Source: a virus. Taken from it: a DNA stretch of 55,300 nt. Shown one piece after another: positions 1-55,300 of the stretch (position 1 is its first letter; every line of letters begins with the position of its first letter). The notes under the pieces were generated by a model, which was given only the letters and a program-made list of their open reading frames with translations, did not search any database and had not been told where the DNA came from. The DNA lies in the IMG/VR virus record IMGVR_UViG_3300014501_000022, positions 1-55,300 of that record, one strand, 5' to 3'. The translations under genes were made by a program, and so were the position numbers.

Positions 1-267
1 CTTATCTCGGCACACGCTGATACTCTATTATCCCTTCGTTTAACAGATAGGGACGAGTTGGAAGTTAGCGACGTTGTTGAAATGACAGCTGCTACGATAG
101 CAATCCGTGATGACAAAGGCTGCCGCTTCACAATCGACGCATGCTTTGGCAAGATGTTAATGGCAGAGAGATTCGTCTCTCCGACCGTTGGTGGCATACC
201 TCTTAATCCTGGAGCGTTAGCATACGCGAAGGGAGAATCGTTTACCGGAACCGGAGGTACACCTTAA
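1..267 (+). CDS. Hypothetical protein, 5'-truncated by the window edge
   Basis: The frame is open from the first base to a TAA at 265-267, so the start lies outside the window. The only in-window start candidate is a TTG at 58 with no convincing ribosome-binding site. The visible C-terminal part is about 88 residues with no motif I recognise. Its stop overlaps the next start as TAATG, which suggests translational coupling. Confidence 0.6.
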   Translation, partial: LISAHADTLLSLRLTDRDELEVSDVVEMTAATIAIRDDKGCRFTIDACFGKMLMAERFVSPTVGGIPLNPGALAYAKGESFTGTGGTP

Positions 268-929
268 TGGCAACGTTATTAGCCGTATGGACAAAAGCAA
301 AAGAGTATACTACGCACTTCGTTATATCTGCAGCTATCCTTCTAGGGCTTGTTGGATTCGCTTCGCACCTAGAGACCGTACGACAACTTAATGAGCAGAT
401 CTACGCAATCAGTCACGCCAATAGTGCGCTGGTAGTATCTACTCCTCCTAAGAAGTCGGTCATCGATCATATCATCAATAAGAAGGTTTTACCGCCTGCA
501 CCGGTTCCTACTGATACAATCGGTTCTGTCGTAGAGATTGTTCAGAAGAGTACCGCATGTCCTCCTGTTGTAATCACCGTTCTAAAGAATGGTAATGTCG
601 TAAGTAATAACCCTAGTATCACGCAGATCATCTCAGAGAACTACCAAGACACTTTTACTGGGACTGATCTCATGTTACGTGGCGCCGGTCTTGTCTACGC
701 CGGTGAGAAAGGTTATAAAGTTAGCGGTGATTACGCTCTCCAAGCAAGCTATTGGAGAGTATGGCGTCTGTACCCCGACGTCACAGTCGCAGGGCACTCT
801 ATCGGTGGAGGTATCTCGTATCACCACGAATGGGGTATATTCAAGAATACATACGGAGGCCTAGGCTATTCCTATCACTGGAATGAAGGCTATTGGGGCC
901 CCTACGCCGCCGTATCAGTCAGATTTTAA
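267..929 (+). CDS. Membrane-anchored protein of unknown function
   Basis: 220 residues. Residues about 16-33 form one hydrophobic helix after a short basic N-terminus, so the protein is probably anchored in the inner membrane. A Pro-rich linker (about residues 75-82) leads to a C-terminal half rich in Gly, Tyr and Trp with alternating beta-type sequence, ending in Arg-Phe. That ending resembles outer-membrane beta-strand proteins, but no family is recognised. It is coupled to the preceding partial gene by TAATG. A lysis or envelope role is possible but unsupported. Confidence 0.6.
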   Translation: MATLLAVWTKAKEYTTHFVISAAILLGLVGFASHLETVRQLNEQIYAISHANSALVVSTPPKKSVIDHIINKKVLPPAPVPTDTIGSVVEIVQKSTACPPVVITVLKNGNVVSNNPSITQIISENYQDTFTGTDLMLRGAGLVYAGEKGYKVSGDYALQASYWRVWRLYPDVTVAGHSIGGGISYHHEWGIFKNTYGGLGYSYHWNEGYWGPYAAVSVRF

Positions 930-950
930 ATAAAAATTGAGAGGTAGTAA

Positions 951-2717
951 ATGTTTGTGCCCGAAGGCTTTTCATTAGAGATTTTCACCAAGAGATATGC
1001 ATTCACCGAGGAAGAGACGTGGCTAGAAGCTTGTGCTCGAGTCGCCCGACAAATCAGTGTCGCAGAGGCTCCTGAAAAACAGCGAATTTATCAAGATAAA
1101 TTTTTCGAAATTTTAACGAATAATTTATTTGTTCCTGGCGGAAGAATTTGGTACAACTCCGGTAGAGTTAATCCCCAACTGCTTAATTGCTTCGTTTTGG
1201 ATCCCAATAAGGATTCTCGCGAGGGCTGGGCTCGTTCTGCTTATAACATGATCGTTACCTCGATGACCGGTGGCGGTTGTGGAGACGACTTCTCTGACGT
1301 CCGTCCACGTGGTGCGGCCATTACAGGACAGAAGGGAGAAGCCCCTGGTGCCGTAGAGCTAATGAGACTGATTGATAGCTGCGCTAAGCCTGTTAAAGCT
1401 GGCGGCCAGCGTCGCGTTGCTTTGATGTTTAGTCTCGACTTAGATCATCCAGACGTAGAAGAGTTCTTAAACGCTAAGTTAACGAAGGGAGAGCTCTCTC
1501 ATGCTAATGTATCTGTAAGAAGTAAGCGCACCAAAGAGTTCATCAAAGCGGTTAAGAACGATGATATGTGGGAGCTTAGCTGGAAGGGTAAGTTCAAGAA
1601 GGAAGTAAAGGCTAAAGCTTTATGGGAAACCATTGTTCAGAATGCTTACAACTCCGCGGAACCGGGCTTCCTAAACTGGGAACTTGTCGAAGCCGAGAGC
1701 AATATATGGTACATTGAGCCTCTTGTAACGACAAACCCCTGTGGGGAAATAGCCTTGTCGGCCCATGATTGCTGTTGTCTAGGGCATATGGTGCTTCCAC
1801 GCTTCGTTAACAATGGAGAGGTGGACTGGCCATTGTTAGGTAATACTGTCAGAACTGCTGTCAGATTCCTCGATAATGTATTGACAGTTAACACTTATCC
1901 GCTCCCAGAGATGAAAGAGAAGTCGCACAATCTAAGAAGGATTGGATTGGGCACAACTGGCTTGGCAGATATGCTCGCTTTAATGGGACATCGTTATGGT
2001 TCTACGGCTGGAAATCAATTCGTCGACAAGCTCTTTAAGTTTATTTCTAAAGCAGCTTACGAAGCTTCTGTAATGTTGGCGGTTGAGAAGGGAGCATTTC
2101 CTCTTTGTGTTCCCGAAAAGCATATCGAGTCCGGTTTTATGAAGAGAATGCCTGAGAAGATTAGATCTCTAGTTTTAGAGCATGGTATTAGAAATTGCGC
2201 GATTTTGACACAAGCGCCAACAGGTACTGTGTCAATTCTGTCAGGTAACTGTTCTAGCGGCATCGAGCCTATGTTTGCCCCGGCTTATGAGCGCAGATAT
2301 TGGGATAAGTCCGTTAGAAAGACCGAATTAGTATTTCACCCTCTTTTTGAGAAGTTTATGCAAGAGGGAAAGGACGTTAGTCACTTTGTCGGGTCACATG
2401 ATCTCTCGGTCCGCGATCACATGGAAGTTCAGAAGATTGTCCAGAAGTATACCGACAATGCTGTAAGCAAGACTATCAATATCCCAGAGGATTATCCTAT
2501 GGAAGATGTCGCCAAGCTATGGATGGAGTTCTTACCTCACCTTAAGGGGACGACATTCTATAGAGAGAATACTCGTGGCTTCGTTAAAGAAGATGGTACA
2601 GTTGAAGAGCCGCCGCTTAAAGCGATTCCTTTAAAGGAAGCAAAAGCGCGATTTAAAGAGGCTCACACAATAAATACTATTGAGACAGATTGCTCAAAAG
2701 GAATATGCTCTATTTAA
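951..2717 (+). CDS. nrdJ: Class II (adenosylcobalamin-dependent) ribonucleoside reductase
   Basis: 588 residues. The enzyme reduces ribonucleotides to deoxyribonucleotides for phage DNA synthesis, using adenosylcobalamin as radical source. Visible family marks are the NPCGE finger-loop motif with the thiyl-radical Cys near residue 264, a GGGCGDDFS segment near residues 107-115, a PTGTVS phosphate-binding motif near residue 423, and a C-terminal redox pair C581/C586. No NrdB-like small subunit lies nearby, which fits class II rather than class I. A GAGAGG ribosome-binding site precedes ATG 951. The gene implies that the host makes or takes up B12. Confidence 0.93.
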   Translation: MFVPEGFSLEIFTKRYAFTEEETWLEACARVARQISVAEAPEKQRIYQDKFFEILTNNLFVPGGRIWYNSGRVNPQLLNCFVLDPNKDSREGWARSAYNMIVTSMTGGGCGDDFSDVRPRGAAITGQKGEAPGAVELMRLIDSCAKPVKAGGQRRVALMFSLDLDHPDVEEFLNAKLTKGELSHANVSVRSKRTKEFIKAVKNDDMWELSWKGKFKKEVKAKALWETIVQNAYNSAEPGFLNWELVEAESNIWYIEPLVTTNPCGEIALSAHDCCCLGHMVLPRFVNNGEVDWPLLGNTVRTAVRFLDNVLTVNTYPLPEMKEKSHNLRRIGLGTTGLADMLALMGHRYGSTAGNQFVDKLFKFISKAAYEASVMLAVEKGAFPLCVPEKHIESGFMKRMPEKIRSLVLEHGIRNCAILTQAPTGTVSILSGNCSSGIEPMFAPAYERRYWDKSVRKTELVFHPLFEKFMQEGKDVSHFVGSHDLSVRDHMEVQKIVQKYTDNAVSKTINIPEDYPMEDVAKLWMEFLPHLKGTTFYRENTRGFVKEDGTVEEPPLKAIPLKEAKARFKEAHTINTIETDCSKGICSI

Positions 2718-2761
2718 CCGGTCAGAATTAAAAGAAATCAGTGTAAAAGTCTTTGTACCGC

Positions 2762-2790
2762 TTGCTTTCTGTTTAGCAATATGTTATAAT
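2762..2790 (+). promoter_or_regulatory. Sigma70-type promoter upstream of the sigma-like gene
   Basis: A -35 box TTGCTT (2762-2767) and a perfect -10 box TATAAT (2785-2790) are separated by 17 bp in the 140-bp gap after nrdJ. This is the best host-type promoter in the window. It would transcribe the sigma-like gene at 2858 with a leader of about 60 nt. Confidence 0.8.
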
Positions 2791-2857
2791 AGTTAAGTAG
2801 TAAAGAAAAACCAAAGGCGACTCTTTGAAAGAGAGTCGGCGCGAAAGGGAGAATAGA

Positions 2858-3562
2858 ATGGAAGACACAGCTATTGCCGTTGCCCCAAAAGCTCACCGCC
2901 AGAGACTTGCGGATTTGAATGATACGGTATTACCGATCTTTCACGCCCGGGAAGCTCTCCAACTTCAGTTATCTACTGAAACAGATCCTGTCCTAGCTGA
3001 TTCTCTTAAAGAGAATATTCTCACGCTGAGGAATCAGATAGTTGACACAGTTATTTCGACCATGCCAGACTTTCTGGATGCGATCGTTTATAGCTGGAAT
3101 AATTCATTCTCGTACGATGAGGCTCACTCATACGTGCTTGAGAATCTGTTAGAATCCGTCCAAAGATATACAACGACGAAGAAGCCCTTCTGTCGTTTTA
3201 CTTCTTTCTTCTGGATGTATAACAAAAACCTCCTACGCAATAAACTAAAGAAGACTCGCGCTGCAAAGCGTGATCAAAGGAAGACTCATTCTCTGGACAC
3301 TTTAATTTCGTCTTGGGGCGAAGAGGATGACGCTACCCGTTACGATACTTTCGGTGTTGATGAGAATGTTTTTGAAGCGTACTCTGATAGAGCTGTCTTG
3401 AAAACTCTATATGATAACGGTACAGAGAAACAGAAACAAATTCTGGATAGACTATACGTGGGACATTCCCAAAGCGATATCGCAAAAGAGCTTGGAGTAA
3501 CAGGAACAAATATCAATACTGTTATTCGCAGACTCCGTAAGGATCTAGAGAAAATGATGTAA
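2858..3562 (+). CDS. Sigma-70-like transcription factor (regions 2 and 4)
   Basis: 234 residues, probably redirecting RNA polymerase to phage promoters. The middle (about residues 75-150) resembles sigma region 2, with an aromatic-rich helix (FTSFFWMYNKN) followed by a basic segment. The last 55 residues are a clear region 4 helix-turn-helix (SQSDIAKELGVTGTNINTVI). I chose ATG 2858, preceded by AAAGGGAG, over the upstream in-frame TTG at 2825. The gene sits alone behind a consensus host promoter, suggesting early expression. Family membership rests on pattern only and is clearest for region 4. Confidence 0.72.
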   Translation: MEDTAIAVAPKAHRQRLADLNDTVLPIFHAREALQLQLSTETDPVLADSLKENILTLRNQIVDTVISTMPDFLDAIVYSWNNSFSYDEAHSYVLENLLESVQRYTTTKKPFCRFTSFFWMYNKNLLRNKLKKTRAAKRDQRKTHSLDTLISSWGEEDDATRYDTFGVDENVFEAYSDRAVLKTLYDNGTEKQKQILDRLYVGHSQSDIAKELGVTGTNINTVIRRLRKDLEKMM

Positions 3563-3585
3563 GATGTTTCATAGGAGATTATAAT

Positions 3586-3876
3586 ATGACAATGTTTTTA
3601 CTAGGTGGTGCTTCCGCTCTTGCTCTCGCAGGTCTTTTGTATTGGGCGTGGACTGAAACAGAGACTACCGTCGAAGCAGATTTTCTCGCAGACGAAGCCG
3701 CTCTTAAGGCATACCTCGCTAGCCTGGAAGCTGAGCTATCCGCGAAGTATGACGCGATTAGCACCCAGCTGAAAACGGAAGCAGATGAGTTAGCAGTCAA
3801 GGGTCTTACCGGAGCTGCCTCAGGACTTACAGAAGTCCTCGCTGCAATTCAAGCGGAATTAGCAAAGCTAAGCTAA
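3586..3876 (+). CDS. Small membrane protein with a coiled-coil tail
   Basis: 96 residues. Residues 3-22 are a transmembrane helix. The rest is an Ala/Glu/Leu-rich amphipathic helix likely to form a coiled coil. AGGAG lies upstream of the ATG. A lysis-associated or virion-associated role is possible from the architecture, but no family is recognised. It immediately precedes the glycine-rich fibre-like gene. Confidence 0.6.
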   Translation: MTMFLLGGASALALAGLLYWAWTETETTVEADFLADEAALKAYLASLEAELSAKYDAISTQLKTEADELAVKGLTGAASGLTEVLAAIQAELAKLS

Positions 3877-3877
3877 A

Positions 3878-4963
3878 ATGGCATTACTTAATGTTCAAGT
3901 CTTAACGCTAGCGACAGCTACGCAACCCGTCCAAGAAACATTTACGATGGGTGCTGTCGCACCCTTCACGTTCACAACCTCATCGCTACCCGTTGTTATC
4001 CCTGGAGTACTTACTACGCAAACAGGGACAGTAGCTGTTGTTAACGGCTCTGCAGTGGTAATAGGTACGGGGACAACCTTCTCTGCACTAACGATAGGCA
4101 GTCAAGTTCAATTCCCTAGCCAGCCAGGCGGAGTATATCATATACAGTCAATAGCGAGCGACACCTCTTTAACGCTAACGACATCCTATACAGGTACAGC
4201 GAACCCCTCAACACAGTTGTTGTTACAGTACGTCTACGTCTCTACTGCTCCTGTAGGCTTCCAGTATACCGCTAACTTCGCAACGGGACTTCTCACCTTC
4301 CCTGCTACATCCGCTAACATAACCTTTGTAGTCGCCTACAACGCGACGTTCTACACTCCTACGGTAGGAGCGGCGAGCGCCCTCATAGAGATGTGGGGCG
4401 GCGGAGGACAAGGTGGATATGCTCTAGGCGGTCTCCCTATCACCTATTCAGTAGGTTCAGGAGGAGGTTCAGGCGGCTACGCTAGCTACTTCTTACCTTC
4501 TCTAGCGGGTCCGTATCAGATAGGTATAGGAACTGGTGGAGGCACCGCTGTACTTGGTTCTTCTCTCAACGGCGGCAACACCTTCTTTAACACCGGCTCT
4601 CTAATTATAACGGCGTATGGCGGTCTACAGGGTAACACAATACAAGTAGGCGCATCAGTCCCTCAGATAACCTTAGGGGGCCTCGGCGGAGTAATTTCAA
4701 CGAACGGTATATACAACGGCGCAGGCAACGCGGGAGAAGAAGGACTGATCCTATCTGGATCCTTTATAAAGGGAGGAGCTGGTGGCGCGACCGCTTTAGG
4801 TGGCGCAGGTGCCTCTCTAGGGATAACTGGAACAGGGAATGGCAATAACGCCATAGCTAATACTGGATCAGGCGGCGGCGGTGGCATCAACACAAATATT
4901 ACAAGTCTTGCATTAGGTGGGTTAGGCTCAGCTGGTGTGATGATCGTTTCAGAGTATCAGTAA
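3878..4963 (+). CDS. Glycine-rich tail fibre / receptor-binding-type protein
   Basis: 361 residues. The N-terminal third carries a beta-rich segment ([20 protein letters not shown] followed by [10 protein letters not shown]) of a kind common in phage tail proteins. From about residue 165 the sequence is a Gly-rich domain with many GGG and GGxG runs, ending in a [15 protein letters not shown] strand typical of fibre-tip Gly-rich domains. Such tips usually bind host receptors. The gene starts one base after the previous stop. The adhesin role is inferred from family resemblance. Confidence 0.7.
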
Positions 4964-4986
4964 ATAAAACAGTAGGAGTAATAGCA

Positions 4987-5205
4987 ATGCGCGGAAAAGT
5001 GAAGTGGTTCAATAATCAGAAGGGGTTTGGATTCATCACCCCCGAAGATGGTAGTAAGGATGTCTTCGTACATCACACCTCCATCAAGATGGAAGGATAC
5101 AAGACTCTCGCTGAGAAGCAGGACGTTGAGTATGACCTTGAGCAGTCAGACAAGGGGCCTCGTGCGGTTAACGTACGCACCCTTGTAGCTGTAGCGGCTC
5201 GTTAA
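4987..5205 (+). CDS. csp: Cold-shock-domain nucleic-acid-binding protein
   Basis: 72 residues, the normal length for the CspA family. It has the RNP1 motif KGFGFI (residues 12-17) and the RNP2 motif DVFVHH (residues 25-30) of a five-stranded OB fold that binds single-stranded RNA and DNA. In a phage it may act as an RNA chaperone or antiterminator. It has an upstream AGGAG and is followed by a strong hairpin at 5211-5240. Confidence 0.95.
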
Positions 5206-5210
5206 TAATC

Positions 5211-5240
5211 AGGAGCCTAGGTGTAAAAGCCTAGGCTCCT
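5211..5240 (+). terminator. Strong hairpin after the cold-shock gene
   Basis: An 11-bp perfect stem (5211-5221 with 5230-5240) closes an 8-nt loop. No U-tract follows, so it may be a processing or stabilising hairpin rather than a classic intrinsic terminator. The next start codon is only 5 nt downstream, so the hairpin could also mask the next gene's ribosome-binding region. Confidence 0.55.
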
Positions 5241-5244
5241 ACTT

Positions 5245-5724
5245 ATGAATATTTTAGAATTAGTCGAAAAGTACGGTCTTGAAGTTACAAAGCAGGGCAA
5301 TCTATACGTAACTTACTGCCCTTTCCACAAAGATGAACACAGACCTAACTTTACCATCTACGAAGAAACCGATAGCTACTACTGCTACACGTGCAGTAAA
5401 GGTGGTGACGCGATCGATTTCTTTGCACGCATGGAGAAGATTCCTTACGCCCAAGCGCAGCATCGTCTATATAGCGACCTTTCTTCATTACGAGATAAGA
5501 TCAATAAGGTCAAGACACCTAAGTCGTATAACGATGTCGTCAATCTCCAAGCGAGTAAGCTTCTACGTTCGGCTGCTTATTCTCAACCTAGTAGATTGGG
5601 TGAAATAATGAAGGTGATGATGCACGTAGATGATACGTTAGTTCGCGATATAACGCAAGACGAAGCTATTAATTTGATCTCTGAGGTAAGCTCCCGATTA
5701 AACGCTATAGCTCAAAGTGTATAA
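5245..5724 (+). CDS. CHC2-type zinc-finger domain of a split DNA primase
   Basis: 159 residues matching the N-terminal zinc-binding domain of DnaG primases. The ligands are C25, H28, C47 and C50 (CPFH and CYTC), followed by the usual GGDAIDFFAR segment. There is no Toprim domain here. A separate Toprim protein lies at 23465, so the two probably form one two-part primase that makes primers for the phage DNA polymerase. The remaining about 90 residues are helical and unassigned. Confidence 0.85.
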   Translation: MNILELVEKYGLEVTKQGNLYVTYCPFHKDEHRPNFTIYEETDSYYCYTCSKGGDAIDFFARMEKIPYAQAQHRLYSDLSSLRDKINKVKTPKSYNDVVNLQASKLLRSAAYSQPSRLGEIMKVMMHVDDTLVRDITQDEAINLISEVSSRLNAIAQSV

Positions 5725-5725
5725 G
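5714..5725 (+). promoter_or_regulatory. Candidate phage promoter element (AAAGTG plus -10-like TATAAG)
   Basis: AAAGTG followed by TATAAG lies at the end of the zinc-finger gene, 37 nt before queC. Similar AAAGTG or AGTG plus AT-rich hexamers occur upstream of genes at 28899 and 38897 and, on the minus strand, 54342. No -35 box is evident. Confidence 0.3.
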
Positions 5726-5761
5726 ATATGAGTAGCACAAATAAACGATAAGGATCATTAA

Positions 5762-6445
5762 ATGAAAACAATCTTAATTTACAGTGGTGGGCTAGACTCT
5801 ACAGCGCTTCTATATCAGTTGAAGGCAGAAGGCCGTGAAGTAAAGACGTTGTCCATCAATTATGGGCAGAAGCACATCAAGGAGCTTACCGCAGCGAAGT
5901 ATATCACCTCGAATCTAGATGTAGAGCATCGGATCGTAGATCTTTCCAGTCTCCGACCCCTCCTAGGAGGTAGTTCTCAGACAGACGATGCTGTAGCCGT
6001 TCCTGATGGCCATTACGCTGAAGAGGTTATGAAGAAGACTATCGTTTCGAACAGAAACATGTTAATGCTCGCAGTCGCAGGGGCGTGGGCAATCTCTTCG
6101 AGATACGATACTATCGCGTACGCGGCGCATGCCGGCGACCATGCAATCTACCCAGATTGCAGAGAAGAGTTCGTTAGACCGCTTAACGAAGCGATGCAGA
6201 ACGCCGACTGGCATAAGGTTTCGATCGAAAGACCCTTTATCAATACAACGAAGGCCGGTATCGTTAAGGTCGGCAGTAAGTTGAGCGTACCCTTCGCACA
6301 GACGTGGAGTTGTTATAAGGGCGGGGATAAGCATTGCGGAACATGTGGAACTTGTTACGAGAGACGTGAAGCGTTCATCGAAGCAGGTGTTAAGGATCCG
6401 ACTCCATATCTAGACGCAACGACTACATTCTCCGTGCCAGCGTAA
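5762..6445 (+). CDS. queC: QueC, 7-cyano-7-deazaguanine (preQ0) synthase
   Basis: 227 residues, full family length. QueC uses ATP and ammonia to convert 7-carboxy-7-deazaguanine to preQ0. The PP-loop SGGLDST is at residues 8-14. The C-terminal zinc site is CxGGDKHCGTCGTC, giving four cysteines. The SNRNMLML and AAHAGDHAIYPDCR segments are typical of the family. AAGGA lies upstream. With folE2, queD and queE elsewhere in the window it completes preQ0 synthesis, and DpdA at 22690 gives a use for the product in DNA. Confidence 0.96.
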   Translation: MKTILIYSGGLDSTALLYQLKAEGREVKTLSINYGQKHIKELTAAKYITSNLDVEHRIVDLSSLRPLLGGSSQTDDAVAVPDGHYAEEVMKKTIVSNRNMLMLAVAGAWAISSRYDTIAYAAHAGDHAIYPDCREEFVRPLNEAMQNADWHKVSIERPFINTTKAGIVKVGSKLSVPFAQTWSCYKGGDKHCGTCGTCYERREAFIEAGVKDPTPYLDATTTFSVPA

Positions 6446-6446
6446 T

Positions 6447-6635
6447 ATGAAACATATTTATGTAGTAGAGTATGGAGATGGGACTGATTGTATGTTTGTC
6501 AAATCAGATCATATCCGCAAGGTACGTTCTTATGTTAAAGCGCACCTACTTAAAATAGAGGGGATGTCTACCGCAGATCTAGAAGACATACTATCAGATA
6601 CGTTCATTGGAAGAATTAAAGTCGAAGAGGTTTAA
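6447..6635 (+). CDS. Small hypothetical protein
   Basis: 62 residues, starting one base after the queC stop. It has a beta-type N-terminus (MKHIYVVEYGDG) and a helical acidic C-terminus. No family recognised. Tight packing with queC and the next gene suggests one transcript. Confidence 0.6.
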   Translation: MKHIYVVEYGDGTDCMFVKSDHIRKVRSYVKAHLLKIEGMSTADLEDILSDTFIGRIKVEEV

Positions 6636-6637
6636 TC

Positions 6638-6886
6638 ATGAAAGCTACAATCACTAAGAGTTATTCACGTAAGTTAAGCGCAGGAGCACCTCACTATACT
6701 TCCGAAGAATTTTCAACTCGCTTAGAAAAGGAAGTAGAGTATACTACGAAAGAGGAGTTTCTTTCGGAGACAGACAAGATCGCCGCGCAAGTTAAGTCTC
6801 TTACCCTGCGTGACCTTGAGAAGTACTCGGAAGTTATTAAGCTTTCAAAGCCGAATAACCCTGTACAAGTAGAGGACAGAGCCTAA
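6638..6886 (+). CDS. Small hypothetical phage protein
   Basis: 82 residues, Lys/Glu-rich. The opening pattern (alternating strand residues, then YTSEEFSTRLEKEVEY) resembles small hypothetical proteins common among phage replication genes, but I cannot name a family. Its stop overlaps the next start (TAATG). Confidence 0.6.
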   Translation: MKATITKSYSRKLSAGAPHYTSEEFSTRLEKEVEYTTKEEFLSETDKIAAQVKSLTLRDLEKYSEVIKLSKPNNPVQVEDRA

Positions 6887-7434
6887 TGATTCCTTACGAA
6901 AAGTATTCGGAGCTGCGGAAAGAGATGTCGACTATCCGGATTGATCTCGATAGTGACCCCGCATCAACGGGTATCGGCCAATTAAATTCGAAGATTGCAG
7001 AAGTGCATGCTTTGAAAGACAGAGTAGCTTCTATTATGGCGGAAGCTATCGCTAACGTATCTGAACGTAGTCGTACGCATCAAGAAGCGAAGATGCTATA
7101 CGAAGCTAAGTTTGACGCTATCCTTAATAGTGATAGGCTCGTTCAGGAGCTGAAGTCCGAGGGGTTACGCCGAGCTGCTTGTAACGCAAAGCTCCCTGAT
7201 GAGTATGCGCGTGTTAACGCGACAGAAATTGATCTCAACGATGCAGAGAGTTTCCAGAAGTTAGTACAGGCTAAGTATAACCTACTCGATAGCGCCAATA
7301 CTAACATCTCTAGACAGATCTCCGTTATTCAGTTACAAGTTGATATCGGTGATATCAACAGAGCAGCAGCAAGTCCTTTCCGTGAGCGTACAGTGGGGAT
7401 TCGCCGATCTACGCCGATTGACGAAACAGCATAA
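6886..7434 (+). CDS. Helical hypothetical protein
   Basis: 182 residues, predominantly helical with coiled-coil potential. Its first 24 residues (MI-YEK, RK, DLDSD) match the opening of the protein at 10766, suggesting a shared N-terminal module. It is translationally coupled on both sides by TAATG. No enzymatic motif was found. Confidence 0.65.
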   Translation: MIPYEKYSELRKEMSTIRIDLDSDPASTGIGQLNSKIAEVHALKDRVASIMAEAIANVSERSRTHQEAKMLYEAKFDAILNSDRLVQELKSEGLRRAACNAKLPDEYARVNATEIDLNDAESFQKLVQAKYNLLDSANTNISRQISVIQLQVDIGDINRAAASPFRERTVGIRRSTPIDETA

Positions 7435-7625
7435 TGCCAAGAATAGGTCTGCGGGCTTTAGGGGTTAACTTAGACTCTATTAAAGATATGACTATCAAGG
7501 AAGTATATGGTTCTGGTATAGTATCTGTTCCGGAATGTAACAAACGATTCTGGAAGCTCATAAAAGAAAAGAATCTAAAAGTAAAGCTACAAGTTACTAG
7601 TAATAAAAAGTCGCAGGCTGTGTAA
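7434..7625 (+). CDS. Small basic hypothetical protein
   Basis: 63 residues, Lys-rich C-terminal half. The TAATG overlap with the upstream gene supports translation. No recognised motif. Confidence 0.55.
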   Translation: MPRIGLRALGVNLDSIKDMTIKEVYGSGIVSVPECNKRFWKLIKEKNLKVKLQVTSNKKSQAV

Positions 7626-7663
7626 AATTAATCATAGAGAAAATCTAGGAGGTAGTAAAGAGT

Positions 7664-8095
7664 ATGGGATTTAAAATTCAGAAGACGAAGGGTGTAGAAG
7701 ATGGAGTGTATGACGCAGTATTGTCAGACATTCAGAGTGCGAAGGGCGCGTTCGGTCCTTGCCTGAAGTTCTTCTTCCGCATCAATGGCGGCGCAAATGA
7801 CGGTACCGAAGTATCAATGATTCGCCCGGCGAAGCTCGTCCCAGGCAATAAGCTAGACAAGACGCTACAGAGTCTAGGTATCGATACATCTGCCGTCGAA
7901 GACGAATTAGATGTAGACGTTCTCTTGAATAAGAACGTTCAAGTTACTGTCGAGTCAAAGACTAGTGAGAAGGGTAAGGTGTTCGCTAACGTTACGGAAG
8001 TCCGCATTAGCAAGGCGAACAAGACGTCGTCAGCCCCAAAGGCTGCGGCTCCTGCACCAATCCGCGAAGTTGCTGTAGACGACGTACCCTTTTAA
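7664..8095 (+). CDS. ssb: Single-stranded DNA-binding-like protein
   Basis: 143 residues. The N-terminal about 110 residues look like a beta-rich OB-type domain. A disordered Ala/Pro linker leads to an acidic tip DDVPF, the signature C-terminus of bacterial SSB proteins that recruits partner proteins. It stands alone, with an AGGAGG ribosome-binding site, immediately before recA and ends in a palindromic hairpin. The SSB assignment rests on the tail and context. The fold family is not certain. Confidence 0.72.
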   Translation: MGFKIQKTKGVEDGVYDAVLSDIQSAKGAFGPCLKFFFRINGGANDGTEVSMIRPAKLVPGNKLDKTLQSLGIDTSAVEDELDVDVLLNKNVQVTVESKTSEKGKVFANVTEVRISKANKTSSAPKAAAPAPIREVAVDDVPF

Positions 8096-8110
8096 TAGGG
8101 ATTCAAAACA

Positions 8111-8138
8111 GAGACGGCGGGAGCGCTCCCGCCGTCTC
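8111..8138. terminator. Perfect 28-nt GC-rich palindrome between ssb-like gene and recA
   Basis: Two 14-nt halves (8111-8124 and 8125-8138) are exact reverse complements with no unpaired loop. It lies in the only gap between these genes. A weak AT stretch follows but no clean U-tract, so it may act as a terminator or as a cruciform or protein-binding site. Confidence 0.6.
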
Positions 8139-8160
8139 ATATTGATTTATGGAGACAAAC

Positions 8161-9147
8161 GTGGCTGAGAGACAATCGCTAAAGGCAGCTTTAGCTAGCA
8201 TTGAGAAGGATTTGGGTACATCCGTTCAGATGTTAGGCGAGATGGCACCTTTGCAGGTAGAGGCGATCCGCTCTGGATCGTTTCTATTGGACGCGGCGAT
8301 TGGTGTAGGTGGTTATCCTCGCGGTCGCATCGTTGAGATCTTTGGTGCCCCGTCAGGCGGCAAGACGACCATGAGTCTACTTGCTATCGCTCAGGCACAG
8401 AAGGCCGGCGGCCGTGCCGCTTTCATCGACGTAGAACACGCGTTCAGTGTTGAGTATGCTCAGAGCATGGGCATTGATACCGATACGCTTTATTTCGTTC
8501 AGCCGGATTTCGGCGAGCAGGCGCTAGAGATTCTAGAGAGACTTACCGCGACAAATGAGTACGACATCATCGTTCTAGACTCTACAGCTGCGCTACTTCC
8601 TAAGGCGGAGATGGAAGAAGAAGTAGGTAAGCAGTTCATGGCGCTACAGGCTCGTATGCTTAGTCAGGCGATGAGAAAGTTAACTCCTGTTGTTGGTAAG
8701 ACAAAGACAGTTGTTATCTTCATCAACCAGACAAGACAGAACGTAGGCGTTATGTATGGCAACCCTACGACAACGCCTGGCGGAGAAGCATTGAAGTTCT
8801 ATAGTTCCGTACGTCTTAATGTTCGCAGAACTGGTGGATCAGATATCAAGGACGGTAAAGATATCCTAGGTCATCGAATTAATATTACGTGCGTCAAGAA
8901 TAAGGTAGCTCCTCCGCTGAAGTCAGCAGAGCTTACCTTCGTATATGGTAAGGGAATTGATACTGTCTTAGATATGCTAGAGTACGCAACAGACAAGGGC
9001 ATCCTAACAGTAACAGGCCACACCTATACACTTGGTACAAACAAATGGGTGGGACGTGATAACGCAATTAAAGCTATTCAAGAAGATCCATTGTTAACAC
9101 AACAGGTAGAGGAGCTGTTACTGGCCGCTACTTCCCCTAAGGCTTAA
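8161..9147 (+). CDS. recA: RecA-type recombinase
   Basis: 328 residues. It forms filaments on single-stranded DNA and catalyses strand exchange for recombination-dependent replication and repair. Walker A is GAPSGGKTT (residues 62-70), Walker B is IIVLDS, and a family FINQTR segment and PGGEALKF are present. It resembles cellular RecA more than T4 UvsX. I chose GTG 8161 because GGAGAC lies 6 nt upstream and the resulting N-terminus (MAERQSLKAAL) matches RecA. The upstream ATG 8149 has no ribosome-binding site. The gene ends at a strong terminator. Confidence 0.94.
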   Translation: MAERQSLKAALASIEKDLGTSVQMLGEMAPLQVEAIRSGSFLLDAAIGVGGYPRGRIVEIFGAPSGGKTTMSLLAIAQAQKAGGRAAFIDVEHAFSVEYAQSMGIDTDTLYFVQPDFGEQALEILERLTATNEYDIIVLDSTAALLPKAEMEEEVGKQFMALQARMLSQAMRKLTPVVGKTKTVVIFINQTRQNVGVMYGNPTTTPGGEALKFYSSVRLNVRRTGGSDIKDGKDILGHRINITCVKNKVAPPLKSAELTFVYGKGIDTVLDMLEYATDKGILTVTGHTYTLGTNKWVGRDNAIKAIQEDPLLTQQVEELLLAATSPKA

Positions 9148-9166
9148 GCTGTACGTTGCTACCTCC

Positions 9167-9203
9167 ACGGCGTCACGACTTAATCCATCGTGACGCCGTT
9201 TTG
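9167..9203 (+). terminator. Rho-independent terminator after recA
   Basis: A 12-bp perfect stem (9167-9178 with 9188-9199) and 9-nt loop are followed by a short T run. It lies 20 nt after the recA stop. Confidence 0.85.
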
Positions 9204-9226
9204 TATTAAGGGATTAGGAGATATGT

Positions 9227-9688
9227 ATGTCATCAGGTGATTGGGCTTCCATGTATCAAAATCAATATCAGGGTATTGAAAATTCAATAACCCTTCAGAC
9301 TTCTTCGAACGGAAGTATTACCCTAGGAGCTGCTTCTAGTAATAACGTTGTCTTTCAAACGACGAATAGTTACTGGCCTCAGAACTACCAGCCAACTTAC
9401 ACAGATGGCCTGGGTGGATTATACCAACAACAGCCGCAGTACTACGGCGGCAATCCAAACATTGTCCCTGTTACGATAGAGCCAGATAAGCTGAAGAGTA
9501 AGTGGTCGCCCGAGACAGGACCACATGATCATCAAATTGAATGTCGCCTTACCGTAGAGAATGTAAGAGTGTATGCTGAATACTTCTGCTATCATTGTAA
9601 TGAAGTCGTGCATCGTAAGGTGATTTCAAAGTTGCCAAAGAGTATTATGAATAAGAAGTGCTTGCCTAGATTAGTTAAGGGAGTTTAA
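9227..9688 (+). CDS. Gln/Asn/Tyr-rich protein with one CxxC
   Basis: 153 residues. The first about 80 residues are low complexity (Ser, Asn, Gln, Tyr, Gly), possibly disordered or aggregation-prone. The C-terminal half has a compact beta-type segment with a FCYHC pair near residue 123. No family recognised. AGGAG lies upstream. It lies between recA and queE. Confidence 0.6.
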   Translation: MSSGDWASMYQNQYQGIENSITLQTSSNGSITLGAASSNNVVFQTTNSYWPQNYQPTYTDGLGGLYQQQPQYYGGNPNIVPVTIEPDKLKSKWSPETGPHDHQIECRLTVENVRVYAEYFCYHCNEVVHRKVISKLPKSIMNKKCLPRLVKGV

Positions 9689-9690
9689 AA

Positions 9691-10581
9691 ATGTCCGAAC
9701 AGATTGCCGAAGTAACGCCCGTAGCCACAAGTAAGTATCCTGTAGAGCAGGAAACAACGACTACACCCGTTACTACTACAGAAAAACAGATGTTAATATC
9801 TGAGATCTACCCATGTTCTCAGGGAGAGGGACCACTAACTGGTACCCCTTCGATTCTTATCAGGACTTCTACGTGCAATCTTCGTTGCCGTTGGACAGAT
9901 CCCAAGACGGGTAGTCGCAACATTTGTGACACTCCTTTTACGAGTTGGAACCCGGATTTAAACAATCCAATGACTACACAGGAGATTTATGACAAAACAA
10001 TCCTACTTGCCACCAAAAAAGACGACGGAACCGATAGAAAAGGACCCATCACTCATGCGATTGTCAGTGGCGGCGAGCCTACTCTATGGGGAACGGATCT
10101 GGCAGATCTATCGCTAGGACTTCTAGTGTCAGGGTTTCATATTACCATTGAGACTAACGGCACCAAGTATGTCGAGATCAACTCTAAGCAGAAGAGGAAG
10201 GGAGGCGCACCGTTAGATCTGACAGGAAACATCTTATTCTCGATCTCCCCGAAGTTAGCATCCTCTACGCCGTTTGGCTCAGCTTACGAGAAGGAACACA
10301 ACAAGTTGCGCATTAATTACGTAGTTTTAGATGCGCTTCTAAAGAGATATCCTTCTTATCTTAAGTTCGTGGTAACTGGACCAGATGACCTTAAAGAGAT
10401 CCTTGAAATCCAGAAGGAGCTTAAGCTTCCCTCACAGCGCGTCTTCTTAATGCCAGAAGGTATTACTAGAGATGAGATCCTTGAACACGGTCCTGCAATT
10501 AACGACCTTTGCATGGAGTACGGATTCCGTTACTCTCCTAGAGAGCACGTGATCCTTTACAATAACAAACGGAAGACCTAA
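9691..10581 (+). CDS. queE: QueE, 7-carboxy-7-deazaguanine synthase (radical SAM)
   Basis: 296 residues. It converts 6-carboxytetrahydropterin to 7-carboxy-7-deazaguanine using SAM and a 4Fe-4S cluster. Family marks are SQGEGPLTGTPS (substrate and SAM region), the SGGEPT motif and the ETNGT motif. The cluster cysteines C62, C66 and C79 show CX3CX12C spacing instead of CX3CX2C, because about ten residues are inserted before the conserved CDTPFTSW. About 32 extra N-terminal residues are Thr/Val-rich. AGGGAG precedes the ATG. Confidence 0.93.
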   Translation: MSEQIAEVTPVATSKYPVEQETTTTPVTTTEKQMLISEIYPCSQGEGPLTGTPSILIRTSTCNLRCRWTDPKTGSRNICDTPFTSWNPDLNNPMTTQEIYDKTILLATKKDDGTDRKGPITHAIVSGGEPTLWGTDLADLSLGLLVSGFHITIETNGTKYVEINSKQKRKGGAPLDLTGNILFSISPKLASSTPFGSAYEKEHNKLRINYVVLDALLKRYPSYLKFVVTGPDDLKEILEIQKELKLPSQRVFLMPEGITRDEILEHGPAINDLCMEYGFRYSPREHVILYNNKRKT

Positions 10582-10769
10582 TGTCTAGGTGGTGGCCTAA
10601 GCCCGTAGAGCAGTTGCTGTGTTGCTTGGTCACTCCGAATTATACGTGTGGGATCTGCAAGTATAGACTATGTTATGAATGCTACCACACTTATTTAGCT
10701 GAGACAGATATCCGTGAATACATATTAGAAAATGTAACGATGTGCCCTGCCTGTGGAGAACTAGGATGA
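10581..10769 (+). CDS. Small treble-clef/RING-like zinc protein
   Basis: 62 residues with paired cysteines CGIC, CYEC and CPAC, plus an LCYEC-YH stretch, suggesting two zinc sites. It overlaps queE by TAATG and the next gene by ATGA. Function unknown. It is one of several tiny CxxC proteins in this genome. Confidence 0.65.
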   Translation: MSRWWPKPVEQLLCCLVTPNYTCGICKYRLCYECYHTYLAETDIREYILENVTMCPACGELG

Positions 10770-11230
10770 TAGACTACGAAAAGATAAATAAGGAATATCG
10801 TAAAATTTATAAAGACCTAGATTCTGACACAGGCAGGGCTTCTCCTCTCCTAGTTCAAAATAAGATACCCGTAGCAGAAGGGTTGCCTTTACATATTCGT
10901 TGTTTCTTAATGCACAGAATGCTGTACCAGACTAATCTAGAGACAACGATCACGATGGATCCTAACAAATTCGTGTGTACAGTATCTTATTATGATCGTT
11001 ACGAAATGCCTTTAATCGGTCGTCAAATTACTATCAGCTTTGCTGAGATGGCAGATCTGTGGACGATATCTGGTATTAAGAATGCGGAGACAGTCTCCAG
11101 TGGCGATATCAATACGACTCTCCCCCTGCTACTAGAAGGGTATTTATTAAAGCTAGGGTACGCTATGCAGCCAGTAGTTATCAAGAAGAAGGGTATCTTA
11201 GAAATACTATGGCAATTGATTAGACGCTAA
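10766..11230 (+). CDS. Hypothetical protein
   Basis: 154 residues from ATG 10766, which overlaps the preceding TGA. A longer frame from 10742 would overlap more and lacks support. The N-terminus (MIDYEK, RK, DLDSD) resembles the protein at 6886. The rest is mixed alpha/beta with no recognised motif. Its stop overlaps the SbcC-half start (TAATG). Confidence 0.65.
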   Translation: MIDYEKINKEYRKIYKDLDSDTGRASPLLVQNKIPVAEGLPLHIRCFLMHRMLYQTNLETTITMDPNKFVCTVSYYDRYEMPLIGRQITISFAEMADLWTISGIKNAETVSSGDINTTLPLLLEGYLLKLGYAMQPVVIKKKGILEILWQLIRR

Positions 11231-12231
11231 TGATCCATCTTAAAGAACTAGTAGTCAACGACTTCCAAACACACGTTAATACTAAGATAGAGCTGCACCC
11301 TAACTTCAATGTTATAGTGGGTTCTACGCGCTCGGGTAAGAGTAGTATTGTTCGTGCGCTAGACTTCTTGTTATATAATAACTGGTACGAAGACTATCAT
11401 CGCTTTGACGCTGTACGTCCAGCCGAGATCATAGCTAAGCTATCAACTGGCAAGACAGTTATTCGCCAGAAGAGTCTGAAGGTAAATAAGATCTTAATCC
11501 TAGAGGGAAAAGATACGCAACGCTTTGAGGCTTTTGGCACTACTCTACCCTCAGAGGTCACTGCCGCTTTAGGCATTATCCCAATTGATATCGGGGTAAA
11601 AGATCCCCTATTCGCAAACATCGCTAACCAAGACGACCCTCTTTTCTTATTGTACTCTGCTGGTACGGATAGAACGAGAGTACTCAGTCGCTTATCAGGT
11701 CTGCATTGGATAGATTATGCTCTTAGGGACCTCTCCAAAGATCGCCGAACGAAGTCTACAGAGGTACAGTTTCTGCAGGAGACTAACGAACAGTTACTGG
11801 AGAAGCTTCGCGCCTTTAAGAATATAAAAGATTATCGCGACACATTAGCGACAGAACAAGAGAGACTAACGAGGGTAAAGAAGGTTTCGACCTTACTACA
11901 AAAGAGTCGTGTATTATTAAGTAGAACTGCGTCGTGGAAGAAAGATTATCAGATGGTCCAGAATTTGAAGACCATTAATTTTCCTGTTGAAGTAGCTCGT
12001 TTGGAAAAGCTAATTTATCTACAGTCAGACATTTTGCAGCCGCTACGAGATACCATTCGTAAGTTAGCTACAAATAATCTGTCGATTAACAACACGCAAA
12101 CGTATCTACGAACGTTAGCAGAGACCAAAGCAAGCCTCGAAGCACAGATAGTTGAAGAGCTTACTAAGGTACCTACCTGCGAAGCATGCGGGCAAGAGAT
12201 CCGACAACACGTTAAGGGAGCACATGAGTAA
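11230..12231 (+). CDS. sbcC (N-half): SbcC/Rad50 N-terminal half ending in the zinc hook
   Basis: 333 residues. The N-terminal lobe of an SMC-type ATPase carries Walker [10 protein letters not shown] (residues 31-39) and a Q-loop region (NQDDPL). A coiled coil follows from about residue 170, then a zinc-hook CEAC (C317, C320) just 13 residues before the stop. There is no ABC signature or Walker B. These are in the separate protein at 15997. SbcD lies between the halves at 13732. Together they should form an Mre11-Rad50-type nuclease for DNA ends, hairpins and recombination. Confidence 0.88.
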
Positions 12232-12919
12232 AAGAGGAAGACGTTATAATGACGAAGAAGAGACGTTTCCGCCGGTTACGTTTACACTAAAGACGTTAAC
12301 GGTTCGTACTCCACGACAGAAACAGTATCTAGAAACGGTTAGTAAGTCAGAATTAACCTTCGCTATCGGCCCAGCAGGTACAGGTAAGACCTTTCTTGCC
12401 GTATCCTGTGCGCTCAAAGCATTGAAGGATAACGCAGTTAACCGAATAGTCATCACGCGCCCTATTGTAGAGGCTGGTGAGAAGCTAGGATTCCTGCCGG
12501 GAGATCTTCAGGAGAAGGTCAATCCTTACCTACGTCCTATCTTCGATTCCTTTATCGCTCTAGTAGGCCCGGATAAGTTTATGAACCTTTGGGATAACGG
12601 TACAATTGAAATTGCCCCGTTAGCATACATGCGCGGTAGAACGTTAGAACAGTCGTTTATTATTCTTGACGAAGCGCAGAATACAACTCAAGAGCAAATG
12701 AAGATGTTCTTAACTCGTATGGGAGCTGGATCTAAGATGATCATCACTGGCGATGTAACCCAGATCGATTTACCTCAGAAAGCTTTCTCTGGGCTAGTTC
12801 ACGCCGATAAAGTATTGTCTAGCTTAGACTGTATTGGCTTTATACGTTTCAGTGATGAAGACGTTGTACGTCATCCTCTCGTGAAGAAAATTGTCGCAGC
12901 ATACACAGCTGCAGGATAA
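12224..12919 (+). CDS. phoH: PhoH-like ATPase
   Basis: 231 residues from ATG 12224, overlapping the SbcC half by 8 nt. Walker A GPAGTGKT and Walker [10 protein letters not shown], with [18 protein letters not shown] and [11 protein letters not shown], identify the PhoH family. PhoH-like proteins are very common in phages and are thought to be RNA helicase/ATPase-type enzymes. Their phage role is unsettled. Confidence 0.95.
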
Positions 12920-12921
12920 CT

Positions 12922-13359
12922 ATGAGCAAGAAAACCGCATCAGTCATACCCAATCCATTACGCATAGGTAAGACTCTCGGTGTCTTTACTGTTGATAAGG
13001 ATGGTCCTCAGATGCACATGAACTTAAAGGCCATCGAAGAAAAGGCTGAGAGAATATCTAAGGTAATCGGTAAGCAGTTGACATCAGAGGACGTTGCCCT
13101 GTTTACATTCCTACATGAGATGGCTCACTATCGTCAGTGGAAGGAAGGTAGAGTAACGACTAAGGACTTCAGAGACATCAAGTTCAAAGAGACAGCTAGA
13201 GCTAAGCAGCTTGAAGTTGACGCTGACGCTGACGCTGTTGAATTCATTAAGAAGACCGTCTTCAAAGATAAGTGGACTACTCGAACTCTGCGAGCCATGG
13301 TCGGCGCTGAGAAGACGCTCACGTTAGAACAAGCACGCGACTTAGGTATTATAAGTTAA
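12922..13359 (+). CDS. Small HEXXH zincin-like protein
   Basis: 145 residues. H65-E66-M-A-H69 forms an HEXXH metallopeptidase motif in the helix FTFLHEMAHYRQW. A downstream acidic run EVDADADAVEF near residues 96-106 could supply the third ligand, as in SprT-like or ImmA/IrrE-like zincins. The family cannot be fixed by eye. It overlaps the next gene by TAATG and sits among repair genes. Confidence 0.65.
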   Translation: MSKKTASVIPNPLRIGKTLGVFTVDKDGPQMHMNLKAIEEKAERISKVIGKQLTSEDVALFTFLHEMAHYRQWKEGRVTTKDFRDIKFKETARAKQLEVDADADAVEFIKKTVFKDKWTTRTLRAMVGAEKTLTLEQARDLGIIS

Positions 13360-13565
13360 TGGCTAAGAGAAAATATAGCACCCAATCGGATCTTGCTACT
13401 TACCATGTCATTAAAATGAATGGTAAGAAGTTAAGTGGAGTACAGCGAATTAAAGTAGCTACAGGTCTAGATGACGACCTGCGTACTATAGTTACTTTAG
13501 AATTTGTTATCAAGGCAGGGAGCCTCAAAGCAGATGGTGAAGTAATTGAATTCGATATGTTATAA
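13359..13565 (+). CDS. Small hypothetical protein
   Basis: 68 residues, beta-type with a basic N-terminus and acidic end. Start overlaps the previous stop. No family recognised. Confidence 0.55.
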   Translation: MAKRKYSTQSDLATYHVIKMNGKKLSGVQRIKVATGLDDDLRTIVTLEFVIKAGSLKADGEVIEFDML

Positions 13566-13574
13566 GGAGATCGT

Positions 13575-13739
13575 ATGGCTAAGAAACTAAAAGGATCACT
13601 CGTACCTGAAGGTGTTGATTATACGACGTGGGTATGTACTGCGTCTGTAAAAGATCTAGTCGCCGAGATGAAGTATCAGAATGAGAAGTTGTCGAAGATA
13701 CTCGAGATAAAACCAAAGAAGAAAAAGAAGAATGCTTAA
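13575..13739 (+). CDS. Small basic protein (54 aa)
   Basis: ATG 13575 follows a good AAGGAG ribosome-binding site. The frame runs 54 codons, with a C-terminal tail of several consecutive lysines, to a TAA that overlaps the sbcD start. No motif beyond the basic tail. Confidence 0.65.
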   Translation: MAKKLKGSLVPEGVDYTTWVCTASVKDLVAEMKYQNEKLSKILEIKPKKKKKNA

Positions 13740-14652
13740 AGCACTTGTAGTAGGAGATTGTCACTTCTGCGATTACGTTCCCGTTAAGAGGATTGACAAC
13801 TTCTTAGAAGCTCAATTCATAAAGATTGAGAAGATTAAGAGCATCGCAGGTGAGCGTAACTGCGATGCGATTATTCTCTTGGGCGATGTATTTGATAAGG
13901 CCCGTCCAGAGATATGGCTCGTCAATAAAGTAATGGACCGCTTCCGTGATAGTCCCTGCGTAGTTATGTCGGTCACAGGCAACCACGACTTACAAGGCTG
14001 TCGCGATGGCGTCCCAGGGACTGCGCTTGGTAATATGTTCACAGCAGGAGTGTTCAAGAGAATGGATGGCGACTCCGAACTGCTAGGCATCCCTATTAGA
14101 ACTATCAACCATACTCGAGAGCACAAGGCGTCATTATATGCGACGGACACACCTAGAATTATATTTACACATAACATGGTTACGCCTCAAGTCGCGCCTT
14201 TTGAACACGTCTTCGTCGACGATGTACTCGCGGCGGCTAAGGATTGCTTTATCTTCGCTGGTGATTTTCATCCACCGTTTGAGAAGCATGACAATGTAAC
14301 TAAGTCGCATATTATAAATCCTGGCGTTTTAACTCGCACAAGTATTGCGGAAAAAGATATTGATCCAAGTGTAATATATTTTGAAGCAACACCTGAAGAC
14401 CTTGTAGTATATCATGAGAAGATTTCTTTAGGATGTCCGAAGGGAGAATTGATCTTTGATATCGCTTCTCACGAAGCAACAAAGTCAGATGAATTGAATC
14501 TCAAGCAATTCATTGATAGTATCTCCCAGACGAAGTTTGAAAGTCAGGACATCGAGAAGTTAATTCAAGAAGTAGGAACGGCAAATAAAGTGCCAACCAA
14601 TATAATTAAAGAAGCAACAAATCGAATAAAAGAGGCTAAAACCTTAGCCTAG
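13732..14652 (+). CDS. sbcD: SbcD/Mre11-like nuclease
   Basis: 306 residues with calcineurin-like metallophosphoesterase motifs in order: GDCHF, GDVFD, GNHD, THN and GDFHPP. It is the nuclease partner of the SbcC/Rad50 ATPase, whose halves flank it at 11230 and 15997. In phages this pair processes DNA ends for recombination. The C-terminal about 90 residues are helical and may bind the ATPase coiled coil. It ends in TAG, one of only four TAG stops I found on the + strand. Confidence 0.9.
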   Translation: MLKALVVGDCHFCDYVPVKRIDNFLEAQFIKIEKIKSIAGERNCDAIILLGDVFDKARPEIWLVNKVMDRFRDSPCVVMSVTGNHDLQGCRDGVPGTALGNMFTAGVFKRMDGDSELLGIPIRTINHTREHKASLYATDTPRIIFTHNMVTPQVAPFEHVFVDDVLAAAKDCFIFAGDFHPPFEKHDNVTKSHIINPGVLTRTSIAEKDIDPSVIYFEATPEDLVVYHEKISLGCPKGELIFDIASHEATKSDELNLKQFIDSISQTKFESQDIEKLIQEVGTANKVPTNIIKEATNRIKEAKTLA

Positions 14653-14660
14653 GAGACAAG

Positions 14661-14891
14661 ATGAACTTAGTAGTCGCCAACCTAAAGGCTCGTGTCGTTA
14701 GTACGTTAAGCAATCGCGGACCGCTTAAGTTTTCAAACTTAGCGCGCACCCTCCGCAGTCGTGATGAGAAGAGACTCGATAATGTTTTACAGGACCTTCG
14801 TCGCACGGGTCAGATTCATTTCATCAACCCTACAGCCGGATGGGATATCGGTAAGGGTAAAGTATATACGCCAATGCAGAGGAGTTTCTAG
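14661..14891 (+). CDS. Small winged-helix-like protein
   Basis: 76 residues. The pattern of helices followed by a Arg-rich recognition-type helix and a short wing (LQDLRRTGQIHF) resembles a winged helix, so DNA binding is plausible. AGGAGAC lies upstream. The stop is TAG, two bases before the queD start region. Confidence 0.55.
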   Translation: MNLVVANLKARVVSTLSNRGPLKFSNLARTLRSRDEKRLDNVLQDLRRTGQIHFINPTAGWDIGKGKVYTPMQRSF

Positions 14892-14892
14892 A

Positions 14893-15348
14893 ATGAAGAT
14901 TTCCAAAGACCTAAAGTTCGAAGCAGGCCATAGGCTTGCAGCGGGCTACCCCGGCAATTGCCAACACGCTCATGGTCACAGTTATGTCGTGACTGTCGAG
15001 ATGGATTCTATAGGTACATTGAACAAGTATGGTTTCGTTAAGGACTTCAATGACTATAAGCTTCTAAAGGAATGGGTTGATAACAACTGGGATCACGCAT
15101 TCTTAGTTGCTAAGGAAGATACGACGATGTTGGACTTCTTGATTGAGAATGATCAACGTCATTACGTCTTCGAGCGTAACCCTACGGCTGAGAACATCGC
15201 TGAGAAGCTATTCGCAGTCGCTACTGACTTACTCAACGATGACTTCTCAAAGGTAAGTAAGGTACTTGTTAAGGAGACAGCTTCGTCGGAAGCAGTCTAC
15301 ACAACTGCAGATCTACCTGCAACGGCGTACATGGCGTCATTACCGTAA
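14893..15348 (+). CDS. queD: QueD, 6-carboxy-5,6,7,8-tetrahydropterin synthase
   Basis: 151 residues from ATG 14893 (a longer frame from 14761 only reads through the preceding gene). It converts dihydroneopterin triphosphate to 6-carboxytetrahydropterin. Zinc ligands are H13 (AGHRL) with H27 and H29 (HAHGHS), and the catalytic Cys is C23. NPTAENIAEKLF and an ETASSEAVY segment are family features. It is the second step of the preQ0 pathway here. Confidence 0.94.
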   Translation: MKISKDLKFEAGHRLAAGYPGNCQHAHGHSYVVTVEMDSIGTLNKYGFVKDFNDYKLLKEWVDNNWDHAFLVAKEDTTMLDFLIENDQRHYVFERNPTAENIAEKLFAVATDLLNDDFSKVSKVLVKETASSEAVYTTADLPATAYMASLP

Positions 15349-15609
15349 ATGAAGATAAACCAGTTACGAGATCAACTCGCTGATCTCAAGAAGAAGGAAG
15401 CCGTCGCTCAAAGCCGCGAACAGCTGCTTGACGAAGAGAAGCAGAAACTTCTTGCAGATATAGATGACTTGTATCGTATGGTTAGATTGCTAGGCGTAAT
15501 CGCCCCGGAAGCGCTTACGCCTAGCAATCTATCTAACGTAGCTACATTACTTCAGCAGCACATAGATAAAGAGTTGACGCAAAGCAATCTACCTAAGGAG
15601 TTATTGTAA
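15349..15609 (+). CDS. Coiled-coil hypothetical protein
   Basis: 86 residues starting on the base after the queD stop. The first 45 residues are a Lys/Glu/Gln-rich heptad helix, followed by a short helical C-terminus. No known function. TAATG links it to the next gene. Confidence 0.6.
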   Translation: MKINQLRDQLADLKKKEAVAQSREQLLDEEKQKLLADIDDLYRMVRLLGVIAPEALTPSNLSNVATLLQQHIDKELTQSNLPKELL

Positions 15610-15800
15610 TGCCCCCAAAGAACCCTCTCAAGACGATTAAGGAATACCGTGATAAAGGCTACGTCATAGAGGTCTCTATGGACTCCGTGCGCACGTCATA
15701 CACGGTCAACATGTTCACCCCTAAGGACGTTAGAAAGTTCACCGTGCCTTTCAGTAAGGTACAGTTACATGATCTACACAATGCAGTAAGAGGGTTATGA
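15609..15800 (+). CDS. Small hypothetical protein
   Basis: 63 residues. It shares a loose pattern with the next gene (a Lys-rich helix, then GY and alternating strand residues ending in a Tyr/Phe-x-P turn), hinting at a tandem duplication. Function unknown. Confidence 0.55.
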   Translation: MPPKNPLKTIKEYRDKGYVIEVSMDSVRTSYTVNMFTPKDVRKFTVPFSKVQLHDLHNAVRGL

Positions 15801-16000
15801 AAGAAGACATCCTAGACGAAGTTAAGTCTCGTATAAAGCAGGGCTATAAGGGTGAACTACTCTATAACTATAGAGCAGGCGTGTACGAGATTACTACTTA
15901 CAGACCTAACTCCGAGAACTCCGATCATAAGTTACACAAGATAGCGCGTGGACTATATGATCCTACCGAACTAATCGAAGCAGTATACGGGAAGCAATGA
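15797..16000 (+). CDS. Small hypothetical protein
   Basis: 67 residues, overlapping its neighbours by ATGA at both ends (TGA stops). Possibly a distant duplicate of the preceding small gene. Function unknown. Confidence 0.55.
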   Translation: MKEDILDEVKSRIKQGYKGELLYNYRAGVYEITTYRPNSENSDHKLHKIARGLYDPTELIEAVYGKQ

Positions 16001-16638
16001 CACTAGAGCAGTTTGAAAGAAGCGTTGCAATTGCAGAGAATAAGCTTCGCAATCTAGAAGGACAACAGGAAAGTCTCAATAACCAGTACAAAGAGAACCT
16101 GACGTCCATTAGAGATGCAGAGGTTCTTTCTGATGTCTTCTTGAAGGCATCTACCCTCCTACAGCTCGTATCCGAAGAGACTCGTGAGCGAAGTATCGGC
16201 AAGATCGAGTCTATCGTTACCCAGGCGATTCAAGAGGTATACGGTGACAAAGCCCTTAAGTTTAAGATTGTATTTGAAAATAAGCGAAGTGCTGTATCGG
16301 TTGAGTTCAAACTGTGGGATGAAAATCTCAAGCAATTTTTAAACATTGTCCGCTGTGAAGCCGGTGGTATCAAGAATATCATCGCAGCTATTCTACGCCT
16401 AGTAGTTATTGACCTCTACCATCCTAAGATAGAAGGACCCGTCATCCTAGATGAGATTGGCGTTCACATTAGCCAGGAGCATCGGGCTCGCTTTGGTAAG
16501 TTCTTACAGCAGTATAGTAAGTTAACCGGCCGACAGATCATTCTCGTCTCACACTTAGAGAAGGTAAACGAGTTCGCTGACAAGAAGATTCGTCTACGCC
16601 GAGTAGGAACTGACTGCGAGGTATCTTACGATGGCTAA
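15997..16638 (+). CDS. sbcC (C-half): SbcC/Rad50 C-terminal half
   Basis: 213 residues. It begins with a coiled coil (about residues 1-60). The ATPase C-lobe follows: the ABC-signature-equivalent EAGGIKNI (from E121), Walker B GPVILDEIG (D152, E153) and the H-loop LVSH (H186). It has no Walker A. It is the missing half of the protein at 11230, which ends just after its zinc hook, so the break in the polypeptide falls at the hook apex. It overlaps the next gene by 8 nt. Confidence 0.87.
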   Translation: MTLEQFERSVAIAENKLRNLEGQQESLNNQYKENLTSIRDAEVLSDVFLKASTLLQLVSEETRERSIGKIESIVTQAIQEVYGDKALKFKIVFENKRSAVSVEFKLWDENLKQFLNIVRCEAGGIKNIIAAILRLVVIDLYHPKIEGPVILDEIGVHISQEHRARFGKFLQQYSKLTGRQIILVSHLEKVNEFADKKIRLRRVGTDCEVSYDG

Positions 16639-17032
16639 GAAAAAGAAGAAGAAAGTACCTCTTCGTAAGTTATTAAGTCGCGCCCACAAGAAGGCGGACA
16701 AGGCATTCAGCATATACATTAGAACGGTTACTATAGGTAACTATTCTAAGTGCCCGCTATGTCAGCTAGAGCCTGTTCAGTGCTGCTTCCACTTCGTAAG
16801 ACGCGGTCGCAAAATTTTACGTTGGGATCCTCGCAATGTGATTGGCGCATGTAACAAATGCAACTTTAAAGAGTATAGAGATCCTGACTTATCTCGCGCT
16901 TGGTATATACGACAGTTTGGTGTAGATCAATATTTATCTTTAGTAGACGAATCTAAACAGTCGTACCAGCCTACATTAGAAGACCTTCAGAAAATTATTG
17001 ATATGTATACCGATAAGTTAAAGGGATTGTAA
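16631..17032 (+). CDS. NinG/Rap-like recombination endonuclease
   Basis: 133 residues. A Lys-rich N-terminus leads to CPLC and then NVIGACNKCNFKEYRDP, a zinc-binding HNH-type arrangement like lambda NinG (Rap), which promotes recombination and cuts Holliday junctions. The ending, WYIRQFGVDQYLSL then a helix, also follows NinG. Placement after SbcC fits recombination. The nuclease activity is inferred. Confidence 0.68.
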   Translation: MAKKKKKKVPLRKLLSRAHKKADKAFSIYIRTVTIGNYSKCPLCQLEPVQCCFHFVRRGRKILRWDPRNVIGACNKCNFKEYRDPDLSRAWYIRQFGVDQYLSLVDESKQSYQPTLEDLQKIIDMYTDKLKGL

Positions 17033-17036
17033 GTTG

Positions 17037-17042
17037 TAATAT
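17037..17042 (+). promoter_or_regulatory. -10-like box for a leaderless gene
   Basis: TAATAT lies 5 nt before ATG 17048, preceded by AAGTTG. No ribosome-binding site is present. The geometry matches boxes before the genes at 20271, 25146, 28899 and 54342 (minus strand). Confidence 0.45.
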
Positions 17043-17047
17043 TGAAT

Positions 17048-17440
17048 ATGGAAAATAAACTTGATGCAAACTTCGTAAGGAAAGTAATGCGTTCCGTCGA
17101 GCCCGATATTAAGCCCGGCGAAACTGCTATTGAATATCTTAAGAGAACGGAAGCTAAGCGCGTCCATGATATGATTATGGCCGGCGAAGCTCCTAGAGAC
17201 GGTCAGTACATCGAGCCAATTCCTAGCCCGACTCCCGCAGCTCCTGCTGCCCCGAAAGAAGTTGTCTTCTACGAAGGCTATAAGCTATCTCGCGACTTCC
17301 TTACATGCGTCGCTGTATGTATGATGAAGAATCCAGAAACTGCTGAGATACTTAGCGCATTCGGTTTCGACATTAAAGATTTAAACGGTAAGCCCGTTAT
17401 CTTTACGAAACCTAAGAAGAAATCTAAAAAGAAGAAGTAA
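17048..17440 (+). CDS. Hypothetical protein with basic tail
   Basis: 130 residues from ATG 17048 (an in-frame TTG lies two codons upstream). A helical N-terminus, a Pro/Ala linker near residues 60-72, a hydrophobic helix and a C-terminal run of lysines can be seen. The start lacks a Shine-Dalgarno sequence but has a TAATAT box 5 nt upstream, suggesting leaderless expression. Function unknown. Confidence 0.6.
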   Translation: MENKLDANFVRKVMRSVEPDIKPGETAIEYLKRTEAKRVHDMIMAGEAPRDGQYIEPIPSPTPAAPAAPKEVVFYEGYKLSRDFLTCVAVCMMKNPETAEILSAFGFDIKDLNGKPVIFTKPKKKSKKKK

Positions 17441-17451
17441 GGTAGGTTCCA

Positions 17452-17598
17452 ATGCCGAATATAATTATAGATAGTCGTATCCCCGTTGTCGTATCACAGC
17501 TCTGCCCTGACTGTTGGAGAGAAGAGAAACAACAGAAGTGCAAGAAGTGTAATAGCACTGGCCTAGTTCACTACGAGATGAATCAAAATGGTAAGTAA
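17452..17598 (+). CDS. Tiny zinc-ribbon protein (48 aa)
   Basis: ATG 17452 opens a 48-codon frame with CPDC and CKKC pairs, a classic zinc ribbon. AAGGTAGG lies upstream. The stop overlaps the polymerase start by 11 nt. Function unknown. Position suggests a polymerase accessory role, which is inference only. Confidence 0.6.
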   Translation: MPNIIIDSRIPVVVSQLCPDCWREEKQQKCKKCNSTGLVHYEMNQNGK

Positions 17599-19999
17599 TG
17601 CTGGATGTATGAAGTGTGGCTTATGTGCTACACGTAAGAACATTGTTAATGGTACAGGCAATGCCTCTGCTAAGATTTTTATCATAGGGGAAGGCCCTGG
17701 CCTTAAAGAAGATGTCTACGGTCAACCGTTTGTCGGTCCCGCGGGAACACTTCTAAAGAGACTAATGCAGACAGCGGGTATCGATTACCGCGATGTATTC
17801 TTCTCTAGCGTCGTACGCTGTCTTCCTAAGGGAACCGGTGCTAAGGTAGTACGCGAGGCGTCTTATGAAGAGATTGAAGCTTGTGCCCCTTATCTTGAGC
17901 AGGAGATTGCAGAAGTTAAACCAGCAATCATTGTCCCTGCTGGTAACGCTGCCCTACGGTATATCATGGGCGCTAAGAACGTTAATATTACTAGCAAGCG
18001 CGGTCTAGAAACATGGTCTGAGAAGTACAAGTGTAAGATCATGCCTATCTTCCACCCTGCCGCTATCTTAAGAAATCCTAAGTACGAAAGCGTTACAGTA
18101 CAAGACCTAGCGCGTATCAACACATCATCTACATCGAGCAGCATGTCTACTATAGGTATAGGCGCGTATGAAGTAGCTGATACCAAAGAGAAGCTTAACG
18201 AACTGTTCAAGCACTTAGAGTCGGAGCCCGAGATCGCTATCGACCTTGAGACGACTGGATTAGATTGGCAGAAGAGTCAGATCATTAGTCTTGGATTCTC
18301 TTGGAAGGAGAGAACAGGCTGGTGCTTACCTCTGCTTAAGTCGAAGCTAACGGAAGATGAAGAGATCAAGAACTTCTGGGACGATGCGACTTTCGTAAAG
18401 ATTAGAGCGCGATTACAGAAAGCGTTAGCATTACCATCAAAGAAAATCTTCCACAACGGTAAGTTCGACTTGAAGCACCTGATCTATAACGGCTATCCTG
18501 TCGCGAACGTATGGTTCGACACGATGCTCGTCCACCACTTACTAGATGAGAATGCAGAAAACCTACACGGTCTTAAGGATTGTGCTTGGGTTTATACTGA
18601 CATGGGTGGTTACGATAAGGAAGTATCAGAGTTCTTCGCAGTGAACAAGGCACTTAAGAAACAGTATATTATGTTGCCGTTTAATATATTAACCAAGTAC
18701 AACGCTGCGGACGCAGATTGTACCTTCCGTTTGTTCAAGAAGTTCGAACCCATGCTTGAAGCACAGAAGCTAACGAGACTGTATCGCCAGGTCGTTAATC
18801 CAGCACAAGCTGTTCTATTACAAACGGAGCTAGTCGGAGTACAAGTTGATACGGACTATATCAAGCAGCTAGGTGTCGACTATACTAAGAAGAAGGCGGA
18901 GCTTCAAGAACAGTTATTCGCTAAGACAGGTACGTTTAATATCAACTCCGCTAAGGAGTTAAGAGCGGTCCTATTCGAGAAGTTCGACCTTAAGACGAAA
19001 CGTACGACAAAGAAGGGAGCGCTATCAACCGATAAGGCTACCTTAACCGAGTTGGCAGAAACGTATTCTACGCACGCTGTCCCTAAGTTATTGTTGCAAT
19101 ATCGCGAGACTACGAAGATGTTGAGTACCTTTATCGAAGGATTAACCTTCTGGTTAGATGAGAAGGGGCGAATCCACTCGACATACAAGCTACATGGTAC
19201 CGTAACAGGTCGCTTATCGTCGGCTGAACCCAACCTTCAGAACATCCCTCGCGACTCGACGATTAGAGGTATCTTCATTGCGAGAGAGGGTCATACACTG
19301 ATCGAAGCCGACTATGGTCAGGCTGAGTTTAGATTCTGGGCGTTGTATTCTCAGGACCCACGAATGATCTCAGACATTGCATCTGGTCAAGACATTCACA
19401 GAATGACCGCTGCGTCTGCATTCGGTGTTCCTCTAGAGTCGGTTACTAAGAAGCAACGTCAGGACGCTAAGGCTATCGTGTTCGGTCTTATGTATGGTCG
19501 TAGCACTTGGTCAGTTGCGCAGCAGTTAGGTATCAGTGAAGATGAGGCTGAGAAGGTCGTACAGATCTTCTTCAGTAAGTATCCTGTCGCGAAGAGATGG
19601 TTAAAGGATACGGTTAACTTCGCCCGTACGAACGGTTACGTTAAGAATCACTTTGGTCGCTTACGCAGACTGCCTGGTATTAATAGTGGCGACGAGATGG
19701 TTAGATCAGAAGCCGAGCGTCAGGCAAAGAACAGCCCGATTCAATCAGGCGCCTCTGATATGTGTATGATCGCAGGAGCACGTATCAAGAGAGAGATGGA
19801 GAAGAGAGGATTCCATGGCGAACTAGTCTTAACAGTTCACGACTCTGTCATTTACGAAGTACCTGATGACGAAGTAGATGAATCTCTGAAGCTTATTAAA
19901 GAAGGAATTGAACGACCCATCGAAGGGATCAATGTACCTATGTTGGCTGAAATTAAAGTAGGACATCGCTGGGGAGCTCTTAAAGAAGTAAAGATATAG
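17588..19999 (+). CDS. polA: Uracil-DNA glycosylase / DNA polymerase I fusion
   Basis: 803 residues. Residues 1 to about 190 match family-4-type uracil-DNA glycosylase: a CxxC near the start, IIGEGPG, GQPFVGPAG and IFHPAAIL. A 3'-5' exonuclease follows, with DLETTG (D219, E221), HNGKFD and YNAADAD. The family A polymerase domain has motif A DYGQAEFR (D575), motif B KAIVFGLMYG and motif C VHDS (H751, D752). The 5'-3' exonuclease of bacterial PolA is absent. It is the likely replicative polymerase. Similar fusions are known from phages such as SPO1. It ends in TAG. Confidence 0.93.
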   Translation: MVSNAGCMKCGLCATRKNIVNGTGNASAKIFIIGEGPGLKEDVYGQPFVGPAGTLLKRLMQTAGIDYRDVFFSSVVRCLPKGTGAKVVREASYEEIEACAPYLEQEIAEVKPAIIVPAGNAALRYIMGAKNVNITSKRGLETWSEKYKCKIMPIFHPAAILRNPKYESVTVQDLARINTSSTSSSMSTIGIGAYEVADTKEKLNELFKHLESEPEIAIDLETTGLDWQKSQIISLGFSWKERTGWCLPLLKSKLTEDEEIKNFWDDATFVKIRARLQKALALPSKKIFHNGKFDLKHLIYNGYPVANVWFDTMLVHHLLDENAENLHGLKDCAWVYTDMGGYDKEVSEFFAVNKALKKQYIMLPFNILTKYNAADADCTFRLFKKFEPMLEAQKLTRLYRQVVNPAQAVLLQTELVGVQVDTDYIKQLGVDYTKKKAELQEQLFAKTGTFNINSAKELRAVLFEKFDLKTKRTTKKGALSTDKATLTELAETYSTHAVPKLLLQYRETTKMLSTFIEGLTFWLDEKGRIHSTYKLHGTVTGRLSSAEPNLQNIPRDSTIRGIFIAREGHTLIEADYGQAEFRFWALYSQDPRMISDIASGQDIHRMTAASAFGVPLESVTKKQRQDAKAIVFGLMYGRSTWSVAQQLGISEDEAEKVVQIFFSKYPVAKRWLKDTVNFARTNGYVKNHFGRLRRLPGINSGDEMVRSEAERQAKNSPIQSGASDMCMIAGARIKREMEKRGFHGELVLTVHDSVIYEVPDDEVDESLKLIKEGIERPIEGINVPMLAEIKVGHRWGALKEVKI

Positions 20000-20007
20000 G
20001 AGAACAT

Positions 20008-20262
20008 ATGTCATTAAAAGCAAAAGCAAAGAAAGGAAAAGTTAAGTCGACGTTCGATGGAGTACAGACAGGCAATGTTAAGACACTCAGTTCAGCAGCT
20101 ACGTTGACCGTTTATGAGTTAGGTAATCTCAATCATGGTATCTTTCCGACCGCTGAAGAGTTAGCTACATTCAAGAGCTTAATTGAAGAAATCAATCGCG
20201 GCGAAAAGAATGCAATCTTTATGCCTGAAGGTCTCGTGAGAGTTACGCAGTATCATCTGTAA
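20008..20262 (+). CDS. Small hypothetical protein
   Basis: 84 residues with a Lys-rich N-terminus and a helical acidic middle. AGGAGAA precedes the ATG. No family recognised. Lies between the polymerase and dUTPase genes. Confidence 0.6.
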   Translation: MSLKAKAKKGKVKSTFDGVQTGNVKTLSSAATLTVYELGNLNHGIFPTAEELATFKSLIEEINRGEKNAIFMPEGLVRVTQYHL

Positions 20263-20265
20263 TAT
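20260..20265 (+). promoter_or_regulatory. -10-like box for leaderless dut
   Basis: TAATAT (overlapping the previous TAA stop) lies 5 nt before ATG 20271. No ribosome-binding site is visible. Same geometry as at 17037 and 28888. Confidence 0.4.
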
Positions 20266-20270
20266 AAAGT

Positions 20271-20693
20271 ATGATTAAGATAGGTTTTAAGAAGTTGCAC
20301 CCTGACGCGATAGTTCCAAAGATGCAGAGAGAAGGTGACGCTGCCTTCGACATATATGCCGTAGAAGACGTTACGATCCCCTTAAAACATTACTCTCACG
20401 TTAGTTGCGGAATTGCATTAGAAATTCCTTCAGGATATAAAGTGATGATCAATGGTAGAAGTGGATTAGCTCTTAAGGGCATACAATGTCATGTAGGAAC
20501 TGTCGACGAAAATTATAAAGGGAATATCGGTACCATTCTTTATAACTGGAATGATACTCCTTATAAAGTAACGAAAGGAGATAGAATTGGACAAATTTCG
20601 TTGCAGGCAGTAGTTCCTACGATATTCGAGGAAGTAGTAGAATTAACCTCTAGTGTTAGAGGCGATAAAGGTTTTGGATCATCTGGAAGATAA
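20271..20693 (+). CDS. dut: dUTPase (trimeric type)
   Basis: 140 residues. It hydrolyses dUTP to dUMP, lowering uracil in DNA and supplying dTMP synthesis. All five motifs are visible: AAFDIYA, NGRSGLA, GTVDENYKG, KGDRIGQ and the C-terminal RGDKGFGSSGR arm. It works with the uracil-DNA glycosylase domain of the polymerase just upstream to keep uracil out of phage DNA. No Shine-Dalgarno; see the -10-like box. Confidence 0.95.
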   Translation: MIKIGFKKLHPDAIVPKMQREGDAAFDIYAVEDVTIPLKHYSHVSCGIALEIPSGYKVMINGRSGLALKGIQCHVGTVDENYKGNIGTILYNWNDTPYKVTKGDRIGQISLQAVVPTIFEEVVELTSSVRGDKGFGSSGR

Positions 20694-20706
20694 AATGGAG
20701 ATAGTA

Positions 20707-21624
20707 ATGAACACGGAGCAAGTTATGTCTAAAGACGCGAACCCTAGTGAACTAAAGGGTTATAACAAGTCTTCGCTGCCTGACATTCATGCAGTAGAAG
20801 ATACTAGAGGCTTGGCCATCAATAGAGTTGGCATTGACGGAGTTGTATTCCCTCTTACCATCAAGAGGAAAGAAGGAGGTGCCATTGAAGCACTCGGTAC
20901 ATTTGACATGTATGGATCGTTAGACTCGGAGCTGAAGGGAACTAATATGAGTCGGTTCGCAGAGCTTCTATTAGACTTCGGGGCAGGTAGAGCGTTATCT
21001 GGTAATGACTTCCCAGATCTCTTACAGTCCCTATCAGATAGACTAGAGACTCCCGACGTATACGTTAAGACCTCGTTTAAGTTCTGGATGAACAAAACGA
21101 CTCCAGTATCTAAGCGCGAGAGCCCAATGGCATATGATTGTGCCTTCATCGGACAGATGCAGGATAACAAGACCCGCTTCGTCGTCGAGGTCAATGTCCC
21201 TATCGCTACATATTGTCCTTGTAGCAAAGCTATGTGTGTAACTGATGCGGTTGCCGACGTAGGCAAGGGCGCGCACGCACAGCGCGGCTTAGTGACGCTT
21301 CAAGTACGCACAGATCCTATTAGTCCCGGAGCATGGTTAGAGGATCTCATTCGTATCTCTGAGACCTCCGGTTCCGCAGAGTTATACACTCTTCTAAAGA
21401 GACCAGACGAGAAGTTCGTAACGATCCAGGGGTACGAGAATCCTAAGTTCGTTGAAGATGTAGCTAGAGACGTTATGAGAAAGGTTCACAATCTCCCGGA
21501 AGCAAACTGGGCAAAGGTCCGTGTTCGTAACTTTGAAAGCATTCATCATCATAACGCAACTGCTTACATCAGTCAGAAGAAGATCGTAGGAAACTGGACT
21601 TCGCTTAACAGAGCATTCTACTAA
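20707..21624 (+). CDS. folE2: FolE2 (GCYH-IB), GTP cyclohydrolase
   Basis: 305 residues from ATG 20707, with GGAG 6 nt upstream. The longer frame from 20653 runs back into dut. It converts GTP to dihydroneopterin triphosphate. Family marks are LPDIHAVEDTRGLAINRVGI near the N-terminus, the CPCSK metal/catalytic motif (C170, C172), GAHAQRG, and a conserved C-terminal ESIHHHNATA. It supplies QueD and so starts the preQ0 pathway. It sits next to dut, a kinase and dpdA. Confidence 0.93.
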   Translation: MNTEQVMSKDANPSELKGYNKSSLPDIHAVEDTRGLAINRVGIDGVVFPLTIKRKEGGAIEALGTFDMYGSLDSELKGTNMSRFAELLLDFGAGRALSGNDFPDLLQSLSDRLETPDVYVKTSFKFWMNKTTPVSKRESPMAYDCAFIGQMQDNKTRFVVEVNVPIATYCPCSKAMCVTDAVADVGKGAHAQRGLVTLQVRTDPISPGAWLEDLIRISETSGSAELYTLLKRPDEKFVTIQGYENPKFVEDVARDVMRKVHNLPEANWAKVRVRNFESIHHHNATAYISQKKIVGNWTSLNRAFY

Positions 21625-21625
21625 A

Positions 21626-22210
21626 ATGGATAAGCCATACATCGTATTCACCGGAACTCAGTCTGTAGGTAAGACGACATTGATCAAGCCGTTAGTTCCT
21701 TATCTGGAAAAGATGTATGGTGAACCAATCGTGCACATAGCGGAGGTAGCTCGTTCTTTAGAACGTCGTGGCTTTAAGATCAATAAAGAAGCGACATCTG
21801 CGACGCAGCAGATGATAGAGGAAGAGTACCTCCGCCTTGAGCTCGAGAGTTCAGGTGCTATCAAAGTAGCAGACCGTTCTATTATCGATAGATTTTCTTA
21901 TACGCTTTTGAATTCTGATAGTAGTCTAGATAAGTTAGCTCTACTAAATTGGTATGATAGTAATGTTGTCGAGCATTGTAAAAAGTATTCGCACATCTTT
22001 CATATACCTTTAACTGATGAAGTTAAATTAGAATTAGATGGTATAAGATCGCCAGACGAAGAATATCGAAGACGTATCGACGAAGTACAGACGAAGATTA
22101 TTAATCAGTATAAGATTAAAGTTCATACGCTCTCAGGTACCGTAGAAGAGCGATTAGACGCAATCAAGAAAGTTTTGGAGAGTACAAATGGCGTGGTCTC
22201 CCAAATTTAA
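21626..22210 (+). CDS. P-loop nucleotide/nucleoside kinase-like protein
   Basis: 194 residues. Walker A GTQSVGKTT (residues 10-18) and a DRSIIDRFSY motif near residues 90-99 fit the AAA_28/NadR-like and deoxynucleoside or dNMP kinase families. The substrate cannot be read from sequence. A role in nucleotide supply is inferred from its place between folE2 and dpdA. Confidence 0.75.
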   Translation: MDKPYIVFTGTQSVGKTTLIKPLVPYLEKMYGEPIVHIAEVARSLERRGFKINKEATSATQQMIEEEYLRLELESSGAIKVADRSIIDRFSYTLLNSDSSLDKLALLNWYDSNVVEHCKKYSHIFHIPLTDEVKLELDGIRSPDEEYRRRIDEVQTKIINQYKIKVHTLSGTVEERLDAIKKVLESTNGVVSQI

Positions 22211-22688
22211 GAAGTGTATTCGATGTAAGCGGACTGAAGTCAAATACAGAGCCAGAGGGTTGTGTAATAGATGTTACGACGCTTTACGTACTCCTCGAAT
22301 TGATGGTTTCGAATACCGTGCATATAAAGTTCCAAAATTATCTAGCGCAGAGAAGGGATACATAGCTGGCCTTTTAGATGGAGAAGGATGTCTCGGTCTA
22401 TATGTTTATAAGGGCGGCAACAAGAAAGCAAATATGTCTGTCGCAAATACATATAGACCGGTTTTAGCGTGGGCCTGTAAGAAGATGGAATGTGGCAGTA
22501 TTCGTAAGTATAAAAATAAAAGGCAGTGGGCCACAAAACCTTGTTTTCAATGGACAATAAGTTCGCAGCCCCATATTAAAGAAGTACTTAAAACGTTATT
22601 ACCATTTCTTCAAATCAAGAAAGACAAAGCAACGTCTATTATTAATTTTGTTAATAACCACCCAGATAAAAGAATAAAGAGGATATAA
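22188..22688 (+). CDS. LAGLIDADG homing endonuclease with zinc finger
   Basis: 166 residues. A CxxC-x(n)-CxxC zinc finger (about residues 11-30) precedes one LAGLIDADG helix, YIAGLLDGEGCLGL (near residues 64-77). A single motif means it probably works as a homodimer. It overlaps the kinase gene by 23 nt and lies directly before dpdA, so it is likely a free-standing selfish gene that cuts homologous DNA lacking it. AT-rich codon use differs slightly from neighbours. Confidence 0.85.
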   Translation: MAWSPKFKKCIRCKRTEVKYRARGLCNRCYDALRTPRIDGFEYRAYKVPKLSSAEKGYIAGLLDGEGCLGLYVYKGGNKKANMSVANTYRPVLAWACKKMECGSIRKYKNKRQWATKPCFQWTISSQPHIKEVLKTLLPFLQIKKDKATSIINFVNNHPDKRIKRI

Positions 22689-22689
22689 C

Positions 22690-23472
22690 ATGGAATTAGC
22701 CTTCGAAGTCCCGACGAAACACTTAGCAACCCTAGGTCAGCATAACGATTACAACTTCACTTTAGCCCACCTCGTCAAAGACCCTACCTACCTAGCGCAC
22801 TACCAGAAGTCTAATAAGTATACTATCTGTGACAATTCTGCATTTGAATTGAGTGCACCCCTGTCTGCTAAAGAGGTCGTAGACGCGGCTCAGTTGCTAG
22901 ACGCGGATGAGATCGTAGCTCCTGACTCATTCGGTAGCGCTCGGAAGACGATCGAAGCTACCAACGTCTTCCTAGACTATCTAAGAACTTCAGGTAACCT
23001 TGGGAAGTATAAAGTAATGGGCGTTGTCCAAGGCGCTAATGTTCCTGACTGGGTTAATTGCTTAGTTCATATGCGTGACAATAAGGACATCGACGTTATT
23101 GGGTTCAGCTACGTCGGGTGTAAGAGTTTTAACAAAGATCTAGCGAACGCACGCATTCAGGCAGTCCATCTAGCTACGCACACCGCGACAGGTAACCTCA
23201 AGAAGCCTATCCATCTATTAGGTATGGGTAACAACCCCATTGAATTGAAGTTACAGAAGAACATATCTAACGTCCGCTCATGTGATACGTCCCTTCCTAT
23301 CGTACAAGGGTTATCTCAGAATAAACTACACGCGACCGCTGGATTAATCGGTCCCAAGCTAGCTCGTCCCGATAACTACTTCGACGCTGATATTAACAAG
23401 GAACAAATGGAAGCAATCGTTCATAATATCACAACGATGAAGGAGTGGGTCAAGACACCTGCTAATGTCTAA
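22690..23472 (+). CDS. dpdA: DpdA-like 7-deazaguanine DNA transglycosylase
   Basis: 260 residues of the tRNA-guanine-transglycosylase superfamily. Visible family-like segments are ICDNSAFEL (D48), DADEIVAPDSFG (D79), VMGVVQG (residues 109-115), VIGFSYVG, LLGMGNNP and RSCDTSLP (D199). The short length and phage setting fit DpdA-type enzymes that exchange guanine in DNA for preQ0, not tRNA TGT. All preQ0 synthesis genes are in this window. I see no QueF, amidotransferase or other tailoring enzyme, so dPreQ0 is the simplest predicted product. Confidence 0.82.
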   Translation: MELAFEVPTKHLATLGQHNDYNFTLAHLVKDPTYLAHYQKSNKYTICDNSAFELSAPLSAKEVVDAAQLLDADEIVAPDSFGSARKTIEATNVFLDYLRTSGNLGKYKVMGVVQGANVPDWVNCLVHMRDNKDIDVIGFSYVGCKSFNKDLANARIQAVHLATHTATGNLKKPIHLLGMGNNPIELKLQKNISNVRSCDTSLPIVQGLSQNKLHATAGLIGPKLARPDNYFDADINKEQMEAIVHNITTMKEWVKTPANV

Positions 23473-24121
23473 CAAATATCTAGACTATCTATATACCCGA
23501 GGACTCTCTAATGCAACCATTAAAGCGTTCGGAATCGGTATGTGTGATCAGTCTGGTAAGTGTTCTAACTCCGACTTCGTACCATTAATCGACTACCGTT
23601 TCCACGATACGGTTCTATTTCCGATAAAAGATCTGTATAATAACTTAGTCGCGGTCGCTTCTCGTTCGGTAGATGTAAAGAAATACATCCATTCGAGTTA
23701 CTCTAAGAGCCGACACTTGTTCGGTCTTAATGTAACGTACCAGGAGATACTGCGTACTCGTAAGGCAATCATTGTCGAAGGCAACTTCGACTTGTTAAGA
23801 CTTTATGAGAACGGGGTTAAGAACGCCGTAGCCTTATTAGGTTCTAAGCTGTCCCTCGAGCAATTAAGTCTGTTGACAAGATTCGCAGAAGAAATAGTAA
23901 TCGCAACTGATGGGGACAAGCCTGGACAAGACTGTGCCGAAAAGATCAGCAAGATGTGTGATGAGAACGGTATAAGTCATAGGCGTATAAATCTACCCGA
24001 CGGGTCAGACCCAGATTCCTTCGTAAAGAATAATGGAGCTGATGCCTTCCTAAGATTACAATCCCCCAATCTAACCGATAGGTTAAGGGGAATATCATGG
24101 GAGCAAAAGCAGCCGTCGTAG
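23465..24121 (+). CDS. Toprim catalytic domain of a split DNA primase
   Basis: 218 residues. The N-terminus (YLYTRGLSNATIKAFGIG) matches the start of the DnaG catalytic core. The Toprim motifs are VEGNFD (E105) and ATDGDKPGQ (D149, D151), followed by LPDGSDPDSFV. It lacks the CHC2 zinc finger, which is encoded separately at 5245, and has no helicase domain. It overlaps dpdA by 8 nt and ends in TAG inside the nusG-like gene. Confidence 0.87.
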   Translation: MSNKYLDYLYTRGLSNATIKAFGIGMCDQSGKCSNSDFVPLIDYRFHDTVLFPIKDLYNNLVAVASRSVDVKKYIHSSYSKSRHLFGLNVTYQEILRTRKAIIVEGNFDLLRLYENGVKNAVALLGSKLSLEQLSLLTRFAEEIVIATDGDKPGQDCAEKISKMCDENGISHRRINLPDGSDPDSFVKNNGADAFLRLQSPNLTDRLRGISWEQKQPS

Positions 24122-24714
24122 ATTTTGACACACCGCCGATAGATACAACAACGAAAAGATACTACGTATTGAAGACGAACGGTATAGCTAATATCCGTTC
24201 AATCAATATGTCGCTAGGCGCCGCGCCTGAAGTTCCTACCTTTTGGATGCCTGGCTATATGGTTCCGCGTAAATTAAGGAATACAACTGTACTGCGCAAG
24301 CAGTTTCTATTCTACGATTATACGTTTGTGGCACTATACGATCCTCTAGCCTTCGAGGAATTCCTGACTGAAAGAAAGATCCCTGCATACTTTCTGTATG
24401 TAACGGGGACAAAGATCCCAACCGCCTTGTCTGAAGAAGATATTCAACGCATCAAGCAATTAGAATCCTTTAAGCAGCTTGAGGTTGAAAACTTTGAGGC
24501 GCCGGGTCTACGCGTGGGAACTCTTATCGAAGTATGCAATGGTCCTTTCATCGGGTGTAAGGGTACAGTCATCGAGCTATTAAGAGGCCATGCCGTACTC
24601 GAGATGAATGTATTTGGCCGGCCAACTCGCGTGAATGTGGGTCTTGAATTCCTAACAGGAGTCCTAAGGAGCTATGAACCTGAAGTAGAAGCGCCCCCAA
24701 CTGATGAGCAATAA
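24097..24714 (+). CDS. nusG: NusG-like transcription elongation factor
   Basis: 205 residues. The N-terminal NGN-type domain begins KRYYVLKTNG and includes a VPRKLR... YTFVALYD stretch. The linker holds the IPTALSEEDIQRIKQLE helix. The C-terminal KOW domain has VGTLIEVCNGPFIGCKGTV (GPF from residue 149) and NVFGRPTRVNVGLE. This is the same order as bacterial NusG. It would bind host RNA polymerase and affect pausing or termination. It starts 25 nt before the primase stop, with AAGGGG upstream. Confidence 0.85.
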   Translation: MGAKAAVVDFDTPPIDTTTKRYYVLKTNGIANIRSINMSLGAAPEVPTFWMPGYMVPRKLRNTTVLRKQFLFYDYTFVALYDPLAFEEFLTERKIPAYFLYVTGTKIPTALSEEDIQRIKQLESFKQLEVENFEAPGLRVGTLIEVCNGPFIGCKGTVIELLRGHAVLEMNVFGRPTRVNVGLEFLTGVLRSYEPEVEAPPTDEQ

Positions 24715-25066
24715 TAACTTCCAATCCCAGGTCGACGTTAACTTAAACAGAGTCGCCTGGAGATTCCAGCGGGAGATACCTCTTGACGTAGAAGAGGTTG
24801 AGCTTCTACTGAGTAAGCAGCCTACCCCTGAGCAAGGGGAGGAAAGAGAATCGTACCATAAGCGTAAGGAGACAATGGTCACGGATCTCTTTGTCGCTGC
24901 GACAAAAGTACTTACAGAAGTGCAGTTCCAGTTCTTCACATCCTATTATGTCATCGGGATGAGTGAAGTTCAGATAGCTGACGCCTTCTCTGTCACCCAG
25001 CCTTACGTAAGCATCGTCCTATCCGCTTGCGTCAAAAAGATTAAAAAACAACTGAATTTACCATAA
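24704..25066 (+). CDS. Sigma region 4-like helix-turn-helix protein
   Basis: 120 residues. The C-terminal 60 residues (LTEVQFQFFTSYYVIGMSEV... QIADAFSVTQPYVSIVL) form a sigma region 4/RNA-polymerase-sigma-type helix-turn-helix. No region 2 is seen. It overlaps the nusG-like stop by 11 nt, so both transcription factors are co-expressed. Possible role: recognising -35 elements or modulating sigma. Confidence 0.65.
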   Translation: MSNNNFQSQVDVNLNRVAWRFQREIPLDVEEVELLLSKQPTPEQGEERESYHKRKETMVTDLFVAATKVLTEVQFQFFTSYYVIGMSEVQIADAFSVTQPYVSIVLSACVKKIKKQLNLP

Positions 25067-25133
25067 TTTGTCGTAATCGTATTATCTTTTGTTTATATAG
25101 TAGATAGCCATAGGAAAATTCTGGGCATACCGG

Positions 25134-25139
25134 TATACA
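25134..25139 (+). promoter_or_regulatory. -10-like box before the 732-aa sigma-like gene
   Basis: TATACA lies 6 nt before ATG 25146 in a 79-bp intergenic gap. No Shine-Dalgarno sequence is seen, so the transcript may be leaderless. A second AT-rich element (TTTATATAGT, 25092-25101) is also present. Confidence 0.4.
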
Positions 25140-25145
25140 CCATAC

Positions 25146-27344
25146 ATGTCATCAATTATCTATATTCGCAGTAACGGCGACGACGAAGAGCTAACAGCTG
25201 AACAGTTAGAGCTTATCCACCGATTTAGCGACCAAGCTAGAGTCTGGGCATACTTACTTTTAAAGGAAGCCGCTGGTATGTCAGAGACGGAAGGCGGCTC
25301 TACCGAGAAGTGGTTAGAGGTACGTCAGCAGTGGTTAGCCGCTAAGCAAGAACTAAAGGCACTCAACCCCGGTTATGGCGACGCTGTTGAGAAGGCTTGC
25401 CAAGAACAGTACGGTGCAAATTTAGAATCCCAGAAGACTCCTCTCCCTCCTCTTCCTCCCGACACAGATCCTAAGCAAGGCGAACAACTAAAGGCCGCAG
25501 GCGAAAAGGTTAAGAAGCTGTTCGCCGACCTATATCCAAACCGTAAGATGGAAGTAGGCTTTAGAGGTCCCTTCTTAACTAGAGAAGAGCAGAATGAGAT
25601 CCTTAGCTATCCTGATCCAGAGGTTGCGGAGCAGTGGCAGAAGCTAGTAGGCCTAGATCCTGCTAAGCTACCCGGCAGCATGGGTGCTCCCGCCGACGCT
25701 ACTCTCATCGATTTGGCTAGAGCCGTTGCTCACAACAAAGGCGTCGAGAAGGCATTACCCGGCGGACAGAGTCTAGAAGACTTCGCGAACGACGTAGTCC
25801 TAAGAAGTATTCGATCTTACAACCCCTACAAGGCGGAAGATACTCACACAGGTAGCCCCGGCTACGAAGGAGTTAAGGCAGCTATCGCTACCTACCTCTT
25901 TAGAGCGATGCAGAATGCTGTCAACACCGCCTTCACCTCTAACGCTGGTAGACAGCGCAGGAATGAGAACCCTATCTCCCTATCTCAACCTATTGGTAGC
26001 GAAGAGTCCTTAACAATCGAAGAGACTCTTGCTGAAGAGGGTAGAGAAGAAGGATGGGTGAAAGATCTCGTTGAACCGTTCAAGGCGTGGCTACAAGAGC
26101 GTGTTAACGATCGCTTTACTCAAAAGGCCGCCGATCAGTTACTACAAATTTATAAAGAGAAGTTCGTAGACGGCGAATCTCTTTCCGACATCGCACGACA
26201 CATCAATCAGGTATCCAAGAGAGATCGTAAGAAAGAATTAGCCTTCTTAAAGAAGTATAACGTTGATGTCTCTTCCTTCCCCGCAACCATCCAGCCTTAC
26301 GAAAGCGTTGCAGCCGACGCGGCTAAGCGCGGACAACTGATTGCTGACTTCTTTGCAAAGCTTAGAGCACAAGTTAAAGAGCTCGGGAAGTCTCCTGAAG
26401 CTGAGACAGCCAAAGAGAAGCTCAAGGCTATTGAAGAAGACTTCGCCAAGATCTCTACCCCTAACGCTGCCTACGTATCTAATCGCATCAGAGGCGACGG
26501 TCCTTACAAGGGACAGGGTCCTTCTATCATGGAGTTCCTACTCCAGCATCCCGACATTGCAGAAGAGTATAAGAAGATACAGCAGAAGAAGAAGCAGTCG
26601 GCCCTCGAGGACTTCTTAACTTCCATATCTACATTAAGGAAAGAAGGCGGCCTTAATTACAATCTTCTACGCAATAAGATTGAACAGAAGCTATCAAATG
26701 AGAATCCTCAACTGTTTACCGTATACACTTACCTATACGAGTCTAGCTTCTCCAACCCTGACACAGCCCGTCTAATGCGTCTGTCTCCTCCTCGTATCAC
26801 CGGTCTTAAGAAGAAGATAGTATCTACCTTACTCGATCTTCCGGAGATACAGAACTTCTTCCAGGAGAATGAGAATGGATCTATCTCCCCACTCCGCCGC
26901 TTTATCTACAACGAAGGGGATACCGTCCAGGTAATGTCTATCAAAGAGACGGGAGTTATCACTAGTATTCTTAGTGATTGGTATAACATCCGCCTAGATA
27001 ATGGTAACGACGTTCTAACGATTAAGGATGACATACAAAAGTATTGTACTTTAGTAGACTCTGCTAACAACGTATTATCACATTATTATAAGAGAGACGT
27101 TCTTTCCCCGCAATGTTATCTTTCGTTTGTCGGGGGATTAAAGCCTCAATTAGTAATTCTTGAATTACGCCCTGTAGACGAGTTAAAGACCGCCGCACGG
27201 TTGCATATTAACAACAGCCTAGTTGACATAACAGAGATTACGGAAAAGCTGCCAGACAACTTGTTGTCTATCTTGAAGGGGCACATAGGCGCAAGTGCTT
27301 CTCTAGATACTCCGTTTACATCTTTATTTGAAGAGGTTGAATAA
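25146..27344 (+). CDS. Large sigma-70-like protein (732 aa)
   Basis: The central part resembles sigma region 2 (SLEDFANDVVLRSIRSYNP, then a helix ending in RQRRNENPISLSQPIG and EESLTIEETLAEEG, about residues 205-300). A region 4-like helix (ADQLLQIYKEKFVDGESLSDIA) follows. A second possible helix-turn-helix lies near residues 545-575 (NPDTARLMRLSPPRITGLK). A KOW/SH3-like segment (EGDTVQV... YNIRLDNG) lies around 590-620. Sigma factors in phages are usually far shorter. Function beyond transcription is open. Confidence 0.6.
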   Translation: MSSIIYIRSNGDDEELTAEQLELIHRFSDQARVWAYLLLKEAAGMSETEGGSTEKWLEVRQQWLAAKQELKALNPGYGDAVEKACQEQYGANLESQKTPLPPLPPDTDPKQGEQLKAAGEKVKKLFADLYPNRKMEVGFRGPFLTREEQNEILSYPDPEVAEQWQKLVGLDPAKLPGSMGAPADATLIDLARAVAHNKGVEKALPGGQSLEDFANDVVLRSIRSYNPYKAEDTHTGSPGYEGVKAAIATYLFRAMQNAVNTAFTSNAGRQRRNENPISLSQPIGSEESLTIEETLAEEGREEGWVKDLVEPFKAWLQERVNDRFTQKAADQLLQIYKEKFVDGESLSDIARHINQVSKRDRKKELAFLKKYNVDVSSFPATIQPYESVAADAAKRGQLIADFFAKLRAQVKELGKSPEAETAKEKLKAIEEDFAKISTPNAAYVSNRIRGDGPYKGQGPSIMEFLLQHPDIAEEYKKIQQKKKQSALEDFLTSISTLRKEGGLNYNLLRNKIEQKLSNENPQLFTVYTYLYESSFSNPDTARLMRLSPPRITGLKKKIVSTLLDLPEIQNFFQENENGSISPLRRFIYNEGDTVQVMSIKETGVITSILSDWYNIRLDNGNDVLTIKDDIQKYCTLVDSANNVLSHYYKRDVLSPQCYLSFVGGLKPQLVILELRPVDELKTAARLHINNSLVDITEITEKLPDNLLSILKGHIGASASLDTPFTSLFEEVE

Positions 27345-28174
27345 TGCTAACTAAAATCATTGCATGGTTTAAATCGTTATTTACAAAGCCGAAGCTTCAG
27401 CGCAGATATAATTGGGTAAGAGATACTCCCGACAAACGCGACGTCAAGTTCAAGTACAAGGTAATGCGCTTGCCTCCGTCAGTAGATCTTCGTCCGCTAT
27501 GCCCTCCCGTCGTGGATCAAGGTAACCTGGGGTCATGTACTGCCAACGCACTGGCAGGTGCCTTAGGGTTCTTAGAGCTCCAAGAGCAGAAGGCAGGCGA
27601 CACGGGTGACGCAGAAGAGTTCGGTACTCCTGGCTTCACAGCCTTCAGTCGCTTATTCATCTACTGGAACGAGAGAGTTATCGAAGGAGACCCTACAGAG
27701 GATAACGGCGCACAGCTTCGCGACGGCATCACTTCACTAGCAACTACGGGCGCTTGCTCCGAGACATTCTGGCCTTACAACGTTGCGTTCGCGTTCAAGC
27801 AACCCATACCGGCTACGTTCACTCAAGCAGCTAATCACAAGATCAGTTCTTATCAATCGCTCAACGGATCAGATCCTGTAGCGTTAAAGAGTTGCCTAGC
27901 TTCCGGATACCCTTTCGTATTCGGCTTTCAGGTGTTTGAGTCATTCGAAAGTGAGTCAGTTGCTAACAACGGTATAGTCCCAATGCCTTCTCCCGCAGAA
28001 GAGTGCCAGGGCGGACACGCTGTAATGTGCGTAGGGTACAATGACGCGACACAGACCTTTACTGTTCGTAACAGCTGGGGAGCTGATTGGGGTGACGAAG
28101 GGTACTTCCACCTGCCCTACTCTTATATGACGAACGCCGACTTATCAAATGACTTCTGGACCCTTCGCAAATAA
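27344..28174 (+). CDS. Papain-like (C1A) cysteine protease
   Basis: 276 residues. The catalytic set is complete: oxyanion Gln and Cys in DQGNLGSCTAN (C65), His in GGHAVMCVGY (H225) and Asn in VRNSWGADWGDEGYF (N243). No signal peptide is obvious. A short basic amphipathic N-terminus precedes a propeptide-like 45 residues (RYNWVRDTPDKRD). It is coupled to the sigma-like gene by TAATG. It could mature virion proteins or act in the host cell. Confidence 0.92.
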   Translation: MLTKIIAWFKSLFTKPKLQRRYNWVRDTPDKRDVKFKYKVMRLPPSVDLRPLCPPVVDQGNLGSCTANALAGALGFLELQEQKAGDTGDAEEFGTPGFTAFSRLFIYWNERVIEGDPTEDNGAQLRDGITSLATTGACSETFWPYNVAFAFKQPIPATFTQAANHKISSYQSLNGSDPVALKSCLASGYPFVFGFQVFESFESESVANNGIVPMPSPAEECQGGHAVMCVGYNDATQTFTVRNSWGADWGDEGYFHLPYSYMTNADLSNDFWTLRK

Positions 28175-28177
28175 ACT

Positions 28178-28882
28178 ATGAAACGAACGTTTGAAACAGA
28201 AGCGGATATCCGCAATTACAAATCTAAGGTACTTCTATTACCTAAGAAGCTTCTGTTGGCTATCAATCAGATGATCGATGATGGCAAGAGAGAGTGGGCA
28301 TTAGAGAACTACATCAAAGCCAACTACAAGGGATCTCTTGGCTGCCCGACTCCTCCGACGTTAGGTACGTATATAGACTGGTACGAGTCACGGAAGAAGC
28401 TATCAGCTCTGTCAGGGACGCTAATAGAGCCTACTCGTACCGAGATGGCTATCGTAGAGAAGAACGAGTTACAGACGTACTCAGCCGAGCGTATCGCTAT
28501 CCTTGATGGTAACACTGACATCTCAAACAAGAAGGAGCTGCTCGAGCGCTTGATTAAGAAGTGTATCCAGCGTATGAAGCACGTCGAGTCTCTACAAGAG
28601 ATGGAAGGTACAACAGCCGGTCTCGAAGCTGTAGTAGGACACTACCTAAAAGAGATCCACGCGATGGTACAGACGCAATTAAAGCTGTCCGGTGAGTTGG
28701 CGGAAGAGGATAACGCACACTTAGCAGAGATGGTCAATAGCAATCTCTATAAATTGACGCAAATGTTCTTCTCGGTCGTTATGCGGGTTGCGCCAGAGAA
28801 AGTAGAAGATATCAAAGAGATGTTCTACGAAGAGCTTAAAAATCAGTCGGAGATGGCAGAAGCTTTAAAAGAAGTCCTTTAA
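28178..28882 (+). CDS. Helical hypothetical protein
   Basis: 234 residues, almost wholly helical, with charged amphipathic stretches and coiled-coil potential toward the C-terminus. No recognised domain. It starts 3 nt after the protease stop. A small-terminase or packaging role cannot be excluded, but nothing in the sequence proves it. Confidence 0.6.
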   Translation: MKRTFETEADIRNYKSKVLLLPKKLLLAINQMIDDGKREWALENYIKANYKGSLGCPTPPTLGTYIDWYESRKKLSALSGTLIEPTRTEMAIVEKNELQTYSAERIAILDGNTDISNKKELLERLIKKCIQRMKHVESLQEMEGTTAGLEAVVGHYLKEIHAMVQTQLKLSGELAEEDNAHLAEMVNSNLYKLTQMFFSVVMRVAPEKVEDIKEMFYEELKNQSEMAEALKEVL

Positions 28883-28887
28883 AAGTG

Positions 28888-28893
28888 TAATAT
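28888..28893 (+). promoter_or_regulatory. -10-like box before a GTG-start leaderless gene
   Basis: AAAGTG (28882-28887) then TAATAT lies 5 nt before GTG 28899. No Shine-Dalgarno is present. Spacing is identical to that at 17037-17048. Confidence 0.45.
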
Positions 28894-28898
28894 TAGAT

Positions 28899-29237
28899 GT
28901 GAGCTACGACATATTCATTAAGAGACGTGTAGACGAGATTGAAGAATCTCTTCTGAAGTATAAAGACCCCGTTGAACGTTTACATATATGGTTCGCGTTC
29001 ATTAAAGACTTTACTATGGAAGCCCATACTCTTCTTGATGCGCAGTATGGAGAGCTGGTGCAGATGTGTAAGGCATATTCGTCAACGCCTGATACGGTCG
29101 CTAGAGATGACTTACGTAGCCAGGTCGTTATGTGTGTTCGTGAGATTGATAACATTAACTCACATCTTAAACGTATCCCAAGATTACAATCTAAATTAGA
29201 GAAGGACATTTTAGACGATGCCGTAGTGGATATCTAA
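28899..29237 (+). CDS. Helical hypothetical protein, GTG start
   Basis: 112 residues, helical and charged. The only plausible start is GTG 28899, since the nearby ATG is followed at once by TGA. There is no ribosome-binding site but a TAATAT box lies 5 nt upstream. The stop overlaps the next start (TAATG). Function unknown. Confidence 0.6.
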   Translation: MSYDIFIKRRVDEIEESLLKYKDPVERLHIWFAFIKDFTMEAHTLLDAQYGELVQMCKAYSSTPDTVARDDLRSQVVMCVREIDNINSHLKRIPRLQSKLEKDILDDAVVDI

Positions 29238-29851
29238 TGCCGAAGAAAACTAAAGCTATTAAGAAGGAAGAAGTAGATCAGAAGCAATTAGCAGTCGTAC
29301 CTCCTAAGGCGCTTGCTACAAAGAAGGGCGACTTCGTAATCAAGAATAATTTACTGACCATACGTTATTGGTCACAGTCGTATACGACTTCTCTGTTTGA
29401 TAAGAACGTACAAGCGTATACACTAGTCTGTCAGTACCCGCTGTCCAATTTTAACTTAGACATCCTAAAGGATTTTGGTTCAGCCCAGCTTTATATAGAC
29501 GTCAACGAGAAAGTATACGTTGCACGTGTATCTCAATTCATAGCGAATGTGTCTCCCGAATCGGTTGTTATGCAGCTCACGCTATCGAATCTACGCTTAA
29601 AGGCAGCTTGGGATCTTGAATTTAATACCCCATCTGTCATATACGAACAAATTTTGGCCGAGAAGACATTCTTTAAAGTAGGTGGAAAGAAGCTAGAAGA
29701 TTATGTTAAGCCATTAGGTTTAACGAGAAAGCTAACGGAAACAGACCAGGCACTCCGTCGCCGTACTCTAGAGTATCTTAATTACAAGATGGGCGATACT
29801 GTAGATACCATTAGCGCAGAGGAGATGCGTAGGCTACGGGGAGAAAAGTAA
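29237..29851 (+). CDS. Hypothetical protein
   Basis: 204 residues with a Lys-rich N-terminus, a beta-rich middle (about residues 35-130) and a helical C-terminus. TAATG overlaps on both sides place it in a tightly coupled run. No family recognised. Confidence 0.6.
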   Translation: MPKKTKAIKKEEVDQKQLAVVPPKALATKKGDFVIKNNLLTIRYWSQSYTTSLFDKNVQAYTLVCQYPLSNFNLDILKDFGSAQLYIDVNEKVYVARVSQFIANVSPESVVMQLTLSNLRLKAAWDLEFNTPSVIYEQILAEKTFFKVGGKKLEDYVKPLGLTRKLTETDQALRRRTLEYLNYKMGDTVDTISAEEMRRLRGEK

Positions 29852-30270
29852 TGCTAGACGCGAATCTTAAAAGACTCTTAACTTTGTTTGCAGATGCAAA
29901 GCCTCATTCGTTCTTTGAGACCTGCATCCTAGGGTCTATTATGTTAAAGACCAATCAGAGAAAGCTAGAGAAAGTATTTAAGAGCCGCTTGCTAGCTAAT
30001 GGCCTAGTCCGCCGTATGTGGCAATCTTGGGACCCTCGCTTAGATTTTTATGAGTTAACCCGCAAGGGAGACGAGTGCTTTAGAGATATTCAGCTGCAAG
30101 CTTTGCGTCGCGCAAGAAGAATTAATGATAAGGACAACGAAGAAGCCCAGAGACACTACAGATATTTTAATAGAGAAATAGAAGGTAAGTACGGTGTGAA
30201 GGGTATGAGTAAGGAAATTTCCGAGAAGTCGGCAAACCTTATGGAGAAATACCCTCACCTGTATGAGTAA
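29851..30270 (+). CDS. Winged-helix-like protein
   Basis: 139 residues. The N-terminal 75 residues look like a winged helix (a helix pair, a KSRLLANGLVRR turn, then strands ending in ELTRKG). The remainder is charged and helical. A DNA-binding role is possible. Context is the unknown block between the protease and the large mosaic genes. Confidence 0.55.
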   Translation: MLDANLKRLLTLFADAKPHSFFETCILGSIMLKTNQRKLEKVFKSRLLANGLVRRMWQSWDPRLDFYELTRKGDECFRDIQLQALRRARRINDKDNEEAQRHYRYFNREIEGKYGVKGMSKEISEKSANLMEKYPHLYE

Positions 30271-30580
30271 GTGTACTGAAAGATCCCATTACGATGGGGA
30301 TGGCGATAAATCGTTTTACGTGTGTTCCATATGTGAGTGTCCATTAGGAACGCACTGTTTTTATGTTCATTGCCCTTTATTAGAAGACGAACTAATTTGT
30401 ATTGACTGTTGTCAGAACGATGTACAGAAGGATGAAATCCTCAAGACGTTCAAAGAGTTAGGCGTAGAAACGACAAGAGAAAAGATAGAAGAGACTTGTA
30501 AGGGCTGTGGCAATAGATGTTTATTAACGGATCAAAACATTCCGCCAGACGAAGTAAAGGAAAGCCATGATAATAAATAG
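30263..30580 (+). CDS. Cys-rich zinc protein
   Basis: 105 residues with VCSICECP, LICIDCC and TCKGCGNRC clusters, suggesting two or three zinc sites. It overlaps both neighbours. Function unknown. Confidence 0.6.
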   Translation: MSKCTERSHYDGDGDKSFYVCSICECPLGTHCFYVHCPLLEDELICIDCCQNDVQKDEILKTFKELGVETTREKIEETCKGCGNRCLLTDQNIPPDEVKESHDNK

Positions 30581-30806
30581 CATATTTGGAATCGTTGATG
30601 CTCGCATAGCTGCGATTGAATCTGACCAGAAGCAAGCATCGGTCATAGTACTTAACGCAAAGCTCTTTAAACAGATGCAGCAAGAGATGATGTTCCAAGA
30701 TATGTCTCAATCATATGGAAAGGTACGCTCTCCTTTCGATCTACAGGTCTATAGAGGGATAAAGGTTATACCCTCACAAGTTGTTGAGACAGTAGAGGTT
30801 TACTAA
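30567..30806 (+). CDS. Small hypothetical protein
   Basis: 79 residues, overlapping the upstream gene by 14 nt and the downstream start by TAATG. Helical with Gln/Met-rich middle. No family recognised. Confidence 0.5.
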   Translation: MIINSIFGIVDARIAAIESDQKQASVIVLNAKLFKQMQQEMMFQDMSQSYGKVRSPFDLQVYRGIKVIPSQVVETVEVY

Positions 30807-31039
30807 TGCCTACAGTAAAGTGCACGCGTTGCTACGTTCCTATCACTACTACATCGGAAATAAGTCCGAGCATGACTGCTTTCCTTTGTAACAACTGTGA
30901 TCTTAAATGGAAAGAAATAGCGAAGAAGATGAAGGGCCATTCCTACGACGACGATGTGCGCAAAGCGTTTATTCGCTTTGTCAACGATTTAACCAATCTA
31001 AGAAATACTACTTTAAGAGGACTTAACAATGTCAAATAA
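30806..31039 (+). CDS. Small zinc-ribbon protein
   Basis: 77 residues. CTRC and CNNC pairs separated by about 20 residues form a zinc ribbon, followed by a helical charged tail. It overlaps the next, very large gene by 11 nt. Confidence 0.6.
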   Translation: MPTVKCTRCYVPITTTSEISPSMTAFLCNNCDLKWKEIAKKMKGHSYDDDVRKAFIRFVNDLTNLRNTTLRGLNNVK

Positions 31040-33149
31040 TGAAGATATCAATATCGGCGACATCCTACCCCCAAAGAAGGATGCTGCTGAGAAGTTCACA
31101 ACGGCGGAGACAAGAGTCCCAGGATTTCTTAAGCAGGCAGCTTACAGCCCTGATGAGACTCGCGAAGAGACCATCAAGAGAGACTGGGAGCGTTTGATCG
31201 TCGGGCTATCCGACTACGTTCTCGCGGAGCAGCTCACTGAGTATGAGCTACGGGGCATGGGGAAACCTGTAGCAGAGAACTACTCTATGTACTTCAATAC
31301 GACTCTTAAGGAAGTTAGAAAGAATCGTAAGAAGGGAGAACAGCGTCTGTTTAAATTTATTCCAGCACACAGTCAGCTTGATTGTGAAGCGTTCTTCGAA
31401 ACTGTTCATGAACAGAATGAGAAGGAGAAGGAAGCTCGTTTAAAAGCGATTGAACAGTATCCTCCTGCAGGCGTTGCGAAGATGGACTATAACGACGACG
31501 CACGCAAGGGGTTACAGAAGACCGCAGCCGCGTACTGTCAGACGTGTGGTAAGGATGCTAAGCCGGGAGATCCTGCTCACGACAAGCATACGGTAATTGA
31601 TCTACCCGCTGACCCCGATCCAAAAGAGGAAGCAGCTAAGCGTCAAAAGAGAATGGACGCACTAAAGAAAGAGGCCAGTGAGCCTTTCTGTTATTCCTGC
31701 AACAAGCGGCTAGCTTCAGAAGAGACTACTCTCCATGCTCGCAGGGGCCATAATATTATGGTAGAAGCGGTAGGTCCTCATACGAAGATGGACCCGAAGG
31801 AAGAAGAGGATCTTAAGAAGTCGCTAGAGAAGGTACTACCCGCTGCCGCACCTGCAGCGCCCGCCGCCGAGAAGGCACCCGCAGCAGAGCCAGCAAAGGA
31901 AGCGGTCTGGACCTCTCCTGACGCACAGCAAGGATCACAGACTAACCAAGAAGCAGCGGCATGCACCCATTGTAAGAATGATATCCCTGCGAAGAAAGGA
32001 TTAGTCCTACAGGACAAGCCTTACTGTATGCCTTGTCACGATGCGGGACACAGCACTCCCGCGAACGCAGCCTCTCCAGCAAAGCCTGCGCAGATGCCTC
32101 CAATGTCGACATCAACAGGTCCTATGACGAATCCTTTATTGCATAAGGAGGCTTCCGCCAAGTGGGAGAACGGAGCCCTGCTGAAAGCAAAACACAATGG
32201 GGTCGATGCTTGTATCGTCCATGTAAACAATGAAGACAAGACGTACGTCATCAAAGTAGAAGGCACAATGTACCCTAGCTACTACTCTTTTGATGACGCA
32301 CACGCTACGTTCAATGCTGTTAAGAAAACTGCCGCGGCCGTACCCGGAGCGGGAGCTGCCGGAGACGCTTCAGGTGTTTCAGGAAGCCCTGGCGGAGCAG
32401 TAACAGTCACGATCACTAACACTCACACAGACCACAACCCCGCAGAGACTAGCACGCGTACGGATCACAATCCCGCGAAGACAGGAGACTCTGGCGCTGG
32501 TGCCGATGCTGAAGTAGCTGCTCCAGTACCTGCAGCACCTGCAGCGGTAGCACCCGTAGTTGCCCCTGCACCTGCAGTAGCAGTAGTCCCTGCCGCTGAT
32601 GCTGACGCACCTGAGAAGGAGTCGGCCTTAGAAGATAAAGACGAGGATAAGGATAAGGATAAGGATAAGGATAAGCCCGCGGATAAGCCAGCAGCTAAAG
32701 CGGTAGCGCCCGCAGTCGTACCTGTACCCGCTAAAGCTGAAACGCCAACAGCACCTGCAGCGGTAGCACCCGTAGTTGCCCCTGCACCTGCCGCAGCTAA
32801 GCCCGCAGAGGTACCTGCCCCAGGCGCCGCAGTAGGAGCTGTACCTGCGCCTGACGCCAAGGGAGCTGGCGCAGCTGGCGACGCATCCGGTGTCTCTGGT
32901 TCACCGGGCGGAGCAGTCACCGTTACTATTACCAATACTCATACCGACCACAACCCTGCAGAAACGAGTACTCGTACAGATCATAATCCTGCAGAGACAG
33001 GTGATTCAGGAGCAGGAGCAGACGCAAAGGTTGCTCCAGCACCAGCTGCGCCGATGTCAGGCGGAGCGCATACACCTACCCCAATGCCTCCTGTCGCATT
33101 AGTTCCTGACGCCAAGGAAGCTAAGGAAAAGGGGAAAGGCTTAGCATAA
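31029..33149 (+). CDS. Large mosaic protein with zinc ribbons and Ala/Pro linkers
   Basis: 706 residues. The N-terminal 150 residues are helical. Then come CQTC, CYSC and CTHC... CMPC zinc-ribbon-like modules, each preceded by a GLQKTA, LKKEA or similar junction. After about residue 435 the protein is Ala/Pro/Val low complexity, holding two nearly identical 55-residue copies (GDASGVSGSPGG... TDHNPAET) and a (Asp-Lys)5 run. No known enzyme. It is probably a virion or scaffold-like protein by size and context, which is inference. Confidence 0.62.
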   Translation: MSNNEDINIGDILPPKKDAAEKFTTAETRVPGFLKQAAYSPDETREETIKRDWERLIVGLSDYVLAEQLTEYELRGMGKPVAENYSMYFNTTLKEVRKNRKKGEQRLFKFIPAHSQLDCEAFFETVHEQNEKEKEARLKAIEQYPPAGVAKMDYNDDARKGLQKTAAAYCQTCGKDAKPGDPAHDKHTVIDLPADPDPKEEAAKRQKRMDALKKEASEPFCYSCNKRLASEETTLHARRGHNIMVEAVGPHTKMDPKEEEDLKKSLEKVLPAAAPAAPAAEKAPAAEPAKEAVWTSPDAQQGSQTNQEAAACTHCKNDIPAKKGLVLQDKPYCMPCHDAGHSTPANAASPAKPAQMPPMSTSTGPMTNPLLHKEASAKWENGALLKAKHNGVDACIVHVNNEDKTYVIKVEGTMYPSYYSFDDAHATFNAVKKTAAAVPGAGAAGDASGVSGSPGGAVTVTITNTHTDHNPAETSTRTDHNPAKTGDSGAGADAEVAAPVPAAPAAVAPVVAPAPAVAVVPAADADAPEKESALEDKDEDKDKDKDKDKPADKPAAKAVAPAVVPVPAKAETPTAPAAVAPVVAPAPAAAKPAEVPAPGAAVGAVPAPDAKGAGAAGDASGVSGSPGGAVTVTITNTHTDHNPAETSTRTDHNPAETGDSGAGADAKVAPAPAAPMSGGAHTPTPMPPVALVPDAKEAKEKGKGLA
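32346..32510 (+). repeat. 55-codon repeat, copy 1
   Basis: It encodes a 55-residue unit rich in Gly, Thr, Asp and His. Copy 2 is at 32862-33026. The proteins differ at one position (Lys vs Glu), but by my count 39 of the other 54 codons differ synonymously. Confidence 0.9.
32533..32575 (+). repeat. 43-nt exact direct repeat within the Ala/Pro linker (also 32749-32791)
   Basis: 43 bases identical at the nucleotide level, offset by 216 bp (72 codons), encoding an Ala/Pro/Val segment. Its exact DNA identity contrasts with the neighbouring 55-codon repeat, whose copies share protein but not DNA sequence. Confidence 0.88.
32646..32675 (+). repeat. (GATAAG)5 microsatellite encoding (Asp-Lys)5
   Basis: Five tandem hexamers in frame, with a sixth unit shortly after at 32682-32687. 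Likely a length-variable charged linker. Confidence 0.9.
32862..33026 (+). repeat. 55-codon repeat, copy 2
   Basis: Second copy of the unit at 32346-32510, 516 bp downstream. Amino-acid identity is 54 of 55, while most third codon positions have changed. Confidence 0.9.
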
Positions 33150-33150
33150 G

Positions 33151-33342
33151 ATGATACTTCTAATCAAGGCCCTATGGAAGGGTCTACTACTGTTGCTACG
33201 GCTTAGGGAGTTAGAACCTACGCCTGCACCAGTCGTTGTAGTAGAGCCTACCGTCATTACATCGCCGCCTACGCCGACGCCTAGCGTAGTAGTGCCTCTG
33301 GCGGCTAAGCGCAAGAAGCGAAAGAAGAAGAAGAAGCGTTAA
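33151..33342 (+). CDS. Small membrane protein with a poly-basic tail
   Basis: 63 residues. Residues 2-17 are hydrophobic with an interrupting Lys/Trp, then a Pro/Thr/Val linker, then a C-terminal block of Lys and Arg. The layout suggests a membrane anchor with a cytoplasmic basic tail. It starts one base after the previous stop. Confidence 0.55.
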   Translation: MILLIKALWKGLLLLLRLRELEPTPAPVVVVEPTVITSPPTPTPSVVVPLAAKRKKRKKKKKR

Positions 33343-33343
33343 C

Positions 33344-33760
33344 ATGATCACCAACATGCCTGAATATCAAAAGCAGTACTACGTCGAGAACAAAGAAAGA
33401 ATTAGTAAGTATAATTCTGTTCGCAATCGTACCTCAGAAGTAAAAACAAAAAGAAATGAGGCGGTTAAAGTACGCGCGCGAACAACTCCTCGTGGTCGCT
33501 TCAGTGTCATTAAAGGCAACGCTCGTTCGCGCGGCCGATCGTTCGATCTTACGTTCGAACAGTTTATGACCTTTTGGCAGAAGCCATGTATTGTCGGATG
33601 TAAGATCGAAACGATTGGACTAGATCGCATCGACAGCTCAAAGGGATATACGATAGATAATGTACGCCCAATGTGTTGGAAGCACAACAACATGAAGAAT
33701 AAGTTTTCAGACCAAGAGCTAATTGAGTTTGGGAAAGCATTGGATAGGCCATGTACGTAA
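33344..33760 (+). CDS. HNH endonuclease, probable homing type
   Basis: 138 residues. The C-terminal half (PCIVGCKIETIGLDRIDSSK then GYTIDNVRPMCWKHNNMKNK) matches phage HNH nucleases in which Asp-Arg-Ile-Asp and the final Asn-Asn provide the active site. The N-terminus is a basic DNA-binding region. ATG 33344 and ATG 33356 are both possible starts. It sits between two structural-type genes, consistent with a free-standing mobile gene. Confidence 0.75.
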   Translation: MITNMPEYQKQYYVENKERISKYNSVRNRTSEVKTKRNEAVKVRARTTPRGRFSVIKGNARSRGRSFDLTFEQFMTFWQKPCIVGCKIETIGLDRIDSSKGYTIDNVRPMCWKHNNMKNKFSDQELIEFGKALDRPCT

Positions 33761-34419
33761 CGTATGGATCGAAAGATCTAAACCCTGACCCAGGTCCGCT
33801 ACCACCTCAGCAGCGATTCTTTTCCGATCGCGTGTGGTACGTACGGCAATTGGCTAAAGATGCCGGACAAGAGTTTGCTCTTATTACCGCGGAGTATGGA
33901 TTAGTCTTTGAACAGAACTTTATCCCTCCGGACAATTCAATCGTCGATATGGATAAAGTAGAAAGCCTAGGCAAGGAAACTGCCAAAGTCCTTAAGACGC
34001 ATGGTGCGAAAGATGTCGTCTTCTTTATCATCCCTGAAGAGTGGGGAGAAGGAGGAGCGGCAGATCGTTTCAACTTAGTCTTACAGTATGCATGCAATGC
34101 TGCAAACATTTCATATACAATGAAGCCTATCAAAGTACCTCTTGGACAACGTAATAAGGGAGAAGTGACTCCCGTACGTCCTGAGAATATACCGCCATTC
34201 GCACCCCAACTTGGAGGACCGTATTCAATGAATAAGAAAGCAGAGCCTACTACGTATCAATTGTCGGCTCAGGATGAAAATGGAATCTGGAAGCCAGTAC
34301 GCCAGTCCTCCTTCCTTCCTGACTTACAAATTAAAGCTCAATCGTTACTTAAAGAGTTCCCTGATAGAAAAGTATCTATCACAGCCGCTGTAGATTCTAA
34401 AACGGAATACCTTAGCTAA
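33751..34419 (+). CDS. Protein with DUF6884-like N-terminal domain
   Basis: 222 residues. Residues 1 to about 125 follow a pattern seen in phage DUF6884-type proteins: YGSKDLNP, FSDRVWYVRQLAK, FALITAEYGLV and a conserved IPPDN. A Pro-rich linker and an MNKKAEP junction lead to a small C-terminal beta domain similar to modules in the neighbouring mosaic proteins. Biochemical function unknown. Confidence 0.55.
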   Translation: MYVTYGSKDLNPDPGPLPPQQRFFSDRVWYVRQLAKDAGQEFALITAEYGLVFEQNFIPPDNSIVDMDKVESLGKETAKVLKTHGAKDVVFFIIPEEWGEGGAADRFNLVLQYACNAANISYTMKPIKVPLGQRNKGEVTPVRPENIPPFAPQLGGPYSMNKKAEPTTYQLSAQDENGIWKPVRQSSFLPDLQIKAQSLLKEFPDRKVSITAAVDSKTEYLS

Positions 34420-37181
34420 TGGACGCAGCGGAAGCGAAAGCAGCCGCAGAGAAAGCAAGACCATTACTTAAGTCGCGTAATGATGCTCTAGCTTTAGTTC
34501 AGATCGGAGAGAATGTTACAGACATCTCCGACGCTAGACAGTTATGGGACAAATTCGGTAAGGCGGACTTTAATAAGTTTACTGAAGCAATCGCTGCGCT
34601 TAAGAAAGCTTTATTTAAAGAAAGAGATGAATATGGCATAGTCACCCCGTCGTGGGATCTAGAAAAGATTGATGCGGCGAAGAAAGCTTTTGATGAAGTA
34701 GCCGCGACTTTCCCAAGCGCATTACAAGCGGTCCTGCGTGTAAAGGTTCATCGCAATGATCCCGAAGCGAAGGTAGACAAGGCTGTCAGGGTGTACGAGA
34801 ACCATCTATTAGAGAAGAAAGAAACGCCCAAGCCTAAGGAAGTCAAAGAGCCAGCTCCCAAAGAAGACACAGGGGTTGTCCCTTACACTCCTCCGGAGCA
34901 GCCGAAGGGAAAGCCTATTACTGATAAGACAAAGTGGCCTACTAGTAAGAGTAGTCCTGGAGTAAAGAGACTACCTGCTCAGAAGAATCAAGAGGAATGG
35001 CTTAAGATGGCCCCGGCTATCTCTGAGATGCTACACTCACCTAACGGCGAAGGTAAGTCTTTAAGTGAAGATGATGTAGACAATATTTTAATTTATTTGG
35101 ATAATAACGACGCTTCCGAAGAAGAATTTTTAGCAGCAGCCCATAAGATCCTCCCTGAGTATTATGATGTTGAGAAGCTCGATAAAGAAATCAAAGAGCT
35201 TAAAGAGGATATGTCCGACAACGACAATAGCGCAAATGAGCTCGCGGAGCTTGAGCAGCAGCACAATCGCATTACTAAAATGGACGGTAACCTAAAGTTT
35301 ATTTATCAGCACTGGACACCCATGGAAACTAAATCAAATTTAATCAAGAACATTAATAGTAATCAGTTGACGCTCGGCGAAAGAAAGATTACTTTAATGA
35401 CGCCAGAGATAACCGCTTCTATCAAGTTCGCTTCTACCACAGAAGCTTGTGAGAAGTTTCTTGAGCTTAATACTGAAGCAGACGTAGAAGCTACGTTCAG
35501 TGTAGCAGCTCTACTCGCTTTGGAGAAAGAAGCTGCTGGTGGAATGGAATCTCTTATAAAGCCAGACACGAAGGGACCTAGCGCCGAGGAAGAGAAGCCG
35601 CTAGTCACTGCAATGGTTGAGTGGCTCAATGCTTCTAACATACAAGGTAGCGAAGCTGACGTTGAAAAGAAGGCAGCCGACTATCTAGCCTCGAAGGCTC
35701 CTGACTACGATGAAGCGAACGTTCAACGCGTTGCGCGTAAGGTTTACGCGGAGTGGACAGCCTCTAAGAAGGTTCCCGGAGCAGTTGGTCAGGAAGGTAA
35801 AGCAGGAATGGGGGTAGCTAACATTGATGGTACCGGCGTATTCGTCGAGCCTCAACGCGGCGATACCAACGTTCAGAATGAATCTCCTACAGGTGATCAA
35901 CGCGGTAACGTTAGAAAAGAAGCTATGCTCTCTTTCAGATCTTCTCTTGAAGGAGAAGTTAAAACCAGTGATGATCTTAATCTGTTCGCAACACTTGATG
36001 TAGTTAGTTTTGTAGAACACATTCCCGGGCATAAGAATTCAAAGGGCGAAGCTGCTCCGTGGGTAATCAAGAGCCACGAGACTCAGTCGATCCTATCTTC
36101 ACATGCAACAGAAGGAGAAGCAAAGAAGCATCTCCAACAGATGCATATGTTTAAATCAATGAAAGGAGCTTCTATGAATCCGGGTGACCTGGCCATACTA
36201 AATACACAAGTCGGCGAACTTCTAGAAGGCACCGAAGTAGAAGTTGTCGTCATCGCAGATGACTCCGCATCCTTTGTCTCTGGTACTACTTCTGGAATCA
36301 CCAAGCTAGCTAACCTAGATAAGGTCACTCTTGAGAAGTATCCTTGGGATAATGACGGACTCGCATTTAAATTTTGTTTAGGCGATAGAGTTAAGGTAGG
36401 TTCGATTGAACATAATGGAGAGTCTTGGAAAGGCGAAGAGGGAACTGTCCGGGAGAAAGTTGTTCTTGCTACTAACGGTGAAGTTGAGCGTTTCTATCTT
36501 GTTGAGCTTGATTGTGGTGGCAATGAAACATTACCTGAGGAATCATTAAGCAAGGCAGGGAAGAAGAAGGAAGCCGCATTGAATGCCGAAGAGCTGACCA
36601 AAGTCGCGGTTATCAAGCCTAACTTCGACGCTGTTCAAGAGTTCCTTAAGAGTTATGACAACCCGCCGTCCGTAGTTACGACTGACGATATCGAACATTG
36701 GATGGGCGACGAGAAGAACAATTATCAGTATTCAAAGAAAGATCTTAAAGAGTTTGTAAAGTATCTTGAGTCCGCTCACGTTGAAGTACGCGTCCCTGCT
36801 AAGAAGAAGGTACCAGAAGTACTTCCTGGTGAAGCAGGTGAGATGGGTAACACTGAAGCGGAAGAGGCAGCGGAGTTCGCGCCACCTAAAGAGATGCTGA
36901 AGGAAGCCGTCAAGTATAAGTCGATCAGCCCAGACGGTAAGTCTACTACTGAGAAGGATATAGAACAGGACATGGGCGCTGAGTTTGATACCGACGACCC
37001 AACGCAGCCTGGACAGAAAGTTAAGTGGACCCGTGAGAGTAGCCTCGACGTATGCTCCAAGTGCGCCGGACAAGGTAGTCTTCCGTGTCCTTGTATGGAC
37101 GGAGAGCTATGGTTATCTACTTCGTGCAACAAGTGTAAGGACGAAGGGTCTGTTCCTTGTAGTTGCAAACAACCCGCATAA
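34419..37181 (+). CDS. Large mosaic protein with SH3/KOW-like and DnaJ-type zinc segments
   Basis: 920 residues. Features in order are N-terminal helices, a Lys/Pro linker (about 130-190), helical modules, a WVIKSHETQSILSSHATEGE segment (about 548-567), an SH3/KOW-like domain (GDRVKVGS... FYLVELDCGG, about 655-710), further helical modules, and a C-terminal zinc region with four CxxC/CxC pairs (CSKC, CPC, CNKC, CSC) spaced like the DnaJ zinc domain. LxKEA-type junctions precede several modules. A virion or virion-assembly role is inferred only. Confidence 0.6.
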   Translation: MDAAEAKAAAEKARPLLKSRNDALALVQIGENVTDISDARQLWDKFGKADFNKFTEAIAALKKALFKERDEYGIVTPSWDLEKIDAAKKAFDEVAATFPSALQAVLRVKVHRNDPEAKVDKAVRVYENHLLEKKETPKPKEVKEPAPKEDTGVVPYTPPEQPKGKPITDKTKWPTSKSSPGVKRLPAQKNQEEWLKMAPAISEMLHSPNGEGKSLSEDDVDNILIYLDNNDASEEEFLAAAHKILPEYYDVEKLDKEIKELKEDMSDNDNSANELAELEQQHNRITKMDGNLKFIYQHWTPMETKSNLIKNINSNQLTLGERKITLMTPEITASIKFASTTEACEKFLELNTEADVEATFSVAALLALEKEAAGGMESLIKPDTKGPSAEEEKPLVTAMVEWLNASNIQGSEADVEKKAADYLASKAPDYDEANVQRVARKVYAEWTASKKVPGAVGQEGKAGMGVANIDGTGVFVEPQRGDTNVQNESPTGDQRGNVRKEAMLSFRSSLEGEVKTSDDLNLFATLDVVSFVEHIPGHKNSKGEAAPWVIKSHETQSILSSHATEGEAKKHLQQMHMFKSMKGASMNPGDLAILNTQVGELLEGTEVEVVVIADDSASFVSGTTSGITKLANLDKVTLEKYPWDNDGLAFKFCLGDRVKVGSIEHNGESWKGEEGTVREKVVLATNGEVERFYLVELDCGGNETLPEESLSKAGKKKEAALNAEELTKVAVIKPNFDAVQEFLKSYDNPPSVVTTDDIEHWMGDEKNNYQYSKKDLKEFVKYLESAHVEVRVPAKKKVPEVLPGEAGEMGNTEAEEAAEFAPPKEMLKEAVKYKSISPDGKSTTEKDIEQDMGAEFDTDDPTQPGQKVKWTRESSLDVCSKCAGQGSLPCPCMDGELWLSTSCNKCKDEGSVPCSCKQPA

Positions 37182-38855
37182 ATGAATTCACCTGAAGAAT
37201 ACATTAAAGAACAGATCAAGGGATATGATAAGACGATCCCTGGAGATGTCTTTTATGATATATGCACCGCGATAGCTCACCAGTATGATATGTCCCTGGA
37301 AGAGGCGACAGCGCTTTTCTATAAGAACGCAGGATCTCTTCAGGTAGGCGAAGTCCTTAACCGCGGCGTTGGAAAGAATAGAGTTTGGGAAGGGCAGAAT
37401 ACTGCCGTCAACTTTAGTAAGGGTAAGCCCGGCTTCTTAGCGGAACCAATGTCTTCTTTAAGAATCTCTGCCAAGGACTATGAACACGGCTCAAAGCATC
37501 CTCTCAATCCTGGAGAACTAATAGTTCCAGGGCTTAGAACTAACGCATACGGCGATTTATTCCAACTAGGAGAAGCTATCTTTGAAGATGAGCGGCTCGC
37601 TAAATATCCTAACAAGCCTTCAAGATTAACTTCTACGTTCATGTCTAGTGCTCCGACTGCAAAACAAGACTGGGATAACCCTCATTCTTATTCAGTTGAT
37701 CCTTCAAAAGCTAAAGTTCATGATGCTGACGCCGAGTGGATCGATGCTACCGAGCACGTTTTATTCGATGAACTTAGTACTGTTCGAGAAGAATATGGAA
37801 TGGCTGAAACACATCCAAATCGCAATGCTGTAAATTTTACTGATGATGCCGAACGCCAAAATTTTCTTAAAGCTTTTTGGGGCAGCGATATCGAAAAAGT
37901 AGTTAGAGGATACGCTGACCAGTATTGGGACGGAGTGTCTTCCGGCGGTTCTGAAGACTCTGACGATGAATTTGGTCCAGTAAGTCGCCCGGAATCTCTC
38001 GGTGAAGGTAAAGTATACGTCAAAGAAGAACCGGGTATGAAGAAGGTCGCCCATAAAGTAGGCGACGAAGTTCGCGTTAAGAAGAACGAACAAGCGCCTT
38101 GGGGTGCTGAGTATACAGGCGTTATCGAGAAGATAAACGAAGATAACACGCTTGACATTCGCGATATCGATACAGGAACGCTAAACACCTCACAACCTGC
38201 GAGACTCGTTGCTGTCCCAATGGGTGAAGGTCGACCGGACCTTCGCATTCAACAACGTCGCGTAGGCGACCCAAAAGGCATGGGAGAGAGTGCCGGTGAC
38301 GTAGGCGGCCACGAAGTAAAGCAAGACTACCCTAACGCTAACTGGGAACCCTCAGGACATGCAGGGCAAGAAGTTAAGAACCCTCAGAGCATGTTCTATA
38401 AAGAAGGGGATAAACTTCTTACATTTTTATTAACAAGCATCGCAAAAGAAAGTGGAGCAACATCTGCAACAGACGTAAAGAATTACCTTGACGGAAAAAT
38501 TTCTTCGCCGTCCCGAAGTCTGAAAGAGATCCTTCGCAAGTATAATATCGTAGCAGCTGCAGGAGACCCAATGTTGAATGTCGAAAAAGCCTTAGGCGAA
38601 GTTAAAGGCAAATCAGAGATTCAGATTAATACTGAAACAGCATGGACATGGGGTTCACGTGCTGCTGCTAGTTACAAGCTATCTAACGAGACGAACGATC
38701 CTAAAGAGAAAGAGAAGTGGGTTCGTCTTGGAGATGCTTATCGACACGAGTCATTAGAGCACGCATCACTAGTAGAAGACGAAGGTAAACTGGTGGGCGA
38801 AGTTTCTAGAGCTCTGGCACCTTTCCGAAAGCCCGCAGGTACCCCTGAAAAGTAA
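37182..38855 (+). CDS. Mosaic protein with a possible ADP-ribosyltransferase-like domain
   Basis: 557 residues, starting on the base after the previous stop. An N-terminal helical region is followed by a domain (about residues 60-200) with KPSRLTSTFMSS, HSYSVDPSKAKVHDADAEWI. This resembles phage ART-like folds in pattern only. Acidic linker near 265-275. An SH3/KOW-like module (GDEVRVKKNEQ... DNTLDIRDIDTG) follows GMKKVAH. The C-terminal part is helical. Any enzymatic role is speculative. Confidence 0.55.
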   Translation: MNSPEEYIKEQIKGYDKTIPGDVFYDICTAIAHQYDMSLEEATALFYKNAGSLQVGEVLNRGVGKNRVWEGQNTAVNFSKGKPGFLAEPMSSLRISAKDYEHGSKHPLNPGELIVPGLRTNAYGDLFQLGEAIFEDERLAKYPNKPSRLTSTFMSSAPTAKQDWDNPHSYSVDPSKAKVHDADAEWIDATEHVLFDELSTVREEYGMAETHPNRNAVNFTDDAERQNFLKAFWGSDIEKVVRGYADQYWDGVSSGGSEDSDDEFGPVSRPESLGEGKVYVKEEPGMKKVAHKVGDEVRVKKNEQAPWGAEYTGVIEKINEDNTLDIRDIDTGTLNTSQPARLVAVPMGEGRPDLRIQQRRVGDPKGMGESAGDVGGHEVKQDYPNANWEPSGHAGQEVKNPQSMFYKEGDKLLTFLLTSIAKESGATSATDVKNYLDGKISSPSRSLKEILRKYNIVAAAGDPMLNVEKALGEVKGKSEIQINTETAWTWGSRAAASYKLSNETNDPKEKEKWVRLGDAYRHESLEHASLVEDEGKLVGEVSRALAPFRKPAGTPEK

Positions 38856-38871
38856 TCTGTTCGGAAAAGTG

Positions 38872-38877
38872 TATTAT
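38872..38877 (+). promoter_or_regulatory. Candidate -10-like element before the phosphoesterase gene
   Basis: AAAGTG then TATTAT in a 41-bp gap, 19 nt before ATG 38897, with a normal AGAGGA ribosome-binding site between. It resembles the elements at 5714 and 28882. Confidence 0.35.
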
Positions 38878-38896
38878 AGTAAAGAGAGGAAAATTG

Positions 38897-39733
38897 ATGA
38901 GCACCAAAGCATCCCTAGCTCCGACAATGAAAAGACACGTTGCTCTTTTCGACGTACACGTTCCGCACAATATCAACTTATCGCCAGTTCTTGGCTACAT
39001 TAAAGATTACAAGCCTACGCATTTCATCATCGGAGGCGACTTCTTAAATCTTGAATGGGCATCCCATTGGAACGAAAAGGAGTTTAAGTATATCGGTCTC
39101 GAGAAGCTTCGAGGAATGTTAGGTAAAGAACTTGAAGCTGGTCGTGAGGTACTTAAGGATTTAGCGAAGGTACTTCCAGCCAACTGCGAGAAGATTTACA
39201 TTCCAGGTAATCACGAAGAGTGGTTGTACTGGGCGTGCATGACGTATCCCGCATTAGCTGGTACCGTAACGTTAGGTGTCGAGTCGATGACGTTCAAGTC
39301 AGACCTAGCTGAGATTCGAAAGCAAGTCGTCGCAGATCTATTGAGTAAGCATCTGCAGACTGACGCTCTTGGCTTTAAGGTTCTTCCGTTCGGTAAGGAA
39401 GTTAACTTAGGTCGCCTAACTTACATTCACGGTCATCAGGTTGGTTCTACAGCAGCTATGCGTAAGAAGTTCCCTGCGCGTAGCGTTATTTGTGGTCACC
39501 ACCACACGGAGTTCACAGAGTTACAACATAACAGTGGTGATGCGCGAATGACGAACCAGTACACAATGGTTCCATGTCTATGTGGAATGAATCCTGGTTA
39601 CTTGACTGACGGTAGCACGAGATGGGCAAACGGTTTCTGGAGTTGCGATATCCTTCCGACAGGACAGTTCGACGGTAGGGTCATCAAAGTTGTCGACGGA
39701 TGTGTGATGGCTAATGGTCGAATCTATACCTAA
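38897..39733 (+). CDS. Calcineurin-like metallophosphoesterase
   Basis: 278 residues from ATG 38897, with AGAGGA upstream. The in-frame TTG just before it is less likely. Motifs in order are FDVHVPH (D, H), GGDFLN, PGNHEEW, IHGHQVG and CGHHHTE, a full two-metal phosphoesterase site. Substrate unknown: it could be a nuclease, a phosphodiesterase or a phosphatase. It is distinct from the SbcD-like protein at 13732 and not paired with an ATPase gene. Confidence 0.88.
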   Translation: MSTKASLAPTMKRHVALFDVHVPHNINLSPVLGYIKDYKPTHFIIGGDFLNLEWASHWNEKEFKYIGLEKLRGMLGKELEAGREVLKDLAKVLPANCEKIYIPGNHEEWLYWACMTYPALAGTVTLGVESMTFKSDLAEIRKQVVADLLSKHLQTDALGFKVLPFGKEVNLGRLTYIHGHQVGSTAAMRKKFPARSVICGHHHTEFTELQHNSGDARMTNQYTMVPCLCGMNPGYLTDGSTRWANGFWSCDILPTGQFDGRVIKVVDGCVMANGRIYT

Positions 39734-40197
39734 TGACTGAATCTGCAATGCTAGTCGTAAACCAGAAGAGAAAATGTGTAACAGTTAAGTACAGTGGTAT
39801 ATGTATTCAATGTGGCGATCTTTACTACACTGAACGACTTAGAAGTAATCATTGTTCCCTTAAGTGTTCTCATACAGGGTCAAGTTCAAATAGATGGAAA
39901 GGCGGTAGATATAAAAGAAGTGGTTACGTTTTTGTCGGAGGTAACCATAATCACCCGCGAAATAACAACGGATATGTTTTTGAACATATTCTTACGATGG
40001 AGAAGCACTTAGGACGTTATCTTAAGTCCGGCGAAAATGTTCATCATAAGAATGGAATACGCAGTGACAATAGAATTAAAAATTTGGAACTGTGGGTTAA
40101 ACCGCAGCTTGCCGGACAGCGAGTAAAAGACTTGGTTGCTTTTGTTGTCGAGAATTACAGCAAAGACTTGCGTCTATTACTTAAGAAGTATCATTAA
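39733..40197 (+). CDS. HNH homing endonuclease (HNH_3-like)
   Basis: 154 residues. An N-terminal zinc ribbon (CIQCG... CSLKC) precedes the HNH core YVFEHILTMEKHLGRYL and NVHHKNGIRSDNRIKNLELW, the hallmark of free-standing phage HNH nucleases. It overlaps the phosphoesterase stop (TAATG). It is likely a selfish mobile gene. Confidence 0.9.
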   Translation: MTESAMLVVNQKRKCVTVKYSGICIQCGDLYYTERLRSNHCSLKCSHTGSSSNRWKGGRYKRSGYVFVGGNHNHPRNNNGYVFEHILTMEKHLGRYLKSGENVHHKNGIRSDNRIKNLELWVKPQLAGQRVKDLVAFVVENYSKDLRLLLKKYH

Positions 40198-40211
40198 AGG
40201 AGATAACGACT

Positions 40212-40388
40212 ATGGCTGGATATCATTGCTCAAACTGTCGCGAGAACATTGCCAACTTGAAGAAGATTTCAATTGGTGAGAATCGCAATGTTGTGTTTTG
40301 TGGTAGCTGCAATTGTTACGTAACGATTGAAGAGCCGCGTGTTGCTGCTAAGCCTACGGCTTCTGCCGCAACGACTGACCCTAAGTAA
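40212..40388 (+). CDS. Tiny zinc-ribbon protein (58 aa)
   Basis: ATG 40212 with AAGGAGAT upstream opens 58 codons. HCSNC and FCGSC pairs form a zinc ribbon, followed by an Ala/Thr tail. The stop is TAA at 40386-40388. Function unknown. Confidence 0.65.
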   Translation: MAGYHCSNCRENIANLKKISIGENRNVVFCGSCNCYVTIEEPRVAAKPTASAATTDPK

Positions 40389-40432
40389 AATCTAATAAAG
40401 GCACTAGCGCCACCTAGCCTATATGGAATGTC

Positions 40433-40657
40433 ATGTTGACAAACATGAAGGTCCGGTGCATCAACTGCAAGCAGACTAGCTACTTCCACGTTCATTCATG
40501 GAAGGGGCGGGTCAATGCTGCTATATACACCGAATGTCCGAAATGTCACAAATATGATGATGTGTTCCACTTCCCGCTTGAGATCTACGATAAGTATCTA
40601 AAAGACATCTTAGCAGGAAGAGAATTTCCGGGCACGGGACCAACTAAGGATATGTAA
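40433..40657 (+). CDS. Small zinc-ribbon protein
   Basis: 74 residues with CINC and CPKC pairs about 27 residues apart, then a helical tail. No Shine-Dalgarno is seen. TATATG lies 7 nt before ATG 40433. An alternative ATG is at 40445. Function unknown. Confidence 0.6.
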   Translation: MLTNMKVRCINCKQTSYFHVHSWKGRVNAAIYTECPKCHKYDDVFHFPLEIYDKYLKDILAGREFPGTGPTKDM

Positions 40658-40673
40658 GCGCAAAGCCGTTGTA

Positions 40674-41438
40674 GTGGGGTGTACAGTGCGAAGATTTTTT
40701 GAAGTGCCCGCACACGTCGCAATATATGTACTAGCGTTCCTGTTAGCAGCAGTACAAGCGTACGATATGTACGCTAGACCACTGCCTCTAGCAAGTGTTA
40801 TCGAAGTCGCTAACAGTAGTGTTGTTGCGATGGATTGCATTTCTGTTGTACAAACGCCGGGTCACGTTGAAGCACTGCCCACTGGAATAAAGTATATACC
40901 TGGAAAAGAAATAAAGCACAATATCCTTACCGCTGGGTTTATTTCTTCGCCTAGATACATTACTACAGTAGCGCACGGGATTGAAGCTTGTAAAGGTAAT
41001 GGGAGTCCCTATAAAGTTAAGATGCAAGTCATGTTTCGTAATAATCCCAAAACATACTTCGCCAAAGTAGTCCGCTATAATCGATTACACGACGTAGCTA
41101 TCCTACAGTTAGTAGGTAGGGTACCTTACGTAGAGCCTCTAGAGATCCTAACAGAAGCCCCGCCGGCAGGTACTCACGTTATCGCTTTGGGTCATCCTCA
41201 GTTTCTTTTCTGGAGTGCCGCTGAGGGTATCGTGAGCGCAGATAGATGGTCGACTGATCCTCTCATGCACGTCATCCAAGTCAGCTGTCCTATCAATCAC
41301 GGTAACAGCGGCGGTCCTGTTATAAATGACAAAGGACAAGTTGTAGGCATTACTTCTTTTTATATAGATAACCCTTCATTAGGTTTTATCGTTGCAGGAG
41401 ATTTCGTTAAAGCAGTAGCATACGGACTACACCCTTAA
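40674..41438 (+). CDS. Membrane-anchored trypsin-like serine protease
   Basis: 254 residues from GTG 40674; GTG 40686 is an alternative start. A transmembrane helix (about residues 14-32) is followed by a chymotrypsin-fold domain with the full triad: H101 (TTVAHG), D140 (LHDVAILQL) and S212 (HGNSGGPV). This resembles HtrA/DegP-type proteases without a PDZ domain. It is probably outside the cytoplasmic membrane, or packaged in the virion. It is coupled to the giant gene downstream by TAATG. Confidence 0.88.
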   Translation: MGCTVRRFFEVPAHVAIYVLAFLLAAVQAYDMYARPLPLASVIEVANSSVVAMDCISVVQTPGHVEALPTGIKYIPGKEIKHNILTAGFISSPRYITTVAHGIEACKGNGSPYKVKMQVMFRNNPKTYFAKVVRYNRLHDVAILQLVGRVPYVEPLEILTEAPPAGTHVIALGHPQFLFWSAAEGIVSADRWSTDPLMHVIQVSCPINHGNSGGPVINDKGQVVGITSFYIDNPSLGFIVAGDFVKAVAYGLHP

Positions 41439-44400
41439 TGGAATACGATCTAAAGAACCCTTCAATATCATTCTGCATCAGTGACTATCCTACTGATGTA
41501 CAGAATTCTCTACAGTCCTGCCTCGATATCAACGGCTTCGTCGCTAACGAACCTAAATTTAGACAGATCGCTGCGGATAATGTTGCGGAGTTGATTAACG
41601 ATAACGCACGTCCTCTAAAGCTAATTCGCAAGCTTCAGACCGTTATTAAGGGCGGGAAGATGCTTAACGTTGAAAGAGATCGTGAAATGAATCAGTTCGG
41701 TCTCAACTTTGCGCTTAACAAATACGAATTCTCCCTTGATCCCGTCCCGGGTCAGCCTGATCTAGAGAAAACCGGAACAAAGATTCTTGCAATCATTGGT
41801 ATCTCCAGAGAGGATACTTCCTACATTACTGCCTACGAAGACGGCGATACTTTCATTTATGCGGGGAAGATGCCCGTCGACGCATGCTCCTACCGTCCCG
41901 TAGAGTTACTGAAGTCGTCAAAGCTGATTGAAAAAGTAGGAGATATAACCTACGTAACTCCTAGAAGAATTAAAGTTAGCCACGGCTCCCTACAATATTC
42001 TTTCCAGGACGCTTTTTCTTTTGCCGACAAAGTAACCAAGGTTGGAAGCAGACTATCCGCTATCACGTCTAATCCAAAGTTTGTTGAACTTACGGAAGAG
42101 TCCGCATCCATAGATCAATTAACAGCTGCTCCTATTGAAGAAGAAGCAAAGATGCCTTCTTTAAAAGAGATTCAACATATTGTTAAAGATGAAGCCTGGC
42201 AGAAGCTTAGAGAGGATCTAAGTTGGACTAAAGGTAACATCGGTAGTAGTCTGCGTCGCTTACGCCGCTACATGGGTGAAGCTCCTTCTAGAAAGAGACA
42301 AGTTAGAGTACTCAACTTGCTCAATGGCGTCGCTCGTGGCGGTATTATGACCGACGACATCTTACGGATGCAGAAGAGACTCCGTAAGAGACTAGGAGTA
42401 GGAGTTCCTAAGGAAGCAGCAAAGAAGATGCGCCAGTGCGCTTGGTGTAACAAGAACCTTGATACGGGGAAGAAGGAAGAGCACAACCCGATGGCGACAC
42501 ACGGTATCTGCCGACCTATCTGCCCTGAAGCAAAGAAACAAGGCTTCACCGACGAAATGATGAAGGATCCTAAGAAGAAATCCGCATTAGGTCCAGGAGA
42601 ATTGACAGCAGGCTTCATGCCTTCTCTCCCGTCACAGCCGTTCTTCGGTCAACACGGCGACGGCGATCATGGCGATTACCCATATCCCATGAACACGTTG
42701 TACCCCAAGATCAGTCCAGAAGATGCTGATGGAGGCGGTCAAGACGCTACAGAAGCGTATACCCACGTGTGGGATAAGATAGATCCTAAGCGTTTGATCA
42801 AGCTCCTAAAGAATTATAAGCCTTTGTCGAAGGAAGACGTAGGGGATTCACAAGAGATTCATAAAGAAGCAATTCTAAATATGGATCCGGATATCGCTTT
42901 CCGATTTTACGTTCCACGATTTACAATAACGATTGACAAGCCTGAGACGATTGCTGGGGAGTATGAAGCAACTCGTATCGGCAATAAGCCTGAAGGAGCG
43001 GGACGCTTACAGGGCGTAACCGAAGCTACAGAGGCAACCCCTGAAGGTAAGACGCCCGCAGAGAAGGTTCAAGAGGGTAAGACACCTTCAACATCAATCC
43101 CGCAAGAGGGCGAAAGCTCTCCTATCTTTCTACAGCACCCTCAGGACGTGCGTAAGGAGAAAGGTCGCGCCGACCGTAAGCCTCTAACCCCGCAGTCCGA
43201 TGTTATCTACCAAGTTAAGTATGTAAGGGGAGATGCGGGAGCTAAGAATACCGTTGTTGGTTACTTTAATGTTAACGACTTTCTTTCCCGCTTCGTTAAG
43301 AAGGGAGAGGAGAACAAAGGTCTTTCTGAATGGTTGAAGAAGAAACTTGAGCGGCGCGCCAGCGCAATAGGTGTTCTGTTTAAGCTAACGCGCCCGGATG
43401 TTCCCCTAGAGCAACGTCTGTCGTGGGGAACGCGCTTACAGCAAAGCTACGTCGCTAGTGACTGGGACCAAGCTTACAAAGACTTGGCGAGCGCGGGTAC
43501 TCCTGCTGATGAGAAAGAAAAGGAGCAGCGCGTACAGCTACTCAAGAAGATAGTAGGGTTCAACGAAGAAACTCTTCTCGAGGAGGGACGCTACAAAGAA
43601 CTTCTCGCCCTCGTGAAGAAGTACGATATCGTTCCTAAAGGATGGAATGATGACGAAAAGCTTGCGCAAGAGGCAGCGATTCTTGGTGGAATAGGATTAG
43701 CTAAGCCCTCTAATAGTGATTACGCTGCACAGGTTAACTTAATCTTAGATGGTAACGAACGCTACCCAAACGGTGGTAGCGTTGAAACTAAGCGTACGGT
43801 TCTGCGTGACGCGGATATAGACCGCGTATTAGAGTTCACCCTGTCGAAGAAGTTCAAGGAGCAGCCTTATGCAGTCCAGGCTGCGGCAGTAAGACGCCTA
43901 GAGGTCGCTGGAAAGCCTTCTTCCGAAACAAGGGAAGGGAGTGAAGAGGCCCTATGGGCTGTATGGGGAAACAAAGAACTACCTTCCTCCCTGCGCCGAG
44001 ATGTTCTAAACAAGCTAGTCTTAGCTTATGGTTATGGTAAAGGCGGATTAAACGTAAGCCCTGAAGGACGTTTTAAGGCGACGAAGGATCTATTATCTGA
44101 AGCGGGAGACGATAAAGATGTAGACATCCGCGCTCAGGCCTACCGCTTAATGGTAGACCCTAGCGTTGATTGCTTACCCTGGACCGCAAAGGGAGAGCTC
44201 GTCTATAGTCCTGCATTAGCAAAAGAGAAGAGAGAACAGCCCACCACCGACATCCCTGACTGGATGATTACTCAGCTTGTCAATGAAAAAGATGTCAATG
44301 CGAAGAAGCTTGGCTACGATATTCTTGAGAAGCTCCCTAAGGATTTAGTTGTCGAAGAGGCTCCTCCGGTATTAAATAGGGATCTTAAGATAGAAAGGAA

Positions 44401-47400
44401 CGGAAAGTATTCGTTCTCTTCCGATATTCTTCCGGGCTTCCGCCGCTTGATCATAGCGGCTCTAACTGATTCTAACCCGAGAGCTCGCGCATCTGTCCGA
44501 AGTCACTTCGGTCTTCCCTCAGAGACTACACTACTTGCTCCCGAGAATAAGGATACGGAAGTAGTCCAGCCCTCTGCTAAGGATTATATCTTTCATGCTC
44601 GAGTCGCTCTTAACCAGAATAAGGTTGAGGATGCTGAGAAGCAACTTGCTTCAGCAACGCATGCGCGCGATGCAGAGAACTATAAGGAAGAGATTGACGC
44701 TCTCAAGAAGAGAATTGTTGATGTCCGCGAACATTCTAAAGATAGAGAAGAGAGAGAAGATCGAATAGCTCAGTTGCAAGAAGCTCTAATGACCAAGCAC
44801 CCCGTCCTTAGAGAAATTGTTAAGCTGGCTGCTTTCTTAGATTGGGCTGCGAAGCTTAAGTTCCAAACGGCATTTAGAGATTTGTCCGTTAAGAATAAAG
44901 AAGCAATCGTTTCTTTCTTAGCGAAAGATGAAAAATGGTTTAATCAGTGGCACGCAACTGTATTAGGTACTGGCCCTGCCGTTAAAGACATCGAAGAGGA
45001 TCCTCGCAGGAAAGAGGATCGTCGAAAGAAAGACGATAGAAGAAAGGAGCCGGAACCAGAACCAGAACCAGAACCAGAGAAGCCCCGTGAACGTCGTCGG
45101 GATGATCCGTTTACTCCTGATGAGGAAGCTTTCGGTAAGCAGGGATCACCCCTTGGTAAGATTGAATTAACGTCTCGCCAACCTCCGACAACATGGCCCC
45201 TTGAGAATCCTCAAGTAGGGTATGGCTCTGCTGTGCCCATTGGCTCTCAAGATAGCCGAGGTACTGATGAACTAATGTTGAAGGACGTTAGGATGTACTT
45301 CGGGCGTCCAGAAGGTAAGTGGCGTTCTATCTTAAATAAGATTTGGAAGAATATCTTTGATGATCAGAACGTTCAAGAGGAAGAAGAACTAGGTACCCAC
45401 AAGGAGATGCTTCACAAGGAAGCAGCTGAACAACTCCCCAGAGTCCCACCTAATAGCCGCGAAGAAGCTCTAAAGTATCTACAAGGTAACGAGCAGGAAG
45501 CGTACCAGGCTATAACTTTCTTTGGACGCGAGGGCGACAAGGATGGTTTGATTGCGGCCGTCAATGCCTTTAAAAATCCGGGCGAATTTAACAACAAGCA
45601 GGGGCTTCAGAAGATTCTTCAGGTAGCTGTGGAACATAATCTTCCGGAGGTCGTTGAGGCAGTATTCAATATCCCTTCGACAGGTAAGACATCAAAGTGG
45701 GATATCCATAGCGACGCCATAGCAGCCTTCTATCGATTGAAAGATGTAGATGCATTAGGTAAGATTTTATTTACTCCGTGGTACCCTCACGCGGTTAAGT
45801 ATCTTGTAGACCTAGGACTTGCGTCAAGCCTTAAGAAAGTATACCGTTCTAGTAATGACAACCCTGGTTTACAACGCGCGATCATCTTGAACTTAGGCGA
45901 GGCCGACCCTGAGTTCATGGCAGAAGCTTTAAAAAATCCGAATGCTGAAGTAAGACAACAGGCGCTTAAGTGGCTTGGAGATCATCATAAGAAGTATGAC
46001 GTACTCAAGGAACACGTAAAGAACGAGAAGGACCCTAAGGCGAAAGCAGAGCTTGAGAAGTTCTTAGCGCTAGCTAATGAAGGACCTGTTGCAGAAGTTC
46101 TCGAGCATATGGATCCTGAAGAGCAGATGAGCAAGATAACAGCTCTTACTAAGACTGCTGCCGATGCATTCACCAAGTGGGATAACTACCCTGAGATCCG
46201 TAAACAAGTTCTCGGACAACATGGTCGCCGCTACGGTATCAGCTCCTTTAACGAATGGAAACAAGTCCAACCCGAAGTAGATACAGAGATCAGAGATGCG
46301 ATGGGGGAATACCCCTCCATGGAAAAAGGAAAGGAAGCCCTACGTGATTTAGAAAAGGTCGCTGAGAAACTTCCGGACGCTACAAAGAGAATCACTTATC
46401 TCAAGGCATGGATTGAAGAAGCGAGAGAGAAATATAAAATAAACAAACAACTCCTCGAGCGTGAGCGACAACTTAGTAATATGACAGAGGAGTCTCGGAC
46501 CGAACTCGAGAACGACCTATCAGAACTAAAAACAAAGATCGATAACGCTCAGAAGAACCTTGATAAAGCAATGGTTGATATCAAGGGTGATCTTGATTTT
46601 AGAATAAGTCAGCTGCAACTTCTAGAGAGATCCACTACGTTCCGTGAGTCTCTTATGGAAACTATTAAGCAGGATGACTCCTTTAAGAAGGAATTTGGCA
46701 GCGGGAATCACACGTGGCAGGACTACCAAGCGTATCTAAAGACATTCGAGAAGGAGCTACCTCACAAGGACGCTAAGCTCCCCGCTGAGGGTCTACGGGC
46801 TATCGAGCGTTCTAAAGAAAAGCTAGCTTGGGGATACACAGAGCCACTTCGTAAGCAGTATGCTCAAGAGGAGAACCTAGCGGTTAAACGTCTCCAAGAG
46901 CTACAGCCTTTCTATGAACGTCTAGGAGATCCGGAGAAGGATCCCCGCTTAGCTGAGTTCGACAAAAAGATTAAAGAGTATAAGAAGCTCGCAAAGCAAT
47001 GGTATAAGATGTCGGGTACTATCGCACCTTACGTTGTGATTAGCGATGATGAAACAAAGAGATATCATATCTCCCCGGCAATCTGGCTAGCACCTAATAA
47101 GTCTCCGGCGTTACCTGAGTATGGTACAAGTAAGAGACTTGTACCAGAACAGCTTGCCGAGCTTCGCTCTCCCTGGACAGATCTTATCGAAGAGACGCAA
47201 GCAGAGAAGATTAAGCTACACAATGATTTACTTCGAGAAGTAGCTAAGAAGCTTCCTGAAAAGGGAAAGGACCTTCTGGTGGAACATCTTCAACACGTGA
47301 AGAAGGCGGAAGCTATCCTTAGTCACTTACAGTCCGCTGGAGTAGGTTTTGATGGTGGCGAACTTAAATATATCGATATGGGTAAGAAGTTAGAAGAGAG

Positions 47401-47788
47401 TAAGAAAAGATACGACGAAGATCGTATGAAACTTCTAAAGCGCCTTGAGATTCTTAATAAGGTTAAAGAGAGTAACAGGCCCGACGATCAGAAAGAGTAT
47501 ATCCGAATCAAGAAAGAACTAGCCGACTTCATGGGTATGTATGGTATTCCTCCTGTGTCTGATACGCCTAACGGTCAACTCAAGAAGCAGTACCTGTATG
47601 ATAGATGGAAGAGCCCAAGACTAAGAGGTCCTCAAGATGTTCCGTTGACAGTGTCTCCTGAAGAGTCCGGTGCTTATAAGGGTGGCGGAGAGTCTACGGA
47701 AGAAGAGCGGAAGAGAGTTATGGACGAGATTAACAGACGTCGTGAGGAATACGGTCCAGCCAAAGATGAAAGCGGGGAACTACTATAA
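41438..47788 (+). CDS. Giant mosaic protein (2116 aa) with HEAT-like repeats and coiled coils
   Basis: The longest gene of the window. Features in order are a globular N-terminus (about 1-230), a CAWCNKN... CRPIC zinc segment (about 331-358), a linker, a beta domain starting MDPDIAFRFYVPRF, HEAT-like helical repeats (about 780-1080 and 1330-1560), a Glu/Pro linker (Pro-Glu repeats near 1206-1214), and long coiled coils (about 1630-2000). Junctions such as MLHKEAAE and LTKTAADA precede modules. It may be a tail, internal-virion or scaffold protein. It does not look like a classic tape measure. Confidence 0.65.
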   Translation: MEYDLKNPSISFCISDYPTDVQNSLQSCLDINGFVANEPKFRQIAADNVAELINDNARPLKLIRKLQTVIKGGKMLNVERDREMNQFGLNFALNKYEFSLDPVPGQPDLEKTGTKILAIIGISREDTSYITAYEDGDTFIYAGKMPVDACSYRPVELLKSSKLIEKVGDITYVTPRRIKVSHGSLQYSFQDAFSFADKVTKVGSRLSAITSNPKFVELTEESASIDQLTAAPIEEEAKMPSLKEIQHIVKDEAWQKLREDLSWTKGNIGSSLRRLRRYMGEAPSRKRQVRVLNLLNGVARGGIMTDDILRMQKRLRKRLGVGVPKEAAKKMRQCAWCNKNLDTGKKEEHNPMATHGICRPICPEAKKQGFTDEMMKDPKKKSALGPGELTAGFMPSLPSQPFFGQHGDGDHGDYPYPMNTLYPKISPEDADGGGQDATEAYTHVWDKIDPKRLIKLLKNYKPLSKEDVGDSQEIHKEAILNMDPDIAFRFYVPRFTITIDKPETIAGEYEATRIGNKPEGAGRLQGVTEATEATPEGKTPAEKVQEGKTPSTSIPQEGESSPIFLQHPQDVRKEKGRADRKPLTPQSDVIYQVKYVRGDAGAKNTVVGYFNVNDFLSRFVKKGEENKGLSEWLKKKLERRASAIGVLFKLTRPDVPLEQRLSWGTRLQQSYVASDWDQAYKDLASAGTPADEKEKEQRVQLLKKIVGFNEETLLEEGRYKELLALVKKYDIVPKGWNDDEKLAQEAAILGGIGLAKPSNSDYAAQVNLILDGNERYPNGGSVETKRTVLRDADIDRVLEFTLSKKFKEQPYAVQAAAVRRLEVAGKPSSETREGSEEALWAVWGNKELPSSLRRDVLNKLVLAYGYGKGGLNVSPEGRFKATKDLLSEAGDDKDVDIRAQAYRLMVDPSVDCLPWTAKGELVYSPALAKEKREQPTTDIPDWMITQLVNEKDVNAKKLGYDILEKLPKDLVVEEAPPVLNRDLKIERNGKYSFSSDILPGFRRLIIAALTDSNPRARASVRSHFGLPSETTLLAPENKDTEVVQPSAKDYIFHARVALNQNKVEDAEKQLASATHARDAENYKEEIDALKKRIVDVREHSKDREEREDRIAQLQEALMTKHPVLREIVKLAAFLDWAAKLKFQTAFRDLSVKNKEAIVSFLAKDEKWFNQWHATVLGTGPAVKDIEEDPRRKEDRRKKDDRRKEPEPEPEPEPEKPRERRRDDPFTPDEEAFGKQGSPLGKIELTSRQPPTTWPLENPQVGYGSAVPIGSQDSRGTDELMLKDVRMYFGRPEGKWRSILNKIWKNIFDDQNVQEEEELGTHKEMLHKEAAEQLPRVPPNSREEALKYLQGNEQEAYQAITFFGREGDKDGLIAAVNAFKNPGEFNNKQGLQKILQVAVEHNLPEVVEAVFNIPSTGKTSKWDIHSDAIAAFYRLKDVDALGKILFTPWYPHAVKYLVDLGLASSLKKVYRSSNDNPGLQRAIILNLGEADPEFMAEALKNPNAEVRQQALKWLGDHHKKYDVLKEHVKNEKDPKAKAELEKFLALANEGPVAEVLEHMDPEEQMSKITALTKTAADAFTKWDNYPEIRKQVLGQHGRRYGISSFNEWKQVQPEVDTEIRDAMGEYPSMEKGKEALRDLEKVAEKLPDATKRITYLKAWIEEAREKYKINKQLLERERQLSNMTEESRTELENDLSELKTKIDNAQKNLDKAMVDIKGDLDFRISQLQLLERSTTFRESLMETIKQDDSFKKEFGSGNHTWQDYQAYLKTFEKELPHKDAKLPAEGLRAIERSKEKLAWGYTEPLRKQYAQEENLAVKRLQELQPFYERLGDPEKDPRLAEFDKKIKEYKKLAKQWYKMSGTIAPYVVISDDETKRYHISPAIWLAPNKSPALPEYGTSKRLVPEQLAELRSPWTDLIEETQAEKIKLHNDLLREVAKKLPEKGKDLLVEHLQHVKKAEAILSHLQSAGVGFDGGELKYIDMGKKLEESKKRYDEDRMKLLKRLEILNKVKESNRPDDQKEYIRIKKELADFMGMYGIPPVSDTPNGQLKKQYLYDRWKSPRLRGPQDVPLTVSPEESGAYKGGGESTEEERKRVMDEINRRREEYGPAKDESGELL
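45056..45079 (+). repeat. Short (CCAGAA) tandem repeat encoding Pro-Glu
   Basis: Four tandem hexamers (the last CCAGAG) in the linker of the 2116-aa protein. Confidence 0.85.
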
Positions 47789-50274
47789 TGGATGACAACG
47801 AGATCGAGAAGAAGGCCGAACCTATCGATGCACAGGATGGAGAGGACTTTACTAAAGAACTCGCTAGTCGCGACGACTACGGTGAAGAGTCTCTCCGTGG
47901 TGACCCCAGCGCTGCGTACCATGACTACTTAGGTGACAGTGCTAACTTCAGTGGCTTTCCTCAGCCTGTCAACCAACAAGAGATATGGAATAGATTTAAA
48001 GACTACGTTAACAAGAAGAAGGAAAACCTACATGAGGATAAGAATAAGGTAGGTAAGGAGCACATGGAAGAGATAGGAGAAGGCTACTGGGATAAGAAGA
48101 CTCCCTACATAGCTACGGATACTCCCGCACAATTTATGGCAATGCCTGCAATGAAGATTGGTAAGTTAGACGTAGAAGCGGATGAACAGCAGCCTACTCC
48201 TCCCTCCGAGCCCACTCCTGACCTTGGGGGATCTGTAATGGGAGAACCTCCTGCTGCAGAAGAGAACCGTAAGAAAGAACCGCCAGTTGAACTCCCAGCC
48301 AAAAATTTTGAGCCCCCTCAAGAAAAAATCATGGACGCCGACAAGTTCTGGTCGTCGGCAGGGAATCAGGCTACTGTTCACATCGCAAATCTTCCCAAGC
48401 CAAAAAATATCGGTGATGAAACACTCTTTACAGGTAACGTCTCCTTCTCCGCATTCAGCAGTCTAGGCGGGGCGACTCTCGCTGGAAAGGTTAAAGCTGT
48501 CCGCGGCGGTAATGGAAAAGAGTGCGTGAGCCTTATCCTGGAGACTGATGAGTTGATGACTCTCGTTATGAACATCGCTCAGAAGTACGTAGACTCCAAG
48601 TCGCGAGATGAAGATGTTGTTATGAGAGATGTTCAGGAAGGACTACCCCTCATCTTCCGAAAAATTTTTGAAACAATTAAAGCAAAGAGAAACGACTTAG
48701 TATGGTCTACAGGTCCTGCAAAAGAAAACGCCGACGAGTACTCTCCTCTAGTAACGTACTTGCCTGAGGGAGGTATCGCGAAAGCGTTCGGTAAGTCTCT
48801 GCGCGAAGCACCTGCTCCTAAGCCAGGAGAGTCGGCGAAGACTGTTCCTTATCCTACGGAAGAGCTACACGCTCGTAAGCCTTTAGAGGGTAAAGACGCC
48901 CAGGGATTAATGAATGCTATCCGGGCACAAGAGAAGGTTTTACTGGGAGGTAATTCAAGTGAGCATCTTGAAAAGCCCCACTACCTCAAAGACAATAACA
49001 TTATAAGACAGTTCGTTATTAAAATACCTGAGGACAAGTTTCACAAAAGGGAAGAGGGTATGTTCGCCTTCTTGAAAATGTCGGAAGTAGAAAAGATTAG
49101 TCCTGAGGCTGCCGCACTTATTAAAGCCTCAGATGGGGAAGGAACTGACGGAGAGAGCTTCCATTTCTTTTATGTTCCAAAGAAAGGGGACATGGAAGAT
49201 GATACAGTAGCCATCGAGAATAAGCTTCTCACGAACAAGTATATCCTTTCTAAGGTACAGAACATCTATAAGCGATTTGGCGGAGGAACACCTCAGCAAT
49301 TGTTTAAAGCGATCGCAGGAGATCTCGATCTATCTCCTTCCGCTGTCGCTGTATGGTTCATAGAACTGTTCGATAAGCTTACCCCTACTGTGAGGGAGAA
49401 GGCGAAGAAGGCTACCGGTATAGGTATGGAGAAGCTAGCCTATCCAACAGACGCCTGGGCCGGACCGACATTAGAGCAGGTGGGTGCCCTTGTTGGACCC
49501 GACAAAGCTATGCTAGCCTCTGAGTGGGCAAGCTCCCTAGCCGACAAGTTAAACTATACTTCCTACCCGCCGACATTCCCTACGTTGGTTGGAGGACCTT
49601 CAGATCTAAAGAAGCTTGGCGCTCTTGGCCTTACGGATGAGCAAGTAGAGCGAAGGAATCGCATTATAGAGAAGTATAGAGAGCCAGCAACAGAGATGTT
49701 GCATAGTTTAGTAACCAACATTTACGACAGTGATGTCGCCGGTGGAGGCGCTAACGCTGGCCCCCTAAATCCGGAAGCTGAAGAAATTGGTCAGCTGGCA
49801 GAGGACGTCCTCTTAGAAATGTTCGAGGAGTTACCAACGACCATCGCCGACGAAGACTTCTATAAAGAACTAAAGAGTCGTTTGTTTACGACTCAGAAGA
49901 TGATTGAACGTCATCACAATAAGAAGATGCCTAGCAACAAGTCTAAGTTCACGGACGTAATGAACACACCAACTGTCCCTCTTGATACAGGTGAGATCGA
50001 AGATCCGATCAACTATCTCTCAGCGACGTTGCATAAGAAAGCTTTACAGATCGACGACGCTGTTCAGATCAGTCCGGAGTTCCCACGTAGAGAGTTTGCT
50101 GGACGCATGGGAAAAGTTTGTGACATTAAAGGGGACATTTATATGTGCCCAGAGCATGGACCAGAGCCGCTCATCCATTACCTTATTGATATAGGGGACG
50201 GCGAGACGCATCGAGAGGGAACGCTCACCTGGGTCGTAGATGGTGAGTTTATGCCCGCAGGATCCACTAACTAA
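47788..50274 (+). CDS. Large mosaic protein (828 aa)
   Basis: 828 residues, TAATG-coupled to the giant gene. An acidic N-terminus with an IEKKAEP junction and a Pro/Glu-rich linker (about 125-180) precede a beta-rich domain (about 195-290), helical regions (about 290-640) with a GMEKLAYP junction, and a C-terminal SH3/KOW-like module (LHKKALQIDDAVQISPEFP... YLIDIGDGETHREG, about 745-828). The last module resembles those in the proteins at 34419 and 37182. Function unknown; virion association is plausible. Confidence 0.6.
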   Translation: MDDNEIEKKAEPIDAQDGEDFTKELASRDDYGEESLRGDPSAAYHDYLGDSANFSGFPQPVNQQEIWNRFKDYVNKKKENLHEDKNKVGKEHMEEIGEGYWDKKTPYIATDTPAQFMAMPAMKIGKLDVEADEQQPTPPSEPTPDLGGSVMGEPPAAEENRKKEPPVELPAKNFEPPQEKIMDADKFWSSAGNQATVHIANLPKPKNIGDETLFTGNVSFSAFSSLGGATLAGKVKAVRGGNGKECVSLILETDELMTLVMNIAQKYVDSKSRDEDVVMRDVQEGLPLIFRKIFETIKAKRNDLVWSTGPAKENADEYSPLVTYLPEGGIAKAFGKSLREAPAPKPGESAKTVPYPTEELHARKPLEGKDAQGLMNAIRAQEKVLLGGNSSEHLEKPHYLKDNNIIRQFVIKIPEDKFHKREEGMFAFLKMSEVEKISPEAAALIKASDGEGTDGESFHFFYVPKKGDMEDDTVAIENKLLTNKYILSKVQNIYKRFGGGTPQQLFKAIAGDLDLSPSAVAVWFIELFDKLTPTVREKAKKATGIGMEKLAYPTDAWAGPTLEQVGALVGPDKAMLASEWASSLADKLNYTSYPPTFPTLVGGPSDLKKLGALGLTDEQVERRNRIIEKYREPATEMLHSLVTNIYDSDVAGGGANAGPLNPEAEEIGQLAEDVLLEMFEELPTTIADEDFYKELKSRLFTTQKMIERHHNKKMPSNKSKFTDVMNTPTVPLDTGEIEDPINYLSATLHKKALQIDDAVQISPEFPRREFAGRMGKVCDIKGDIYMCPEHGPEPLIHYLIDIGDGETHREGTLTWVVDGEFMPAGSTN

Positions 50275-50291
50275 AATACGTCGGAGGGTCG

Positions 50292-50552
50292 ATGAACGCA
50301 CCCTACGAGATTATGATCCTTACCGTCGAAGAGGTTCTCCTGGATATATATGAGGGGGAACTAAGCTCCAAGAGCACTGAGGAGGCCACGAGGGCCTTCG
50401 CTATGTGGTTGACTGAGCACAACGCCCATTACTACACAGGCAAGAAGACGAACGGTACTGATGCCGTTCAGGACGCAATCCTCGCGACCATTAGAAATAA
50501 AAAGACATTGTGCGTCTTATCCAGTTGTCCCGAATTCGAAAACGACAATTAA
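50292..50552 (+). CDS. Small hypothetical protein
   Basis: 86 residues with GGAGG 7 nt upstream of the ATG. Helical and acidic. It is the last gene of the + strand block, before a two-way terminator. No family recognised. Confidence 0.6.
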   Translation: MNAPYEIMILTVEEVLLDIYEGELSSKSTEEATRAFAMWLTEHNAHYYTGKKTNGTDAVQDAILATIRNKKTLCVLSSCPEFENDN

Positions 50553-50575
50553 ACCGACCCGGCCGTTAAGGCAGA

Positions 50576-50617
50576 AAAATAGCCGCTACCGTTAGCTTCA
50601 ACGGTAGCGGCTATTTT
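50576..50617. terminator. Bidirectional terminator between convergent gene blocks
   Basis: An 18-bp perfect stem (50576-50593 with 50600-50617) and 6-nt loop is flanked by an A-run on the left and a T-run on the right. It therefore reads as an intrinsic terminator on both strands. It sits exactly at the point where + and - genes converge. Confidence 0.92.
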
Positions 50618-50840
50618 AGTCTATAGCGACCCATGCCCCAGACGCTCGACTATCCGTGTAGATTTCTCTCGCTTCAGGATATAGCCACCCATTGTTTGCT
50701 TGCCATCCCATTATCCTGACACTGAAGAATCTTTCCGCGATTTGAAATGTCTTATAGATTTTCTGTTCATCTGGGTACAGAGATACCCACCCCTGAAGAG
50801 AATCTTGTTGGTTAATACTAGTCCAATTAATTTCCTGCAT
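50616..50840 (-). CDS. Small hypothetical protein
   Basis: 74 residues from the ATG at 50840, which has AGAGAGG upstream. A GTG two codons earlier is possible. Trp-rich with mixed strand and helix. No family recognised. Last gene of the minus-strand block. Confidence 0.6.
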   Translation of the reverse strand: MQEINWTSINQQDSLQGWVSLYPDEQKIYKTFQIAERFFSVRIMGWQANNGWLYPEAREIYTDSRASGAWVAID

Positions 50841-50887
50841 ATACACCTCTCTTACGACGTTAAGAGATATTACACTACCGCTAACGA

Positions 50888-51256
50888 TTAATGACCGTGG
50901 ACGTAGTATCTTCCTTTACCTTCAAGGTAGTCGGGATTGCAGTCTCGACAACGCTCGTCCTTTAATATATTGGCGAGTGCCTTGAATCTCTTATGTTCCT
51001 TTTGGTTAAGGACAATTTCGAGAGTATGAGTATGATTCCAGTATGCTTCCCAGAAGAGTTTAGTAGCTCTCCAGAGTCGCCAGTGCCACGGGATGTTCAT
51101 GAATGTGTTATCATGCATCTCCAAGATGGCCATGCGCTCATCCATCATGGTAACCATTAATCCATGATCCTGCGTTCCGCAGTCACAAGAGAACCAATCA
51201 TCCTCTTCCTTAAAGGGAAGGGGCTTCTCTTTGGGTACATCCGGTACTATAGCCAT
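50888..51256 (-). CDS. Hypothetical protein with CxC and CxxC pairs
   Basis: 122 residues. SCDCG near residue 24 and CRDC near residue 105 could bind a metal. The middle is Trp/His/Met-rich. It overlaps the upstream gene by TAATG. Function unknown. Confidence 0.6.
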   Translation of the reverse strand: MAIVPDVPKEKPLPFKEEDDWFSCDCGTQDHGLMVTMMDERMAILEMHDNTFMNIPWHWRLWRATKLFWEAYWNHTHTLEIVLNQKEHKRFKALANILKDERCRDCNPDYLEGKGRYYVHGH

Positions 51257-51597
51257 TACTCATCATCCTCTACTTGCATAGCGCTAACGATTGGAGGAAC
51301 ACTCCCACCCGCTAATACGGATATTCCGGTAGGTTCTTCCTCTACTTTCTCCCAGTACTCAAGCTTCTCATCCCAAACGTAGTTCTTAGATAGCTGTACC
51401 TCAACGACGGCACCCTGATCATAGAACTTCGTAATAGGAACGGGCTTAAGTAATCGCTTCGCGTCTGCTGGTCCCTTTGCGTCGTTCTCGAAGAACGAAG
51501 CTAGGATACGGATAGTCTCTTTGTCGGCGTCAGCAAGAAAGTCCGCAACCTTCTTTAAGCGACCTCTCGCCCGGACGACATCTCCTTTTGTAAGCAA
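51256..51597 (-). CDS. Hypothetical acidic-tailed protein, TTG start
   Basis: 113 residues. The start is a TTG at 51597 with AGGAGA 8 nt upstream. A helical N-terminal domain (GDVVRARGRLKKVADFL) is followed by a strand-rich region, a Gly/Ser linker and the acidic end VEDDE, reminiscent of tails that recruit partner proteins. Function unknown. Confidence 0.55.
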   Translation of the reverse strand: MLTKGDVVRARGRLKKVADFLADADKETIRILASFFENDAKGPADAKRLLKPVPITKFYDQGAVVEVQLSKNYVWDEKLEYWEKVEEEPTGISVLAGGSVPPIVSAMQVEDDE

Positions 51598-51608
51598 TCG
51601 ATTCTCTC

Positions 51609-52223
51609 CTAGGGATCTAACTCAGACTCCCAATACTTACTATCGATCAAGCGCTGCCAGCTTACGGGGATTGGTGCATGACCCGTAACGAGAGTACCGG
51701 CACCCTTCCATTCTGGCCGTTGAGGCTTAACACGTAACGTCATGCCAGCCTCTTCAGGCGTCTTGTCATCCTTCTTGGTGTTGCAAGGAATACAAGATAA
51801 TACAATGTTTGTCCAATTAGATACACCACCCCGAGACTTAGGAATTACGTGATCAAGATTCCATTCGTCTGGCTTAGTAAGCTTAGAGGGCTTAGAAAAC
51901 TTCTTGCCACAGTAAGCGCACTGGTAGTTGTAATGCTCTAGGATATTTCGACGAGAGAATTTAACCTCTTGTCTAGGTAGACGATCATACCGGGTTAACT
52001 GAATAACTTCCGGGATCGCAATTCGGAGGGAAGACGTATGGACGAAACCTCTCCCACTCTTCTCCATCATGGCAGACAACTCACACCAATCATTGAAGTC
52101 GTAGGTAACAAGGTTCTCGTCAACTGCTCTTGCGTGACCTGTGTATAGGAGAGTTAATGCCTTCTGCCAATCGGATATGTGGATTGCGTAGAAGTTTCGG
52201 TTTAAGACTAGCGTGTCAGCCAT
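51609..52223 (-). CDS. HNH endonuclease
   Basis: 204 residues. CAYCGKKF, LDHVIPKSRGG, NWTNIVLSCIPCN and KKDD form a complete HNH/zinc site of the type common in bacterial and phage HNH nucleases. The N-terminal half (about 90 residues) starts LVLNRNFYAIHISDW, typical of this family. AGGAGAG lies upstream. It could be a restriction-like, homing or DNA-processing nuclease. Confidence 0.88.
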   Translation of the reverse strand: MADTLVLNRNFYAIHISDWQKALTLLYTGHARAVDENLVTYDFNDWCELSAMMEKSGRGFVHTSSLRIAIPEVIQLTRYDRLPRQEVKFSRRNILEHYNYQCAYCGKKFSKPSKLTKPDEWNLDHVIPKSRGGVSNWTNIVLSCIPCNTKKDDKTPEEAGMTLRVKPQRPEWKGAGTLVTGHAPIPVSWQRLIDSKYWESELDP

Positions 52224-52304
52224 ATCGTATCTCTCCTAGTATTTAAGTTCTATAAGTTACTTCGCCTGTACATTGTCATTTCATTTATCCTTTTCACGAC
52301 AAAT

Positions 52305-52378
52305 TGGAGCTACCACTCGGTATCGATCCGAGGTCGATCCCTTACCAAGGGATTACTCTGCCTTTGAGCTATGGTAGC
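52305..52378 (-). tRNA. trnT-GGU: tRNA-Thr (GGT)
   Basis: 74 nt with a 7-bp acceptor and encoded CCA. The loop TTGGTAA gives anticodon GGT. The T-loop starts with A54 and the discriminator base is U73, unlike the A73 of E. coli tRNA-Thr. Confidence 0.92.
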
Positions 52379-52384
52379 AAAAAT

Positions 52385-52459
52385 TGGAGCTGCCATGGAG
52401 AGATGCACTCCACTCTGAGACTTACGAAGTCCCTGCATCGCTAACTATGCTTTGGCAGC
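52385..52459 (-). tRNA. trnT-CGU: tRNA-Thr (CGT)
   Basis: 75 nt, CCA encoded. The loop TTCGTAA gives anticodon CGT. The D-arm and acceptor are almost the same as in tRNA-Thr(TGT) at 53461, suggesting recent duplication with anticodon change. U73. Confidence 0.92.
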
Positions 52460-52461
52460 AT

Positions 52462-52535
52462 TGGTATCACCGGGTGGTATCGATCCACCGTCTAAGCCTT
52501 ATGAGAGCCCCATTCTACCTTTGAACTACGGTGAC
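52462..52535 (-). tRNA. trnM-CAU: tRNA with CAT anticodon (elongator Met or Ile2)
   Basis: 74 nt, CCA encoded. The loop CTCATAA gives anticodon CAT. The acceptor has a G1-U72 pair, so it is not initiator-like. If C34 is modified to lysidine it would read AUA as Ile. Sequence alone does not decide. Confidence 0.88.
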
Positions 52536-52542
52536 TACAAAT

Positions 52543-52618
52543 TGGTAGCGGGAGCTGGAATTGAACCAGCCTGGAAGAGCTTATGAGACTCCTGAGTTCA
52601 CCAGAACTCTACCCCGCA
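52543..52618 (-). tRNA. trnfM-CAU: Initiator-like tRNA-fMet (CAT)
   Basis: 76 nt, CCA encoded. Positions 1 and 72 are both U, giving the unpaired 1-72 end typical of bacterial initiators. The acceptor (GCGGGG with CCCGC) and an A11-U24 pair also match. The three G-C pairs usual at the base of the initiator anticodon stem are not kept (29-31 is A-G-U). Confidence 0.82.
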
Positions 52619-52622
52619 AATT

Positions 52623-52698
52623 TGGTACCCTAGGAAGGGGTTGCACCTTCACTGAACAGGTTTTGAAGCTGTTGCCTCTGCTATTGGGCTACTAGGGC
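52623..52698 (-). tRNA. trnL-CAA: tRNA with CAA anticodon (Leu), short variable loop
   Basis: 76 nt, CCA encoded, A73. The loop TTCAAAA gives CAA. The variable loop is only 5 nt, whereas bacterial tRNA-Leu normally has a long arm. Pair 31-39 is a C-C mismatch and T-loop position 55 is G. Confidence 0.8.
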
Positions 52699-52837
52699 GA
52701 CTGTCTAAATACACACTTAGGCGCTTCGCGAAACATTCAACACAGTTATCTGTACTCAGGTTAAAGGTCTCAGCTAGGTCGTATAAGAGAGAACCCATCG
52801 TCATTGGATTCACTATACAACAAAGTGCCTTTGTCAT
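52649..52837 (-). CDS. Small hypothetical protein overlapping a tRNA
   Basis: 62 residues. Its ATG at 52837 overlaps the TGA of the gene at 52834 as ATGA. The last 16 codons lie inside the tRNA-Leu(CAA) gene. The N-terminal 45 residues (with CC and CVEC) look coding. The C-terminal part may only reflect tRNA sequence. Confidence 0.45.
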   Translation of the reverse strand: MTKALCCIVNPMTMGSLLYDLAETFNLSTDNCVECFAKRLSVYLDSRPSSPIAEATASKPVQ

Positions 52838-53031
52838 TTCTTCTTTATGTGTCTTGGGTTATCTTTCTTACCGCAAGGATACCCGCACTTCTTACAATGG
52901 CGACTCGATACAGCAAAGGCACCGATCATGGAGTCATCGATAAAGTCCCAGTCGAGAGTTTCCATTACCTTCTTTGGAACCTTCTTATACTTCCCTCGTA
53001 CGCCTTTACTGAAGTCGTACTCTTTCTTCAT
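52834..53031 (-). CDS. Small zinc protein starting 1 nt after a tRNA
   Basis: 65 residues with HCKKCGYPCG and a Lys-rich end. The ATG (53029-53031) lies one base after the encoded CCA of tRNA-Leu(AAG). It has no room for a ribosome-binding site once the tRNA is excised. Confidence 0.6.
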   Translation of the reverse strand: MKKEYDFSKGVRGKYKKVPKKVMETLDWDFIDDSMIGAFAVSSRHCKKCGYPCGKKDNPRHIKKK

Positions 53032-53032
53032 A

Positions 53033-53108
53033 TGGTGCCTATGGTAGGATTTGAACCTACACTGGACGGCTTCTTAGACCGCTTCCTCTGCCGTTGGGAT
53101 ACATAGGC
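53033..53108 (-). tRNA. trnL-AAG: tRNA with AAG anticodon (Leu), short variable loop
   Basis: 76 nt, CCA encoded, A73. The loop CTAAGAA gives AAG, rare in bacteria because A34 usually needs conversion to inosine. The variable loop is 5 nt rather than the long arm of tRNA-Leu. Confidence 0.8.
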
Positions 53109-53114
53109 TTAAAT

Positions 53115-53188
53115 TGGTGCTCTAGGAAGGAATCGAACCTTCACGGTCACAATGTCAATGTGATGCCCTACCACTAGGCGACTGGAGC
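53115..53188 (-). tRNA. trnV-GAC: tRNA-Val (GAC)
   Basis: 74 nt, CCA encoded. The loop TTGACAT gives GAC. One acceptor mismatch (C5-A68). Its first base is the last base of the TAG stop of the upstream small gene. Confidence 0.9.
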
Positions 53189-53379
53189 TAATATATCTCT
53201 TGTTTCGGACCACATCGCGTAAGAAGAAAGCCCATGATCTTTCGATCACTTCTCAAACAATAGTCGTCCCAATCGTCTTGGAACTTCCACTTCTTGGTAC
53301 ATCTATCACAATAGGTCCAATCATCTTTCTTCTTCCAATCGTGATAAAGAATCTTACACAAGTCCTTCTCAAACTTCAT
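53188..53379 (-). CDS. Small zinc protein between tRNA-Arg and tRNA-Val
   Basis: 63 residues with CDRC and further Cys/His/Trp residues. DLCKILYHDW near the start matches NLCKILGHDW in the gene at 54861, so the two are paralogues. The ATG is one base after the CCA of tRNA-Arg. The TAG stop shares its G with position 1 of tRNA-Val. Confidence 0.62.
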   Translation of the reverse strand: MKFEKDLCKILYHDWKKKDDWTYCDRCTKKWKFQDDWDDYCLRSDRKIMGFLLTRCGPKQEIY

Positions 53380-53380
53380 A

Positions 53381-53455
53381 TGGTGCCCTTAGCAGGAGTC
53401 GAACCCGCATCTCAGAGGTAGAAGCTCCGCGCTCTGGCCATTGAGCTATAAGGGC
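53381..53455 (-). tRNA. trnR-UCU: tRNA-Arg (TCT)
   Basis: 75 nt, CCA encoded. The loop CTTCTAC gives TCT, reading AGA/AGG. All arms pair well. Confidence 0.94.
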
Positions 53456-53460
53456 TAAAT

Positions 53461-53535
53461 TGGAGCCGCCACCCGGACTCGCGCCGGACTATCACGCTTA
53501 CAAGGCGTGCGCATCGCTACCTATGCTTTGGCGGC
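53461..53535 (-). tRNA. trnT-UGU: tRNA-Thr (TGT)
   Basis: 75 nt, CCA encoded. The loop CTTGTAA gives TGT. Close relative of tRNA-Thr(CGT) at 52385. U73; T-loop begins C54-G55. Confidence 0.9.
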
Positions 53536-53540
53536 ATATA

Positions 53541-53613
53541 TGCCTTCGGTCGGAATTGAACCGACATGGACGGGAGTTTAGAGTTCCCCGCTTTGCCATT
53601 AAGCTACGAAGGC
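53541..53613 (-). tRNA. tRNA with CTA anticodon (amber suppressor-like)
   Basis: 73 nt. Acceptor GCCTTCG pairs fully with CGAAGGC, A73, D-arm and T-arm (GTCGG, TTCAATT, CCGAC) are normal. The loop CTCTAAA gives anticodon CTA, which reads UAG. Pair 31-39 is A-C. It is the only tRNA in the array without an encoded CCA. Confidence 0.78.
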
Positions 53614-53619
53614 TAATTG

Positions 53620-54090
53620 TTACTTTCTTAAGGCACTAAAAATTCTCTTGGCTATCGTCCAAGGGCTGTATTGCCATTCACCATTGATCATACCTTCAAC
53701 CATTCCTGGCAAAGCTTCAGTACATAGACGACAGTGTTCGTACGACAGTCCGTGCATTCCACACTGAGCTATCGGTCCCATGTTGACTTTCCAACCGTCT
53801 GAGGCGCCGGGCCTTACTGCGGAGTAACTGTAACCTCTTGTTGAGGGACACTTCGCGTACTCAGTGAAATGTCTTTCTGGACTACAAATTGTTTTCTCGA
53901 ATACCTCATACACCCAAGGATCGCCGCTTGCATTCTTCTGCCATGATCTCTTTAGATCGTAGCCGCACCAGCAATGCGTATGTATCCCGTATATGTTGTA
54001 TAGTCTCTTTACTTCTTGTCGCTCGCGACCGTGCTTCTGACATCCTATCAAACGTGGTCCGCCCGACGCCGTATATCCTCCGTCGTTCAA
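53620..54090 (-). CDS. Cys/His-rich hypothetical protein, start uncertain
   Basis: 156 residues from a TTG at 54090 with no ribosome-binding site. The frame is open upstream to a TAG at 54145-54147. Pairs and triplets such as GCQKHG, HCWCG, ICSPERH, QCGMHG and CRLC suggest several zinc sites. Upstream, beyond two in-frame TAG codons, the same frame continues into the small gene at 54160-54342. It may therefore be the C-terminal part of a longer protein if TAG is read through. Confidence 0.58.
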   Translation of the reverse strand: MNDGGYTASGGPRLIGCQKHGRERQEVKRLYNIYGIHTHCWCGYDLKRSWQKNASGDPWVYEVFEKTICSPERHFTEYAKCPSTRGYSYSAVRPGASDGWKVNMGPIAQCGMHGLSYEHCRLCTEALPGMVEGMINGEWQYSPWTIAKRIFSALRK

Positions 54091-54159
54091 CGTACAAAGA
54101 ATATGTTTCCTTGCAGCGATACACGGAAGGCTAATTAGTTCTTCCTACGACTCTTCTTT

Positions 54160-54342
54160 CTATAACATTTTATCTCCATTACCGTAAGTTGGCTTCTTCG
54201 GGTCTATTGCCCAGTGGTGCCCTTTGCTTTCAGTATAAGGACATTCACGCGGCTGTGCCCTTGCAGGCCAGCACTTGTAACAACACTTCGTCTTACAAAG
54301 CTTACACCAGCAATATTCGTTGATAACGCAACAAATGTTCAT
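54160..54342 (-). CDS. Small Cys-rich zinc protein ending in TAG
   Basis: 60 residues. CCVINEYCWCKLCKTKCCYKC near the N-terminus holds eight cysteines, then a His/Trp/Pro-rich end. A perfect TATAAT lies 5 nt before the ATG and no Shine-Dalgarno is present. The TAG stop (54160-54162) is followed by four codons, a second TAG, and then the open frame of the gene at 53620. Confidence 0.62.
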   Translation of the reverse strand: MNICCVINEYCWCKLCKTKCCYKCWPARAQPRECPYTESKGHHWAIDPKKPTYGNGDKML

Positions 54343-54347
54343 TACTG

Positions 54348-54353
54348 ATTATA
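54348..54353 (-). promoter_or_regulatory. Perfect -10 box for a leaderless gene
   Basis: TATAAT, preceded by AGTG, lies 5 nt before the ATG at 54342. It sits between a tRNA 3' end and the gene. Confidence 0.55.
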
Positions 54354-54361
54354 CACTAAAT

Positions 54362-54437
54362 TGGTAGCCTAGGAGAGGGTTGCACTCTCACTGTACGGGT
54401 TTTAAAGCCGCTGCCTCTGCTATTGGGCTACTAGGCC
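54362..54437 (-). tRNA. trnL-UAA: tRNA with TAA anticodon (Leu), short variable loop
   Basis: 76 nt, CCA encoded, A73. The loop TTTAAAA gives TAA. A 5-nt variable loop, C-C at 31-39 and G55, as in the CAA tRNA at 52623, show they are duplicates. Its 5' end contains the TAG stop of the upstream small gene. Confidence 0.8.
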
Positions 54438-54595
54438 GTCAAATCGATTGGTCGCTCTATGCAGTATGAAGAACCTGTGTAAGCGTTCTGTTCAATCCAG
54501 TCCTTATCTGCTTTGTAACAATCGACACAGTACTCATACTTCATACCATCAACTGTCACAAATACTACCGGATGAACCTGACAACAGAGTCTCAT
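54431..54595 (-). CDS. Small zinc protein (54 aa) between tRNA-Cys and tRNA-Leu
   Basis: The ATG at 54595 lies 2 nt after the CCA of tRNA-Cys. The 54 codons include LCCQVH and YCVDCY. The stop TAG is formed by acceptor-stem bases of tRNA-Leu(TAA), followed directly by another TAG. No ribosome-binding site outside the tRNA. Confidence 0.6.
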   Translation of the reverse strand: MRLCCQVHPVVFVTVDGMKYEYCVDCYKADKDWIEQNAYTGSSYCIERPIDLTA

Positions 54596-54597
54596 AT

Positions 54598-54672
54598 TGG
54601 AGCACCAGGGGAGAATCGAACTCCCTCATGAAAGTTTTGCAGACTCTCAGCTTCCCACTTGCCTACTGGTGC
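54598..54672 (-). tRNA. trnC-GCA: tRNA-Cys (GCA)
   Basis: 75 nt, CCA encoded. The loop CTGCAAA gives GCA, and U73 fits Cys identity. The D-arm pairs poorly and has a large loop. Confidence 0.9.
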
Positions 54673-54673
54673 A

Positions 54674-54868
54674 TTATTGGCTTGGCAAGTCAGGGTAACA
54701 AGCTATACAATACTTCTTTACGTCGGTACAATAGTTCGTATAAGCTCCGACATGCAGCGTTGTGTCGTCGCAACCCGGATAAGTACACTGGTGGTAATAT
54801 CCTAATAAACCTCTATACGCATTACCCCACTTGTGTCCATTTACGAGGCACGGTAAAGATCTATTCAT
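54674..54868 (-). CDS. Small zinc protein
   Basis: 64 residues with a CLVNGHKWG segment, HQCTYPGCD and YCIACYP. Its ATG overlaps the TAG end of the gene at 54861, and its TAA lies one base before tRNA-Cys. Confidence 0.6.
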   Translation of the reverse strand: MNRSLPCLVNGHKWGNAYRGLLGYYHQCTYPGCDDTTLHVGAYTNYCTDVKKYCIACYPDLPSQ

Positions 54869-55031
54869 ATGTTAGGATTGTCGTACCATAATCGACACCC
54901 GACAACGTCTGGAATGCTCCGCACTTACGACGACAGTTTCTATACTTCGTAGGGAACCCTTTCTTTACTTTCGAAAGGATAAACTCACCCCAATCATGCC
55001 CTAATATCTTACACAGGTTCTTTAGAAACAT
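54861..55031 (-). CDS. Small Cys protein (56 aa) after tRNA-Trp
   Basis: The ATG at 55031 lies 4 nt after the CCA of tRNA-Trp. 56 codons with NLCKILGHDW, matching the gene at 53188, and CRRKC. The stop is TAG and overlaps the next start. Readthrough would add only 12 residues before TAA. Confidence 0.6.
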   Translation of the reverse strand: MFLKNLCKILGHDWGEFILSKVKKGFPTKYRNCRRKCGAFQTLSGVDYGTTILTYE

Positions 55032-55035
55032 AAAC

Positions 55036-55109
55036 TGGCGGGGGCTCTAGGAATCGAACCCAGGTTAACGGTTTTGGAGACCGCAATTCTGCCACTGAAC
55101 TAAACCCCC
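55036..55109 (-). tRNA. trnW-CCA: tRNA-Trp (CCA)
   Basis: 74 nt, CCA encoded. The loop CTCCAAA gives CCA and G73 fits Trp identity. All arms pair well. Confidence 0.94.
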
Positions 55110-55116
55110 ATAAATC

Positions 55117-55204
55117 TGGCGGAAGCTACAGGATTCGAACCTGTGGAGCTGTTACACCCTTCGGTTTTCAAGACCGACGCCTTAAACCACTCGGCCAAAC
55201 TTCC
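55117..55204 (-). tRNA. trnS-UGA: tRNA-Ser (TGA)
   Basis: 88 nt with a long variable arm as expected for Ser, CCA encoded, G73. The loop CTTGAAA gives TGA. Confidence 0.94.
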
Positions 55205-55300
55205 AAATCAATTGTAGTAGTGCTGACCTTGTTTTTAACCCCACATCCGCGTGCTGGTCCCATTTTAGCTAGCCTTATTGGGACTTCTCGAGTTACGAAG
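55205..55300. other. Edge region with no supported gene
   Basis: 96 bases after the last tRNA. A 31-codon minus-strand frame runs into tRNA-Ser but has no ribosome-binding site or sign of coding. I see no further tRNA here. Confidence 0.6.

Follow-up and report, generated by a model that had tools for sequence, protein, structure and literature searches.

Small genes abut tRNA genes on both sides, and early amber codons lie beside a CUA-anticodon tRNA, in three related phages

In mitochondrial tRNA punctuation, genes abut tRNAs on both sides and begin directly past the upstream tRNA. Among phages, T5 carries small ORFs and HNH genes among its tRNAs on one strand. The stops of these ORFs abut or overlap the next tRNA (at 0, 4, 5, -6, -14, -23 and -24 nt), and their starts lie 13-34 nt past a tRNA, nearly all with a Shine-Dalgarno (SD) sequence. 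Bacterial tRNA 3' trailers of the RNase E type are AU-rich sequences right behind the CCA. RNase E itself favours a U two nucleotides downstream of its cleavage site (PMC5222698). Theta ribozymes also sit past phage tRNAs and are enriched at CUA suppressor tRNAs; only 4.5% of theta ribozyme-associated tRNAs encode their CCA (PMC10879173).

We analysed a window of 55,300 nucleotides that represents a 55 kb piece of an uncultured jumbo phage genome (IMGVR_UViG_3300014501_000022), together with two relatives of like layout, G2 (210 kb) and G6 (28 kb). G2 was retrieved by a DNA polymerase scan of IMG/VR, where scans with the HNH protein, one LCC protein and an 828-aa protein gave no matches. Pnkp alignment scans yielded more phages, which carry no tRNAs in the stretch retrieved. 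By DNA, the closest match to a known phage is a 64-bp piece of tRNA-Leu from mycobacteriophages (87.5% identity), which is uninformative. In the window, small ORFs and an HNH gene lie among tRNAs on one strand, as in T5. We verified coordinates with ARAGORN and on the raw minus strand; the features are listed from the contig end inwards.

55214..55300, minus strand: 3' part of a raiA-like structured RNA, truncated at the contig end (Rfam RF03072, 24.5 bits, model positions 108-209)
55117..55204, minus strand: tRNA-Ser(tga) with encoded CCA; linker GATTTAT to tRNA-Trp
55036..55109, minus strand: tRNA-Trp(cca); linker GTTT to ATG 55031
54861..55031, minus strand: small ORF MFLKNLCKILGHDWG, 56 aa, beginning 4 nt past tRNA-Trp; 74% amino acid identity with its G2 homologue
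54674..54868, minus strand: small ORF MNRSLPCLVNGHKW, 64 aa, overlapping ORF 54861..55031, with its stop 1 nt upstream of tRNA-Cys
54598..54672, minus strand: tRNA-Cys(gca); linker AT to ATG 54595
54431..54595, minus strand: LCC-type ORF MRLCCQVHP, 54 aa; TAG stop at nt 5-7 of tRNA-Leu(taa)
54362..54437, minus strand: tRNA-Leu(taa)
54160..54342, minus strand: LCC-type ORF MNICCVINEY, 60 aa; an exception, beginning 19 nt past tRNA-Leu(taa)
53620..54168, minus strand: putative amber-gated gene with SD GGAG and ATG 54168, open to TAA 53622-53620
53541..53613, minus strand: CUA-anticodon (amber-reading) tRNA without encoded CCA (ARAGORN 'Pyl' call; Rfam tRNA 57.1 bits)
53461..53535, minus strand: tRNA-Thr(tgt) with complete acceptor stem and CCA, read from the sequence and missed by ARAGORN and Rfam
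53381..53455, minus strand: tRNA-Arg(tct); linker T to ATG 53379
53188..53379, minus strand: small ORF MKFEKDLCKILYHDW, 63 aa; its TA|G stop has its G in common with tRNA-Val nt 1
53115..53188, minus strand: tRNA-Val(gac)
53033..53108, minus strand: tRNA-Leu(aag); linker T to ATG 53031
52834..53031, minus strand: small ORF MKKEYDFSKGV, 65 aa, beginning 1 nt past tRNA-Leu(aag); TGA stop and following ATG overlap as ATGA
52649..52837, minus strand: LCC-like ORF MTKALCCIVNP, 62 aa, stopping within tRNA-Leu(caa) (weak LCC profile match, E=0.12)
52305..52698, minus strand: five tRNAs (Leu-caa, Met, Met, Thr-cgt, Thr-ggt), mostly with short T-rich linkers between them
51609..52223, minus strand: HNH endonuclease gene at the array's end, 81 nt past the last tRNA; its SD is normal (-7.3 kcal/mol); 78% identity with G2

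The raiA-like RNA lies upstream of the tRNA array; G2 has the homologue at full length, scoring 61.2 bits, under the gathering score. The tRNA-Thr(tgt) closely resembles the ARAGORN-called tRNA-Thr(cgt) at 52385. A preliminary description of the array had overlooked this tRNA, the CUA tRNA, the ORF at 54160-54342 with its 19-nt gap and the ORF at 52649-52837 that ends in tRNA-Leu(caa).

That description had placed four start codons next to encoded CCA ends, and all four positions hold: ATG 53379 lies 1 nt after tRNA-Arg (3' end 53381), ATG 53031 1 nt after tRNA-Leu(aag) (53033), ATG 54595 2 nt after tRNA-Cys (54598) and ATG 55031 4 nt after tRNA-Trp (55036). We scored as start abutment any ATG-initiated ORF of at least 30 aa lying 0-7 nt from a tRNA 3' end. 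Pooled over the three phages, 26 of 43 tRNA-to-gene junctions abut, where about 5% would be expected: 4/6 in the window (null 5.3%, P=1e-4), 15/26 in G2 (null 4.7%, P=6e-14) and 7/11 in G6 (null 6.5%, P=1e-6). The rate in 57 other tRNA-rich contigs was at chance level (18/474; Fisher P=5e-21 against the three phages). These control counts excluded junctions bearing the scanned NTTTATG motif; with such junctions excluded from the clade too, 16 of 33 abut.

When related phages were checked for equal spacing, the layout recurred in G2 and G6. Abutment stays at corresponding tRNAs where ORF content differs: tRNA-Arg(tct) is followed by one ORF after 1 nt in the window and by a different ORF after 4 nt in G2, and the distance from tRNA-Trp to its ORF is 4 nt and 3 nt, respectively. 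The exact spacing is variable, since tRNA-Leu(taa) lies 19 nt ahead of its LCC ORF in the window and 4 nt ahead in G2. The tRNAs of G2 form one cluster plus four single sites, and single tRNAs away from the cluster also abut ORFs (40828, 43555 and 61368).

The other ends of these genes behave similarly. As previously noted, the TAG of 53188-53379 has its G in common with position 1 of tRNA-Val (53188), the TAG of 54431-54595 falls in the acceptor stem of tRNA-Leu(taa), at nt 5-7, and the TAA of 54674-54868 ends one base ahead of tRNA-Cys. G2 has the identical TAA+T junction ahead of tRNA-Cys and, in a homologue 46% identical to ORF 53188..53379, an equal TA|G overlap at tRNA-Val(gac). Across the three phages, a stop lies within 10 nt of nucleotide 1 for 23 of 41 tRNAs with a preceding gene (4/5 in the window, P=1e-4; 11/26 in G2, P=3e-8; 8/10 in G6, P=1e-8), against a null of 5-7% in each. 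Four TA|G stops use nucleotide 1 of the next tRNA as their G and are complete in the DNA. Other stops lie inside tRNAs, at offsets +7 and +10, and ORF 52649 ends deep within tRNA-Leu(caa). Excision would destroy these intra-tRNA stops, which suggests that some translation, at least, proceeds from uncut RNA.

The likeness to mitochondrial punctuation that had been proposed therefore stands in part: abutment is on both sides, non-random and present in three phages. Excision at the four TA|G stops would, as in mitochondria, leave an incomplete UA. Unlike in mitochondria, the arrangement does not extend to most genes of this large phage genome but stays with one tRNA cluster and a few isolated tRNAs, and the stops are already complete in the DNA. 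The further statement that no phage system of this kind had been named needs narrowing. The stop half is known in T5; the start half is what T5 lacks, with starts here mostly 1-7 nt past the tRNA and mostly without an SD. Like theta ribozymes, the device is located at phage tRNA 3' ends, but CCA is mostly encoded here and linkers of 1-7 nt are too short for a ribozyme; the Rfam scans found no ribozyme family.

The linker itself appears to belong to the tRNA. An N-UUU sequence follows CCA at both kinds of junction, with T at +2/+3/+4 in 15/19/16 of 21 tRNA-to-tRNA linkers and in 16/20/15 of 21 tRNA-to-ORF linkers, and the ATG sits on this linker. A TTT occurs within 6 nt ahead of the ATG in 13/13 tRNA-adjacent LCC genes and in 5/65 LCC genes elsewhere, which assigns the motif to the tRNA and not to the gene. 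A scan for CCA-NTTTATG gave at least 120 matches. Among the matches listed, most are tRNA-to-tRNA linkers in which the ATG borrows the G of the following tRNA, so the motif by itself is no gene marker. N-UUU immediately past CCA recalls bacterial RNase E-type trailers, and other phage tRNA arrays also carry it; unlike in those bacterial trailers, the site here is also the 5' end region of coding sequences. In predicted precursor folds the acceptor stem formed in 23 of 26 cases and the AUG was mostly unpaired in only 12 of 26.

A single Cys-rich (LCC) family accounts for most of the small ORFs. G2 has about 60 copies of it and G6 about 20, and the Cys pattern runs through the whole family. Inspection classed about 19 of 26 abutting ORFs as LCC or LCKILGHDW-like, the other seven being unrelated. 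The LCC proteins probably bind zinc; the predicted family fold has a mean pLDDT of 67, with only weak B-box-like matches (E 0.8 or worse). Among the matches listed in a TTTATGAA..ACTNTGYTGY scan, credible LCC genes came only from this clade. ORFs with homologues proved to be under purifying selection, so the layout survives one of the refuting conditions that the preliminary description had set: pN is 0.18 and pS 0.83 for ORF 54861..55031 (MFLKN) against its G2 homologue, and dN/dS is about 0.46 for ORF 54674..54868 and about 0.29 for ORF 53188..53379.

We tentatively propose, with nearly an even chance of being right, that the tRNA genes serve as punctuation and that maturation cuts release mini-gene mRNAs from the array. 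The linker past CCA, usually N-UUU-A, would be cut by an endonuclease (RNase E type or a host equivalent) in tRNA 3' maturation, and that cut plus an RNase P cut at the next tRNA would give short mRNAs with leaders of 0-6 nt. Release of near-leaderless mRNAs through tRNA maturation is plausible from the layout; they would be translated leaderless or near-leaderless, tying mini-gene output to tRNA maturation. Against the proposal stand the variable spacing, the AUG mostly unpaired in fewer than half of the precursor folds, and the prospect that RNase P would strip the last base of the four TA|G stops and the whole of the stops lying deeper. We expect a mixture, with some translation on nascent uncut RNA, as genes with a stop inside the next tRNA would require, and some from excised RNAs. 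If this is true, mitochondrial tRNA punctuation would have a counterpart in a bacterial virus.

The intra-tRNA stops, which survive only on uncut RNA, equally suit a reading to which we grant an appreciable, if somewhat less than even, probability: compaction only. ORFs squeezed between tRNAs would save space and be translated from a long uncut transcript, ribosomes loading on the AU-rich linker, on an SD-like acceptor-stem sequence before it folds, or by coupling; tRNA maturation would then destroy the message and be unnecessary for translation. Such SD-like sequences occur in the acceptor arm for 8 of 26 abutting ORFs, and overlapping stops already exist in T5. SD strength does not decide the matter. 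ORFs at least 15 nt past a tRNA have SDs (median -5.45), and abutting ORFs (-2.9) equal tRNA-to-tRNA linkers (-2.55). We nevertheless dropped the missing SD as a decisive argument for leaderless translation and count it as weak support, since LCC paralogues off tRNAs are not clearly better than those beside them (median -3.4 versus -2.7 kcal/mol, P=0.34). What compaction leaves unexplained is the contact between ATG and CCA, as against the wider, SD-bearing spacing of T5, and the chance-level rate in the 57 other dense tRNA contigs; moreover, the acceptor stem folded in most precursors would hide any SD within it.

Copying of an ancestral tRNA-linker-LCC unit, with spacing inherited and not selected, would fit the predominance of the LCC family among abutting ORFs. 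We consider it improbable and already weakened: seven abutting ORFs fall outside the family, most LCC paralogues lie away from tRNAs and lack the TTT motif, the tRNAs are different isoacceptors, and ORF content has switched at corresponding tRNAs while abutment was kept. Random ORFs of 50-65 codons are common by chance and only some of those here have pairwise homology, yet chance or artefact is refuted by the present data and is scarcely credible given the null tests on starts and stops, the purifying selection and the family-wide Cys pattern. Two G2 assemblies from separate metagenomes speak against misassembly: over a 43 kb stretch that contains the tRNA-Val/ORF junction they are 99.99% identical.

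A further feature, which the preliminary description had overlooked, is the presence of early amber codons near the CUA tRNA. In all three phages, genes ending at a CUA-anticodon tRNA (53541-53613 in the window, 110906-110980 in G2 and, in reverse-complement coordinates, 6522-6592 in G6) start SD-ATG-NNN-TAG. The window gene, which ends 6 nt ahead of its tRNA, reads ATG TTA TAG ... TCG TAG, with TAGs at codon 3 (54162-54160) and codon 8 (54147-54145); the first is also, in the same frame, the stop of ORF 54160..54342. G2 has genes starting ATG TCA TAG and ATG TCG TAG, the latter 46% identical to the window gene, and G6 has one starting ATG TCA TAG. Coding-type conservation begins directly past the TAG, and the amber genes of the three phages have no consistent alternative start codon; the Cys-rich proteins should therefore need charged CUA tRNA. 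We give a slightly better than even chance to the reading, drawn from sequence comparison, that these are amber-gated Cys-rich genes coupled to a suppressor tRNA of their own, made into product only when the phage CUA tRNA is present and charged. This would be a translation gate reporting the condition of the phage's tRNA array, within an array that punctuates mini-mRNAs. It would also supply candidate targets for the CUA tRNAs of non-recoded phage genomes, whose purpose is often unexplained; annotators of phage Summit sought such targets and found none (PMC9022506).

A second apparent amber gene by a CUA tRNA, in the unrelated contig L029, was rejected because its homologue in phage XacN1 starts at a Met past the TAG. 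A genome-wide homology search across TAGs returned mostly antisense-frame noise. In phages with amber recoding (genetic code 15), a Sup-CUA tRNA reads TAG as sense, and the present phages resemble them in encoding a CUA tRNA and having in-frame TAGs. Unlike in code 15 phages, TAG is not sense across many genes, and we rejected general recoding: TAG is the ordinary stop of about 15% of genes (4/47 in the window, 25/162 in G2 and 6/23 in G6), and convincing in-frame TAGs are confined to genes that end at a CUA tRNA, where they occupy codon 3 (and 8).

Rechecking the tRNA and ORF coordinates of the preliminary description, which had reported tiny ORFs starting 1–4 nt after an encoded CCA and stopping at or inside the next tRNA, we found all of them correct. 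We then scored every tRNA by one uniform rule, counting ORFs of 30 or more codons whose ATG lies no more than 7 nt past the tRNA 3′ end. Such starts occur at 4 of 6 junctions in the window, and at 15/26 and 7/11 junctions in G2 and G6, two related phage contigs of similar layout, against a background of 5–6% for every position in the same regions. Across 57 other tRNA-rich contigs the rate was at chance level (18/474). This control omits junctions bearing the motif by which the contigs were found; the clade formed by the window, G2 and G6 still gives 16/33 when such junctions are likewise dropped from it. The spacing is thus confirmed and stronger than originally stated, and tRNA punctuation of the mitochondrial kind is supported as a description of the anatomy. 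Longer ORFs that start 4 nt past a tRNA CCA also turn up sporadically in unrelated phage contigs:

L107: tRNA-Val followed by a 230-aa ORF
L113: tRNA-Leu followed by a 137-aa ORF
L095 and L119: tRNA-Thr followed by a 124-aa ORF
L074 and L146: tRNA-Thr followed by a 114-aa ORF

Stops abut tRNAs as well. ORFs of at least 40 codons end no more than 10 nt from the tRNA's first base at 4/5 tRNAs in the window, 11/26 in G2 and 8/10 in G6 (expected, 5–7%). Four TAG stops share their G with tRNA nucleotide 1: at tRNA-Val in the window, and at tRNA-Leu 61368, tRNA-Arg 105403 and tRNA-Val 112986 in G2. The best comparison is T5, whose mixed tRNA/gene array appears here pushed to a punctuation-like extreme. 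T5 stops too abut or overlap the next tRNA, but its 12 measured tRNA-to-gene gaps span 13–34 nt, nearly all with a Shine-Dalgarno (SD) sequence, whereas in the window clade the start codon directly follows the linker. Only the start half is therefore new, the stop half being an architecture already known. Atypical tRNA-Thr genes missed by ARAGORN and/or Rfam lie at 53461-53535 (minus) and 52385-52459 (minus) in the window and at 115790-115866 in G2.

The window contig, an IMG/VR virus record of 55,300 bases, encodes a ribonucleotide reductase, a UvsX/RecA-type recombinase and a DNA polymerase. Searching 50,697 phage records for close kin by megablast returned only a 64-bp tRNA match, and two large window proteins had zero tblastn matches there. 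G2 (IMGVR_UViG_3300027807_000001; 210,348 bases) was reached through the window DNA polymerase (86% identity), and its tRNA array is homologous to that of the window. G6 (IMGVR_UViG_3300028654_000213; 27.6 kb) was found by pattern scan; its proteins with G2 homologues are about 27 to 73% identical to them. A fourth contig, G7, matches G2 at 99.99% identity across 43 kb, which shows G2 to be no assembly accident.

Most abutting ORFs bear the motif LCCxxNPxxxCxxCxxxxCxx[CH], or else open with the related LCKILGHDW/LVCIVNGHDW. A profile search (E≤1e-3) recovered about 62 members of this small Cys-rich LCC family in G2 and 20 in G6, most of them away from tRNAs. Neither Pfam nor PHROGs has a matching family; the predicted fold, of moderate confidence, gave weak B-box-like matches. 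A divergent copy, MSRWWPKPVEQLLCCLVTPNYTCGICKYRLC, lies on the window plus strand near 10580. Locations of the family are:

G2: stretches L018, L019, L023 and L024
G6: stretches L150 and L151
Window: 54342, minus strand

Two window ORFs show purifying selection when compared with G2. The MFLKN ORF (54861-55031) is 74% identical (pN 0.18, pS 0.83), and the LCKILYHDW ORF (53188-53379) has a dN/dS near 0.29. Gene content between corresponding tRNAs has turned over. In the tRNA-Trp to MFLKN interval G2 has one more ORF than the window, as it does between tRNA-Arg(tct) and LCKILYHDW; even so, the ORF nearest the tRNA abuts it there too (at 3 and 4 nt, respectively). Spacing was therefore regained or kept after turnover, not just copied. 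It is not absolute: the LCC ORF begins 19 nt after tRNA-Leu(taa) in the window but 4 nt after it in G2.

How these ORFs would be translated is less clear-cut. The linker 3′ of CCA is stereotyped, mostly N-TTT-A, and alike at tRNA–tRNA and tRNA–ORF junctions. RNase E favours a U at the second nucleotide after its cleavage site (PMC5222698), with which a cut at CCAA|UUUA would agree. Host cleavage of the linker, with RNase P acting at the next tRNA, would leave a mini-mRNA with a 0–6 nt leader. Adjacent ORFs are no richer in SD than tRNA-to-tRNA linkers (−2.9 versus −2.55 kcal/mol; ORFs farther from tRNAs, −5.45), and in 23 of 26 predicted precursors the acceptor stem, where any SD would have to lie, is folded; both fit leaderless use. 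This argument is weakened by LCC paralogues distant from tRNAs, whose average SD of −3.4 does not differ significantly from that of adjacent ORFs. Uncut RNA is the sole template on which tRNA-internal stops can be read. Given this evidence, we place dependence of translation on tRNA excision just short of an even chance, and translation from uncut RNA only slightly lower.

The most surprising element of the array is a probable amber-gated gene beside its own suppressor tRNA:

Window 53541-53613, minus strand: CUA-anticodon (amber-reading) tRNA, within the same array stretch
Window 53541-54168, minus strand: putative amber-gated gene and CUA tRNA
G2 L019:12227-12920: putative amber-gated genes and CUA tRNA
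G6 6312-6592 (reverse-complement coordinates): putative amber-gated gene and CUA tRNA

ORF callers start the frame just upstream of the window CUA tRNA at TTG 54090, yet G2 homology extends farther upstream. In the first 18 codons past the second window TAG, which contain no ATG, GTG or TTG in the window, 11 residues are identical to G2; in those 11 codons there are 8 nucleotide differences, each of them synonymous, and the differences counted by codon position over the stretch are 9, 3 and 10. Farther upstream both phages keep a TCG TAG, preceded by an ATG whose SD scores −6.4 kcal/mol. In G2 two genes of this type stand in tandem (ATG TCA TAG ELCC... and ATG TCG TAG NNLISLPC...) and G6 has one (ATG TCA TAG KEELCC...). 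All three phages share SD-ATG-NNN-TAG with conserved coding past the TAG, and each gene set ends at or beside the CUA tRNA. The early stops are TAG in 5/5 cases, against ~15% of genes ending in TAG (an outcome with a probability of about 8e-5; 5e-4 if four genes are counted), and TAG is a normal stop elsewhere in these phages. On the simplest reading, production of these proteins would depend on the phage CUA tRNA. Against it stand TTG codons at the L of ELCC in G6 and the second L of LISLPC in G2, neither common to the homologue. Lambda bar is a two-codon minigene, and ATG-NNN-TAG could be another of that kind, but this would leave both the conserved in-frame coding and the strict use of TAG unexplained.

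A raiA-like structured RNA (RF03072) lies within the array just upstream of a tRNA at L019:10988-11308 (plus) in G2, scoring 61.2 bits across the full model, under the gathering score of 101, and at 55214-55300 (minus) in the window. G2 (L024:4304-5182) and G6 (L150:17961-18830) encode T4-type polynucleotide kinase/phosphatases, 74% identical to each other, that possibly act in tRNA repair beside the tRNA array.
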